Assembly (NCBI GenBank): GCA_034509425.1
Contig: JAVTVJ010000448.1
Coordinates: 44,957-108,956, forward strand
Length of the DNA: 64,000 nt
Source: Eopsaltria australis
Lineage: Eukaryota; Chordata; Aves; Passeriformes; Petroicidae
Direction: 5' to 3'
Shown here: positions 1 to 64,000 of the stretch, piece after piece
How the letters are laid out: every line of letters starts with the position of its first letter
How positions within the stretch are numbered: the stretch's first letter is position 1
Notes under the pieces: generated by a model
The model's database searches: none
The model's input: the letters and a program-made list of their open reading frames with translations, nothing else
What the model was told of the DNA's origin: nothing
Position numbers and translations under genes: made by a program

Positions 1-3000
1 AGGAATCTGGAGGAAAGAAACACTTCTAATTGTTAATGCCAACAACAAAATTAAGTAAATGCCTGCACAGAGAGTGGTATATCAACTTTGGAATAACTAT
101 GTTTATCAGGATTTATTTTTTCATGAGACAGATTGTATTCAATGCGTAGGTTTCAATCACCATGATGTAGCTCCACACTGTAGGTCTAGAGAGCATGTTG
201 CAGGATGATGCTATAAATTTATTAAATAGAGTGTGTTTTGTGACAAAGTAGATCATCCAATCATGGAAAAGAAGCAAGCACTTGGCTTTAGGCAACCAAA
301 CACCAATACCCAAAGGAGTACTTGCAAGCAGTCAGTTTGCAATAACACAGGCTACAAGTTGCTTGTTCAGAATAATCAGCAAGTAGTTGGGAGGAACAAA
401 CAAATGGTAGCAATCATTGTCCGCTCATAGGTAATCACCATAAGAAGAAAAAGAGCTAAAGTAATTGAATAAAATGTACATAGATTGTTTACTCAGCTCT
501 ATTAGCAGCAAGCAGCACGCTCTCATTAAAACTAAAAGACAAGAAATAAAACATTGCTTAGAGCTTCAGTGAAAGAGTGATATTGGTTTCCACAACATTA
601 CCTGGCATTTTAAAGAACACTAACAGAAAACAGGAATTCAAAAGGACCCCATAAGTACATTTACAAGTTAACTTATTCTGTACTGATTATGTACTATGAG
701 TTGAATACAATTCCCACTGCGAAAGACTTCACTGAAATTTGGGCAACAATTTAGAGCTGGATTTAACCCCTTCTGATGTCAAGAACAGTCTGCTTTTTAT
801 TTTGATAAATCTTAGCAACTGATATCAGAAAAAGAGATAAAAATGCTAATTTCAGAGCAGAAAAAAACTTTCAATGGTAATTTTTTAAGAGAAAATCCTT
901 TTGCAATCATGTTTATTCTTTGAACGTGTTTCTGCTTCTGCATAGTTTTAACTTTTTTTTTGGTGCTTATATTTTCTTTTTATGGTAGGGGAACTTAGTT
1001 TTTATCTTCTTTAAAAATTTTTTTCTTGGCCTAAATGAATCTTCCCCTTCCACAATTTGTCAACTACTCCAAGAAACATCTTCTACAAAATAATAAAAAC
1101 ACAACTGAACAAGTCAGCTTCTCTTTATCCATATAGACAACCTGTAAAGATTTCACTTCCCTCAGGGCTGTAGGTAAGCAGGCATTAGAGAAGTGATTGC
1201 AGAGCTATAAGACTGCTTTTTTTGCTGCACCACTCATTCTTCTGGACAGACTGTCCTTAACAGGAGTCCTGCAGGCCAAGATTACAATTTGAAACTCAGT
1301 TTTACAGATGCTACCTGTAGTTTATGCACACATGTATAAATATATGCAAGTTCACGAACACACATGCAGATATATTTTTAGTGATATCCACTTTTGTCTA
1401 CTTATTCTAGTCTGTCTTTTCCTCTTCTCTGATACAACTCTTCCTCTGACCATTTTAAAGATACTTGTTAACTTGACGACAAGGCTAAATTCAGGTCCAA
1501 AAGAAACAAACAAACAAAAAACTTCCAGTACTGGCTAAGATTAATCTTGAATTGCAACTTTGCCTTTCAAGACAGCCTTTATGTAATTTTTAAACAACAT
1601 ACACAGCAAAGGCATCCTTAAAACCACTTTTACATTAGTAGGTCATACAACTGAGTCCACAGGGAAAGAACCCTATTTATTATTTACATTTTAGTAGCAC
1701 ATCTTGTGACCATAGAGACAGCCAAACAGGTGGTTCCATTGATTTCCTACAGCATTCCCAAGCACAGGTTTTGAAAACCCCCCTAAAGAACTGTATGCTG
1801 ATGTGCAAAATAAAAGAGCAAGGAGATGGTATCGGGATATATACCGTGGTGTTGCAAGCAGTACTTAAACTGTGCAACAAATCATGGGGCAGAATTCCCC
1901 AAATTGGCTTGAAAAGTTAGGTCTAGAGCTGGAAATAGCTTAGGGACATCAATTTAGTGTGCAAGCTAATTAGCCCAAATGAGAGGGAAGCCTAATTAGC
2001 TAGGACAGTACTCCATACTAGTTATGCATATCATTCTTATGGTGATTCCATGTAGATCACTACTGCTTACAGTTTTCAGATTTAACTAACTTTTTCTCCC
2101 AGTTAACACTGGTGTGGGCTTGGATTTAGTGACTGGGGTCACAAAAAAAGCTTTATTGTGTCTGGTGTTTTTCCTGGTTTTACTATTAATATGTTCTCTG
2201 AATTCAAGAATCTCATCTTTATTTTCTTGAGTTTACTGCTCAGAATCGGTGTGAGATACAGAATTATTTCATATTTTCAAAAGTAATAGGAAGTTAGAAG
2301 AAGAAAAGTGCTGTATTTATGTGAAGGTATGCTTCACTTAAGAGTCAAGTAGATTTCAAATTCTTCATAAAGAAAAAGAAAAAGCAACTTTTTTTTTCCT
2401 GACCCACCTCTAGAAATGGAAACTTGGGAAGTGCCTAGAACAAACCACAAATAAGCACTTAAACATTTGGCACCAAAAGAGAAATTGATATTGGTTACTG
2501 AAAAATTGCACTTGTCATGTTGATTTGGCAAGACAATGAGAAATAAAGGAAAAAGAAGCATAAGAGATTAATCTCATGACATGCATGAGGAAAATGAAGG
2601 AAAGGACAAGGAAGGGATTTGTGCACTTTAATGATTCTACTGAAAATAATTATCTTACTCTTGAAGTAGCATTGTGCTCAACTGAGCTGAGCTGATCCTT
2701 ATCATCTTAGGATGTCCAAGACTGAGACTGATATGGTTTTCCTTCAGTAGAGAAGAAAAACAGAATGGTGAGCTGTCCCTTTTCACTGGAATTTTTGGTT
2801 TTTTCTTCAAAACAAATTTCTTAGAAATCAGAGTTATTTACCAGCAGTCTCACCTCCAATCTTCTCCAACTCCTCTCTGTTATCCCATAGCTTTCAAAAG
2901 GAGAAAGAATAAAATGATAGATGAACAGTAAGATTACAAAGGCTTCTGGGGATCAATTCCATCACTGCTAAGGGCAAGAGGACATGGGTTTATGGTCCCA

Positions 3001-6000
3001 AGGTCAGTTCAGTGTTTTCTCCAGAGGAGCCATTTCCTGGAACATAAACATATAATTAAAGTATATTGTGTCAGCAGCATTTTTGGGGCCTGATCCAGCA
3101 GCAATAATTGCAAGTTTTCAGGCAAGGTGGCCTTTGGGTTCTCATTAGTGCAACAGGGTTGCAGTTGCATAGTCATTTGCACTTGTGCTCTGTGTGATCA
3201 GCCTTTGGCTGCTCACCTATCCAGCATGAGGCCAACATGCTGCAAACATGGGGGCACACGTCCCCTCCTTGCCTCCTGCCCTCCCTGTATCCTGCCAAGT
3301 TGCTGCCACACTGTTTGAGGAAGAAAACCTTACATGAAAGTGTTGCTTCTGTTTTCAGTGTTCTGATATTATCTCTGATGAACTCTTTTTAGCCTTTATC
3401 CTGTGTAAAGCTCTTGAAGAAAATTATGTGGTCAAAGGAGAAAGCATTTGCTTTGAGTTCTTATCAGTTGTATGAGTCTACATACAAGGGGTGAGATGTG
3501 GAAAGAGAAATTAGTAACATGAAGCCCAAAACCAGATAATTGCTAGGTAGGATAAAAACATTGTAGCCCTTCAATGTTACCATTTTCCTCAGTGGGATGC
3601 ACATTGTCTGCCATGTGCCTTGGAATTATATTCAGCTCCCTGTTCCCTTATTCGCAGCACAACTGCATGCATTTAACAGACCCCATTTTTTGCTATTAAA
3701 ATAAAAAATTAAAAATCCCTCTTCCCTCCCCAAGTGAGTTTTACATCTAAGTTATTTCTGTGCTTAGTCACATTCTTTCAAAGATTAGTGTCTGCTGGAC
3801 CCAAACACCAGCGGCTGTGTATAGAGAGTGCATACACATGCATTTAGACACACACCCACGTACATATGAAAATACATTACTCATTCAGATATTATCTCTG
3901 TACATTAAAACATATTTTTTCACATAAGTGCATAAACACAGAATTTATTGTGCCTCTACCTTTAGTTCGAATAAATAACATAAAATATTTGATAAACTTT
4001 GTGTCTTTATCAAACTGCAGAGGCACAGACTGAATTCAGCTGTAACAGATGTGTATATACGCACACACACGTGTGCATGCACACGGATATGTGAGCTGTG
4101 TGTGCATACAGACACACAAGAACAGTCTCCACAGTCTTCCTAATTTGTGAAGCATGCTTTTCTGTTAAGGCACTATGAACAGCAAATGAAGCAGAAAGCA
4201 CCCAGTACTTCACAAGTCAGATGCTATCTTGAGGCTCCAAGGATTTCTTAATTGAGTAGGGTGAGGTCAGGAGCTAAAATGACTGAGCAGCAATGATGTG
4301 TGCAAAAACATTTTTGCTGCTTCAATTTCCTCTCCTGACACCCAGGAAGCATCTCTCAGAGAAAGAAGAAAACCTTTAGAGCGTCACAGTGCAGGAGGAC
4401 AGGATTTTACACTGAACAGCTGAAACAATAAAGAATCAAAGATATATGCAAGAGAGCACAGGCAGCATTAGCTTACAATTGTGAAATCAGGATACTGGGC
4501 TTATTTCAGCCCCTGCCCCAAATGTACAGTGTGATCACTTTATCTTTCTTTATCCCTTTATCTTCCAATTAAATTGGAAATGCTTTGTTGCAGGCGTTGA
4601 ACTCCGTACAGCTCCAAATAAAATCAAGACTCAAGTCAGTAGTGGGGCCACTGAAAAGATTTGGGTAAATATCATAGGTATGTAAAACAACAGTCAAATC
4701 TATTGATGCCTCACATGTCTATTAACCTGAAATAGGATGTAATGCTATTAATTAAGATGGATTTTACATATCCAGTGAGCAATATTCTCCTACATTCACG
4801 TCAGAAAACAAGCATTATAATTTGTGTATTCTTATTCATTTTAATTTAACTGCTAGTGTATAAACTATTCTATAACTATGTGTCAGGACAGATACACATC
4901 ATGAGCCATCAGCAGGACCTTACTCCCCATGCCAGTTTCATACTACCAGTTGTTTAAATGGTCTTAATTTCCTCAGTCTTCAGGACCTTTTGTGAGTGGC
5001 CTTTGAACTTGATCACTCAGAAATTTAATTAGAATTCTGTTTTTTGTTGAAATCTAGAACTGCATATATTTGAAATTATATTTTCCAATAACTTTACAAA
5101 TACTACATTTTCATGATGGATAATGCACTCAATGAATGAAATATTTGATGAAAATATTTGATTAGTTCTAAGAACTGTAAATATCTTGAGAAAAAACCAG
5201 TATTAACACATACCTTCTAAGAATTTAATTGTTAATTTATCTCTCAGAATGTGTGCCAGGCGACTCTGTCTCCATATTTTCCAGAATTACTACAGTTTAC
5301 ATCACTCTGCTCTGTCCTTTTTTCCCAGAACTTTTCTTGTACCAGAACTTTCTCTGTTGCTCCCTTTTTTTCTTTCTCATCACCCATTATTTTCTATTTC
5401 TATTTTCTATTTCTCACTCCTTCAGGTCTCTCTTTCATTGCATGGCTGATTCTATGCCTTCCTACACCCTTTCCTGTTCCACAGTGTCTAAGTCCACTTC
5501 TACTTCCTCTTTTATCTGCTTTTATTCCCCAAGTCCAAGATCTGTATTTCTCCATATCCTTATAATACCATCAATTCCATCTTGATTTTGCTGATACCAC
5601 ACAATATCCGGTTCCTGCTTCACAGCTTGGCCACCAATTGAAATTTGATTGACTGGCTGAGGACAGATAGGACTGAATAAGCTGTTATTTAAATCTTTTC
5701 ACGGCCAGCTTTTAAAAATGCACCAAAAAAAATGGAGACCATCAAACTTCAACTCTTGTCAGCAAATTTCAAACTCACTGTGTTCAATTGGTTTTGGAAA
5801 AATAATCTTACAAATTTTGCCTTTTTCATATACTGAGACAGTATATCCACGGAATCACTCCAATCTACTCTGGAGTGCTGAACCCTGGCAGTGAATTTTG
5901 AATGTCCCTCTCTCTGAAATCTTCCTTGCTGCAGCAAGTTTTCAGTATCATTGAAGTCTTGTCACACTAGTTTATGGATAATTAATATAGACCACTTAAG

Positions 6001-7984
6001 TTTCATTGAAAAACACCAAAGAACAATGGTTTATGTCATTTGGATGCTACCTTGCCAGCAAAGATTAGGAGTTGAGATTCAGTCATGCATTGAACTTTTT
6101 TATGGGACCTGAGTAACCAGATGATGAAAAGCAGGTCTTTCCTCCCAGAAAATAAATCTTTAGTGAATTCTTCAAGTCTTTGAACACAGAACAAATAAAA
6201 GAAAATCAAGACTTGTACCACACACTATGTTTATCCTAAATTAATACAAAGTAGACAGAAGTTAAATATTTAAGATATGACCCATCCACTGGGGAAAGAA
6301 ATTTTGCATAAACACTGTCAGATTTCAAAGAAGTGTTTTTCAATAAGCCATAAAATTAATATCTGAGAACACTACTCTGATGAAATTCCCCTCCTAAATG
6401 GGACTTCATCCTTCTGAACTTTTGTTTGAAAAGTTCATTTTAAATCAGGCTCTACAAGCCTGCTTGGATTTTTAGAGAAAGAATTAAAGACATCCTTTAT
6501 GAGGAGGCTTGGGCAGACAAAGAAGTATGGATAAACCAAAAATGACTGAAAATTTTTCCCTTCTGTCCTCTGACTTTAAGCCCCTTTTAAGAACTAGACT
6601 GAATAAATAATTGGATTAATATAACGTATCTTTCTGATGAGATCAGGAAGAAACACAAATAGAAAGGCAAAATTAGTATTTAAAAATGGTCCTCAATAAT
6701 CACTATGCCTGTTTTCTCTGATTCTGGGTCCAAGAGAGACCAGACAGCACTTTGAGAAAAACAAGATGGTACTGTTAAAAAAGATTAACTTAATGGTTTG
6801 GTCAGAAGAAAGCCCATATTTCCCTCATTCTCACAGAGAGTTTGTTGCTTCATTTCCCAGGCTTTGTGTCAGCAGAGGTTTGAGTCCATTATTCATCTTG
6901 GAAAAGGAAGAGAACTTCGATGCCCTAGTCAGATTGATTCTCATGATCCATCAGGTTCTCAAGCACTGTCCCTCATTGAGTATGTGAGTTGACTGAAGCA
7001 CCAACCTTTAGTTTGCATGGTATTCCACTGCAACAGAACAGGGAGCTTTTCAGAGCTTCAGGCACATCAGAAAATACAGGTGGCTGCTCATACAAATGTT
7101 GCAACAAACACAATGTTCAAATACCCCTTTTTTAACTTGAGTTTTAATTTGGTTCTTTTCCATCCTGCAAATTAACTTTTGATGTCACGTGGTGCTTTCT
7201 ATGGCTAATAATTCATATATTATACAAGCTGTCAGAAGAAAGCTGGGTATATTGTCTGGGGACATTTGGAACATTTGGCAGTCAGCAAGCATAAGAGGCA
7301 GCTCAGATTTTCGGTATCAGCTTATTAAAGTCATACGTCTTAAAAATCAGCACAGAGATTTCTATGCACAATGAAGAAAATGTTCATTCCTAGCTGAGAT
7401 AGTTAACACTTCATTAGAAGGAAGAGATTACTTGTTTTTCAGGAAACTTAACATTATTGAGGGATAAAAGTAAGAATGATGGAAGATCTGAGTTATGAGA
7501 GGTTTTGTTTCTAAGTTTCACCAGAAAAACATTAACTGTGATCAGATGGCTGAGTAGCCTCATTCACAGCAGGATAAGAACTCAGTTCAATACAAAAGAA
7601 CTGTTTAGAGACTTCTTCTAGAAGTTTTGTTGAAACTAAACTGAACAAAAAAAATTTAGTCTAGAACCCCTAAGGAGTATCTGAAACAAGCTCAAACAGC
7701 ATTGTGCTTATCTATGAGAACATTTGGAGAGCAGGTACACTTTCGGGACACTCAGAAAAAGCAGAGTATGAATCTGTAAATACAGGTAGGAGGAAGCACA
7801 AACCAGGAAATAATGGATCAGACTTTCAGAGTTCCTAGTAATATAAAGGTACAGATAAATATAGATTATATATACATATAGATAGACATAAAAATAATTG
7901 TATTTTAAAAACTAGCAACAACAAACCAACCAACCAACCAACCAAAAATCTGGTTTTAACACTCAAAAATAAGTTGGCATGTAA
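1..7984. other. AT-rich unique intergenic DNA, no gene recognised
   Basis: I see no gene in this stretch. Stops are dense in all frames. The longest open frames (118 codons near 5229-5585, with two overlapping frames in the same place) are pyrimidine-rich and lack any family motif. Minor simple sequence occurs, such as an A/C-rich CAAA run near 1502-1519 and TG/CA-rich patches near 3820-3870 and 4050-4120. No transposon consensus is obvious, although old, unrecognisable repeats may be present. Confidence 0.6.
7925..7946. repeat. (CCAA)n microsatellite
   Basis: About five uninterrupted CCAA/CAAC tetramers lie in an A-rich context just upstream of a decayed CR1 fragment. It is an ordinary short tandem repeat. 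Confidence 0.9.
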
Positions 7985-8480
7985 CATCCAGCACAGATTT
8001 GTCAAGAAGAAATTATATCAGACCAATCTGATTAAATTTTCTGAGAAAAGGTAACAGATAATGTGTGGAGAAGAAGCAGAAGGAATCATAGCTGACGAGA
8101 TTAACAGGTATGCTGCTTATAAATCTGGGCAATATTCAGGTAGAGTAAAACTTTAATTTTCAGAACCCAAAAATTTTTGATTGGAATAATCTTTCTATTT
8201 ATTCCTTGCAGATAGAATAGGAAGCAGTGGGCTTAAATGACAGCAAGAAAGATTTTGGTTGGCAACTGGGAGAAGTCTTTTCAACTATAGGCATAGCAGA
8301 GCACTAATGTTCACTGCCAAGGGAGAACATGCAAACTTCTGCCACTGGAAGTTTTCAGGAACTGGTGAGACAAAAATCTGCCAAGTATAGTTTAGTCATA
8401 GCTGATCTTGCCTTTGGGCAATAAGATGTATTAGATGACCCCTTGGGACTTTATTTAATATGATTCTGTGATTCCCATGT
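7985..8480 (+). mobile_element. Old CR1 LINE fragment, plus strand
   Basis: Around 7990-8040 the sequence matches the CR1 reverse-transcriptase segment that reads roughly RFVKK-x-S-QTNLI followed by a phenylalanine-rich stretch, here with substitutions. From about 8290 to 8478 it follows the CR1 3' end: a phrase resembling the CTGATCYTGCCTT-type motif, then 'TAGATGACC' and 'CCTTGGGAC', ending at ATGATTCTGTGATTCCC. It is 5'-truncated and internally decayed, which implies an old subfamily. Boundaries are approximate. Confidence 0.6.
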
Positions 8481-10689
8481 GAACATTACGCTGTTGACTC
8501 AAATTCAATTAATGTCTAGAAACTGATATAAACTGTTTTAAGAAAAGAAACCAAAAAATAAAATGTACACTTAAAGAAATGTTACATGTGGAGGCTAGAC
8601 AGTTCTCATTGTTTTTCAAAAATCATAAGGATGGACAATGAAGCTACATCTCCATGATGAGCTTCTGCCTCCATGGTGTCTGCTGGCTACAGTTACATTT
8701 CACAGCACATTTAGGTACCTGCCTTTTTCACTACTCATCATTTCACTGTCCTAGTTGTAGCAGAACTTCCAACCCAGTAGTATCTGGAAAATTGCCCAGA
8801 AGTAAAGATTCAACCAAAATTATTTGTATAATAGCATCCCTCCAGAATACATCCCTGCTACCTTCAATGTCCAAAACAACAATTGGGTTTGCCCAGGGGA
8901 TATAAGAAGACACCCAGAAGGGCTTTTGAGGGTGCAGAACTGGCAAGGACAGCATGACAGAGGTACGGCTTCTCTTGAGGGCTTGGCCAACCTGGCTGCT
9001 CAGTCTTGGGAGCTGAGTATACTTTAGGAAGGGCATTGTTAAGAGCATGTGAGGTCTGAAGAAATCTGCAAAAGAATTTTATTCTCCATAACAGAAGCTG
9101 TTAGCTGGCACTGAACAGTGAGGCTCTCCATCACTGCTTTGCTCCAAAGATTTCATTTAATCCTCTTTACTTAAAGCACTTACCTGAGGAAAATAAAATA
9201 AAATTTAGGTATCTTAATCTCCTATTTTCCAACTCAATAATACTGAAAGATTCAGAAAATTGAAGTTACACTTCCTTTTGACTACAGAGAGAGCCTAGGC
9301 AGGCCAAGCCCCTCATTCAAGCACATCAGAGAAGTCTGTCAAGGCAGGAGTGAGGAAAGTAAAGTTCTGGGCCCAGGTTATCTGCGTAAGTCAGAAGAGA
9401 TGAATTAGGGCTAACTCTTCAACACTTCACTCATCAGCCAGGATAACTTTGCAGTGTGTAGATCAATTGGATATTCTACAGAAAAGTACAAAGGCTCTTA
9501 TAACAATGTACCCTCAAAACCACTCTCCTATTTCCTTGATCTTAGAAATGTGTGATAGGAGGTCTCTGTAGCAAGGATACAGCTTTCAAAAATATGAGAG
9601 TTCTATATAATCACAATGAGATATGAAGGTGCAGGAAGTGGAGAAATTTGAAGGTATCGTCCTGATCCCTATTGTTGGGTTGCATTTTCTGCAAGAGTAT
9701 CTTTCTGCTCAAGACCACTGCATCCCTGAAGCTGATCCTATTTTTTTCTTTTTTTGTGGAAGAAAAAATTGTTTACAAAGGTTGAGTTCTTATTCATGTG
9801 CAGCTCTCGGGAGGGAATCAAGTCCTATAGTAGGAAGTACTGAACATCTTGAGAAAGTGAGACCTGCCTTTTGCAGACTCCAGAGGCATGTAAAGTTCAG
9901 ACTGTGTTTGTGTCTTCAATAAACTGAACACTACCTACACTGAAACAAACTTCAGAAGCTGTTGGGGATCTGGGATCATTGTGGCAGAAGTATGAAAAAG
10001 AGAGATTATCATAAACTAACTTGTGTGTGTGCATTTATGCACATCTTTTTGCAGATACACAAACACACAGTAATTCACTAGAGCATGTGGTATTAGCTAA
10101 CTGTGAAATAGAGCCAGGTGTATTCAATTTTAGTAGGGGACAAAAATATATTCTTTGTTCTATAGCAATTCAGTTGCTGATGGTGATGGCTGGAGACCCC
10201 TTTAGACTAACTTGGCAGTGGCACTATGGCTGCTCTGTGGGTATTTTAAAAGATAGTTTAACTATGAAAAAACCCAAGCAGAATTACTAAAATGCAGCAA
10301 AGTGCTTGGGTGGCTGGGCTTCTCACAGTGAATAAATAACAGTGTCTTAAGGAATCCAAGACATGCAGTTCTGCATCAAGCAATGTTTCTTAATTTCCAG
10401 TGCATCACTGAAGTTAATATAATTGCAAATAGAACTTCTTGTAAGTCTCATCTTTTCTTATGGTCTGGTAATTTTCAAATATTGCACTTTTAAAGTACAG
10501 AGGTACGATGTGATAATCCCAGCTGGATCCAAAAATCTAATTATTACAGTGAAGGAACACAGAAGAAAACAAAAGCACCAAATTCCTCATCAGAGTGAAC
10601 AAGAATGGTGCAACTTCAAGTTCACATCAACATAGGAACTCAGGGGGCTAGAAACATGCTTGTAATGATGTCTACTATGTAAACTAGTT
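8481..10689. other. Unique intergenic DNA, no gene recognised
   Basis: No gene or repeat is recognisable. Two overlapping open frames of about 83-101 codons on opposite strands near 8654-9048 lack splice context, compositional bias or family motifs. A pair of TG/CA-rich tracts occurs near 10021-10070. Confidence 0.5.
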
Positions 10690-11212
10690 CTACACAGCAG
10701 TTGTGAGGCTGCACCTGGAGGACTGTGTTCAGTTTTGGTCCCCACAAGTGAAAAAAGATGCAGACAGACTGGACAGGGTCCAAAGCAGGGCCAGGAAGGT
10801 GATGAAAGGGCTGGAGAACCTGTCCTAGGAGGAAAGACTGAAGGAGTTAAGTCTTTTCTGCCTGAAGTAGAGGGGGCTCAGTGGGGAGCTCATCACAGTA
10901 TTCCACTAGTTTAAGGAAGACTACAAAGATGACAGAGGCTCCTTCTTCACAAGGGACCATGCGAAGAAGACAAATTGCAGTGGGTAAGAGCTGGACTGGA
11001 AATGGCTTCATCTGGACATAAGAAAGGAATTTTTTACAGTAAACAGTCATTCTCTGAACCACTGGTCATGGCAGTCCTCATCACGGGGAAGTTTCCAAGA
11101 TGCAATTGAACAGGATTTTAGGTAATCTTGTCTAGAATTCCTTTCCCACAGAATGTTGGACTGAGTGATCTATCAAAGTCCTTTCCAACCTATGCTGTTT
11201 TTATGATTGAGT
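10690..11212 (+). mobile_element. CR1 LINE 3' fragment, plus strand
   Basis: The run 'GAGGCTGCACCTGGAGGA', 'CTGTGTTCAGTTTTGG' and 'GGGCCAGGAAGGTGATGAA' from 10705 to 10805 is the C-terminal end of CR1 ORF2 (the ...RPHLEYCVQFW-like region). The 3' UTR follows, with 'GGGGCTCAGTGGGGAGCTCATCAC', 'ACTGAGTGATCTATCAAAGTCC' and 'TTTCCAACCTATGCTG' near 11160-11200. It is 5'-truncated and decayed, with the reading frame broken. Confidence 0.8.
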
Positions 11213-13100
11213 CTATAAACACAAGGAAAGCACAGATCTGTTTCTTCTCTTTTACTATCATTTTATATTGCTTTTCTCAACAGCAAATGATTCACAGCTT
11301 TCTATCAGAAGAAAGAAGTCTATTTCTTCAAAAGAACATGCATGACAAATCCTTCCTGGCAGGAGTGAGGCTCATGTGCGTCAGATATTCCAGATTTTAC
11401 TGCACGACCTGTCTTTTTACTACCTGTTTGTATGACATCATGTTAGTCTACACTGATTTCCTGTGTACTGTGGATTATGTATACATTGGATTATGCATCT
11501 GAAGGACAGGCTCAAAGCTTATTCAGACTGCTAAGAGCTGCCTGCTCCAAGGTTCCCAACTCTGTTTTGGAGTTGCCATTGTAGTTTAAGTCCGAGACAT
11601 TATCTCTACATTCTAATGCAGTATTTTTCTTTTTTTCTTTAACAATAGACTAATCCCAGAAATCAGCTGCTAAGCATTCAGCTGATGAGAAGGTAAACAA
11701 GCAAGCTCCACTTCGAGTATCACACTCACTCCATTTAGTGTCCAGGTTTGGCTCAAAGAAACATTTTTTCCTACCCTCCATTTCTGTATTATGGCTCCCA
11801 GGTGGCAGCAATTGCTGGGGAAGATAGGTTCTCCTAACACAAAATGGTTTAATATTTCATAGCCCATTGCTAAGAAAGAGAATTTGAGGTCTCTTTCAAA
11901 GACTGCGCATGCACTTGACTTTAAATGGGGAAGATGCTGAAAAGGTGTTGGGAGGAGAGAATCTCCTGGACTGGTGTCTAGACTTTCCTCCCAGTCTCAC
12001 GTGGAAAAATACACACTTAAGGAAAAAGTTAAAGGCATGTCAGATTTTTCAAAATTGAATTCTCAGAGCTCGTCTTCAGCTCAAGTCCAACCTTGGCAGT
12101 ATTTTCTTGCTGTTCCTTACTACTTGCTCATGAGCAATGATTTTGATAGGTTTGGGCATTTAGGCTCCCAGCAAATCCATGCCAAAATTCCTACTAAGTG
12201 TGCATGCTAAATCTTCCTGTTGCCTTCAATGCATGAACATTCATAAAGTGTATCTGATGATTTACAAAAACTATTGAGAAAAGCAAAAACACAAAGACAT
12301 TTCCTTGATTTTCCCTGCCAGCTCAAGTTTATGCAGTCAAACACTTCACACTTTGAACACTTGCATGAAGAGTGCAAGCGCCATTTTTATACATCTCCCA
12401 TTGGAGAGAGGTTCTTTTGTTGTCTAGAGCCTTTTCTAGACTTTTAATTTTAAGAGAAATTTAATAACATATATCCTTTCTAGATATCAACCTAGTGGTA
12501 TTTAGAAATTTCTCTCATTTTTCTAAATAGACTGAAAACAAAGAGGCAGTTACACAATATTTTGTATTAATGACATAAACTGAGAGATCCCTGTTGTAGT
12601 CAAAGGTAATAACAGAATTTGAAGTTTCCAGTTTTGCCTTTATGTATTTTTAGTCAGTGTATGCAACATTATCTTCTAGTTATCCTATGCTATTGAGAAA
12701 TGGTAAAAAAGAGTTTAAACCATTAAAATGTACTTATACTAAAGTAAGTATAGAGTACATTATGCAAGGGAGAAGAAATATGTGGATATTTACTAGAAAA
12801 ATTACCATATAGCCAGTTAATAGAAGATTATAGGGAGAAGAATGAAAATTATACTTGCTAATTTGTACTGAGCTGTTAGAAAAATAACTTTGGAGGATAC
12901 TTAAGTGATTTTTTAAATACGAAAAACAGGGAGGCAAGAAAATCCATCACTTAATGGTCTTTGCTCATTTTAAATGAAAATACTTTCTTTTGCTTGTTTC
13001 CCCATACCTGAGCCACTTGCTTTCTGTTTTTGCTCCTTTGTTTTTTGGCTTTTGTTTAGCTTTATTTTTCTTTTTTTCTTTTTTTTTTTTTGAGTGATTT
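11213..13100. other. Unique intergenic DNA, no gene recognised
   Basis: No gene is recognisable. A 124-codon open frame at 11128-11502 begins inside the CR1 tail and runs into unique DNA. It is cysteine- and tyrosine-rich with no homology I recognise, so I do not call it. The stretch ends in a T-rich tract (about 13076-13091) that abuts the solo LTR. Confidence 0.5.
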
Positions 13101-13646
13101 TGTTCTGTTTTGTTTTGTTTTCAATTTGCACAGCCTGCTTCACAGCGCATGGATATTCCTGAAGGAAATGCAGCCCATGAAGAGGCTGTGCTGGACTGTG
13201 AAGGACTGCAGCCCATGGGAAAATCTCACACAGGAGTGGGAGAAAAGTGTGTGGAGGAAGGAGCAGCAGAGATAAGCTGTTAGGCTGACTGCAACCCTTC
13301 ATTCCTCTTCCCTCTGTGCTACTTGGGAAAGAGGAGGTAGAGAAGTCAGAGATGAGGGAGTGAAATTAACCTGGGGAAGAGTAGGGAGCGGGCTTTGTTT
13401 CTAGTCTGTTTTTTGTCTGTTCTTGTCTGTTTCTCACCATCAAACAATAAATTATTTGTCAATTAGTTAATTCTCCTCAGATTGAATCTGTTTTGTCCAT
13501 GACAGTAACTTGCTAAGTGACAGCCCCATTTTCATCTTGACGCACCAGCTTTTCCATCTTATTCTCTCCCCCCGTCCTGTTGAGGAAAGGGAGTGAGAGA
13601 GCAGCTGGGTGTGTATCTGGCAGCCAGCCAAGGTCAAGACACCACA
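13101..13646 (+). mobile_element. Solo LTR, avian ERV-L-like, plus strand
   Basis: The 546-bp segment starts TGTTCTG and ends CACCACA. A polyadenylation signal AATAAA lies at 13446-13451. The 3' part carries the phrases 'GAGTGAGAGAGCAGCTGGG' and 'TGGCAGCCAGCCAAGGTCA' that I associate with a common songbird ERV-L-type LTR. Flanks are GATTT (13096-13100) and GATTC (13647-13651), a 4/5 match for a 5-bp target duplication, as expected for ERV-L integration. No primer-binding site, polypurine tract or internal region adjoins it, so it is a solo LTR. The family name is from memory and unverified. The 5' boundary is inferred from the near-duplication. Confidence 0.7.
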
Positions 13647-13651
13647 GATTC

Positions 13652-16600
13652 TTTCGTTCTCTGGAGCTTGCAGAAAAACTTGAAATCCAACAGATTTTAT
13701 CTAGTCAAATAATATTCTGTGTTTGAAATACTTGTGCCAATGTGAAACATAATGCATGTTTCTCTCCTTCAGGTTGAAAGACAGGGTTTGTGGAAAAATA
13801 CTTAAAAATTAACCTGCCATTTTCTTTAACATATGTGAAGTAAGATTATATATATAATCCACTGTCATACATGTTCACTTTCTTAAAAATAAACATGTTA
13901 ACATATGTGTAGTCATTCCTGAACGTAATAATTTCTCCTAGTTCTGATAAGAGAAAGTACACCTCAGCCCCTGATGTGCACATGTCACTGAAGCAGAATG
14001 TAAGGCCAGCTTGAAAGACAACCAAAAAAAATTATTTGAGTAAGAGTGGAAAATACTTAGGACAATTATTTAGGGTGAAAATGAATAACTGACCTCTGGG
14101 TCAAATGATTCATAGGGAAAAAAAAGGTACTCCTTTTAAAATATCACTGTTTTAAAAACAGAGATAAAGTAATTGCTTCTGATAGTGTAATACTTTGGTC
14201 AAGGCAAAGATCACATATATTCTCCTTCCCAAAGAGTGACACATAACAGAAAATGAGAAAACTCTCCTAATTCAGTCACATCTGTATATGAAAATGATTT
14301 TTCAAAATGTTTAAGAGTAACATGAAAAAGTGGAAGCTTTCTGATGAAAAAAACTTAGTGAGCATGCTGCTGCTGGGATGACTTGGGCTTTCGACCCATC
14401 TCTCTTTAATTTCAGTTTCAAACTCTTCTTTTTGGAAATATTAAATGGTCTGGATTTGTTAACCAAGGATGGCAGCTCCATAGTCAACTAATCAAACAAT
14501 TCACACACTTACTTGTTCATTTATTATTTATTTTACTGAGTGCGTTGTGTAGCTCGGCTATTGAATGTACAGGTTTCACCACTATAAGTTCAAAGTGACT
14601 GGTTTTTTTTCTGTGTGAGTGTCAGAGAGAATTATGTATCTATTTGTTATTCAGAGGCTTCTCTGAGGATTAACAACTCAGTACTGGCTCCAGTTCATGC
14701 TCTTTTGCAGCAATATTTCCTGTCCATTTGGCTTCAGAGGAATATTTTCTCTCACTGTTTTGGCCATCATGTAACAGAGAAATCTGCACAGTTCTGCAGG
14801 CCAGATTCAGACACACAAAGCTGTGCCCAGCAGCATCTTTTCCACCAGTATAATATGATGTAGAGAAAAGATGTTTCTAAGTAAATTCATCACCATCTAA
14901 CACTAACTTGTAAAATTTTTAAAATTATTTACGTTTAGAAAACAATATACTGAATTAATAGTATTGAGTAGAAACACAAGAGTGACCAAATTCTTTTTTA
15001 ATGTAAAGGAAGAACCATGAATGAGAAAACTTTAGCTCTGAAAACTTAAATGCCTTTGCGGGTAGGAATGCTAGAAACAGACAGGTAAAATGATTATATA
15101 ATTTTAAAAAAACACAGAGACAATAATATCTGACACTTTTTTGTTTGTTTGTTTGCTTTCCAGAAGTGATTATGGTAAGGGCCAAGTTCCTAAGGAAGTC
15201 CCTAAGGTAGGTGTTAAACATTCAGGGCCCAGTTATTAACACAAAGACCACCAATGCCTTAACAGAGGAACTATTTTACCAAAGGGGAAGTAGACAGATG
15301 AGGTTTGCCTATTTAGCTGACCTGTGTAAGCAAGTGACCATTCAGGGGGAAAATATAGGTAAACCCAAAAATATTTGTACATTTTGCTACCCCTGGGGTA
15401 TTGCCACTGAAAATATATAGTCCAAACGGTGAATTGAAAGGATATTTTCAAGCTGAGAAAACTGAAAATATTAAAAGTCATCTTGATCTTCTGAAAAAGC
15501 TTATCAACAACACTGCAAATATTTTTAGGAAAAGGTATTCAGTATAACAAGATGAGTACTTGTCATGTTGCATGGCAAAATGAATATATTTTTATGAGTT
15601 GTGTGTGTTCTTAGGAGGTTTTATGTGTATTTATGAGGAATTCTGTTATTCATATAAATTCACTGTTTAATAATCTAATATTTTAATTTATTCCCATGTC
15701 TGTGAGAGGCAGAGTAAGCTTCTCTTAGACAGATCCTGTTGCTGCTGGTCACCTGGGCCATTGGTCTTGTGAAGTCTTGGAATCAATACTCTTCAAGAAA
15801 ATTAATAATCATGATTTCTTAAAGAGGTAAATGAATGTGTCTATGATATAAATAGAATCTAGAGACAAAGGCTGCACCAAATAGTCACTTTCAGGTATTT
15901 GAACTTGCCCTTCATTCAGAAAAAGAATTTGGGATTGGTATACTGTGCTGGAGGAATTCCATGCTCACTGGTCTTTTCCATATAAGGAATTCTTAGATAA
16001 AGTAAATATTTAGGTTTTATCCTTTTCACAATTTTAAATTTACATTTACTTTCCAGTTGTCCTGTGTGATAGATGAAAGTGAGATAACTCAATTTTCTTG
16101 CAAAGGAATGAAAAAACTTGATAACATTATAAAGACTAAGTACGCCATTTCAGTGCTTTATAGACATGTAGAGAAACACATTAGATTATTATTAGGAATA
16201 TTAATTGTCATGCCACTTTGACACATAACACAGATCAACTTGTACCTACATGTATTGATCAAAGTTTTCAGATCATTGGTTTATAGAAGTAAAGAAATCA
16301 CTAACTGCAAAGTTCCATCAGCATTTCTTTATTTTATCTCATGTTTCTGTAAATATAAATACCCAAATATAGTTACCATATTAAGATACATGCAAGGAGT
16401 ATAATTTCACAAACTATTGAACTTCACTTGCCCTCTACAGACCTTTAGACACATCTAAAATCTAAAGCTAAAGTTACCTTTAGATAGATTTGGATATGGG
16501 TAAAGGCATTTGAAGTAAATACTGTGGCTATTATGTCTTCAGTTAAAATTCTGCATTTCCTTAGAGGGATTTGAGAATGAGTGCTTCTAGCTCAGCCCTG

Positions 16601-16659
16601 CTGGAAATGAGAACCAAACTTTTCTCCATCAGATTGTGTCTCTGCTTGTTAAGATCCAA
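13652..16659. other. Unique intergenic DNA, no gene recognised
   Basis: AT-rich DNA with no gene or recognisable repeat. A short (TTTG)n tract lies at about 15137-15155. Opposite-strand open frames of 69-91 codons at 14955-15481 overlap one another and look like chance. Confidence 0.5.
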
Positions 16660-17290
16660 TTATTACGACTATTAGAGAGATGCCTCTGCCCAAATTAAGG
16701 TGCAAACAAGACCATATGCCAAGTCAATAGTATGGATTTTATTTAATAGTAAATGTGAGGTAGAGAGAGGTAAAAAGAAATAGGAAAGGGGTGGGGGGGG
16801 GGGGGCAGGTAGGAGAGAAAAATAATGAGAGATAGGTTAAGCAGAAAGATATCACCACATGTGGGTCCAGATGGTTTTCCATTGATCCTTTTCTTCTGGT
16901 CTTCTCAGTGGTGGGGGTCCCTCACAACACAGAGTTCAATGGGTTAATCTATGTTCAGGTGTTCTTGGGAAAGCCCAAGCACCTCCCCGGGGGCGGAGGG
17001 GAGTTTTACCCTGCCTCTTGCAACACTTGTTAAACTCTCCTTAGACTTGAGAAAACTGGACAATAGTACCACCTTTATGTTATCTCAAATTCCTTTCAGG
17101 TGGCTTAACCAACAGTTCAAATTCCAAGAATCCAAAAGACAAATTGGGGTGTGTGGGCTTTGGTGGTTGCAGATGAGCAGTTGCTTCTTTGCACAGTTTG
17201 CTACAGAGGGCAAAGTCCTATGGTGATATTAACAGTGCTTGAGGCAATTGTGATCTTTAAGTCTTTTACAAATCTACCAAGTTAGTAAAT
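16660..17290 (-). mobile_element. Probable LTR fragment, minus strand
   Basis: Read on the minus strand, the stretch holds a TATA-like ACATAAAGG near 17070, a GC box (plus-strand GGGGGCGGAGGGG near 16988), then AATAAA at 16738-16743. That order and spacing of promoter and polyadenylation signal is typical of an LTR. The local jump in GC content and the G-rich tract at 16793-16805 also set it apart from the surrounding AT-rich DNA. I could not find matching TG...CA ends or a target duplication, so limits are approximate. An unrelated promoter-like repeat is the alternative. Confidence 0.4.
16793..16805. repeat. G13 homopolymer
   Basis: Thirteen consecutive G residues lie within a purine-rich patch of the probable minus-strand LTR. 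Confidence 0.95.
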
Positions 17291-18451
17291 AATTAGTTAC
17301 TAACAAATGCAAATGTGATTTCTGAAAAGTATGGAAGATGCTATGGAAAACTGAATTTGGATTTCATGTTGATTAACTTAACCAAAAAGAAACACATGAA
17401 GTAGTAGAAAATTAATCTTTTTATTTGGAAAAAATCAAAATAAAAAAATATGGAAAGAATAATGGAAATTGTTTGTATTGACCTTCAAAGATCTGTCATT
17501 TTTACCACAAGGAAGGCAGAAAAATATTAAGGAAAGACTTCTAGACCTAATTAGACCAATTACTTCTTCAGTAAGAGAGTAAGAATAAATAGGAAGTCTA
17601 TAAGGACTGTAAAAAGAGAGATCATCAACTCCATCAGGGAAGTGTTAGATCTTGAAAAGGTTGTTTTAACAAGTAAAAGCTACTTCAGCTATATAAAGAG
17701 GAAAAGAACAAGGAAAACAAAAGTGGGGTCAATATACAGTGGGGATATGCTGGAGATTAAAAGTGAGCTGGGAATTGCCCTCAAATAAATAAGCATTTTT
17801 GTCCTAGTTTTCAGTAGAATAATGGTGTCTGGTAAAGTGTGTCCTGTGGAGATCATCTCCACTGACACAAAAGACTTTCTCCCCTCCACTAAGTAAGAAA
17901 AATGAGTGTAGTAATTATAACACAGTTGCTTATTCAAAATTATAACTATTTATGGCAACACATTAAGCAAATTTAAATTCAAGCAAATTCAGTTTCACCC
18001 GTTGTTAATAGCCTGGGATTACAGTAGCTGTTGAGAATTCATATATCCCCTGGCTCTTTTTTTGATAGTAAAAATCTCCAAATTCACTTCATTTCTTTTG
18101 AGTAGATTATTCCTCACTTCTAAATCAGTGAAAGTATTAATCAGCTTTTCCAACTGAATGAGTTTGAATTCCTTTGTTTCCTGGTCCCTTAAAAGTCAAG
18201 TTAAAAGAAGACTGAGAAGGCTGCTAAATGGGTGATTTGAAACTTTCTCTTTTTCCCATAGGGAGTGAAAAGATGTATGGGAGGACAGATCCTTCTCTTT
18301 GTGTTCTGTATGTTCAGCAATATAAAAACAAAGCCTCCTGAGAGCTGGAGCCTTCTCTCTCAAGCATACATCAACTTTCACAAAAGTTGTACTAACAGAG
18401 GACTTTAGTTATTCTTTCAATTTTTACAGAGTCTTCAGAAAAAAAAGAAGC

Positions 18452-18545
18452 CAAAACAAAACAAAACAAACAAACAAACAAACAAAAAACCCCCAAAACT
18501 CCACAAAAAAATCCCCCAAAAAACCAAAAACAAAAACCCCAAATA
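18452..18545. repeat. (CAAA)n and A/C-rich low-complexity tract
   Basis: CAAAA and CAAA repeats at 18452-18490 grade into an A/C-rich stretch with runs of C4-5 and A5-7. It could be the eroded tail of a retroposon, but no body is recognisable upstream. Confidence 0.85.
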
Positions 18546-19902
18546 AACCTAACCCAGAAAAGTGTTTATAGAACAGCAGATAATATGATAAACTAAGACA
18601 CAAATTTCTATACAGATAGTGTAGATGTAAAGATACATCTTACATACTCTAAAAGCATCTGGATTTAAAAGATTACAGTGGGTCTTTGCTGCATTTTTTT
18701 TCAGATTTCTTTCAAAAGGGACAGTTTGGTAAATAAAAGTTTGGATATGAAAATTGCCAATCTAATGTTGAAACAGAAGCAAAAAAAATATGACTTTCTG
18801 AGTACTTTTTGAATGCTTAAGGAGAAATTCATTATCTTGGTTTCTACACTGGGAAAAAAAATTAGGTATGCAATCACACGACCAGGAAGAATCAGGTTTT
18901 TTTCCTTTCCCCAGCTATCATAGGGGAAAAATGAATGACAGCTTTTTAGCCAACATTCAACAATAAATAAAACACGAGCATGAATTCTGAAGGAACCCAT
19001 AACTAAGGAGATCAAAGTAGTGAAAAATGGGAAAATCTCTCAGTAGTATATTTTACTACAAATTTTACAAAGAAACCTTAATTAATTTTAAGATAGAATT
19101 TACTTGGTCTACAAAAGGAAATAAATGAAGGAGTTCCCTCTGAGTACAGATAATTGCCCCTGATAACCCAGAAAACCCATTCCACTTCAATCTGCCAAGA
19201 ACATGACATACTTCATGTGGGGTTATTGAATCAACTATCCACCACAACCTCTCATGGGGATTATTTCACTTGGTTTACCCCAGCAAATCTTCAGTATTGC
19301 CTGCATCGTTCAGGAGCTGGTGGAGAGATGCTCAGCAAGAAAATGAAGAAATAAGGTCTGACATCAAGTGAAGTCCTTGAGTCAGGTAAACTATTGTCTT
19401 TCTTGGTCCATTTTAGCTTTGTTAAAGATCCAGCTCCTCCCAGAGCTAACTTCTGAACTGATGAGTTCTTTGTTGACAAACTGACTTCAGTGCAAGTTGA
19501 AGTCAGTATTTTAAGGGCCATACAAGAACAACCCAAGTCCAAAGGACATTGTTTAGTGACATAAATGCATAGGTTTTTTGAGATGGTCAGACTTTCTAAC
19601 ACTTCATATCCAAATCCCTGTAAATTCCACCTGGTCTTTACAGCCTTCTGAGCTATACTAAATTTCCAGAATGCTTTTAAGGTGAAACCTTTCTAGTAAG
19701 ATAAACAAATGACATGACTCTCTTTGTAGAAACTGCAGTTTATCCAGTTTTTTCATACCAAATTTGTTCTGCCTCTACAAGACTGTCTTCTATTTACTCC
19801 TCAGCTGCTGCTTTTAAGCCCAAAAGCAAACAATTTTTATAGAGCTGCCTAGATGCAGTATTGTTTGTGAAAGTTCCTTGGAAACTAAGTAAGTATTATT
19901 GT

Positions 19903-19991
19903 TGTAGTAGTACCAGTAGTAGTAGTAGTAGTAGTAGTAATGATGATGATAATGATGATCACAAGAACTGTTATTAATGTTGTTGTTGTTG
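19903..19991. repeat. Compound trinucleotide repeat (AGT)n, (ATG)n, (TGT)n
   Basis: About ten AGT units with one interruption (19903-19940) are followed by GAT/ATG units (about 19939-19959) and TGT units (about 19978-19991). The minus strand reads as poly-Thr or poly-Tyr in some frames, which explains the spurious open frames there. Confidence 0.9.
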
Positions 19992-22900
19992 GTATTAAAA
20001 TTAAACTTATTATTATGTTTGAGGGATAGGTTGGAACAAAATTCCATCCAGCATATCCAGCATTCATCCAGAATTCATTTCTCTGCTTAGAAAATAAGAT
20101 AAATAGCTAGGTGACATATCATATTATGATGTACCCTAGTGACTTAGTATTCCCCTAACGAGAACAGAAAAGAAGGTCTGGTAAAATCTACCCACAAAGA
20201 TTACATTTGCTGGTTGTTTCCTACTTGGCAGAAGGAAGCAGTGAGGTTGGGAAGCGCCTGCACACCAGGGATGGGAAGAGGCTCAGACTTTTTATGTCCT
20301 CAGAGCCTTCAGTGCCACCTCAAGTTTTGACTCCAATATTAATTCTTGTATTCCCCAGAATCTGAAGTTGTTCAGAAGTAGACTTGGATAAATGTCTGAG
20401 GCCTCATTCCCTACCAACCAGTGGAAAGCAGAGGTGTCTCCCTACTGAGCAATGGGGTGAGAAGAGAGGGGAGTCCCTTGACTCTCTCCATGGACAGGTC
20501 TTTCCCTGCTTCACTTCACTGCAGAGACAGGGACAGCATCCATGGCTCCCTCTACATTGCAATTCCCGAAGTTAAGTGATTATCTATTTTAAAAATAGAA
20601 AATATCATTAAAGTTTCAGAGCTCCTGGTGTGGAGAGAAATGCGAAGACAAACTCTGAGAGTTCAGTAAACAATGCAAATTTTAAAAAGGAAAACAACAC
20701 TGTTTTTAAATTTCATGGATTTTTTGCGGGGGCAGAGAGATGAGGGAAGAGTGCAGAACTGAGAACAAGACTGATTTTGTATTTTTTAAAACAATCTGGG
20801 TTTGGCACTCCTCCACTGTGCTCTAGAAAACCAAGATTTATTCATGGAGCTTCCTATTGCATTTTGTGGCTTTTTATGTATAGGATGGAACTATAAATGA
20901 AAAATTATTTTAACTGCCTGTGTAATGCAAGAAAGAGGAACAGCTTTTTCCTCCTGTCTTGCTTGCAGAATCACAGCCAGGTGAGTAGATTTTCCCCTTA
21001 TGTATCTAGAAAAAATTATCTAGAAAAAATTCTCTAAAAGACAAGTCAAGCCCATAATTTCAGCTGTTCCCTAATGTGTAGTTAATACTTACGTGATAAG
21101 GTTGTTTTTTTCTAATGCTATTAGTTTGTTTCAACACAGTGTTTTGAGATCCACAGACACTTTTCTCTTTGTTGACTCATTAGCACTAAAATGCCATTTT
21201 TAAAAAACCTTTTACAAAAGCCCAAAAAACCAGAATTAGTTAACTGCAGACAGAGAAAGCTGATAATTAAGAGGGAATATGGATATGTCAAAACACGTAT
21301 TTGATGGCTACAATAGATCTTAAAAAACAATTAAAAATATGGCTAAAAAGCAGGAAACTATTTTAGATAAGAGAGAACAAAAGATAAAACAGGGAATATA
21401 AAAAATACTAATTTTTCTTTTTTTTTTTTTCAGTGTAAGAAAAAATGGACAGAATTGTCTATTTGTATTTCTTATGAGAATTTCCTTAAGGTTTCTTTCA
21501 GTCTTTGCACTCCAAGAAATACTAAAAATAATCTGGAAAGCAATCAGACTTTAAAAAAAAACCAAACAAAAAACTAAAGAAAACAATTCAAGATTTTAGG
21601 ACTTTATCCTCTGTAATCCTTGTGCGATTGCTAATTCCCATGGTTTTCTTGATTATATAGGTAGACAGGAGAAAAATAAAAAAAGCTTTCTGATGCATCT
21701 GAAGTCCTGTGTGCAGCGTGTTCCCAGCCAGAGCTGAATGCTGGGCGTATAGATAACTGCAATGGAATGACTTTTATTTTGGTTATGTGATATCCTCCCT
21801 GAAACAATTCTTCTTTTGATAATATTTTACATTTGTAAGTTTATTTTTGGAACATTTCTACCAGTCTAATAGACCTGACAATTCCAATCCTTTTAAGGCC
21901 AAGGCTTCTGGGGAAAAAAATAAAACAGAAGACAAGACTTCTAAGAAGATGTCAGAAGCCTTTTCAGACATCTAACAGACTTACTGAGCCAAATGCAAAC
22001 ATTTTAGGAAAACAATGTGCCGTTTAGAGTCTTTGATATATCACTATTCACTGTTCTGAAGGCACAGATTAGTATAAAATCTGATCAGTTCTTAGATAAG
22101 CTTTATAAAGTAAACTGTTATTTGGAGAGCGAGTCTCAGATGACATAATGAAATTAATTACTCTGTGTTTTACTTGTCTGTGTTTATACATTTCAGAAGA
22201 CAAAGTAAAACTGAATATTACAATACATGCCATTTCTTAGAACAAAAAGGGGTTGACTATTTCTTTTTCCATTCTTGTGTAGTTAAAGATAGGATGGAAA
22301 GAGATTTTAGAAAATATATATATATTTAATGTGCAATGAATCTTTACAATATAATATATTGAACTTTAAAAAGCCCATGCAGTCCTTGGAGCTTTGAGAG
22401 CTCTGGGTGGCTCTATATAGTTATGACAGCATATATGAGTGAGTTTTAATTAAATCAGTAACAGCACTGTCGTGGAATCAAACAAAACAGAACTTTTAAG
22501 CCACAATTTTTGCCTGCAAGTATGATGACATTGAACCCTCAGAAGGCAAGAAAACAAGCATCCTCTCAGCCCTAAAAAATACATACAATCACTCTAAAAC
22601 TTTGGCTTTTTAGGATGAAAAAGAGAAATACTTTTGTATCTGTGCAAACCTCTTCAAAATTAGGATTTCTACAAGGTAACTTGCCTTTTACACTGAATAA
22701 TTCATCTACCTTTCAAAGTACAGGAGTAAGTATGACCTGTATGCCAAACTGTTGGAAAATGCATGTCTGATTTTATACCTGCCCTATGCCAGGTAAAATG
22801 TAGCAGATGCAGTACATACGACCTAAAGAAAGATTCACAGAAACTGGTAACTGCACAGCACACAAGTGGTCATGAAAATATTATCCTGTGAAACCATTCT

Positions 22901-25159
22901 GCTGGTACTTGCTCCTTTGAAATGAAAATATGGCACAGAATGGCCATTTTATCTCTTGCACTCCTAAAGTTTATAACAAGGCAGTTCTCCTGACTGATGG
23001 AGAAAGAAGATGTGATCAGACACTCCACAGCAGAACCTGAGCCAATAGTATTTAACTTTCTTTGCAATATTATCTTTTCAGTAGAAAGAGAGACTATAGA
23101 AATTTAGGATATATATTACAGTTGCATGGAAATGTACGTCTCTGAAATTTCTTTGTAAGTTTTCTTTCTTAGGCTTCATAAGAATCCATGAACACTGCAT
23201 ATCATAGTCTAAAAACTTCTCTTCCCATTAGATTAATGAAAAAAATACAGGTCTTTGACCATGGAATTTGGCTGAGAAACAGAAATAAGAAATAGAATTA
23301 GTTACTTCACTAAGTCCTATATAACTAAACTGTATATCTGTTTGATTTCAGACTAATAGAAATTTTGAATTTAGAGAAAAAGCCCTCAAAATTTCACCTG
23401 GTTTTGCTGCTATAGGACTATTTGCATAAAATAACTCCCACAATAAAATATTAATCTTTCAGATGTGAAGTCTATTTGCAAAGATTTTCTCTGTTCCTAG
23501 CAGAAATGGTGATTTGTTTGTGTTTGCCGTGTTTGTCAGAAAACAGACATACATGAATATTTTAGAGGCCAACCTGCTCCAGAACACAAACCTGTTCCTC
23601 TTATTCAGCCAGAAAACAATGTTGGCTTATAAACTGTGATATTATTGCATTTTTCCTTCAAGTAGAAAAATATTGTAAGAGAAGTATTTTATCCTTTCTC
23701 AACTTTGCTGAAGGTAATGGACTTCCTTCCTAGCACTGTCATAAAAAGAGAATTTGACACTTTAGATGTTTTTCATTGAGGAGTTATAGTTTAACTAACA
23801 CTGTAATTTCTACACAAGGAACTGTTCTTTTGTGCTTAAGTTACTGTAGCCAAGGGTGAGGTAAAATCCTATATCCATTAAAGTAAACCTGTATTTTTCC
23901 AGCAGCTTTGCACACAGGTCACTCTCACTGTTGCATTGTGTGAGGCAGATGAACTATTAGGTGTCAGAATTATGCTGCGATGAGGATGTCTTGCTTTCTA
24001 ACCTAAGTTCACAGTTACATTCCAGGAGAAATGTAGGATTTAGGCCAAGTGTAAGGACAATATGACAATTTTAATCTAAGTCTCAGAGTACAAATACCTT
24101 GAGTACTTGAATTGTAGGAAACAGGCATTTCAATGTCCACTACAAGACTTTATTTGTTGTTATGGTAAATTTTATGTCATAGTAAATTTTATATCAAGCA
24201 ATGATTATTCCCTGAGATCAGATGCACAAATGAGATGAGCTTTGAAGATGGATTGAACCCTGGTTTTAATGATAACCGATTGTTAGGATCCCAAATTGTC
24301 TCATTATGTTTTCTGTCTTTTAATTAATTGTGATGGGCAACATTTAGAACCATAGAAACAATGTTGGATTAGACACAAGGAGAATATTGATGTTTCTCTT
24401 TTGAACAAACACAGCACTTGGACAAAATTCACATATTACATTCTTGTAATATTTTACAGTCTTAAACATTTTGTTAATGCAAAGCATATCATCAACAGCA
24501 GAAAACACTTATTTGTATTGAAATACATGCAATAAGCACTGTGTCTAAGTATAGAGTTATTCATACCTATTGACCAGAAAAGGACCTCATGTTCCTGATG
24601 CTGGTTTGGACATTGATAGTTATTGCCACCCCAAAACGTGTTTATGTTTAAGAAGACAGGCAGGTGTGTGATCATCTGCTTGAAAACAGAAGCAGCTCCA
24701 ACCACACATTGCAATTCTTTTTCCTTGTCTTTTGTTCTGTCACTTCCCTCTTCCTTCCTTTCTTTTTAAATGCAAAAGCATATCTTCTAATTTCTTCTCT
24801 TTTGCTTGAGGGTATAAAGAGATTTAGGGAAACACTGTCAGCATGAAAACACCAGAAAACTATGCTACAGTTTCTTTTCTTCCATTGCTGTGGAGCAGAT
24901 ACTTGATTATCTCACATGACAATTTTCATTAGTGTTTCCAGTGCCATGTTCCTTTCTTTATCTTCTGGAAAAATTCCTTGCAGCTAGCTGCAGTTGTGCT
25001 TATGATACTACTGACCACAACTCCTGTTTCAGACCAAGGATACATGCAGAAGTGAGACAAAATACTGTAGCCTTTGGTTTGTAGGTTCAACTAGCTTAAG
25101 ACTACATTTTAAAACCTTTTATAACTATTTGTAATAAGGGAACCTGAGGAATAGCAACT

Positions 25160-25650
25160 CATAGAAAAACCTAGGTTCAAGAGAGCCTCTGGAAATCACC
25201 TGCCAGAACCTTCTTGTGAAAGCAAGGTCTGACTCAGATTAAGATTTTCAAATTAAGCCTTGAATGTTTGTAACAGGGAGATTCTCTTGGGCAACCTATC
25301 CCAAATCTCAGTTGTTCTCTTTGTGAAAAACTTGTACACAAACTGAATTTACCCTGAAGAAGCTTGTGCTCATATTCCATTCTCCTGTTAATATGTATCC
25401 TCATGAAGAGAGTATCTCCATCTTCTCTTTAACCTCCTTTAAGATATTGGAAAACAGAGGTCCACCTGAGCCTTCTCATTACAAACTTGAATTCAACCTT
25501 TCTTTATATACCACGTTTTTAATTATCTCAGCACCTTGCTGGTCTTGTTGCTGGATTCTCTCCAACTTTCCTCTTTTGAGCTGGAAAGATCAAAACTGGA
25601 CACAGTATTCCAGGTGCAGCCTAACAAGTGCCTATATGGTCAACAATAAT
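25160..25650 (-). mobile_element. CR1 LINE fragment, minus strand
   Basis: Plus-strand phrases 'GGGCAACCTATCCCA', 'CTTCCTCATATTCC'-like text, 'TCCAACTTTCCTCTTTTGAG' and 'ACTGGACACAGTATTCCAGG' followed by 'TGCAGCCTAACAAGTGC' are reverse complements of the CR1 3' coding and UTR region. It is decayed with many substitutions. No target duplication is evident, and limits are approximate. Confidence 0.7.
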
Positions 25651-28600
25651 TATTTCTTCAGGAACAGGAGAAACTAAATGAGAATATAACAAGTAAAACA
25701 TATATTGTGTAAAAGTTTAGTGATCATGCGAGTGTGATTGCGTACAGACACTTCTAAGTTCACAGAATACACGTATAAATGGTGTTGTAGGTAAGAGATT
25801 TGCAGGTTGAAAATTTCAAGTAGGCATTTAACTGCTTCTATGTCCGCAGAAATTAGTATGGACATAGTAAATAAGTTTACTTCTTTCCTTTATGTCTTCC
25901 ATATTTTTTTTTCTGTTTTTTTCTTTCCTTTGCCTTTGGAACCCATCTTCCACAACTTACATGACAGAGGAGAACTTGCATAGAAAAATATAGAAGAACA
26001 ACAGTATTTTCTGTTTTCCATAGGACGTATAAAAAAAAGGCCTTAACTTCACAAGGTTTGACATAATGATAATTTAAAGGAGTAGGGAAGTGAAATTCAT
26101 ACTGTTTTAGTTAGAGATAGCCTTTCCTGAGTGGAACTACTTGATTTTCTTTTTAGATTGGGTAAAGTGAAAAAAAAGGAAGCTGAAAATTTAACTCCAT
26201 GTAAAATTTTTTTGATATCCTTTGATCATAAAGTGGGCAGAGTTCTTTGTTATTTTCTCTTCCTTGTGAGATTGGCTGCCTTACTGGATAGAGCTTTGTC
26301 TGTCCAAGCTGCAGAGAGAGCGTTACTGTGCTTGTTCCTATGGTTCTCTCTCCTATTTTCACTGGTCTCTCAGCTGCTAGGGTTGGGCTCTTAGCAATAT
26401 TTTTGTAAAACAGTCTCATCTTACCTAGTGGAAGACTACATCCTAATGACATCCAAGAATTTCCTTCAGCCTTCCTGTTTGCAAAGTGGGTGTGTTATGT
26501 CAAAAGCTCCATTGGTTATCCTGACATTAACAATTTTAGGAAGATATTTTTTACTGAATGTTCCTGGGTTGGATATTCAGTTTTGCTTGCAGATCTGTAT
26601 AAGGCAATGAGATTATGCTGATGCCAGAGACCAGCAGAGTATTTCCTATTTGAGGAGTTCTCATATTTCTAGTAGATGAGTCTGCATATTTTGGAATTTA
26701 ATCTGGAAAGCACTGTGTGGAAAACATGCAAAGACGACTGCTATCTGACTTGTAAATGAATAACTCGTATGAATTTAGGCAAGTACTGCAAGTTTTGCAA
26801 AACTCTATTACAGAATTTCCCGATAAAAGAGTGCATTTGCTGAGTACCGAAGCTTTCTGCTAAAGAGGTCTCTTCTGTAATTTCCTCTATCTGTTACCTA
26901 AGTGAAAAGACAGAAAACTGAAAACAACATTCGCTGTTAGTTTATTGCTTTGGCTCAGGGATTCTCATATTAGTGTTAACTGCCACTGAGAACAGCAGGT
27001 GGCAATTTCCAATGGAAACGAGCAGCTACTAGACCAGACAACCCTCATTTACTTACACCCTGTGCAATGCTTCTTGGGAATATTGTAAACTGTGGGCTCT
27101 TTCTCATTTGTCCTTGTTTTAGCTGACATTGTCATTCATGACTGTACTGTGAGCGTAAATGATGATCTAATGTCACTGCTATAATTACTTGGCACCCTGA
27201 ATAAACTGTAATCCCCCTGGGTCAATAACTGCTCTCAGCTTGACATTCAATAAACAAGGTTTGGAGAACTGCAGTAGTTTCACTTTTTTTTTTTTTTTTT
27301 TTTTTTTAAATCCCTCCTGGTGCTTTCAGTGAATGCTATTCAGGAGTAGTTCAGGACCATTAACAAAAGAAAGGAAACAACTGCACACAGTATGAGCCTG
27401 CTGAAGGGGTGCCTCTGATTTTTAACACTTACAAAGACCTCTTATGGTAGAGTCCAATCCATCTCCAATGAAATTTTTGAGAATGATTTCAGGGGGAGTG
27501 AGACCCCCCAGTCTGAGGGGCTGCTCTTTGTAGTGTCATGAATCACAGTTTTAAGGGCACATATTACAGGTATTGTGACTATGTTGTAGCCCTCCTTTAT
27601 TCCTCAAGATTTTTGTCAGAACTTGACTTTTGTTATTGTGGCCTTGAATGTGGCTTCATATAATGCAACCCAGGTAGGTGCAACCAAGCCTTTCAGTTAT
27701 AAAATAAATTGCCTCTGTCATGCACAAAGATGACATCCAGCAAGGACAAATCAAGCATTGTTGCAATACTGTCTGTGTTGGTTTCTGCTGTTCTAACAAC
27801 TACCCAGCAATCACTGCTCTGTAACTACTCAGGGTCTACTTCTGCCCAGACTGCCTAAAGGTCACAGTGAGGGCAAGTTTCATTCTCAGTTTTCCTATAT
27901 CCTTCATATTCTATACCTTGTTTACTTGTACATTATCATATCCTATGTGCACGTGCTGTTGTCTAAGAAAAACACAACTTGTCCTTCTATTTCTGCCAAA
28001 CACAAGTAAGACTTTATTGGGTGGTGGGATTAATCATAAAGCAATTGCAGACACTGCAAGAAATGACAAATAAACTAGGATTATGGTGAACCTGAAAAGA
28101 AAATGATTAATAAACAGCAAAGGTAAAGAAATCGGCCAAAACTTCCATGAGGTGAGGGCTGAGAAAAGTAAACCTGGAACTGCTTTGAGGACTTAACCTT
28201 TCAATAGAGACTTGCATGACACAGAAGTTCAGAGTCACCTGGACTTCTGATCTGTGTGTCATGTTTTGAACAAAGAAGAACAGCTGTATGAATGTACATA
28301 AAGAAGGAGTGCAAGGGAGAAAATCTGAAGTGGTCCAGCCATTGTGTACAGAATGGAAAGAAACTGCAAAAAAGTGATCATAGGAAAGATGATGGATTTG
28401 ATGATGGGTAGTGGATGATGCCAGAATTTCTTGCCAGACAGGTTTTGTTCAGTCTGAGACCACTATTTCACGATTTTGCAAGGGCAGATGGACTATGAGG
28501 ACTTTTAAAAGAAGCATTTACTTTTACAAATCTCTCCTATTTATAGTATTTATATTTAATATTTATTACTTTATATAATATTTAGGGGTATGTTTGGCAT

Positions 28601-29814
28601 ACAGATCCAGAAAACTTTGGAGTCACTGTTAAATGTTGATACTGTAAACAGTAAAAAGCCAGCTGCATCCCTGCCAGCAAAGCTGTGCCTCGCCACTATG
28701 AACAAAAACACAAGAGCAAATTCACATTCGCCTAATTGAATATCTATGCTTTGATGACTAATCCTGTGCTTCTTCTAAAAAGAAATATATCAAAAGAGTG
28801 TATTGGTCCCAGGTAGACCATTCATTAATGTGCTGAGAAAGAGTTGAAAGCCAACTATTTGGCACAGAGGCAAGGGCAGGAAAAGAGGGCTGCTTCTCTG
28901 GTGTGTGCTGCTAAGCATCTGAAACATATCCAAGTCTTATGTTAGGGTGTCTGTTGGTCTATAGACAAACATCCTGGACACTTCAGTAGATGGTCTCAGT
29001 ATTTTTGCTAAAAATGCATGTAGATCTTTTTCCTAACATACTTTTCAAAGCCAATGCAGTGAAATCCACAGAGATCCTTTTTGTGTGCAATTAGGTAACA
29101 GAGGGACAATAAAAAGTCTTAACACTCTTAGGAATAAAAATTGCAGCCTTAACCACATTATATGTAATAAGTTCCTTAAATTGTTCCCTATAGCTTTAAA
29201 CTCCTCTTAAACACCATTCCCTGTGTCTGGGAACTAAGATCACCACACAGGAGAAAGTCTCTGCAGCATCACAGCACTCAAAAAGTAAAGGGACGAAAAA
29301 TACTCTGATCTTCTACAGATCAGTAAGAGAATCTTATAGGTGACAAAGTATGGAGGGGAAATAGAAGTGTAGATGGATTTCATCATTATTTTGTCCCCTT
29401 GAACAGTCATATTACTTTTCTTGATCAGTATCTTTGTCAGACACCCTTCACAGCATTCAAACACTGACTCAGATCAGGAAGTGCAAATGAAAATTGTGAG
29501 TGAGCAATGAGGAACAGAGAACATCCAGCAGTGGAAAGGAAACAGAATACCTGTGGCAGAAGGAGCAGAGCCTGAAACAAGCAGAAGGGACAGTGCCCCA
29601 GGACACCATGAGTCTTGAAAATTACACATATAATTGCATAAATTGGCCCAAAATGCTATAACTTCCAATGCGCCACTAACGTATTCAATCTTTGTGCTGC
29701 TGTGCAGGTGTTCTAGGACATTAAACAATACAACCCATGCAACCCATGTCTCTAGCAACTCATTCTGGACATGTGAAGAATAAAATGAAGTATGGCAAAT
29801 CCTTAAGGGCTAGA
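25651..29814. other. Unique intergenic DNA, no gene recognised
   Basis: No gene is recognisable. The stretch contains a T24 homopolymer (27284-27307). The segment around 26990-27260 is lower in simple sequence and free of repeats. It could be conserved non-coding DNA, but conservation cannot be judged from one sequence. Confidence 0.5.
27284..27307. repeat. T24 homopolymer
   Basis: Twenty-four uninterrupted T residues. No retroposon body is recognised on either side, so it is simply a poly-T (poly-A on the minus strand) tract. Confidence 0.95.
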
Positions 29815-30000
29815 ACCTCCATAAGCCTAGGGATAAGACCCAGAGAGAAGGTACATTCCCTGTCCTTGGAAACATTCAAAGTCAGGTTGGACTCTGAGAA
29901 ACCTGATCTAGATGCAGATGTCCCTGCTCAGTGCAGGGCAGCTGGACTAACTTGTCTTAATTACCTTTGAAATGTCCCTTTCAATCCAAACTAGTCTATG
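29815..30000 (+). mobile_element. CR1 LINE 3' terminal fragment, plus strand
   Basis: Short 3' end of a CR1: 'CCTTGGAAACATTCAAAGTC', then 'AGGTTGGACTCTGAGAAACC', 'TGATCTAGATG' and 'TTTCAATCCAAACTAGTCTATGATA' follow the usual CR1 3' UTR order. It is strongly 5'-truncated, as most genomic CR1 copies are. Confidence 0.75.
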
Positions 30001-33000
30001 ATAAACAGCTTGCACTCTCCTCACACTGTTTTAGTTTGTTTTTTTTTTATTTCCAGGAAAACATTGTTCAATGTTTTTAAGAATTTTTAACTTATCAACA
30101 TACTCTTTTTAGCACCATGATAAATTCTTTTGTTGCTTTTTGAAGGTCTTTAGTATGTTAATAAAACATTTTTTAATATTTTTGTTATCTGACTAACAGC
30201 TGTGGCATACTTCTATATTTGTTTTCCATGGAATGATTGATTTTAATTTCTTTTACTTTCCTCCTCTGCATGCAATAAAAATGTTAAGGATACAAAATGC
30301 ATGCCATGTGTAGTATTATGTGTGAAAGTATTATCCAGGCTTTCCTCTCAGAGAATTGTCAACAATACCGCATATATGACTAATATTTATCATTCAGGCT
30401 GCACAAACAAAAATAGTTTCCTTCATAGTACACCACTTAGTGATTTTTTTAAAGCGTATCTTAGTCTAACAGCTTGACAGCTGACTCTTATAAATGCTCT
30501 TATTAATGATCACTCTGTCTATGTCCAGCTGTCATCTCCCTGAAAAGGCATCCCTCTAAAGACACTGAAGCAGGCAGAGATGCCAAATGTCTTGGCCTTC
30601 CTGAGATCTAGGCTAGCACAAGGTCTTTCCCAAAGAAAGCTCTTTCTGTGCTTTCACCACACTACAGATATACTGAGAAGAACTGGTAGGGACTGTGGAC
30701 TTAAAACCCCCCAAAACCTCAGGATCCACAAAATGCTTTTTTTGTTGGAAGCAAGCAAGAATATGAGCATAATAGTCAGATTTTCACCATGTATCTGTGG
30801 AGATACATAAGGTAGGAAGTGCAAGGTGGCAAAATTTGCTGGTGTAGATAAAGGCCTAGGCAGTAGACACTACCTATGTGTAATTCTTTGTGACACCTGC
30901 AAAAGTAAGAGATTTTTTGGAGTGGAGAGAATGGCCTAAGTATCCCTTCTGACAATGTGTTTACATCTGATCTACAGCATTGTGTTAGAAGATGCAAAGC
31001 TCTTCTCCCTGGGCTTGTTCTCAGTTTAAGGAGGTTCAGTGGGGTCCAGAGAAGCAGAGTCTAATTTTTCATTTTGTCTGTATATCTAGTCCCTATAGTG
31101 TAATCATGACATATTGCAGATCTATGTTAGATATCGCTGTCTTTACAACTCTGGAATACCCTGGATGATTTTAACAATTGAAATTTTTAAAAATTACTTC
31201 TGAGTTTTACAGTTGCTTTCATTCAGAGACAGGACAACAGATGACTGGACAGCACCCTTTGAAAGTGAATTGTGAGGCAGCTTGCTTCCTGCATTACACT
31301 GAAGGACCCTCGCTCATTACTACCACATGGTGCCATTTTGATGTGCTTAATCCCTAACTGTGCCAACTGCCTTCCTTTCTTATTGTTTTTTTCTAGAAAG
31401 ATTGTTGCTTTCAAAACAAAAAAACAAAAAAACCAAAACAAAACAAATCCCACAAACCAATCCAAACCAAAAATAAAACCATTTATGCATGACTTTTTTT
31501 TCTCTGTGTGGCCATTTCATACCGTCCTCTGATTCCTCCATCCTCCTTTGGCATAATCAACTGTCTAGTATAAAAGGTTGCTAAGAGCCTGTGTTTCACA
31601 TTCCCTAGAGTGCAATCAAAGCTTGAAAAACCAGGGGTGTGTTGCCAGCTGCATCACTCATTTCTTGCTTTATGCCTGAAACCAAGGCTGTTCTGAATGT
31701 CTGTGGTAAGTGCTGAAGCAGCAATGAGGAGAGGCAGAAAACTGAGATGGGGAAGTATCTGTCTGCAGCAATGAAATGGCAGAACTTTTCTGCTTTCACA
31801 CAGTTCACACAGACACTGGTACCTGAATTGGAATTATGAAATACAGGGGACTGCATATTAAGCATGTTATCACTGTGTAAAGTGAATTGATAAATTAATT
31901 TGGTTTTAGGAGAAATGTGACTTGTTTGTTTAAAGATCTTTCTCTGGTTGTCTAAGAAGAAAGACCAAAGGTTGAGATAAACCAGGCTACATTTAATTTT
32001 ATTTTTTAAGCAATTAGAAAAATGTTCTTAAGTTTTTGCATACAACTTTCCAACTATTTTCTTCAACTGAAATTTTTGGCACTTTATCTTATTTGCCAAA
32101 TTGCCTGATTTGAATACGGAATCTTCTTTGGGATATTGAAAATAAATGCATCGCTTTTCATTGTTGTCTCAGCCCATCATTTTCATAGATGGTTAGTTCT
32201 AGGTTACACATTGTTCCCTAATGAAAAAAAAAAAAGGAAATGCAGAGATAGACAGGGTGCTGAGTGGGGTGCCTGAGACTAGAGATTCTGAGAGTTTGGA
32301 CAGGATTACATACAGTTTTTGTTTATCTTCTTTATATCTATCTGTTTGTTTTATGCTGCAGAAAATAAAAAGCTCATGTAACACCCTTGAGAGAAAGGCA
32401 GCTCATACTTGCCTTCTTCCACTGAATGTCTTATGCCACAGGTTCTGTGTCTGGTACCAACAGCCTGGTCACAGAGGCACTTACAGATCTCTGTTCAATG
32501 GGGAAACTGGTTCAGAAAATAAAATACAAAGGGGAAGGCTTGTATTTTCTTTGGTATCAATCTAGAAACGTCATTTCATCTTTTTATTGTACCTTTTATT
32601 ATATTTTTAAATTTAAGTCTTTGTCCACTTTCTCTTCCCTTTTTTCCCTATTTTTTACTGGAGCTAATGACCAATTCCTGCTCCAACATACAAAAAGCTT
32701 TTTACCTTTGATAAATTACAGCATTTTTCAAAAGACTGTCATTGCTTTAATGCTGCCCCTGTCTTGAGACATTTCGCTTGTGTTTTGCTTGTCCAGAGAA
32801 AACTTATGCTATGTGCTTGGAAGCACAGTCCTTTCACATTTCTATACCTAAGAGAGTCTAATGAAACACTTCCAATTACAGTAATTTCAAGCTGCTTTAT
32901 TTAGACCATATGAAACCAGAATATTGTGTCTTTTCAAGAGCCCATTGCTTATTTTTACTTGAGTACTATCCCTCCATTCCAGCATGGCAAATACTGCAAT

Positions 33001-34454
33001 TTCCTTGCACCATATAATATCAGGTCGCTTATATGACTAAAATTCATAATGTATCTTTAAAAAAACAACACCACTAGATATACAGCCTTATGTAGAAAGA
33101 ACATCCACAATTTTTGAAAAACACCAGGCCTTGACTGACAATAAGTGCAGTTTTAAGGAGCTTATGGCCAGTTTTTGTCAGAATAAAACCCCAACGAAAC
33201 AAAACCAAACAAGATAGCCATCTGCAATAGCACCATCTGCTGGCCCTCAAAATTTGATAAAACTTGTCAGCCTCTGACTGAAAACCATACTGCTCATCAT
33301 GGACACAGTCTATGAACACTTACTTGTAGGAAACTGCCAGTATAAATGGAAAATTTTGCAGTAGAAAACAGCTCATTCTAGTCTATAATTATTTTCGTTT
33401 TGTAGAGTGGCCAGGAGTTGTTTCTTTTAATAGTAGGATGTGAGCTTTAAAATCGGAATGAGTGCCTCCTGTTTGCATTTTACCTGAAATTAGGATTAAA
33501 AACAAGGAGTTTAAGGTATTGTGATACATGAAATTTTTCTAGAAGGGAATTTCTACCATGTAACTTATTCTCAAAATCTTTTCTCTTAAAATGGAAAATA
33601 TAGATCATGAAAACAGATTATTAGTTCACATTTTGGTTCATTAATTAAATTAAAAATATATTTTCAACACTGAGCAAAGAAAGAGAGAAAGAATCAGACT
33701 AACTGAGTATAAAGCATAATAGAGAAGACAATTTTACAAATGGAAAGAAAAAGAATGAGGTGAAATTCTGGTGTTACCAAACTTCATTATCAGCATCCTT
33801 TAAAACACTCAGAGAGGGATACTGGGTTGTCTTCAGATCAACTGCATTGTTCCTCAAATGCTGATAAAGTTAAATGAGGTTGCCAAACAGAAAATGTCTA
33901 CATTTCAAATAAGAAAAGATCGTATATAAAGAATTTGTAAAGCAAAATAGTTTGTAAATGTACCTTTGGTTAGCCAATATCAATCACTTCAGACACCAAG
34001 CAGTCTTTCTTCAGGACTCTATTCACTTCTTTGTAATAAAGAATCAAAAAATAGTATTCCATTAGCATTGGATCTTCTGCCAATACTCAGGCTGCTTGTT
34101 TCTAGAATTATTTTTTTTTGAAATCTAAGAGTTTTTCTGAAGACATACAGTAGCTCCCAGTTTGTGTCAGATGATCCCCAGAACAGTTTCTTGTTTCCTT
34201 ACTAAATTTTGGATTCTTACAGAGAAGCAAATCAGAATGGACCTGAGTAGTGTGTTTCAGACAATTAATTATTCACCAGAAATGTATCTGCCAAAATGGA
34301 GGGGTTCAGAAAGTCCCATGTCTGAAGTTGAATTATCCTACAAGGTTTACACAAAATGAAAAAACCGTGGCAGAAACGGTGAAGGATTGTTTCAGAACTT
34401 CTGAGGTTGTTGTTTTTCACACACTATTAACAAAAGGCAAGGAAATTAAGGATT
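30001..34454. other. Unique intergenic DNA, no gene recognised
   Basis: No gene is recognisable. There is a (CAAA)-rich low-complexity tract at about 31415-31470. Two overlapping plus-strand open frames of 113-114 codons (32221-32767) have no family signature and opposite-frame competitors, so I do not call them. Confidence 0.5.
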
Positions 34455-35423
34455 AAATACACCAAATTCATGCCACTGATGACAACATGAACATGAAGTT
34501 CACAAGGCCAAGTGCAAGGTCCTGAACCAGGGCCAGGACAATCCCAAGCAAAGATACAGATGGCAGTGGGGGGTTGGATTACAGCAGCCCTGCGGAGAAG
34601 GACTTGGGCTATTGGTTGATGAGAAGTCCAACATGACCTGGCAATGTGCACTTGCAGCCCAGAAAGCCAACTGTGTACTGGCTGCATCAAGAGAGGCATG
34701 GCCAGCAGATCCAGGGAGGTGATTCTGCCTTTCTACTCTGTCCTCATGAGACCACACCTGGAGTGCTGCACCCATCTCTGGGGCCCCCAACACCGACCTG
34801 TGTAACTGAGTCCAGAGGAGTCCACCAAGATGACCAGAGGAGGACTGAAGTGCCTCTCCTATGAAGACAGGCTGAGAGAGCTGAGGCTGTGCAGCATGAA
34901 GAAGGCTGTTTGGCCTTTCAGCAGTGTTCCAGCACCTGAAGGGAGCCTATAACAAAGATGGAGGGAGACCTTTCACAAGGGCATGCAGTGACAAAACAAA
35001 GCAAACAAAGCAGGTGGGACAGAGAAGTTGTGGATGTCCCATCCCTGGAACTGTTTAAGGCAAGTTTGGCTGTGGCTTTGGGCAGCATGGTCTAGTGGAA
35101 GGTGTTCATTCCATGGCAGAGGATTTTGGAAATAGATCACAGAATAATCAAGGTTGGAAAAGATCTTTTAGGTCATGTAGAAAAACTGTCAACCCAGCAC
35201 CACCACAATAGCCCCCAAACCTTATCCCTAAGTGACACATCCAGTGTCACTTGGACACTTCCAGAGATAGTAGCTCCACCACTCCCCCAGACAACTTATA
35301 TCCAACCACTCTTTCAGTGATTTTTTTTTTTCTTATATCCAATCTGGTCTTGTCCTTTCACTTGAGATATGCCAGAAGAGATCATTGTTAAGGTCTCTTT
35401 GAACCCAAATCATTCTATGACTC
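34455..35423 (+). mobile_element. CR1 LINE, plus strand, interrupted by a second CR1
   Basis: The CR1 ORF2 C-terminal region is recognisable from 'GAGAAGGACTTGGGCTATTG' through 'CATGAGACCACACCTGGAGTG' and 'GAGGACTGAAGTGCCTCTCC', then the 3' UTR ('AGAAGTTGTGGATGTCCCATC', 'CATGGCAGAGGATTTTGGAA'). At about 35134 the text stops and resumes at 35379 with 'GATCATTGTTAAGGTCTCTTTG', ending at CATTCTATGACTC (about 35423). The gap is filled by a minus-strand CR1 (35140-35378). All reading frames are broken. Confidence 0.85.
35140..35378 (-). mobile_element. CR1 LINE 3' fragment, minus strand, nested in a plus-strand CR1
   Basis: 'CACAGAATAATCAAGGTTGG', 'AAAAGATCTTTTAGGTCATG', 'CAACCCAGCACCACCACAAT' and 'TCCCTAAGTGACACATCC' are the reverse complement of the CR1 3' end and preceding coding region. 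The hexamer AGATCA occurs on both sides (35134-35139 and 35379-35384), consistent with a target duplication inside the older CR1. The inner copy is therefore younger than the outer one. Confidence 0.75.
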
Positions 35424-36570
35424 ACAAAGGGTAAGGAAGTGACCTATAGAAGGTCTCCAAGGAAACTAAAGGCAGAACCAGAAACTGAGGTCAACCTGCA
35501 GTGTCATACTCTACTTGCTAAAAGTTAGGCTATAAAAAAAGATCACTGGATTTCCTCAAGGCTTAAATGTTTCTTTAATAAAGTCTATAAGAAAAATTTG
35601 TTTGATTCTTTTTTATAGGTGTCAGGCTTGTAAGAAAACCCTAGCAAAAAGCATAGATACATACTGACCCATGTACCAACCCGGAACCAGATATGTTATT
35701 CAATATAAAGGTTTCCCTTTATAGCAAAATTATTTGAACTCAGTTGCCATTTTTTCAGAAATTAGGACACCCAAATACATGGAGGGATTTTCCATTCATG
35801 AAGGTCCTGCAATTTTTGACATCCTTTCATTTGATAGGAATCAGTCTTTATTTGCTATTAGAATATGCAGCATACTTCTAGCACTTCACCAAAGTTTTTT
35901 AAAGACCACTAACACAAGAAGAATGTTTCAGTGACCTTGCCAAAACAACTTGAAAATAATGTATTCTATTAAAAAATGTCATACTGGAATTACATCTTTT
36001 CCGAGAACCATGCAGTTTTGTTCAAAATGTTGAAAGTAAGTAGATTATCTTTGCCTTCCTTTTAAACATATTCAGACAGAAATTTGGTCAAAATGCAAGA
36101 AAGACAAGCTTGAGCAGTCAGAATTGTCATCAAGGTTGTAGTTGGTGAGATATACATTCAAGTTCACACTGCTGTTATTAATCAAATATTTTCCTAGTCC
36201 AGACAAAACAGTAGGTCCTGTAAATATACCGTGTTTCATTTACATCCTATTCTTAACCACTGAATAGCAGAACCCCATACACTACATGATCATACTGACT
36301 GGAACAGCTGCTGTAGTACAAGTTGAAGAGACAAGCTGAAGTCCCATTCTGTAGATAAGTAGGATGCTCAAGTGTTTCAAGTAAATCTGTAGCATTTGTC
36401 TTCTTTCTCATATTTCTTTCCAAAAAGGCATAAGGAAAGTTCACTTAAATGGAAATCAGACTACAGCCAGTGTTACAAACAAGGCATAATTTAGTACACA
36501 ATTATTTTTCCCTGCCATCTTGATTTTATGCAGTACTTAGAATAAAATAGTACTTTCATAAACAGAGGGA

Positions 36571-36624
36571 TACACATGTAAATTTGATAACAGTTTTTGT
36601 TCAGTTTTCTCCATTTCTCTCAAC
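36571..36624 (+). repeat. Dispersed direct repeat, copy A
   Basis: This segment runs from TACACATGTAAATTTG to TTTCTCTCAAC and recurs about 364 bp downstream with only a few differences. It contains TTTTGTTCAGTTTTCTCC. I do not recognise it as a known repeat. Confidence 0.85.
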
Positions 36625-36934
36625 AGTTCAAAAAGATATCTCTCTTCTTTCCAAAGTTCTCTATGTAGACTGGACCTCCTGAAATCCCTAGTCATTGAAC
36701 ACCAGAAATCCTCTCTTGAAATTCTGAAGTGACCACTATTTTAAACACAAAGATTCATTAAAATTAAGAAGTTGACATGTTCATCCATGATTCATACTAG
36801 GTAGGTTTTGTAGTATTTGTGCCATAGATGGATCATTTATAGAGAAAATTATTGAAATAAGTGCTGATGCATGTAAGTGGAGATATCCCGTCAGAAACAT
36901 ACGCAGACATAGAAATCTTACAAGCACTGGCATA

Positions 36935-36989
36935 ATACACTTGTAAATTTGTTGACACTTTTTGTTCAGTTTTCTCCATTTCTCTCAAC
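36935..36989 (+). repeat. Dispersed direct repeat, copy B
   Basis: Second copy of the segment at 36571-36624, beginning TACACTTGTAAATTTG and ending TTTCTCTCAAC. The sequences on either side of the two copies do not match, so the duplication is confined to about 54 bp. Confidence 0.85.
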
Positions 36990-38703
36990 TTTTAGAGATT
37001 TCCTGGTCCATGTAGCTCTTCTTGCAATGCAAAGCATCTTTGAGAAGAAAAATATGGACAGCTATATGAGAATTACTCATGGCACAGCCTATATTTTGTG
37101 ATATGTTTAGACCAGCTTAGAGCAAGCCTTAATAGTTTAAACCATTTAGCTATAACACAACATGCTATTTGCATTGCCAGACAAACAGACAAGAATGTGT
37201 TAAACAACATATTAGAAAACATTCTTTTGATATTTCTGTCCTACTCAAAAATAAGTCTTGCCATGAGTACAAAGAAACACTTTGCTCCTTTATTCAGTGA
37301 CACTGTGTGGTTTATTTTTTGTGACACACATTTCATTTTACGTAAACTAGTTACAACACTGCCTGTAAAAGAAATCAATCTCATCAGTGCAGAGGGGGCA
37401 ATTTTTTCATCTCCAGTTTGACAGGAAAGGGTACTGCAAAATGAATTACTGGAGGAAAGATGTGAGGATTACTTCTAAGTACTTGCTGACATGTTCCTCC
37501 CAGATATCTTTTGGCACAGTTTCACTGGGTACTGACTTCAGCTTTACAGAAAAACATGTTTACAGAGGACCCATGGTTAGTATAATAGATTTTTTCACAG
37601 CAACCTGAACCAAGTCTATAGTATTATTGGTCTTATTATCTGCAGTAGTTTAGTCTGCCTGTTGGTGCTTCATGAGTAATGGAGTCAGGAGAGTGCAACA
37701 CTTTCATGAATGAAATTAAACATGAGATATTAATCTCTTTTTGTTTGATTGAAGCCAAGAAAGTTCAGGAATGCTGTTAAGTGGTTATGATGTTGAGATG
37801 AGGATATGGGGGATAGCTACAAATGCTAATGAGCAATCTTCAGGGTGGAAAGGAGAAGGGTGGTCTACAGGTGACTTCCAAAATTCCTAAAATCCATACT
37901 CTTCATGTGAACTACATGCCATTCACTATAATATGACTATCTTTTTTGCCCATGATGCAGCTTCTCTACTGCTATTTTGTACATGATTTCTTCCTCATTA
38001 CGTGGATTGCTTTATGACTGTGATATAACAGACAAAAGCAGCTTCTTTCTTTCTCGTATGCATGTGTGTGTACATGTACACATATGTATTTCTTATATGA
38101 TTCATCAAAACCACTGCTCCTATGTGCACATGAAATGCTCTGTTATAACTGATGAGGGCATTAGGGAAAGTCTTTAAGCTTCGTATCATTTAATAGAAAT
38201 CTTTATATGTTCCATTTATATTGTTTTATCTAGTCTATTTCACTAATTCAAAAGGGAGAGTCCTGTTGTTAGGGTTACTAACACAGAGCATGAGAGAGAA
38301 ATACCCCTGAGTAAAAACCTTATTAACAGCTATTCAGTGAATTTAATTCTTTCTGGAATACTGCCACCAATTACTTTTTGGCATGCTGACTTACACAACT
38401 TTCGCAGTATCTTAAACCAACAGTTGCCATGAGTACACCCCATCAGAATTCCCTTAATTGGCTAAGTATTTTGGAAATTTCAGCCTGGCATGACCTGAGC
38501 TCACATGGACTAGAGGAATGAGAAGGGGACACAAGAAAGAAGTAAAGCTTGATGTTGAGGTACATGCAATCTGTCCAGCCTTCCTGAATTGTGAAGATTT
38601 TGTTTTCCTTCTTTGTCTGTCATGTTTTAACCTTAGAGATTTAAACTTAAAACTTAATTTCAAGGAAAAGAGAAGGCTTATCATGGAATGTTCTTAATAT
38701 TAA

Positions 38704-39179
38704 TGTACAGAATGATCCAATGGCCTGGTTTTGTCTAGCACAGAGTTTGTTTTTTTTTTTTGCGATAGCTGTGAACTGGAGGAGCCGGGACCCCTGTGGG
38801 AATGTCTACACTGATATTCATGCCACCTTTGGTCATCATTGTAGTGAGAAGAAGGGTGTGGTGGTGTAGGGAACAATTGTTCATTTTTGCTCTGGGTCTG
38901 CAGTGAGCATTTTTGTTTGTGAGCCCTCTCTTTTTGTATGCTTTTGTTATTAATATTGTTGCAATTCATTTTCTTAACTAACTCCTCTTTCCAGTAAATT
39001 GTTTCTTATCTCAACCCATGCTTATCACCTTTTTTACTTCCAGTTTTCAAGTCCATCCCCAAAGTGAGGAGGGGAAGGGGGAAGGGAGAGGGAGGAAGCA
39101 AATAAGCGGCACTTGATTTGGGATAGTCTTGGGCACAGGTGGGACACTAAACTGGGGAGCTCATTCCTAAACCACAACA
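38704..39179 (+). mobile_element. Probable solo LTR, ERV-L-like, plus strand
   Basis: The 3' end ...CTAAACCACAACA (to 39179) matches the terminus of avian ERV-L-type LTRs. Near 38993 the variant polyadenylation signal AGTAAA precedes 'CTTATCTCAACCCATGC', a phrase shared with such LTRs. A purine-rich tract (39066-39106) and a T run (about 38750-38760) are also typical. The start is uncertain; TG at 38704 is a candidate, but no 5-bp target duplication matches TTCAG after the 3' end. It directly precedes a CR1. Confidence 0.55.
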
Positions 39180-39189
39180 TTCAGCAAAA

Positions 39190-40232
39190 GCAACATACAT
39201 ATGGAAAGACTGAGAGGCATTTTGTGGACTTTTGACATAAGGTGCTCACTTTAGGTGGATAAGGATTTAGTTGGATGGTCACATCGTGAGGGTAGTGGTC
39301 AACAGCTCAGAATCCTGATGGACATCATTGATGAGTTCTGTCCCTCAGGAGTTTGTACTGGAACCAGTATTATTTATTATCTTAATTAATGACATATATG
39401 AAAGGATTGAGTGCACCCTCAGCAAATTGCAGATTACACCAAGCTGAAGAGTGTGGTTGCCACACTTGAAGGGTGGGATGTCATCAAGACCAAGACAAGG
39501 TGCTGCACCTGATTTGGGGCAGCTCAAAGTATCAATCCAGGTTGGAAGATGAGAAGATCAAGAGTAGCCATGCAAGAGGAACTTGGGGATGCTGGTGGAT
39601 AAGAGGCTGGACATGAGCTGATAATGTGCTCTTGCAGTCCAAAAAGCCAATTGTATCCTGAGCTGAATCATAAAAAACATGATCAGCCATTTGAGGGACA
39701 TTTGAGGGCCCTTCCACTCTGGTGAGACCCCACTTGTTGTGCTGCATCCAGCTCTGGGGTCCCTAGCACATGAAGGACATGAACCTGTTGGAATGAGTCT
39801 AAAGAAGGAGCACCAAGATGATTAGTGGGATAGAGCACCTCTTCTATAAGGGAAGACTGAGAGAAGAGTGATTGTTCAGCCTGGAAAAGAGAAAGCTTTA
39901 GGGCGACCTTAGCATGGCCTTCCAGTACCTGAGAGGAGCCTGCACGCAAGATGAAGAGGGACTTTTTACAAGTGCATGTAGTGATAGAATAAGGGGGGAT
40001 GAAGAGAGTAGGCTTAGATTAGATACAAGGAAGAAATCCTTTACTGTGAGTGTGGTGACAGGTTGGCCAGAAAAGCTATGGATGCCCCATCCCTGGAAGG
40101 ATTCAAGGCCAGGTAGAATAGGTCCCTGAGCAACCTGGTTTTGTGAAAGATGACCCTGCCTATGACATGGGGATTGATACTAAATGATGGCTAAAGTATT
40201 TTTGAACCCAAACCATTTTATGATTCTATAAT
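39190..40232 (+). mobile_element. CR1 LINE 3' portion, plus strand
   Basis: About 1 kb of CR1. The end of the reverse transcriptase ('GTCCCTCAGGAGTTTGTACT', then 'ACCCTCAGCAAATTGCAGA') passes through 'GAACTTGGGGATGCTGGTGG', 'GGTGAGACCCCACTTGTTG' and 'GCACCTCTTCTATAAGGG' to the 3' UTR ('GCCCCATCCCTGGAAGGATT') and the terminus CCATTTTATGATTCTATA. It is 5'-truncated. Stops and frameshifts break ORF2 throughout. Confidence 0.9.
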
Positions 40233-40809
40233 AGGTATTTTCAGGACTCCCAGAAGAATTAAGACTATTTTCATCAGGAGGGGCCACTTCTGTTATAATA
40301 CTTAATCCAGGACAGAAGGGAAATTTTGAGTCCAGTCACCTGTGGTTTTTTTCTAACAATAACACATTTCATATAGGGGAAAAAGCTAATGTATGATTGT
40401 GGACTGACATGAAGGAACCTTGTCTTTATCCTACATATCTAATGACAGTTTATAGTTTTGACACACTGACTTTGTGACTTTCCTATTGTTAGCATAGTTA
40501 TTCTTCTTGTCCATTAATATATTACAATGATTTGAATCCTATTGAGCCTTGACCTAAAAGACAAGTTGTGAAATAATTATCTCAAGCTAATGATGAATTG
40601 TGTATATATTTATTTCCCTTCTATTAATTCAGAAGGGGTTGCCTTTTGGTTCTATAAACTATAACATCTAGTTATTAAAGGAAATTATTTTATTTGCTGT
40701 CCCTAAATCATACATTATTTTGAACACTTGTGTACTTTCTTTTTTTATTGTCTTTTCTCTGATCCAATTAAATTTTAACTGTTTTTCTTTAAATGCTGCT
40801 TTGCTGGGT

Positions 40810-40853
<44 letters not shown>

Positions 40854-43379
40854 TATATATATATATGATTGCATAATGTGCACATTCAGGAGTAGATGAA
40901 ATGTTGAGATCCATATGTCACTTGCATAACATTATAAAAACAAGAAAATAACTCTATTTAATTAAAGGCAAAATAATTTTCTTTCTCATTAAGATCATTG
41001 TCAATTACTTTTATAAAATGTCATAATTAGTCTTAGTGTCTCGTTTCTGCAAAAAATGTTTACATGACTCTTAGGTCTAAGTGTGTCAAATGCTCATTGC
41101 AAACAGAAATATCAATCATAAATTCTCTTTCAGTTTTCAAGGTCCATTGTTTCTGAGGTGAATAGATTTCAACAATAAAAATTGTGTCTTGCATTCCAAT
41201 GTTAAATTTAACTGTCTTCCCTAGGTATGAAGGACATTACAAAAATTAAGACTACACAGTATTTTGTGAAAACATCAATTAACTGCAATTGTTTATATGA
41301 ATGGTCAGTAAATATAAATGAGAAAAATCTGTGCCTTCTCCATGCTGGGTACCAGAGTGTGAAGTGCAGGTTTTCAAGTAAATCAGATGTAGGTACATAA
41401 TTCTTACCCAATTTGTGTTTTCTTTATAAAGCTTTCATGTATTACTTAAAATTTATAATACCATGGGTCCAAAAAACATATGCTCCTGAGCATTAAATGC
41501 AGAGTGAAACACAACCCTTGCTCCAAAGTGCTCATAGACTGAAGGGGCTCACAGTTGAAATGCTTTGATTGTGGAACTGAAGTAAAGAAACTGATGTACT
41601 AACAGAAAAAAAAAAAAATGTCTCATTCAATCAGATGAAAGGGAAAGAACTTGAGAGAGGATCCACTGGAGAAAAAAAAAAAGCCGTTACAAAACAATAC
41701 TGTCTAGAAGAAATTTTAAATTCAAACATGCATAGACTACACCCACTGTTCTCACTGAGAGCTGTCTCTCTATAGCAGAGAGCAGAGTTCATCTTTAGCA
41801 GTTTAGGCACAGCTCCTGAGTGATGCTTTGTGTTGTACAAAGCTTACATTATTCCTAGGTTGACAAAAATAACAGACAAGATTCTCCCCTACCCTCCTTG
41901 GCTTTTTGCCATTATACCCATTACTGAAACAAATTGTCCGGTGCTCATTATAAGGATGAGGTCATGTCTTGTAAGGCAGTTTTGGGGCTAATTTCCCGAG
42001 TGAATCAGGGATGTATAGCTCATTTAAGACACGTTCCAAAATCCAGCAGAATCAGGAGGGCTGTGTAATGAATGTTGGATTGTGTCCTGTATCTCTCACC
42101 AGTTAAAAAGAAAGATGTGGTCTTTTGGCCCCATCATTAAAAGCAGCATCAGAAGCTTTACCCGTTGAGTTATTGCACATAGAGAATATAAGATAATGCA
42201 TAAGGACAACAGAAAATACTTGCTAACTTGTGATAGGGACAACAGCATTAATTTTTTTTCTTTATGACTCCCTCTATACTTGCTAACATTTAAAATAATG
42301 AAACACATTTATATGAAAGATAAATTAAAAACAAAGCCTCTGGGAACTAAACTGTTGAATATATATGAAGACTTGAAAGCCCTATTAAAATATCCATGCT
42401 CAGCTAATAATATGTTCTTTGCTTTCAGTTTCAGCAAGAGGAAAAGCTTTCTATCCTACAGACAATACTAAAATAAACAGACATCAAATATGTACAATTT
42501 TATGTAACAGTGAATTCAGTAAAACAACTTGCTAATAGTCAGAAATTTAGCTTATCTTCCTAAAAAGGTACAAACAATGGTAAATAACAAACTTGAAGAG
42601 ATGGTCTCAAAGTGGGCTATTAAAAAGGTTCTCAGGAAAATTTGGAAGATGATTATTTGAACTGAGAACCTCAGAACTGAGTCAGAAGCTCAAATGTATA
42701 GGAAATATTTGCATTCCAGTTGGGATGCTTTTTATCTATGTTTGCACTGACAAAGATAAAGTTCTCAGTGGAAAAACATGACTGGTTTGTTGAGCCTGTG
42801 TATTTTCTATTTTCAAATGTCTCATCTACAAGACAGCAAATAAACAATACATGACACCTACCTTCAGTGCAGATGTGAGTCCAGCATTTTATAACAAGAG
42901 CAAATTTAGCTGAAAACTCTGTCAAACACTTTGGTCAAGACTAAAGCTGACTGAATGTTGCAAATATATTTTTAAGGGAAAAGAAAGAAGACTCAAAGGT
43001 TGACTTCACTTTTAATAGATAGAAATCATAACTTCTTTTTTTGTTCCAAATTTTAAGTGTCACAGAAAAAAAGCTTAATTTAAAAGTCAGCAAATATTAT
43101 ATTTATAATATTCATGTTTGTATGCAGGTGCATCCATATATTATATCCATGAATATTTATGCATGGATCTATAGAAATTTATTCTCCTTTTTTTACTCAC
43201 ATCCAATACATGATAGTGAAATAAATAGCTCTGTGTATAAATGAGAATGGGAACTTCCGTTTTTCAGTGGCAAAGTGTGGATCACCACCCTGATGTAACA
43301 TTTGACATACTGGACAAACTGAAATGCACAAGAGTGCACAGTTAAATTCTTCTTTTAGGAAGAAGTAGCTGTCATGTGA
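40233..43379. other. Unique AT-rich intergenic DNA, no gene recognised
   Basis: No gene is recognisable. Contains an AT dinucleotide microsatellite (listed separately). Open frames are 60-84 codons and AT-driven. Confidence 0.5.
40813..40866. repeat. (TA)n/(CA)n microsatellite
   Basis: About 15 TA units, a short ACACACACAC interruption and a further run of TA units. Confidence 0.95.
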
Positions 43380-43639
43380 CAAGGAGGAGACTTCCTCAAC
43401 CCTTAGTGCAGGGAGATTTCCTCGACCCTTAGTGTTTGATTGGTCTGTCAGTCCAGGAAAGGAGACCTTTAGGGTGCTGACACTCCATTACTCCATTATT
43501 CCACTGAGTAATGCTGTTGGACTGGAGGGCACTTTGACTGACTTATCCAGGGACACACACCAACAGCAAAAGGGAGGCCCCTCAGCAGGTCTTCCCACTT
43601 TACGACCCCTCAGTGTGTCTTACACTTTACTCAAGAATG
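43380..43639 (-). mobile_element. Possible retroviral leader remnant next to a minus-strand LTR
   Basis: This GC-richer stretch lies on the downstream (minus-strand) side of the LTR remnant at 43640-44095. It includes a two-copy direct repeat of about 25 bp (TTCCTCRACCCTTAGTG at about 43392 and 43419). Its position and composition fit the untranslated leader of the same element. I see no clear primer-binding site, so the assignment is tentative. Confidence 0.3.
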
Positions 43640-44095
43640 TCACCCACTGCCAGCGACTGCCAGTGCCCGTGAAGGACTCACCAATATTTTACAGCATAAC
43701 ACTCTTTATTAATATAATGTTGTGACAGGTCAAGCTTCAAGGATTGCTGCTGACATTATCTGACTGCAAAAACATGTTCAAATTACTATCTCAAATTCCC
43801 AGCAAAAGTACTCAGCATGCACAGAGTACAGTTCTTACCCAATAGGCATCCCTATGGGGGAGAAAGAAGGTTCCGCCTGTTGACTGATCCCAGAAATTTT
43901 GATGGTGTCTTCTCTAACCGACCCTCCATTCTTGACCTATTTTTATACTGTTGCTTTACGTATAGGTGGAGCTCAAGTGGCTTTAGTCCTGCCTCCCATT
44001 GTTACTGATTGGTGTAAAATTCTTTTACTTTCTTTTAAAGATACTGTTACAAAAATATAGAGCATGTGCCCAGTGAGGGATGGTGGTACATTGGA
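43640..44095 (-). mobile_element. Decayed retroviral LTR, minus strand
   Basis: Read on the minus strand, a TATA box TATAAAAATA (43939-43948) is followed about 230 bp later by AATAAA (43705-43710) and then a GT-rich segment, the arrangement of an LTR U3-R-U5. On the same strand a CCAAT-like ACCAATCAG occurs near 44010, upstream of the TATA. Candidate termini are TGTACC (near 44091) and GTGACA (near 43638), both uncertain. It belongs to a different family from the ERV at 52327 onward. Confidence 0.5.
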
Positions 44096-45127
44096 GGTGG
44101 GCAACTTTGGGATGGATGTGTGCATTAATATTACAATTAGGCTATACTGAACCAAGTTTGTCTAAGGAGAAAGATTTCATCACAGTTGTTGGCTCAGCAG
44201 CAGGACATCTTCTCATCCCTCCACTGGTTTACAGGTGCTGTGTGGTTTATCAGCTACAAAGTACCACTGAGTTCCCCTCCCTGAAAGAATTTTCAGAGCC
44301 CGGGCACAACACAGTGTCTCTGCTCTGCTCCACCCTCCATTCCATCCCCCTTAGCAGGTGCTTACTGTTGTATGGGAAATCATCATGGAGCATACCAACT
44401 GTGTTCCATCCAGGGAGCAGCAGCTGCATTTTACCCTACAATTTCTTTACCGTTACGATTTCTCTTAGGATGTGAATATAAGTTCTTAGTTTTGTCTAAT
44501 TTTACCCCCAGCCATCTTTCCACAAGAACCACAAGGATCCAATCTCACTTTAGGTCAAAATCCCTAGTCTACATGGATAATTAATGCTCGGCTCTTTCTG
44601 TGGTTCGGTTTTGCACTTGCACTCAAGGCAGAATTCATGAGAAAACTGACAGAATCCTTCATAGGTTCTGGCTTGCTTTTTGATTTTCTATCCTTTGGCA
44701 TTCTTTCTTAAACAACATAACACCGAAAACACTCTGTTTTCCTAATAAAGAGATTAAAGGCTTTTTTTGGTGGTTTAAAAACAAAACTAAAATCAATTCT
44801 ATATAGAAGTAAAAAGTAAAAAGTCTTGAACTCCAGAGGTCTTACTCCACTTTGTCATTCTGCTGCAAATCCTGCTAAATATTTAGTTATGAACTTTTGC
44901 AATGGACAGTGGCATTTGGGTGAAGACCATTATTGACTTCTGGTCTATAAACCACTGTATTTGATTTAACAATAGACCTAGAGAATCTCAACTGCAAAGT
45001 CCTGTGAGAACTTCTAGACCGTCACATTGTGAATGAAAACCTGACTGTGTACTTTCAATTTACAGTCAATGTAAGCCTCAGGTGCTGCCAAGTTTTGCTC
45101 AGCGCAACCAAAATTGTGAAAGAAAAT
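44096..45127. other. Intergenic DNA, no gene recognised
   Basis: No gene is recognisable. A 131-codon open frame at 44080-44475 starts in the LTR remnant and has no family signature. It may be chance or part of the degraded retroelement. Confidence 0.4.
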
Positions 45128-46340
45128 GAAGTCACAGAGTCACAGAAGGGTTGGGGTAGGAAGGGACTTCTGTAGACCATTTAGTCCAATCCCCCTGCCG
45201 TAGCAGATTGTCCTAGCTCAGGTTGCACAGATTAACATCCAGGCAGGTTTGGAAAATCTCGAGAGAAGAAGACACTTCAACCTGTCTGGAAACCTGTTTC
45301 AGCGCTCTGTCATCTTCAGAGTAAATAAGTTCTTCCTCATATTCAACTGGAACTTCCTGTATTTCAGTTTGTGCCTGTTGCCTCTTATCCTGTTAATGAA
45401 CACCACTGAAAAGAGCCTGTCCCCATTCTCTTGCCACCTGATCTGAAGATATTTGCATGTATTGGTGAGGTCTTCTCTCCGTCTTCTCCAGGCTAAACAG
45501 GCTGAGCTTACTCAGCTTCTCCAGCAGGTTGGCCCCCAGCTTGTCCTGGTCCAGGCCCCTGCACTTGCCTTTGTTCCATTTCATTAGGTTCCTCTCCACC
45601 CAGCTCTCTGGCCTGTCCAGGTCTCACAGAATGTCAGCCCAACCCGCTGGTGTGTCAGACACTCCTTCCAGTTTTTATTATCAGCAGAGTTGCTGAGGAG
45701 GCCCTCTGTCCCTTCATCCACGTCACTGTTACATAAGTCAAACAAGGCTGGACCCAGTGCTGTCTCCTGGGCAGCAATGCTGACTAAAGGGTCCCAGCTA
45801 GGCCCTGTGCGACTGATCACAGCCCTCAGCTCTGCCATTCACCCAATTCTCAATCCACCTCACTATCCACTCAACCAGCTCACACTTCCTCAGGTTACCC
45901 TTGAGGACGTTACGGCAGACAACGTCAAAAGGCTTGCTGAAGTCCAAATAGACCACAGCCACTGTTCTTCCCTCATCTAGGCAGTCATTTCATCATAGAA
46001 GGCCGTCAGATTGGTCAAGCAGGATTTTCCTTCAGAAAATCTATGTTGACTACTCCTAATAACCTTCTTGTCTTCCATGTGCTTAGAGATGACACTCAGT
46101 AGGAACTGTTTCATTACCTGTCCTGGGATGGAGGTTAGGATGACTGGTCTGTAGTTCCCTGGGTTTTCCTTCTTGCCTTTTAGAAGACTAGAGTGCCACT
46201 GGCTTTCCTCCAGTCCTCAGGTACTTCTCCTGTTCTCCATGACCTTTCACAGATGATGAAGAGTGGCTTAGCAATAATATAATTTAAAATATTATCCTTT
46301 TCCTTCTTCAAAACAGTCAGGCTCATGTAGTCTATCTCTT
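45128..46340 (-). mobile_element. CR1 LINE, about 1.2 kb, minus strand
   Basis: Starting at 'CACAGAGTCACAGAAGGGTT' (the inverted 3' end) and continuing through 'CCAGGCTAAACAGGCTGAGC', 'TTCCTCTCCACCCAGCTCTC', 'CCTGGGCAGCAATGCTGAC', 'CCTTGAGGACGTTACGGCAG' and 'ATGACTGGTCTGTAGTTCCC'. This is the reverse complement of CR1 ORF2 from the middle of the reverse transcriptase to the 3' UTR. It is 5'-truncated near 46340. Several frameshifts make it non-functional. Confidence 0.9.
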
Positions 46341-46904
46341 AGAAAAAATGAAATATAATTAATGGGTGAGAATACCCTACAATAATGAACTATACTGTTG
46401 ATATCCCTGACACAAATGTGACTCCTTAGAATAAAGGTGTTAATATAGCATAGTTCTGGTGTAAAAAGAAAAATTCTACAAAGAAAATCTTGTGGAAAAT
46501 TTGTATAAAACAGAGTTTAAAAGTGAAATAGAGAAGCAGCATGCAACTTTAGTGAAACCTTTCTCATCTTGCTGCCTCCATTATCTGTAGCAGTAATCAT
46601 ACGAAAACTGTAGTATCTTCTTACACTGTATTATCAATTTTGCAAAGTAATAATTAGTGGTCCTTTGTGTAATTTTCATTGTGAATGTGCAAACCTTCAA
46701 AGACTTCTCCTCTGTTCATTCATAGCTGTAATTCTTTCCATTCTAGGCAAACATGAGTTGATAGTCTCCAATACACAAACTTCAGATTTTTTTCTTTTTT
46801 TGGAGGGTTTTGATCTGGTGGTGGGTTGTGTTTTTTTGCTCTGTATGTTCTTTGCTAGTTCACTATTCTACAGTCAACCTGATAGTGTACCATTCAGTCA
46901 TTAT
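46341..46904. other. Intergenic spacer between two CR1 copies
   Basis: About 560 bp of AT-rich sequence separates oppositely oriented CR1 elements. I see no gene or repeat in it. Confidence 0.5.
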
Positions 46905-47834
46905 TAGCTGTCATGTGGTGTGCCTCAGGGGTCAGGCCTGGGGCTGATACTGTTCAACATCGTGTTGGTGACATGGACAGTGGGATCAAGGACACCCTCA
47001 GCAAGTTCCCTGATGACACCAAGCTGTGTGGAGTGATCGACACCCTGGAGGGAAGGGATGGCATCCAGAGGGACTGGACAGGCTGGACAGCTGGGCCTGT
47101 GCAAACCTCCTGAGGTTCAAGGAAACGAGGTCATACATGTGGGTTGAGAGCAGCCCTGAGGAGAAGGACTTGGTGGTGATGGCTGATGAAAAACTCAACA
47201 CGAGCTGGCAGTGTGAGCTCACAGCCCAGAGAGCCAATGGTGCCCTGGGCTGCATCCAAAGGAGTGTGGCCAGCAGGGCAAAGGAGCAGATTCTCCCCCT
47301 CTGCTCTGCTCTGGTGAGACCCTACCTGGAGTCCTGCATCCAGCTCTGGAATCCCCAGTGTAAAAGGGCATGGGATTGTTGGAGCAAGTCCAGATAAGGG
47401 CCACAAAGTTGGTAAGAGGACTTGAGCACCTCCCCTATGAAGACAAGCAAAAATGGGGCTGTTCAGCCTGGAGAAGAGAAGGTTGTGTGGAGACACAACC
47501 TCCAAAGGCAACCTACCAGGAAGCCAGAGAGGGACTCTTTGTCAGGAATGATAGTGCTAGAACAAGGAGTAATGGGTACAAACTGAAAAAGAAGTTTAGT
47601 TTAAATATTAGGAAGAAATTCTTGACTGTGAGGGTGGTGAGACACTGGAACAGGTTTCCCAGGGAAGTTGTGGATGCCCCCAACCCTGGCAGTGTTCAAG
47701 GCCAGGTTGGACAAGTCCTTGAGCAACCTGGTCTGGCAGGAGGTTTCCCTGACCATGGCAGGAGGAGTTGGGAATAGATGATCTTTAAAGTCCCATCCAA
47801 CCCTTAATTTTCTATGATTCTATAATTCATGTGA
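46905..47834 (+). mobile_element. CR1 LINE 3' portion, plus strand
   Basis: A relatively well-preserved CR1: 'GTGTGCCTCAGGGGTCAGGC', 'GATGACACCAAGCTGTGTGG', 'GGTGGTGATGGCTGATGAAA', 'CTGGTGAGACCCTACCTGGA', 'GGTTTCCCAGGGAAGTTGTG' and the terminus TTCTATGATTCTATAATTC (about 47834). It is less diverged than other CR1s in the window, so probably from a younger subfamily. It faces the minus-strand CR1 at 45128-46340. Confidence 0.92.
46913..47777 (+). pseudogene. CR1 ORF2 reverse-transcriptase C-terminal remnant
   Basis: Two overlapping open frames (47026-47397 and 47370-47777) together encode the end of the CR1 ORF2 protein. Recognisable segments are an 'EKDLVVMADEKLN' region, 'ANGALGCIQRSVASRAKEQI', a 'LVRPYLESCIQLWNP' region, then 'ATKLVRGLEHLPYE' and 'HWNRFPREVVDAPN'. 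The frame shifts between the two parts and upstream of 47026, and the catalytic palm lies in the missing 5' part, so the copy is dead. Confidence 0.85.
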
Positions 47835-50800
47835 TTCATTATTATGAATTATTTATGATGTAATAATGCGTTATGTTTATGAAAAGGTAACAGAGCATTT
47901 TTCTGTTATTACTGCAAATGCCAGGATAACAAGCAAATTTTGTTAAAAGTACAGAAAATAAAAGCATATTTTGAATTTTCTAATATTGTGGTTTGCATCT
48001 ATTTAAAAGCAGATGAAGTGAGAAATGGATTTTATCTGAAATTTTTATCAATTATCTGGAATCTTAATGAGATCCTGGAACTGAAATTAAGTTAATATCC
48101 ATAAAGGTCTTGTCTAAAGTTTATGGGAAAAAATATGAATCTTATTATTGCCAGGAGAGGTTGTCTTGAGAAAAAAATGTTGCTGATCATCTAATATAAG
48201 TAATTCCAAACAAAGTAGAAAAGACTAGGGATTGCTATCGCTTTGCACCTACAATCCACCAGTACACTTCCCCCTCATCTCACCAAAAACCCACAAAGCT
48301 GATAAATGCATTTTCTTTAACTTAATAAAGTGCTTGTTAGGACAAGTTAATGATTCTCTTCTGAACTGGAACACACATGCCAGGGTGATCTATTTGTGCA
48401 GTACTGTTCACATTACAGTGACACTTGAAATTCTCCATAATACATAAGTAACACTGAAACTTCTGGTGTGAAAGGAGAAGATTCCCAATACCACCATTTA
48501 ATATCCAGAATGCATTCCAAATAAAATCTGCTTCACTATGTCTACCCAAATATGGTAGAAAAAATGCCTTTTTTTTTAGAAAAAAATTCATGTGAATCTA
48601 TCCAAGTTCAGTAAATTTCAAGGAGTGTGAGGTCGGAATCATCAGCAACAACAGCAAAAATGCTTAAATGATTTAACAGCAACAGGCATATTCAGCAGCA
48701 ATCTTCTGTAGTCTTAGGTTTCAGTCACAATGTTAAAAGTAGCATTGGAAATTACTCTCCAAGCTTGAAAGGGAAATTGTTACACCTTTTCTGTGAAGAA
48801 ACTAAAGAACAGTTTATGCTACTATATTAATTGTTTATGATTAATTCCAAGAGTAATAGTCTCTTGCTTTGCTAGGAAACAGCTGATGTCCAAAATGTAA
48901 ATTTTTTTCTTTATATACAAAACATCTCCTTCTGAGTGTATAATCTAATACAAATATACATATATTTTTTCCAATTTCAAAGTTCTTTTAAAATTCACTT
49001 GCAGATTCAGTCATCAGCCTTCCTAAGCAAAAATCATGTTTCTGAAGTACTCAGAATATTTAAAGACAAAGTTCTTCTTAATGTAAGACTTCTATCTAAC
49101 TTACTTCCAATATTTAGGGAGAGTCATCATTTTAGATAATGTTTTTTATTGTGAATAATTCAGCCATGGCTTATGTGTAGCTGACTTCAAATGAGCATGT
49201 AAAGTGCAGATACTCAAATATGTGTGCATGTATAGGCTGTATTCATTACAAACAAATGTTACAAAATGAAAGTATGTTCTAATATGTGCTTGATCACTAA
49301 AAAAAATTTACAACATTAAAACTTTTCTTTCTCTCTCCACAAAGAAATCCACATTTTCTCACTCATACTGAGTGAGATATCTCATACTATTCTGATATCT
49401 CGCAATAGTAACTGTCAGAAAATTATTTTCAAATTAATTTTCAGAATAATTTGGAAGCAATAATTTCTGCTTTGCAATTGTTTGTTCATTTACATTTTGG
49501 CATGACAAGAAAACATTAGATCAGAAAGAGCAACAGGAAATTTATTGATATTTAAGATGATTTCATGATCCTTTCTTTATTTTAAGTTAGATTTGAAGAG
49601 ACTTGGAAGTAACACTACGACAATGTTTCACAGTGGAAATAAAACAAAAAACAATTTAATGTTCTCTGGAGTTAAACCCATATTTGCATATCTAATTATT
49701 AGCATAATGACACTATTGAGTCTCCAGTGAAAGGGTAGGTGAGATTGCTGAGGTTAGCTTTAAAATATGCTCTGATCATCTGTGCAGGTTTCACCTGAAT
49801 ATGCAGTATTAATTCAGCTATTCACTTAAAAATAAGAGCAATTTCTACAGCCACTGCAGAAATATACACAGTATATATTACATACAAGATGCATTAAGGT
49901 TCCTTAGAAATTATTTGCTTTCAGTTTGAGTTGAGTTGATGTGCAATACTTTTTTAGATATAATAAGAAATCCCCATATTTTCATTTCTCTCAGCATATA
50001 CTGGTTACTATTTATAACAGTACTTTAATACTAAGTAGTCTGGATCCATTCCATTTATGACTGACTTACATTTTTTGGATGAGGATTTTTCAGGCTCACC
50101 CCTAAAAAGAAAGATGAAGACTAATTCATTCCCAAATTAATACAAGAGAGAAGAAATATCCATCACAAAGTCCTGGGATGCATTGTCAGAAAAATATTTT
50201 CCTAATCTCTGATTGTTAAAGCATTTCTTATATTCTGAAGCAAGAGGGTTTTATCCTTTCTAAAATTCTCTTTTCCAGTCTGCATCTCACAACATTGAAG
50301 TCGTAGAAAACCCATTCAGTGCAATTGGTGCAGGGTCAAACACTTAATCCTACTGTTACAGGTTTGTATATTCTTGTTGTCTGTGTAAATGTTAAATCCT
50401 GTTTTCAACCCTGATAAGCTCTTGGCCTTGGTGATACCTTCAGGCAATTAGTTCCCAAAGCTGCTTGCGTGAGAATGTTTTTTCTTTTATCAGTCATAAA
50501 GTTGCTGCATGTCAATTTTCCTGGATGTCTAGTACTGTGAGAGGAGGTGGACACATCTCTTTTAAATTTCCTCTACACAATACTAATTTTTCCATTTCTA
50601 AGTTTTTCAGTCCTGTTTCTTAATTAAACAGTTCAACCCTTTTCTCTTATAGGGAGGCAGAATTAGGAGAGTCTTTCTGCTGAAAGTAATGCTGACTGAG
50701 TTTGTTCTTGGTTTAATTGAACATTAGCTCTCAAGACTGCTACTTTGTCATTCTGATCCAGTATTACAGCTTTTTTTGATGTTATGTCTAATTTGATTTT

Positions 50801-51361
50801 AAAATAAGTGTTAATTTAACTATTTTGGGAAAGATGTTAAATGATTTTAACATACGGGAAATGTTTTCCACCAGCTAAGCTTCCTAAAATATATGCGAAA
50901 GAAATTATCTCGAAAAAACAATTCAGAGTATAGAAGCAGACAAATAAATCAGAAGGAATTTTGGATGTATTTATACATTTAATGTATTTTAATTACACTG
51001 GCACTTTCATTTTTCGGTAATTGCACCTTAATTGCATATATTTTTCTAAATTTAAAAAAGTAGTTAAAATGGCATTGTACTAGATGAAATAATTTCAGGC
51101 ACTTACTGCAGCTGTTTTAAACAATCCATGTGTGGAATAATTTCAGAGTCTTATTATATAAGGCATTTAAAAATTGCACTTGAGCAATTCTGCCTGCAAT
51201 CAACAACAATCCTACAACATCGGTTTTTAGTCATCGAAGAAAACAAAGCTGAAACCTGCAAACTAAAAAAGACTATTCCTTTTGCCTTCTGAAAGGCCTC
51301 TTGAGGCCCTGAAGTTTTGAAAATCATTTAACTTAGGTGCCTCCTTCTCAGTTTCAGAGAC
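47835..51361. other. Unique AT-rich intergenic DNA, no gene recognised
   Basis: No gene is recognisable in 3.5 kb. At 49680-49715 an octamer-like ATTTGCAT and TAATTA homeodomain-type cores are closely spaced, which is compatible with regulatory DNA but unproven. Sequence near 50330-50580 faintly resembles an inverted, very old CR1, too decayed to call. Confidence 0.45.
51357..51361. repeat. Target-site duplication GAGAC, left copy
   Basis: Five bases immediately before the TG terminus of the solo LTR, identical to the five bases after its CA terminus (51951-51955). Confidence 0.85.
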
Positions 51362-51950
51362 TGTTGTGGTTTAACCCCAGTTGACAATTAAGCTCCTAGC
51401 AGCCATTCATTCACATGCTCCTGGTGGCATGGGGAGAGAATCAGAAGGGTAAAAGGTAGAAAACTCATGAGTTGACAGAAAGTTTAAAAGGACAAGCAAA
51501 AGTCACACACAAAAAAAAAGTGAAACAAGGAATTAATTCACTGCTTCCCATGGGCAGGCAGGTGTTCAGCCACAGCCAAGAAAGCAGGGCTCCAGCACAC
51601 ATTACGGTGAGTTGGGAAGAGAAACACCATTGCTCTGGACATCCCCCTCCTTCCTTCTTCTTTCCCACTTTTATGTGCTGAGTGTGACACTCTATGGTCT
51701 GGAGTATCCCTCTGGTCAGCTGGGGTCAGCTGTCTCAGCTCTGTCTCCTCCCAACTTCCCATGCACCTCCTACTTCCTTGACAGCAGGGCAGTGTGAGGA
51801 GCGAAAAAGGCTTTGGCTCTGTGCAAGCCCTGCTCGGCAGTAACAAAAACACCCCTGTGTTTTTGGCACTGTTTTCAGCACAAATCCAAACACAGCCCCT
51901 TACCAGCTACTAGGAAGACAATTTTCTTTTTCCTGACTGAAACTAGCACA
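51362..51950 (-). mobile_element. Solo LTR, songbird ERV-L-like, minus strand
   Basis: The 589-bp segment begins TGTTGTGGTTTAACCCCAG and ends ACTAGCACA, flanked by perfect 5-bp duplications GAGAC. It contains 'CTGCTTCCCATGGGCAGGCA', 'GGTCAGCTGGGGTCAGCTG' and 'GTTTTCAGCACAAATCCAAA', phrases I know from a very common songbird ERV-L-type LTR. Orientation is set by a minus-strand TATA-like ACATAAAAG (near 51672) followed by a TTTAAACTTT polyadenylation-type site (near 51490). The lack of any internal sequence shows recombination to a solo LTR. The family assignment is from memory. Confidence 0.85.
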
Positions 51951-51955
51951 GAGAC
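51951..51955. repeat. Target-site duplication GAGAC, right copy
   Basis: Matches the left copy at 51357-51361 and shows a 5-bp staggered integration. Confidence 0.85.
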
Positions 51956-52326
51956 TAACTAAAGGAATTTTTCTCACAGGTATGGCTCTTACTGTTCATT
52001 ATTTTCTGATACATTTTCATATAGTGCCTGTTTGAATATTAAGGCCCTGAACCCAAACGTTATGTCAGATTTCTGTATGTGGCTGATGCTTTGGATTCTC
52101 TTATGAGAAACACCTTGCAACACATTATTTCTTGAAAATGTAGGATTTTATTTGAATACTGCTCATGTGTGTAATGTGTATCATGATTGACAGTGACCAT
52201 ACCCAGTTTGTGGAACCCGAGACCATGTTTCAGTTTAGAAGATTTCAGCTTTTGAATTGTACATAATTGCAATTATCTAGCAGGCTGCTAACACTGCAGC
52301 AATTAATATTGCAACTGATATCATTT
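51956..52326. other. Unique DNA between the solo LTR and the ERV/satellite block
   Basis: About 370 bp of AT-rich unique sequence. It ends in ...GATATCATTT directly against the TG of LTR1. I see no gene in it. Confidence 0.6.
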
Positions 52327-52692
52327 TGATGCCGTTTGGTTTCTGCCTTTTTTCTTTTATATGTTCTCTGTACTCTCTGCACATATTTTTGTAGCTCTGT
52401 AGCCTACTATATTAATAGCTAGTTTTTCCAGTACCTTTCCATAGCCTTTCCCTAAGCAGAAAGACAAAACAAATTCCAGAGCTCCAAGCCCCAGGGGGTG
52501 CAAGGCCCTGTCCTATCTCAGTTCTTCCTGGGAACCAAGGCCGAGAACAACTCTGAGGTACATTTTCATAAACAAAGTACAGCCAGTGCTGAGAGGGGGG
52601 CTCCAGGGAAGGGGCTGGACCTGAGGGGGAATTGGATCACCACTTGTTCTCCTTATTGGTGCTCTTAATCAATTATGCTAATTTCCTAAAAG

Positions 52693-52701
52693 CTATAAAT
52701 A
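52693..52701 (+). promoter_or_regulatory. LTR1 TATA box
   Basis: CTATAAATA, conserved at the same place in all five LTRs (56205, 58280, 61790 and 63846). A perfect palindrome CCCCT-GG-AGGGG follows at 52710-52721, so transcription should start just after it, near 52722-52728, by normal TATA spacing. Confidence 0.8.
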
Positions 52702-52769
52702 TGTACTCACCCCTGGAGGGGCTGGGCTTTTATGGACACCTTTCCATAACTGCTCCTGAAGACCTTCAA

Positions 52770-52775
52770 AATAAA
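52770..52775 (+). terminator. LTR1 polyadenylation signal AATAAA
   Basis: AATAAA about 70 bp downstream of the TATA box, followed by TTTTATATTACC. R is therefore short, about 60-70 bp. The matching signals in the other LTRs are at 56281, 58357, 61867 and 63923. Confidence 0.8.
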
Positions 52776-52853
52776 GATCCCCTTTTATATTACCTCCTTG
52801 CTAAAATGATCTCGAGTTTCTTTTCCAGGCTGGGGGAAAAGGCAACAGTTATT

Positions 52854-52872
52854 TGGCACACCCAGAAGGGAC
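52854..52872 (+). other. Primer-binding site, copy 1
   Basis: TGGCACACCCAGAAGGGAC begins six bases after the LTR end, where a retroviral tRNA primer site belongs. The pattern TGGC..ACCCAGA.GGGAC resembles the complement of an arginine tRNA 3' end, with mismatches. The tRNA identity is an inference I cannot verify here. Confidence 0.65.
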
Positions 52873-53339
52873 ACGAGAACCTGGTACCCTTCCTCTGGAC
52901 CGAAAACATCCTGCAAGGAATTCCTTTCTGACAGCAATCTAAAGAATTCCCTGCCACGGGCCTGAGGTCGAGACACCATGGTTCCAAGATCCCACAGGAG
53001 GTAGTATAAAGGTGGTTCTTTTCGTTGTGTAGTGTGTAGTTTGTATGTGTGTGTATTGTTTATGTATTGTGTATCTGTTTAAAGTCAGTAATTGTTAGCG
53101 ATCCCAGGACAACCTGGCGTGGTGGTGAGAAAATTTGCTTTTGAAATCATTTCTCCAAGTTTTTCCTGTTGCCGATTTTCCAACCTGCCCCAGAGATCGG
53201 CTGGTGGGGAGGAGGCGGGTGTGTGATCTCGGCTGAGATTGTTCACTGGTAGAGAAAAGCAATCACAGTGCGAAAGTTTATTTCATGTTTAGCACATGCG
53301 AGTTTTGAATTGAAAGCTGGCCTGGAGACATCTGGGCAT
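52873..53339 (+). other. ERV leader, copy 1
   Basis: Non-coding leader downstream of the primer site. A start codon in good context (ACACCATGG, 52978) opens only an eight-codon frame that stops at TAG. A GT-rich tract lies at 53025-53080. The leader then continues to the tandem repeats. No gag-like frame begins here. Confidence 0.6.
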
Positions 53340-53765
53340 GGAGCGGCCGGGGGAGGCCTGGTCTGCTTCTTGGTAGGAGGTGGGGGATGGGCCCGCTTCC
53401 TACAGGTTTGTGGAGCGGCTGGGTGTCCAGCCTGCTCCTTGGTGGGAGGCTGGGGAGAGATTCCCACTTCCTACAGGTTTGTGGAGCGGCTGGGTGTCCA
53501 GCTGCTCCTTGGTGGGAGCTGGGGAGAGATTCCCACTTCCTACAGGTTTGTGGAGCGGCTGGGTGCCCAAGCCTGCTCCTTTGGTGGGAAGCTGGGAGAG
53601 ATTCCACTTCCTATACAGGTTTGTGGAGCGGCTGGGTGCCCAGCCTGCTCCTTGGTGGGAAAGCTGGGGAGAGGATTCCCACTTCCTCAGGTCTGTGGAG
53701 AGGCCTGGTGTCTCAGCTGACTCCTTTAGTGGGAAGGCCGAAGGGGGATCCTCGCTTCCAGAAGG
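53340..53765 (+). repeat. 71-bp tandem repeat in the ERV leader, copy 1
   Basis: About six units, each with CTTCCTACAGGTTTGTGG, AGCGGCTGGGTG and CAGCCTGCTCCTTGGTGGGA. The unit has no stop in any forward frame, and 71 is not a multiple of three. All three frames therefore stay open and each cycles through the same peptide with a period of 71 residues. This copy shows several one-base indels relative to copy 2, near 53510-53690. Confidence 0.9.
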
Positions 53766-53865
53766 TTTTTTGGAACGGCCGAGAAAGCTCGGTTCGCACC
53801 TTGTAAGGGAAGGGGGAGAGCCCCCACTTTCTCTGGTCCATCTGTAAAAAGTTTTTCCCAGATTT

Positions 53866-54365
53866 TAAGGCAAGGGCGACTCCCGGACTTCCGGGACGGC
53901 TCCGCGAGCAGGGCGGTCACTCCCCCGTGACAGAAGCGGGGCACCAGCCGCTCTGAGAGGGGCGGAGGTGATTCCTACCATTGCCCTGGTCACGGCCGGG
54001 GGATGCGCGGGGGAGCGGTCCCAGGAAGCGAACCGGCACCGGGGCTGGCGCTGCGCTGCTTCGGCCCTGCTCTGGCGGAGGCGGGGCCGCCGCTGCGCGG
54101 CCACGGCCCGGCTCACTCGCTGCTCCTGGGCCCCGCCCGCACCGGCCCAGAGCGGGCCGGGAGGGTGAGATCTAAGAGCAGGAGCGGCCCTATCGCACTT
54201 TCCACAGTAACGAGCTTGTTTTAAGGACACCCGAGAGCCGCTGTGAGCAGCAGCACGGGCCGAGCGCGGGCGCGCCGGGGGTGCCCCTGGGCGGGGGTGC
54301 CCGCATGCCGCGCCCGTCCCCGGCCGTGCGAGGGCAGCGAGCGCTCTTTGTCTGCTCTGGTAAGC
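53866..54365 (+). other. CpG-dense block inside the ERV, copy 1
   Basis: An abrupt GC- and CpG-rich segment: I count 18 CpGs in 54001-54120. It holds Sp1-type GC boxes (GGCGGGGCC at 54080-54088, CCCCGCCC at 54131-54138) and ends in a consensus splice donor. It is unlike the flanking AT-rich ERV sequence and resembles a host CpG-island promoter and first exon. Capture from a host gene is an inference. A GC-rich retroviral leader is the alternative. The long minus-strand frame here (177 codons, Ala/Arg/Pro-rich) looks compositional. Confidence 0.7.
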
Positions 54366-54366
54366 A
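54359..54366 (+). promoter_or_regulatory. Candidate splice donor at the end of the CpG block
   Basis: G^GTAAGCA, with GT at 54360-54361, fits the vertebrate 5' splice-site consensus and lies exactly where composition changes from CpG-rich to AT-rich. It is conserved in copy 2 (GT at 59944-59945). Confidence 0.5.
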
Positions 54367-54687
54367 CTCAAAAGGGAAACACCGAGCCCAAAGAACAAGA
54401 AGCCGTTTTTAGGCTCCCTTAAACCATGCTATAAGTAAGCAGAGTCCTGTGTTAACAAATATCTTAGAATGGTTTACTGAGTTAAATTTGTAAAAGACCT
54501 TCTCCTGTATCCTTGTGAGTAAAAAAAGACCAAGGACTCTTTACTATTATGTAAAATAATCCTGAAACTGGAGAACTAGGGCAGTCAGCAACTGAAAATT
54601 GCTGCATCCAACCAGCAGCCAATAATTGATACATCCAACAGTTGCATGCAACCCACTTTAAGTTTGTTCTGTGAACATAGAAGACAT

Positions 54688-55020
54688 GGACCCTATGCCA
54701 TGCTACTGAAACTGGATAATGTTATTCTGAAAACGTTTGCTGTCAATCCTAGTATGTCTGTTCCCAGCACTAACTGATAATGTATTAAAGTCTGACTGTT
54801 TGCAGACCATTCCAGCAGAGCAGACCTGAAAGATGTGCCAGCCTGGGAGCTGTATGCAGATGAGAGCAGCTTCATGCGAGATGGCAAACAACAGACAGGT
54901 TATGCAGTAACAACCACGAACCAGGTAACCATGAGAAAAGTGTTACCATCAAATGTACCATCACCAAAAGCTGAACTGATTATATCAATGAAAGATCTAG
55001 AACTGAGCAAAGTCATCTAG
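54688..55020 (+). pseudogene. pol remnant: end of RT connection and N-terminal half of RNase H
   Basis: One frame reads through 54688-55020 with three in-frame stops between about 54775 and 54795. The second part (54796-55017) encodes LYADESSFMRDGKQQTGYAV, then ends near AELIISMKDLEL. This is the start of a retroviral RNase H: the first catalytic Asp (54859-54861) is present but the usual Gly after it is Glu, and the Glu of AELI is present. The later catalytic Asp residues are missing because the frame stops at TAG (55018). The upstream part (LKTFAVNPSMSVPS) occupies the place of the RT-RNase H linker of gamma-type pol. It is non-functional and conserved in copy 2. Confidence 0.75.
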
Positions 55021-55396
55021 AAGGAAGGAAGACTAGCAACTATTCAAGCCTAGAGACTGAGTCTATGTTGAATGAAGGGACAAGTAAATCTTAGCGAGTA
55101 AGTAAAAAGAGTCCATTCCAAGTCCTGACTACCCTCACACAAATCCAAAGCTGCTGGCGGAGCCTTTAATTCAACTGCTCAGAGTTAAGAAGAACGTCTG
55201 CTCATAGACAGCGCAGAAACAGAGACTGATACAAATTGAGATGAATATTTAACTGTTTTCTTTGTACCTTCTTATCTGTACAGTTGGTAACCGTGATTCA
55301 AATTTGGTCCTAAATTTGCATGTAACTCTAGTCCAAAATGTATCCAAAAGCTCTTCATAAGGACAACTTGTCAAAGTTGAGAATCTGGCCTGGTAA

Positions 55397-55555
55397 GTTT
55401 TGCCCCAAGATAAAGATTGGGCCTGTGCCCATGGAGCTGTGATTCCAAATGTAATGTTTAATCATATTAAAGGCTGTTGACAAAACAAAATAGCTCTTAA
55501 TTTCCTACTAGCCACAAAATCATTAACACTAGTTGTTGTTCTTCTGCAAATCTGA
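55397..55555 (+). pseudogene. Possible env transmembrane remnant
   Basis: A frame open from 55397 to 55477, then after one TGA from 55481 to 55552, reads QNKIALNFLLATKSL and a hydrophobic LVVVLL stretch. The Q-N, A-L and leucine spacing and its place between pol and the polypurine tract recall the heptad region of gamma-type transmembrane env proteins. It is short, has internal stops and lacks the expected cysteine motif. I consider this weak. Confidence 0.3.
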
Positions 55556-55825
55556 ATGAAAAATTTTTTTAGAAATTTGGTTGAAATTTGAAAGCAAACT
55601 CAAATTCTACACCAAGTAACTCTCAAAGAGCTTACTGAACCTTGAATATCTTCAGTACACTCACTTCATGGTTACCAAACTGAACCTAGATAAAAGAAAT
55701 GTTCATAGTAACTGTAGTTATAATTAGCATCTGTGTAACAACTAGTGGGATAGCCAGTTGTATAAAACAGAGGTATGGTTGAATGCAGAGTAGAGACTAG
55801 ACAAGACAGAGTCTTGTTAGTCTCT

Positions 55826-55839
55826 AAAAAAGGGGGGAA
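55826..55839 (+). other. Polypurine tract, copy 1
   Basis: AAAAAAGGGGGGAA lies immediately upstream of the TG of LTR2, the normal plus-strand primer position. Confidence 0.9.
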
Positions 55840-56354
55840 TGATGCCGTTTGGTTTCTGCCTTTTTTCTTTATATGTTCTCTGTACTCTCTGCCCATATTT
55901 TTGTGGCTCTGTAGCCTACTATATTAATAGCTAGTTTTTCCAGTACCTTTCCATAGCCTTTCCCTAAGCAGAAAGACAAAACAATTCCAGAGCTCCAAGC
56001 CCCAGGGGGTTGCAAGGCCCTGTCCTATCTCAGTTCTTCCTGGGAACCAAGGCCGAGAACAACTCTGAGGTACATTTTCATAAGCAGAGTGCAGCCAGTG
56101 CTGAGAGGGGGGCTCCAGGGAAGGGGCTGGACCTGAGGGGGAATTGAATCGCCACTTGTTCTCCTTATTGGTGCTCTTACTCAATTATGCTAATTTCCTA
56201 AACGCTATAAATATGTACTCACCCCTGGAGGGGCTGGGCTTTTATGGACACCTTTCCATAACTGCTCCTGAAGACTTTCAAATAAAGATCCCCTTTTATA
56301 TTACCTCCTGACATAAATGATCTCGAGTTTTCTTTCAGGCTGGGGAAGGCAACA
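55840..56354 (+). mobile_element. LTR2 (3' LTR of copy 1)
   Basis: The 515-bp LTR starts TGATGCC and ends GGCAACA, with TATA at 56205-56213 and AATAAA at 56281-56286. It shares 3'-LTR diagnostic bases with LTR4 (GCCCAT, GGGGGTTGC, AAGCAGAGTGCA, AATCGCCA). It is slightly shorter because of single-base deletions, some in U5. Satellite sequence CCGACGCC follows directly. Confidence 0.92.
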
Positions 56355-57912
56355 CCGACGCCACCTGAAATACCAGCTGGATCAAGATCCTTCCCAGACC
56401 CAAGCTGCCATCAACTAGAACTCTGGCTGCAATTGTAGGGCTAAATGCCTCCTAAAAACTGGCATCATGCATCTGGGGGGACTGAGTTTTCTTTCACATG
56501 GAAAAGCGCCATTGTTTGAATCGAAGGCCACATATCTGGGAGTTGACAGCCGCATGCTGAAATTCCGCATGGATTAAGATTCCTCACAGACCCAAGCTGC
56601 CACCAACAAGGACCCTGGCTGCCCTTGCAGGGCCAAAACCCTCCTCCAAACTGACATCAAAAACTGGGGGGCAGAGCTCTCTTTCTCTGAGAAAAGGACA
56701 CTTTTGTGTCCGGCCCTAAGGCACTCTGCTCCTGCTGCGTCTTCAAATTCGTATGGATCAAGATTCCTCGCAGAACCGCAAGCTGCCACAAACAGGACCC
56801 CTGGCTGCCTTTGCAGTGCCAAAACCCTCCTCCAAACTGACATCAAGAAAGTGGGGGGCAGAGTTCTCTTTCTCAGAGAAAAGGGACACTTTTTGTGTCC
56901 CAACCCTAAGGCACTCTGCCCCTGGACGCCACCTGAAATTCCGTATGTATCAAGATTACTGGCAGACGCAAGCTGCCGTCAACTAGAACTCTGGCTGCAA
57001 TTGCAGGGCTAAATGTCCCCTAAAAACTGGCATCATGGATTTGGGAGACTGAGTTTTCTTTCACGTGGATAAGTGCCATCATTTGTATCGTAGGCGCCAT
57101 GTCTGGGAATCAACTGCCGCCCCTTAAAATTCCGCATGAAGTAAGATCCATCACAGACCCAAGCTGCCACCGACAAGGACCCTGGCTGCCCTTGCAGGGC
57201 CAAAACCCTCCACCAAACTGACAATCAAGAAACCTTGAGGGGGCAGAGTTTCTTTCTCAGAGAAAGGGACACTTTTGTGTCTGGCCCTAAGGCAACTCTG
57301 CTCCCAGGAACGCCACCTGAATTCCGTAGGATCAAGACCTATTCGCTGACGGCAAGATGCCATCAAACGCAGGACTGCTGGTTGCATTTGTAGGCCACCA
57401 AACCCTGCCTCCAAACTGAACATGAAGAAACTGGGGGCAGAGCTATCTTTCTCAGAGAAAGGGAACAACTTTTGTGTCCGCTGGACCCTAAGGCACTCTG
57501 CTCCGGACACCACTCTGAAATGCCCATGGATCAAGATCCTTCCCAGACCCAAGCTGCCATCAAATAGAACTCTGGCTGCAATTGTAGGGCTAAATGCCTC
57601 CTAAAAACTGGCATCATGCATCTGGGGGACTGAGTTTTCTTTCACATGGAAATGCGCCATTGTTTGCATCGGAGGCCACATATCTGGGAGTTGACAGCTG
57701 CATGCTGAAATTCCTCATGGATTAAGATTCCTCGCAGACCCAAGCTGGCACCAACAAGGACCCTGGCTGCATTTGCAGGGCCAAAACCCTCCTCCAAACT
57801 GACATCAAGAAACTGGGGGGCAGAGTTCCCTTTCTCAGAGAAAAGGGGAAACAACTTTTTTTTTTTTTGGTTGGTCCCCGGCCCCTAAAAAGGGGGCAAG
57901 CTGTGCTCCCGG
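56355..57912 (+). repeat. Satellite block B1, eight ~190-bp monomers
   Basis: A tandem array recognisable by the recurring AAGATYC...CAGACCCAAGCTGCCA and CTCTGGCTGC core. I distinguish type a (TTTCACATGGA, no hairpin), type b (CTGGGGGGCAGAG, then a TTTCTCAGAGAAA dyad and GGGACAC-T5-GTGTCCC-like hairpin) and type c (CAGAGCTATC). The order is a, b, b, a', b, c, a, b. The last monomer is distorted by a T-run (about 57857-57870) and extra bases. No coding potential; open frames on both strands are by-products. I do not recognise the satellite by name. The monomer size is within the range of avian centromeric satellites. Confidence 0.85.
57909..57912. repeat. Target-site duplication CCGG, left copy
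   Basis: CCGG in ...GCTCCCGG directly before LTR3. The right copy is at 61945-61948. An unoccupied version, GCTCCCGGACGCC, is visible in the array at about 62898-62910. Confidence 0.8.
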
Positions 57913-58433
57913 TGATGCCGTTTGGTTTCTGCCTTTTTTCTTTTATATGTTCTCTGTACTCTCTGCACATATTTTTCTGGCTCTGTAGCCTTCTATATTA
58001 ATAGCTAGTTTTTCCAGTACCTTTCCATAGCCTTTCCCTAAGCAGAAAGACAAAACAAATTCCAGAGCTCCAAGCCCCAGGGGGGTGCAAGGCCCTGTCC
58101 TATCTCGGTTCTTCCTGGGAACCAAGGCCGAGAACAACTCTGAGGTACATTTTCATAAACAAAGTACAGCCAGTGCTGAGAGGGGGCTCCAGAGAAGGGG
58201 CTGGACCTGGGGGGGGAATTGAATCAGCACTTGTTCTCCTTATTGGTGCTTTTAATCAATTATGCTAATTTCCTAAAAGCTATAAATATGTACTCACCCC
58301 TGGAGGGGCTGGGCTTTTATGGACACCTTTCCATAACTGCTCCTGAAGACCTTCAAAATAAAGATCCCTTTTATATTACCTCCTTGCTAAAATGATCTCG
58401 AGTTTCTTTTCCAGGCTGGGGGAAAAGGCAACA
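57913..58433 (+). mobile_element. LTR3 (5' LTR of copy 2)
   Basis: 521 bp from TGATGCC to GGCAACA. TATA at 58280-58288, AATAAA at 58357-58362. Shares GCACAT and AAACAAAGTACA with LTR1, and CCTTCT with LTR5. Confidence 0.92.
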
Positions 58434-58440
58434 GTTTATT

Positions 58441-58457
58441 TGCACACCAGAAGGGAC
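58441..58457 (+). other. Primer-binding site, copy 2
   Basis: TGCACACCAGAAGGGAC, the same site as in copy 1 but with a G and a C missing, so it would prime poorly if the sequence is correct. The single-base losses may also be consensus errors. Confidence 0.6.
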
Positions 58458-58924
58458 ACGAGAACCTGGTACCTTCCTCTGGACCGAAAACATCCTGCAA
58501 GGAATTCCTTTCTGACAGCAATCTAAAGAATTCCCTGCCACGGGCCTGAGGTCGAGACACCATGGTTCCAAGATCCCACAGGAGGTAGTATAAAGGTGGT
58601 TCTTTTTGTTGTGTAGTGTGTAGTTTGTATGTGTGTGTATTGTTTATGTATTGTGTATCTGTTTAAAGTCAGTAATTGTTAGCGATCCCAGGACAACCTG
58701 GCGTGGTGGTGAGAAAATTTGCTTTTGAAATCATTTCTCCAAGTTTTTCCTGTTGCCGATTTTCCAACCTGCCCCAGAGATCGGCTGGTGGGGAGGAGGC
58801 GGGTGTGTGATCTCGGCTGAGATTGTTCACTGGTAGAGAAAAGCAAATCACAGTGCGAAAGTTTATTTCATGTTTAGCACATGCGAGTTTTGAATTGAAA
58901 GCTGGCCTGGAGACATCTGGGCAT
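58458..58924 (+). other. ERV leader, copy 2
   Basis: Near-identical to the leader of copy 1, including the short eight-codon upstream frame (ATG at about 58561) and the GT-rich tract (58608-58663). Confidence 0.6.
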
Positions 58925-59345
58925 GGAGCGGCCGGGGGAGGCCTGGTCTGCTTCTTGGTAGGAGGTGGGGGATGGGCCCCGCTTCCTACAGGTTTGTGGA
59001 GCGGCTGGGTGTCCAGCCTGCTCCTTGGTGGGAGGCTGGGGAGAGATTCCCACTTCCTACAGGTTTGTGGAGCGGCTGGGTGTCCAGCCTGCTCCTTGGT
59101 GGGAGGCTGGGGAGAGATTCCCACTTCCTACAGGTTTGTGGAGCGGCTGGGTGCCCAGCCTGCTCCTTGGTGGGAAGCTGGGGAGAGATTCCCACTTCCT
59201 ACAGGTTTGTGGAGCGGCTGGGTGCCCAGCCTGCTCCTTGGTGGGAGGCGAGTGAGAAATCCTCGCTTCCTACAGGTCTGTGGAGAGGCTGGGTGTCCAG
59301 CCTGCTCCTTAGTGGGAGGCGAGGGAGAGATCCTCGCTTCCAGCA
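58925..59345 (+). repeat. 71-bp tandem repeat in the ERV leader, copy 2
   Basis: Successive CTTCC starts at 58982, 59053, 59124, 59195, 59266 and 59337 give an exact 71-bp period. The last two units are variant (GAGAAATCCTCGCTTCC, GAGAGATCCTCGCTTCC). It is cleaner than in copy 1. Open frames of 96-188 codons exist in all three forward frames because the unit lacks stops. Confidence 0.92.
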
Positions 59346-59449
59346 AGTTTTGTGGAACGGCCGAGAAAGCTCGGTTCGCACCATTGTAAGGGAAGGGGGA
59401 GAAGCCCCCACTTTCTATGTTCCATCTGTAAAAAGTTTTTCCAAGATTT

Positions 59450-59949
59450 TAAGGCAAGGGCGACTCCCGGACTTCCGGGACGGCTCCGCGAGCAGGGCGG
59501 TCACTCCCCCGTGACAGAAGCGGGGCACCAGCCGCTCTGAGAGGGGCGGAGGTGATTCCTGCCATTGCCCTGGTCACGGCCGGGGGATGCGCGGGGGAGC
59601 GGTCCCAGGAAGCGAACCGGGACCGGGGCTGCCGCTGCGCTGCTTCGGCCCTGCTCTGGCGGAGGCGGGGCCGCCGCTGCGCGGCCACGGCCCGGCTCAC
59701 TCGCTGCTCCTGGGCCCCGCCCGCACCGGCCCAGAGCGGGCCGGGAGTGTGAGATCTAAGAGCAGGAACGGCCCTATCGCACTTTCCACAGTAACGAGCT
59801 TGTTTTAAGGACACCCGAGAGCCGCTGTGAGCAGCAGCACGGGCCGAGCGCGGGCGAGCCGGGGGTGCCCCTGGGCGGGGGTGCCCGCATGCCGCGCCCG
59901 TCCCCGGCCGTGCGAGGGCAGCGAGCGCTCTTTGTCTGCTCTGGTAAGC
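59450..59949 (+). other. CpG-dense block inside the ERV, copy 2
   Basis: Copy of the block at 53866-54365, with the same GC boxes and a few substitutions. Retention of dense CpGs in both copies argues against long-term germline methylation decay or for recent amplification. Confidence 0.7.
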
Positions 59950-59950
59950 A
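59943..59950 (+). promoter_or_regulatory. Candidate splice donor, copy 2
   Basis: G^GTAAGCA with GT at 59944-59945, identical to the site in copy 1. Confidence 0.5.
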
Positions 59951-60270
59951 CTCAAAAGGGAAACACCGAGCCCAAAGAACAAGAAGCCGTTTTTAGGCTC
60001 CCTTAAACCATGCAATAAGTAAGCAGAGTCCTGTGTTAACAAATATCTTAGAATGGTTTACTGAGTTAAATTTGTAAAAGACCTTCTCCTGTATCCTTGT
60101 GAGTAAAAAAGACCAAGGACTCTTTACTATTATGTAAAATAATCCTGAAACTGGAGAACTAGGGCAGTCAGCAACTGAAAATTGCTGCATCCAACCAGCA
60201 GCCAAGAATTGATACATCCAACAGTTGCATGCAACCAACTGTAAGTTTCTTCTGTGAACATAGAAGACAT

Positions 60271-60603
60271 GGACCCTATGCCATGCTACTGAAACTGGAT
60301 AATGTTATTCTGAAAACGTTTGCTGTCAATCCTAGTATGTCTGTTCCCAGCACTAACTGATAATGTATTTAAGTCTGACTGTTTGCAGACCATTCCAGCA
60401 GAGCAGACCTGAAAGATGTGCCAGCCTGGGAGCTGTATGCAGATGAGAGCAGCTTCATGCGAGATGGCAAACAAAAGACAGGTTATGCAGTAACAACCAC
60501 GAACCAGGTAACCATGAGAAAAGTGTTACCATCAAATGTACCATCACAAAAAGCTGAACTGATTATATCAATGAAAGATCTAGAACTGAGCAAAGTCATC
60601 TAG
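60271..60603 (+). pseudogene. pol remnant, copy 2
   Basis: Same RT-linker and RNase H fragment as at 54688-55020, ending at the same TAG. It has one more in-frame stop (TTTAAG in place of TTAAAG near 60370) and a Q-to-K change in the GKQ-K-TGYAV stretch. The first catalytic Asp is retained and the later ones are absent. Confidence 0.75.
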
Positions 60604-60979
60604 AAGGAAGGAAGACTAGCAACTATTCAAGCCTAGAGACTGAGTCTATGTTGAATGAAGGGACAGTAATCTTACGAGCTAAGTAAAAAGAGTCATTCCA
60701 AGTCCTGACTACCCTCACCAAATCCAAAGCTGCTGGCAGAGAGCCTTGAATTCACTGCTCCAGAGTTAAGAAGACGTCTGCTCCATAGACAGCCAGAAAA
60801 CAGAGACTGATACAAATTGAGATGATATGATTTAAACTGTTCTTTTGTACCTCTTATCTGTACAGTTGGTAACCGTGATTCAAATTTGGTCCTAAAATTT
60901 GCATGTAACTCTAGTCCAAAATGTATCCAAAAGCTCTTCATAAGGACAACTTGTCAAAGTTGAGAATCTGGCCTGGTAA

Positions 60980-61138
60980 GTTTTGCCCCAAGATAAAGAT
61001 TGGGCCTGTGCCCATGGAGCTGTGATTCCAAATGTAATGTTTAATCATATTAAAGGCTGTTGACAAAACAAAATAGCTCTTAATTTCCTACTAGCCACAA
61101 AATCATTAACACTAGTTGTTGTTCTTATGCAAATCTGA
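60980..61138 (+). pseudogene. Possible env transmembrane remnant, copy 2
   Basis: Equivalent of 55397-55555, with the same internal TGA (61061-61063) before QNKIALNFLLATKSL. It shares the weakness of the first copy. Confidence 0.3.
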
Positions 61139-61408
61139 ATGAAAATTTTTTTAGAAATTTGGTTGAAATTTGAAAGCAAACTCAAATTCTACACCAAGTA
61201 ACTCTCAAAAGAGCTTACTGAACCTTGAATATCTTCAGTACACTCACTTCATGGTTACCAAACTGAACCTAGATAAAAGAAATGTTCATAGTAACTGTAG
61301 TTATAATTAGCATCTGTGTAACAACTAGTGGGATAGCCAGTTGTATAAACCAGAGGTATGGTTGAATGCAGAGTAGAGACTAGACAAGACAGAGTCTTGT
61401 TAGTCTCT

Positions 61409-61422
61409 AAAAAAGGGGGGAA
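61409..61422 (+). other. Polypurine tract, copy 2
   Basis: AAAAAAGGGGGGAA directly before LTR4, identical to copy 1. Confidence 0.9.
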
Positions 61423-61944
61423 TGATGCCGTTTGGTTTCTGCCTTTTTTCTTTTATATGTTCTCTGTACTCTCTGCCCATATTTTTGTGGCTCTGTAGCC
61501 TACTATATTAATAGCTAGTTTTTCCAGTACCTTTCCATAGCCTTTCCCTAAGCAGAAAGACAAAACAAATTCCAGAGCTCCAAGCCCCAGGGGGTTGCAA
61601 GGCCCTGTCCTATCTCAGTTCTTCCTGGGAACCAAGGCCGAGAACAACTCTGAGGTACATTTTCATAAGCAGAGTGCAGCCAGTGCTGAGAGGGGGGCTC
61701 CAGGGAAGGGGCTGGACCTGAGGGGGAATTGAATCGCCACTTGTTCTCCTTATTGGTGCTCTTAATCAATTATGCTAATTTCCTAAAAGCTATAAATATG
61801 TACTCACCCCTGGAGGGGCTGGGCTTTTATGGACACCTTTCCATAACTGCTCCTGAAGACCTTCAAAATAAAGATCCCCTTTTATATTACCTCCTTGCTA
61901 AAATGATCTCGAGTTTCTTTTCCAGGCTGGGGGAAAAGGCAACA
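61423..61944 (+). mobile_element. LTR4 (3' LTR of copy 2)
   Basis: 522 bp from TGATGCC to GGCAACA. TATA at 61790-61798, AATAAA at 61867-61872. Carries the 3'-type diagnostic bases of LTR2. Confidence 0.92.
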
Positions 61945-63478
61945 CCGGACGCCACCTGAAATGGCGCATGGATCAAGATCCTTCCCAGACCCAAGCTGCC
62001 ATCAGCTAGAACTCTGGCTGCAATTGTAGGGCTAAATGCCTCCTAAAAACTGGCATCATGCATCTGGGGGACTGAGTTTCTTGCACATGGAAATGCGCCA
62101 TTGTTTGCATCGAAGGCACATAATCTGGGAGTTGACAGCGCATGCTGAAATTCGCATGGATTAAGATTCCTCGCAGACCCAAGCTGCCACCGACAGGGAC
62201 GCCTGGCTGCCCTTGTAGGGCCAAAACCCTCTCCAAGACTGACATCCAAGAACTGGGGGGCAGAGTTCCATCTTTCCTCAGAGAAAAGGGACACTTTTTT
62301 GTGTCCCGGCCCTAAGGCCACTCTGCTCCTGCTGCGTCTTCAAATTCCGTATGGATCAAGATTCCTCGCAGACCCAAGCTGCCACCGACAGGGACTCTGG
62401 CTGCCCTTGCAGGGCTAAAAACCCTCCTCCAAACTGACAGCAAGAAACTGGGGGGCAGAGTTCTCTTTCTCAGAGAAAAGGGACACTTTTTGTGTCCCGG
62501 CCCTAAGGCACTTTGCTCCTGGACGCCACCTGAAATTTCCGTATGGATCAAGATTCCTGGCTGACGCAAGCTGCCATCAACCAGGACTCTGGTTGATTTT
62601 GTAGGGCTAAAATCCTCCACAAAACCGACATCATGAATTTCGGGCCTAAGTTTTCTTTCACGTGGATAAGTGCATCATTTGTAATCGTAGGCCCCATGTT
62701 CTGGAGTCGACGGCCGCCTCTTCACAATTCGTCATGGAGCCAAGATTCCTCGCAGACTCAAGCTGCCACCGACTACGACACTGGCTGCCCTTGCAGGGCC
62801 AAAACTCTGCTCCAAACTGACATCAAGAAACTGGGGGGCAGAGTTCTCTTTCTCAGAGAAAAGGGACACTTTTTGTGTCCCGGCCCTAAGGCACTGTGCT
62901 CCCGGACGCCACCTGAAATTCCGTATGGATCAAGATTATTCGCTGACGCAAGCTGCCATCAACCATGACTCTGGTTGCATTTGTAAGGGCTAAAACCCTC
63001 CAGAACTGACATGAACGAAACTGTGGGGCAGAGCTATCTTTTTCTCAGAGAAAAGGCGACACTTTTTGTGTCGCCGGCCTAAGGACATCTGCTCCGGACA
63101 CGCACTTAAAATGCGCATGGATGCAGATCCTTCCCAGACCCAAGCTTGCATCAGTCTAGAAATCTGGCTGCAATTGTAGGGCTAAATGCCTCCTAAAAAC
63201 TGGCATCATGCATCTGGGGGACTGAGTTTTCTTTCACATGGAAAAGCGCCATTGTTTGGATCGAAGGCCACATATCTGGGAGTTGACAGCCGCATGCTGA
63301 AATTCCGCATGGATTAAGATTCCTCGCAGACCCAAGCTGGCACCAACAAGGACCCTGGCTGCCCTTGCAGGGCCAAAACCCTCCTCCAAACTGACATCAA
63401 GAAACTGGGGGGCAGACATCTCTTTCTCAGAGAAAAGGGACACTTCTTGTGTCCGGCCCTAAGGCACTGTGCTCCCTG
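61945..63478 (+). repeat. Satellite block B2, eight ~190-bp monomers
   Basis: 1534 bp with the same monomer order as B1 (a, b, b, a', b, c, a, b). It starts with the right-hand CCGG of ERV copy 2 and ends ...GTGCTCCCTG against LTR5. A clean b-type monomer shows GGGACAC-TTTTT-GTGTCCC at 62863-62881. Identical order and identical ERV phase in both blocks show that satellite and ERV were duplicated as one unit. Confidence 0.88.
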
Positions 63479-64000
63479 TGATGCCGTTTGGTTTCTGCCT
63501 TTTTTCTTTTATATGTTCTCTGTACTCTCTGCACATATTTTTGTGGCTCTGTAGCCTTCTATATTAATAGCTAGTTTTTCCAGTACCTTTCCATAGCCTT
63601 TCCCTAAGCAGAAAGACAAAACAAATTCCAGAGCTCCAAGCCCCAGGGGGTTGCAAGGCCCTGTCCTATCTCAGTTCTTTCTGGGAACCAAGGCCGAGAA
63701 CAACTCTGTGGTACATTTTCATAAGCAGAGTGCAGCCAGTGCTGAGAGGGGGGCTCCAGGGAAGGGGCTGGACCTGAGGGGGAATTGAATCGCCACTTGT
63801 TCTCCTTATTGCTGCTCTTAATCAATTATGCTAATTTCCTAAAAGCTATAAATATGTACTCACCCCTGGAGGGGCTGGGCTTTTATGGACACCTTTCCAT
63901 AACTGCTCCTGAAGACCTTCAAAATAAAGATCCCCTTTTATATTACCTCCTTGCTAAAATGATCTCGAGTTTCCTTTCCAGGCTGGGGGAAAAGGCAACA
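63479..64000 (+). mobile_element. LTR5, hybrid LTR
   Basis: 522 bp from TGATGCC to GGCAACA, ending at the last base of the window. TATA at 63846-63854, AATAAA at 63923-63928. Its start matches 5' LTRs (GCACAT at 63531, CCTTCT at 63555) while the rest matches 3' LTRs (GGGGGTTGC, AAGCAGAGTGCA, AATCGCCA). It sits in the satellite at the same phase as LTR3; the left flank CCTG differs from CCGG by one base. It is probably a solo LTR made by recombination between the two LTRs of a third copy. Confidence 0.85.

Follow-up and report, generated by a model that had tools for sequence, protein, structure and literature searches.

An endogenous retrovirus (ERV) lies twice in tandem in the 64-kb window (the whole stretch of DNA that was analysed), each time followed by eight monomers of a satellite, and this arrangement is a fresh and clear example of a known process, in which a fossil retrovirus is copied together with its satellite. 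One provirus was inserted once, at a monomer boundary, into an array of a ~191-bp satellite. The whole is probably best explained by that single insertion, followed by an unequal exchange duplicating the provirus together with eight monomers and by a shuffling of the pieces. The features, read from left to right, are the following:

52327..52847, + strand: LTR1, the 5' LTR of ERV copy 1, with unique, non-satellite DNA on its left flank
52848..55839, + strand: internal region of ERV copy 1 (~3 kb)
54796..55017, + strand: RNase H (pol) remnant of copy 1, open, 74 aa, of gammaretrovirus type by PDB search
55840..56354, + strand: LTR2, the 3' LTR of ERV copy 1
56355..57912, + strand: satellite block a, eight monomers of 184-218 bp by anchor parse
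57913..58433, + strand: LTR3, the 5' LTR of ERV copy 2, with a left flank ending in ..CTCCCGG
58434..61422, + strand: internal region of ERV copy 2
60379..60600, + strand: RNase H remnant of copy 2, 74 aa, with a weak Pfam RNase_H match
61423..61944, + strand: LTR4, the 3' LTR of ERV copy 2, followed by CCGGACG..
61945..63478, + strand: satellite block b, eight monomers of 189-195 bp
62899..62908, + strand: empty (intact) insertion site CTCCCGGACG, at the monomer boundary b5|b6
63479..64000, + strand: LTR5, with satellite on its left, a probable solo LTR

The order over positions 52327-64000, i.e. LTR-int-LTR-satellite twice in tandem and then a fifth LTR, had been proposed in a sequence-only reading and was borne out in two ways. 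A query with LTR2 at E 1e-5 found the five LTR places and none elsewhere in the 64-kb window, and the alignment of 52327-58433 with 57913-64000 gave a single match of 6174 columns at 94.36% identity, with 195 mismatches and 153 gap positions. This 6.1-kb, 94.4% self-match has an offset of 5.57 kb and is far above chance. The LTR start-to-start spacings were also the same as those given earlier (5586 bp from LTR1 to LTR3 and 5566 bp from LTR3 to LTR5), and all five LTRs lie on the + strand. The comparison covers two LTR-int-LTR units and two satellite blocks within the window, whose final base is the last base of LTR5.

The provirus of unit 2 has satellite on both sides and a 4-bp CCGG target-site duplication, which is common to the left flank of LTR3 (..CTCCCGG) and the right flank of LTR4 (CCGGACG..). 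Overlapped at CCGG, the two flanks give CTCCCGGACG, which is present uninterrupted at 62899. Thus the proposal that the provirus had landed in a ~190-bp satellite is backed by both the duplication and the empty site. CCGG is exact around unit 2 only, the right flank of LTR2 reading CCGACG and the left flank of LTR5 CTCCCTG. As to the further proposal that the ERV sits at the same point of the array each time, the right ends of both proviruses lie at the same monomer boundary; the left flank of unit 1, which the earlier reading had not addressed, is unique DNA, with satellite on one side alone.

All five LTRs are of the TG..CA type (TGATGCC..CAACA) and retain TATAAATA and AATAAA, as sequence motifs alone. 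Among LTR1 to LTR4 the informative columns pair 13|24 in five of five cases and neither 12|34 nor 14|23 in any, so that the LTRs cluster by position across the copies, 5' with 5' and 3' with 3'; three of the five columns are crowded into 8 bp and may reflect a single event. This pairing points to one insertion that was duplicated afterwards, and together with the flanks of unit 2 it is the ground for a single insertion into the satellite. Judging from the same columns, the duplication with the satellite came after the two LTRs of the provirus had diverged.

Each satellite block parses into eight monomers of ~191 bp, and same-numbered monomers of blocks a and b have a mean identity of 93.4%, as against 83.1% over random pairings. 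The 93.4% mean was reached by 9 of 100,000 permutations, and the other cyclic shifts gave 77.3-84.5%. An ordered set of diverged monomers, as in a higher-order repeat, therefore recurs in the same order in both blocks. The earlier statement that the monomer order is the same in both stands for the blocks as a whole, but not for a2, a5 and a7 (of eight) or, in the reverse direction, b5 and b8 (of eight), where the best partner differs from the same-numbered monomer. Monomers 1 and 7 are near-copies of each other, and so are 2 and 8; these pairs are just as alike inside a block as across the two. Monomer 5 resembles 2 and 3 and has a closer relative than its counterpart, and monomer 3 is matched by 2 or 8 about as well as by its counterpart. 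A between-block likeness above the within-block one is clear for monomers 4 and 6, with two blocks available for comparison. The GC content of the blocks is 51.0 and 51.8%, and among the 16 monomers HaeIII sites occur in 13, MspI sites in nine, TaqI sites in four and BamHI sites in none. Satellite block b had no match in phage records, short exact patterns had none in viral or prokaryote contigs, a 16-base satellite string had none in the full text of papers, and the satellite name Tgut191A had none in papers.

Divergence was counted from substitutions lying more than 6 columns from any gap, under four gap settings for the satellite and one for the ERV. LTRs and internal region together showed 39 substitutions in 3431 columns, and the satellite at the same setting 66 in 862 (44 in 785 under two other settings and 85 in 927 under the fourth), so that the satellite blocks differ ~5-8 times more than the ERV copies, depending on the gap setting. 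Gap events per 250 bp numbered 0-4 in 14 of the 16 ERV bins and 17 and 20 in the other two, and 12, 14, 5, 16, 22, 0 and 8 in the seven satellite bins. Such patchy indels indicate that the assembly is uneven; sequence error may account for some of the difference between the satellite blocks, and CpG decay may contribute further (19-26 of 81-117 satellite substitutions lie in CpG context). The contrast is what would be expected of one young ERV copied among older, diverged satellite repeats.

It had been suggested that the provirus had joined the repeating unit and was copied with the satellite by unequal exchange or by rolling-circle-type events. The two tandem units and the five LTR columns uphold the joint copying, and between the two routes the excess satellite divergence is better accounted for by unequal exchange in an older array than by copying of a finished unit. 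The wider suggestions, of amplification past two copies, a heterochromatic location and a spread of active promoters, are unsupported by the present data. We regard it as improbable that a completed block of ERV and eight monomers was copied many times, say through a rolling circle that then reinserted. Block copying is in keeping with the like unit boundaries and monomer order of the two copies, and the satellite difference could be inflated by sequence error and CpG decay, but divergence should then be even along the unit, and LTR5, moreover, looks recombinant. The history is probably the following. A gammaretrovirus-related ERV inserted once at a monomer boundary, duplicating 4 bp (CCGG), and its LTRs diverged; unequal exchange, or an equivalent break-repair copying, would then have duplicated the provirus with one stretch of eight monomers and yielded the 5.57-kb composite unit in tandem. 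The duplication itself is seen in the two units, and the route is the part that we infer. Exchange within the array has probably moved pieces about as well, leaving the satellite between the ERVs as a more diverged patchwork. Most likely the unit was carried by recombination and not by its own transposition.

LTR5 carries the states of LTR3 at columns 55 and 80 and 3'-LTR states at columns 247, 250, 254 and 315. It sits after satellite, a 5' position, yet bears 3'-LTR states at four columns. Over columns 1-200 it has three differences from LTR3 and two each from LTR1, LTR2 and LTR4, and over its full length it is closest to LTR4 (6 differences in 522). These states suggest a recombinant LTR whose 5'-type start is marked by no more than two columns (55 and 80), and LTR5 is probably a solo LTR and not the beginning of a third provirus; for this reason a third complete unit is not supported. 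A third full provirus starting at LTR5 found no support, since LTR5 stands where a 5' LTR would but has the states of a 3' one, and the window ends there. A transposable unit made of LTR2, satellite and LTR3 was rejected, since satellite follows LTR2 directly, unlike the sequence after LTR1 and LTR3.

At the left edge, unique DNA adjoins LTR1 precisely at its first base (52327). Because no satellite lies to the left of LTR1, unit 1 does not qualify as a full unit from inside an array. Queries with LTR2 and satellite block a had no match upstream of 52327 at E 1e-5; the 14-mers in common with the upstream 52,326 bases had five start positions for the satellite and two for the LTR, all scattered, and Pfam gave no hit in the five upstream open frames tried. 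LTR1 is of the 5' type at columns 55 and 247-315, without the state of LTR3 and LTR5 at column 80. Either the junction is genuine and arose through the LTR, or the assembly was misjoined here. Tentatively, and as the less probable course, LTRs lying within the satellite might offer the homology for grafting satellite arrays onto ordinary ERV sites elsewhere, and the edge at 52327 would be one such case. It would then stem from a crossover in which the ERV of the satellite paired with a provirus or solo LTR situated in unique DNA; unique DNA would be joined at the first base of the LTR, with no CCGG there, and LTR1 might be mixed, as column 80 alone hints. A genuine left junction would illustrate a way for the satellite to reach new places via shared LTRs.

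An assembly artefact, with unique DNA and satellite joined via a common ERV or LTR, or with one unit entered twice from noisy reads, would account for a border between unique DNA and array exactly at one LTR edge and a window end exactly at another, and the sequence is patchy and looks unpolished. Against this, the ERV parts of the two units differ by 39 substitutions away from gaps, and the units share 5'- and 3'-LTR-specific states; the two units therefore look like two real copies, and an artefact as the source of the whole is doubtful. The left join alone could be false with the two units genuine. That two separate proviruses had each entered adjacent satellite repeats at an identical point, as the shared right-hand monomer boundary might suggest, is rejected as extremely unlikely, being contradicted by the informative columns of LTR1 to LTR4, of which none (0 of 5) groups the LTRs by provirus, and by internal regions that align end to end with 33 substitutions in 2961 aligned bases (six internal segments summed, minisatellite included).

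The single inserted provirus appears to be an internally deleted, gammaretrovirus-related (class I-like) ERV, its pol evidence being solely the 74-aa RNase H remnant. Class I ERVs have TG..CA LTRs and target-site duplications of 4-5 bp, and both are found here, in the TGATGCC..CAACA ends and the CCGG around unit 2. The internal region of copy 1 holds a 71-bp minisatellite, a GC-rich stretch, the RNase H remnant and a purine-rich tract before LTR2, and no long retroviral reading frame was recognised in its ~3 kb. A TGG-containing stretch comes after LTR1 and may be the tRNA primer-binding site. Among solved structures the copy 1 remnant was best matched by the RNase H of XMRV (E 1.5e-7, residues 4-70) and had no Pfam match; the copy 2 remnant matched Pfam RNase_H at E 0.021 and 15.4 bits, under the 25.8-bit cut-off. 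A protein search with the remnant gave two proteins, 73% and 56% identical, and no other parts of pol were recognised. Rfam and tRNA scans of the window found nothing.

Among the titles and abstracts listed, from a literature without most subscription journals, none showed this unit of an ERV plus eight monomers. In birds, tandem ERV copies in repeat-rich DNA are a likeness, with no satellite spacer described in the part of that work covered, and the present element is internally deleted. The 14-kb crow satellite crowSat1 is also a long-unit bird satellite, likened here by its description only (PMC6115840, in part). The duck satellite APL-HaeIII/RBMII, with a 190-bp unit and an average GC of 51.6% (PMC6435179, in part), agrees with ours in unit length and GC and, in view of the restriction-site counts given above, is only a lead; duck centromere arrays contain CR1 and not ERVs, according to the portion of the mallard assembly paper covered (PMC11745021). 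In the rye subtelomeric pSc200/pSc250 arrays the tandem repeat and adjacent LTR elements were found to have expanded together, with solo LTRs enriched and most element copies at junctions starting at or very near an LTR terminus; these are plant elements of several families, and no fixed unit of provirus plus monomers is described in the part covered (PMC4857426).

The closest precedent is human HERV-K111/K222, as described in the part of PMC4425911 covered. HERV-K111 was inserted in the pericentromeric satellite CER:D22Z3, keeps its target-site duplication and is considered to have multiplied along with that satellite through recombination, the 5'-LTR and 3'-LTR clades being separate across copies; solo LTRs occur, as do K222/K111 recombinants with two differing flanks. 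The satellite insertion, the kept duplication, the position-wise LTR clades, the solo LTRs and the recombinants are all common ground, the solo LTR and the recombinant here being probable ones (PMC4425911, in part). K111 differs in being a HERV-K(HML-2) element with duplications of 5-6 bp on many human chromosomes, whereas here a gammaretrovirus-like remnant has a 4-bp duplication and, unlike K111, its two copies in the window stand in direct tandem with an eight-monomer spacer (PMC4425911, in part). The process itself had been described before, for human K111 and, in broad terms, for rye; the present case is compact, and the order of insertion, duplication and LTR recombination can be read from it. 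The ERV is a tag inside the satellite, its copies gauging the duplication and the satellite gauging the older array.

The array occupies the right end of the window, and the layout and coordinates of the sequence-only reading were borne out, as nine parts were located, all in a common orientation:

52327-52847, LTR1, 5' LTR of provirus copy 1
52848-55839, internal region of copy 1
55840-56354, LTR2, 3' LTR of copy 1
56355-57912, satellite block a
57913-58433, LTR3, 5' LTR of provirus copy 2
58434-61422, internal region of copy 2
61423-61944, LTR4, 3' LTR of copy 2
61945-63478, satellite block b
63479-64000, LTR5

The start-to-start LTR spacing is 5586 and 5566 bp, and in a self-comparison of the window 52327-58433 aligned with 57913-64000 over 6174 columns, with 94.36% identity. 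LTR5 and the window finish on one and the same base (64000), which would be compatible with a contig that stops at the edge of a repeat.

The LTRs start with TGATGCC, end with CAACA and enclose an internal region of about 3.0 kb, in which the sole retroviral part recognised was a 74-residue open RNase H piece. In copy 1 its best PDB match was the RNase H of XMRV (E 1.5e-7), and the next eight of ten PDB matches were named reverse transcriptase/ribonuclease H or RNase H; a Pfam search gave no RNase_H match for copy 1 and a weak one, under the Pfam cut-off, for copy 2 (E 0.021). The endogenous retrovirus (ERV) appears to be class I-like. The internal region also holds a 71-bp minisatellite (53339-53780 and 58924-59362; 4.8 and 5.8 copies) and a GC-rich stretch at 53830-54380 (GC 0.70, CpG observed/expected 0.87), possibly captured host DNA. 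This stretch is CpG-island-like, and the remainder of the region is AT-richer.

Tandem Repeats Finder gave the satellite a period of 191-192 bp, with 7.8 and 8.0 copies, and block b a 383-bp period as well; an anchor parse yielded eight monomers per block, and the GC content is 51.0 and 51.8%. The claim that both blocks share one monomer order was upheld, since same-number monomers of a and b had a mean identity of 93.4% (gaps ignored) against 83.1% for random pairings; the 93.4% was reached by 9 of 100,000 permutations, and other cyclic shifts gave 77.3-84.5%; the one-to-one match is not unique, with near-copies inside each block (1/7 and 2/8) and a closest partner for monomer 5 other than its counterpart.

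Five alignment columns were informative among LTR1 to LTR4 (55, 247, 250, 254 and 315), and every one pairs LTR1 with LTR3 and LTR2 with LTR4. Independent insertions would pair both LTRs of one provirus, which none of the five columns does. Since the three columns lying within 8 bp may represent one event, the minimum number of separate changes is three. At columns 247, 250, 254 and 315, four of the five, the 5' LTRs carry A and the 3' LTRs G. The flanks of copy 2 overlap by CCGG (left CTCCCGG, right CCGGACG), which, judged by sequence, is a target-site duplication of 4 bp where two monomers meet; the intact joined site, CTCCCGGACG, lies at 62899, and the flanks to the right of LTR2 (CCGACG) and left of LTR5 (CTCCCTG) are one base off. 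A single insertion, duplicated afterwards, is indicated, and the proposal of an ERV built into a satellite higher-order repeat was right in outline, given the LTR columns, the CCGG duplication and the intact site.

Substitutions were counted only where no gap fell within 6 columns. Under one gap setting the ERV copies differed at 39 of 3431 columns (LTRs and internal segments summed) and the satellite blocks at 66 of 862; two further settings gave 44 of 785 for the satellite and a fourth 85 of 927, a contrast of about five to eight times. The satellite excess is highest mid-block (56955-57194), with 28-42 substitutions in 232-238 aligned columns, depending on the setting. Gap events were frequent in 55021-55300 (74 per kb), the satellite (50) and the minisatellite (44), against 5-12 per kb in the remaining six segments. 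When the two units are compared, dense indels form pockets (53577-53826, 55077-55326 and 56327-57576): six of seven 250-bp pocket bins have 12-22 gap events and the 14 ERV bins outside the pockets 0-4, which suggests unpolished long-read sequence. Indel noise need not bring substitutions, as gap-rich 55021-55300 had 2 in 269 columns, although the gap-rich minisatellite had 11 in 428. A gap-free 250-bp satellite bin at 57577 has 9 substitutions, and of 81-117 satellite substitutions 19-26 are in CpG context. Given these counts and the low one in noisy 55021-55300, part of the contrast, but probably not all of it, may come from error and CpG decay. Copying of the finished unit as one block predicts equal divergence along the unit, whereas the satellite differs more than the ERV. 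Unequal exchange in an older array whose repeats had diverged beforehand would leave ERV copies alike and satellite blocks unlike, as found here, and is the route we favour.

LTR5 directly follows satellite, the position of a 5' LTR. At columns 247, 250, 254 and 315, however, it agrees with the 3' LTRs, and at 55 and 80 with LTR3, a pattern as would be expected for a solo LTR that arose when a 5' LTR recombined with a 3' LTR. The 5' half of this argument is thin: over columns 1-200 LTR5 has three differences from LTR3 and two from each other LTR, and its nearest LTR over the whole length is LTR4 (6/522 differ). Alternatively, LTR5 may be a true 5' LTR altered by gene conversion. If it is a solo LTR, satellite rather than internal region is predicted after 64000.

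At the left edge, unique DNA ending in GATATCATTT immediately precedes LTR1, and neither satellite nor CCGG was found in this flank, even though LTR1 and LTR3 have the 5'-type states in common. Since the border falls exactly on the first base of LTR1, either an LTR at a unique site took part in a recombination here or the assembly was joined through the ERV. Further left, open frames at 47017-47777 resemble by eye the final part of a reverse transcriptase of CR1 type (Pfam gave no match), and it is on this resemblance that a bird host was judged probable.

As described in part of PMC4425911, the human HERV-K proviruses K111 and K222 of pericentromeric satellites inserted into satellite and retained the target-site duplication; their 5' and 3' LTRs form separate clades, and there are solo LTRs as well as recombinants whose two flanks do not match. 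The present ERV bears this set of signs too. In rye, excerpts of PMC4857426 report that arrays and LTR elements expanded jointly, that solo LTRs are enriched and that element copies at junctions mostly start at or near an LTR end; a chicken centromere core is described as made of three tandem ERVs (PMC9974502, in part). The satellite agrees in length and GC content, the two features compared, with the 190-bp APL-HaeIII repeat of duck (PMC6435179, in part). Duplication of an ERV with its satellite is a kind of process already known, to which the present array adds the ERV/satellite divergence contrast and a recombinant-looking LTR5.
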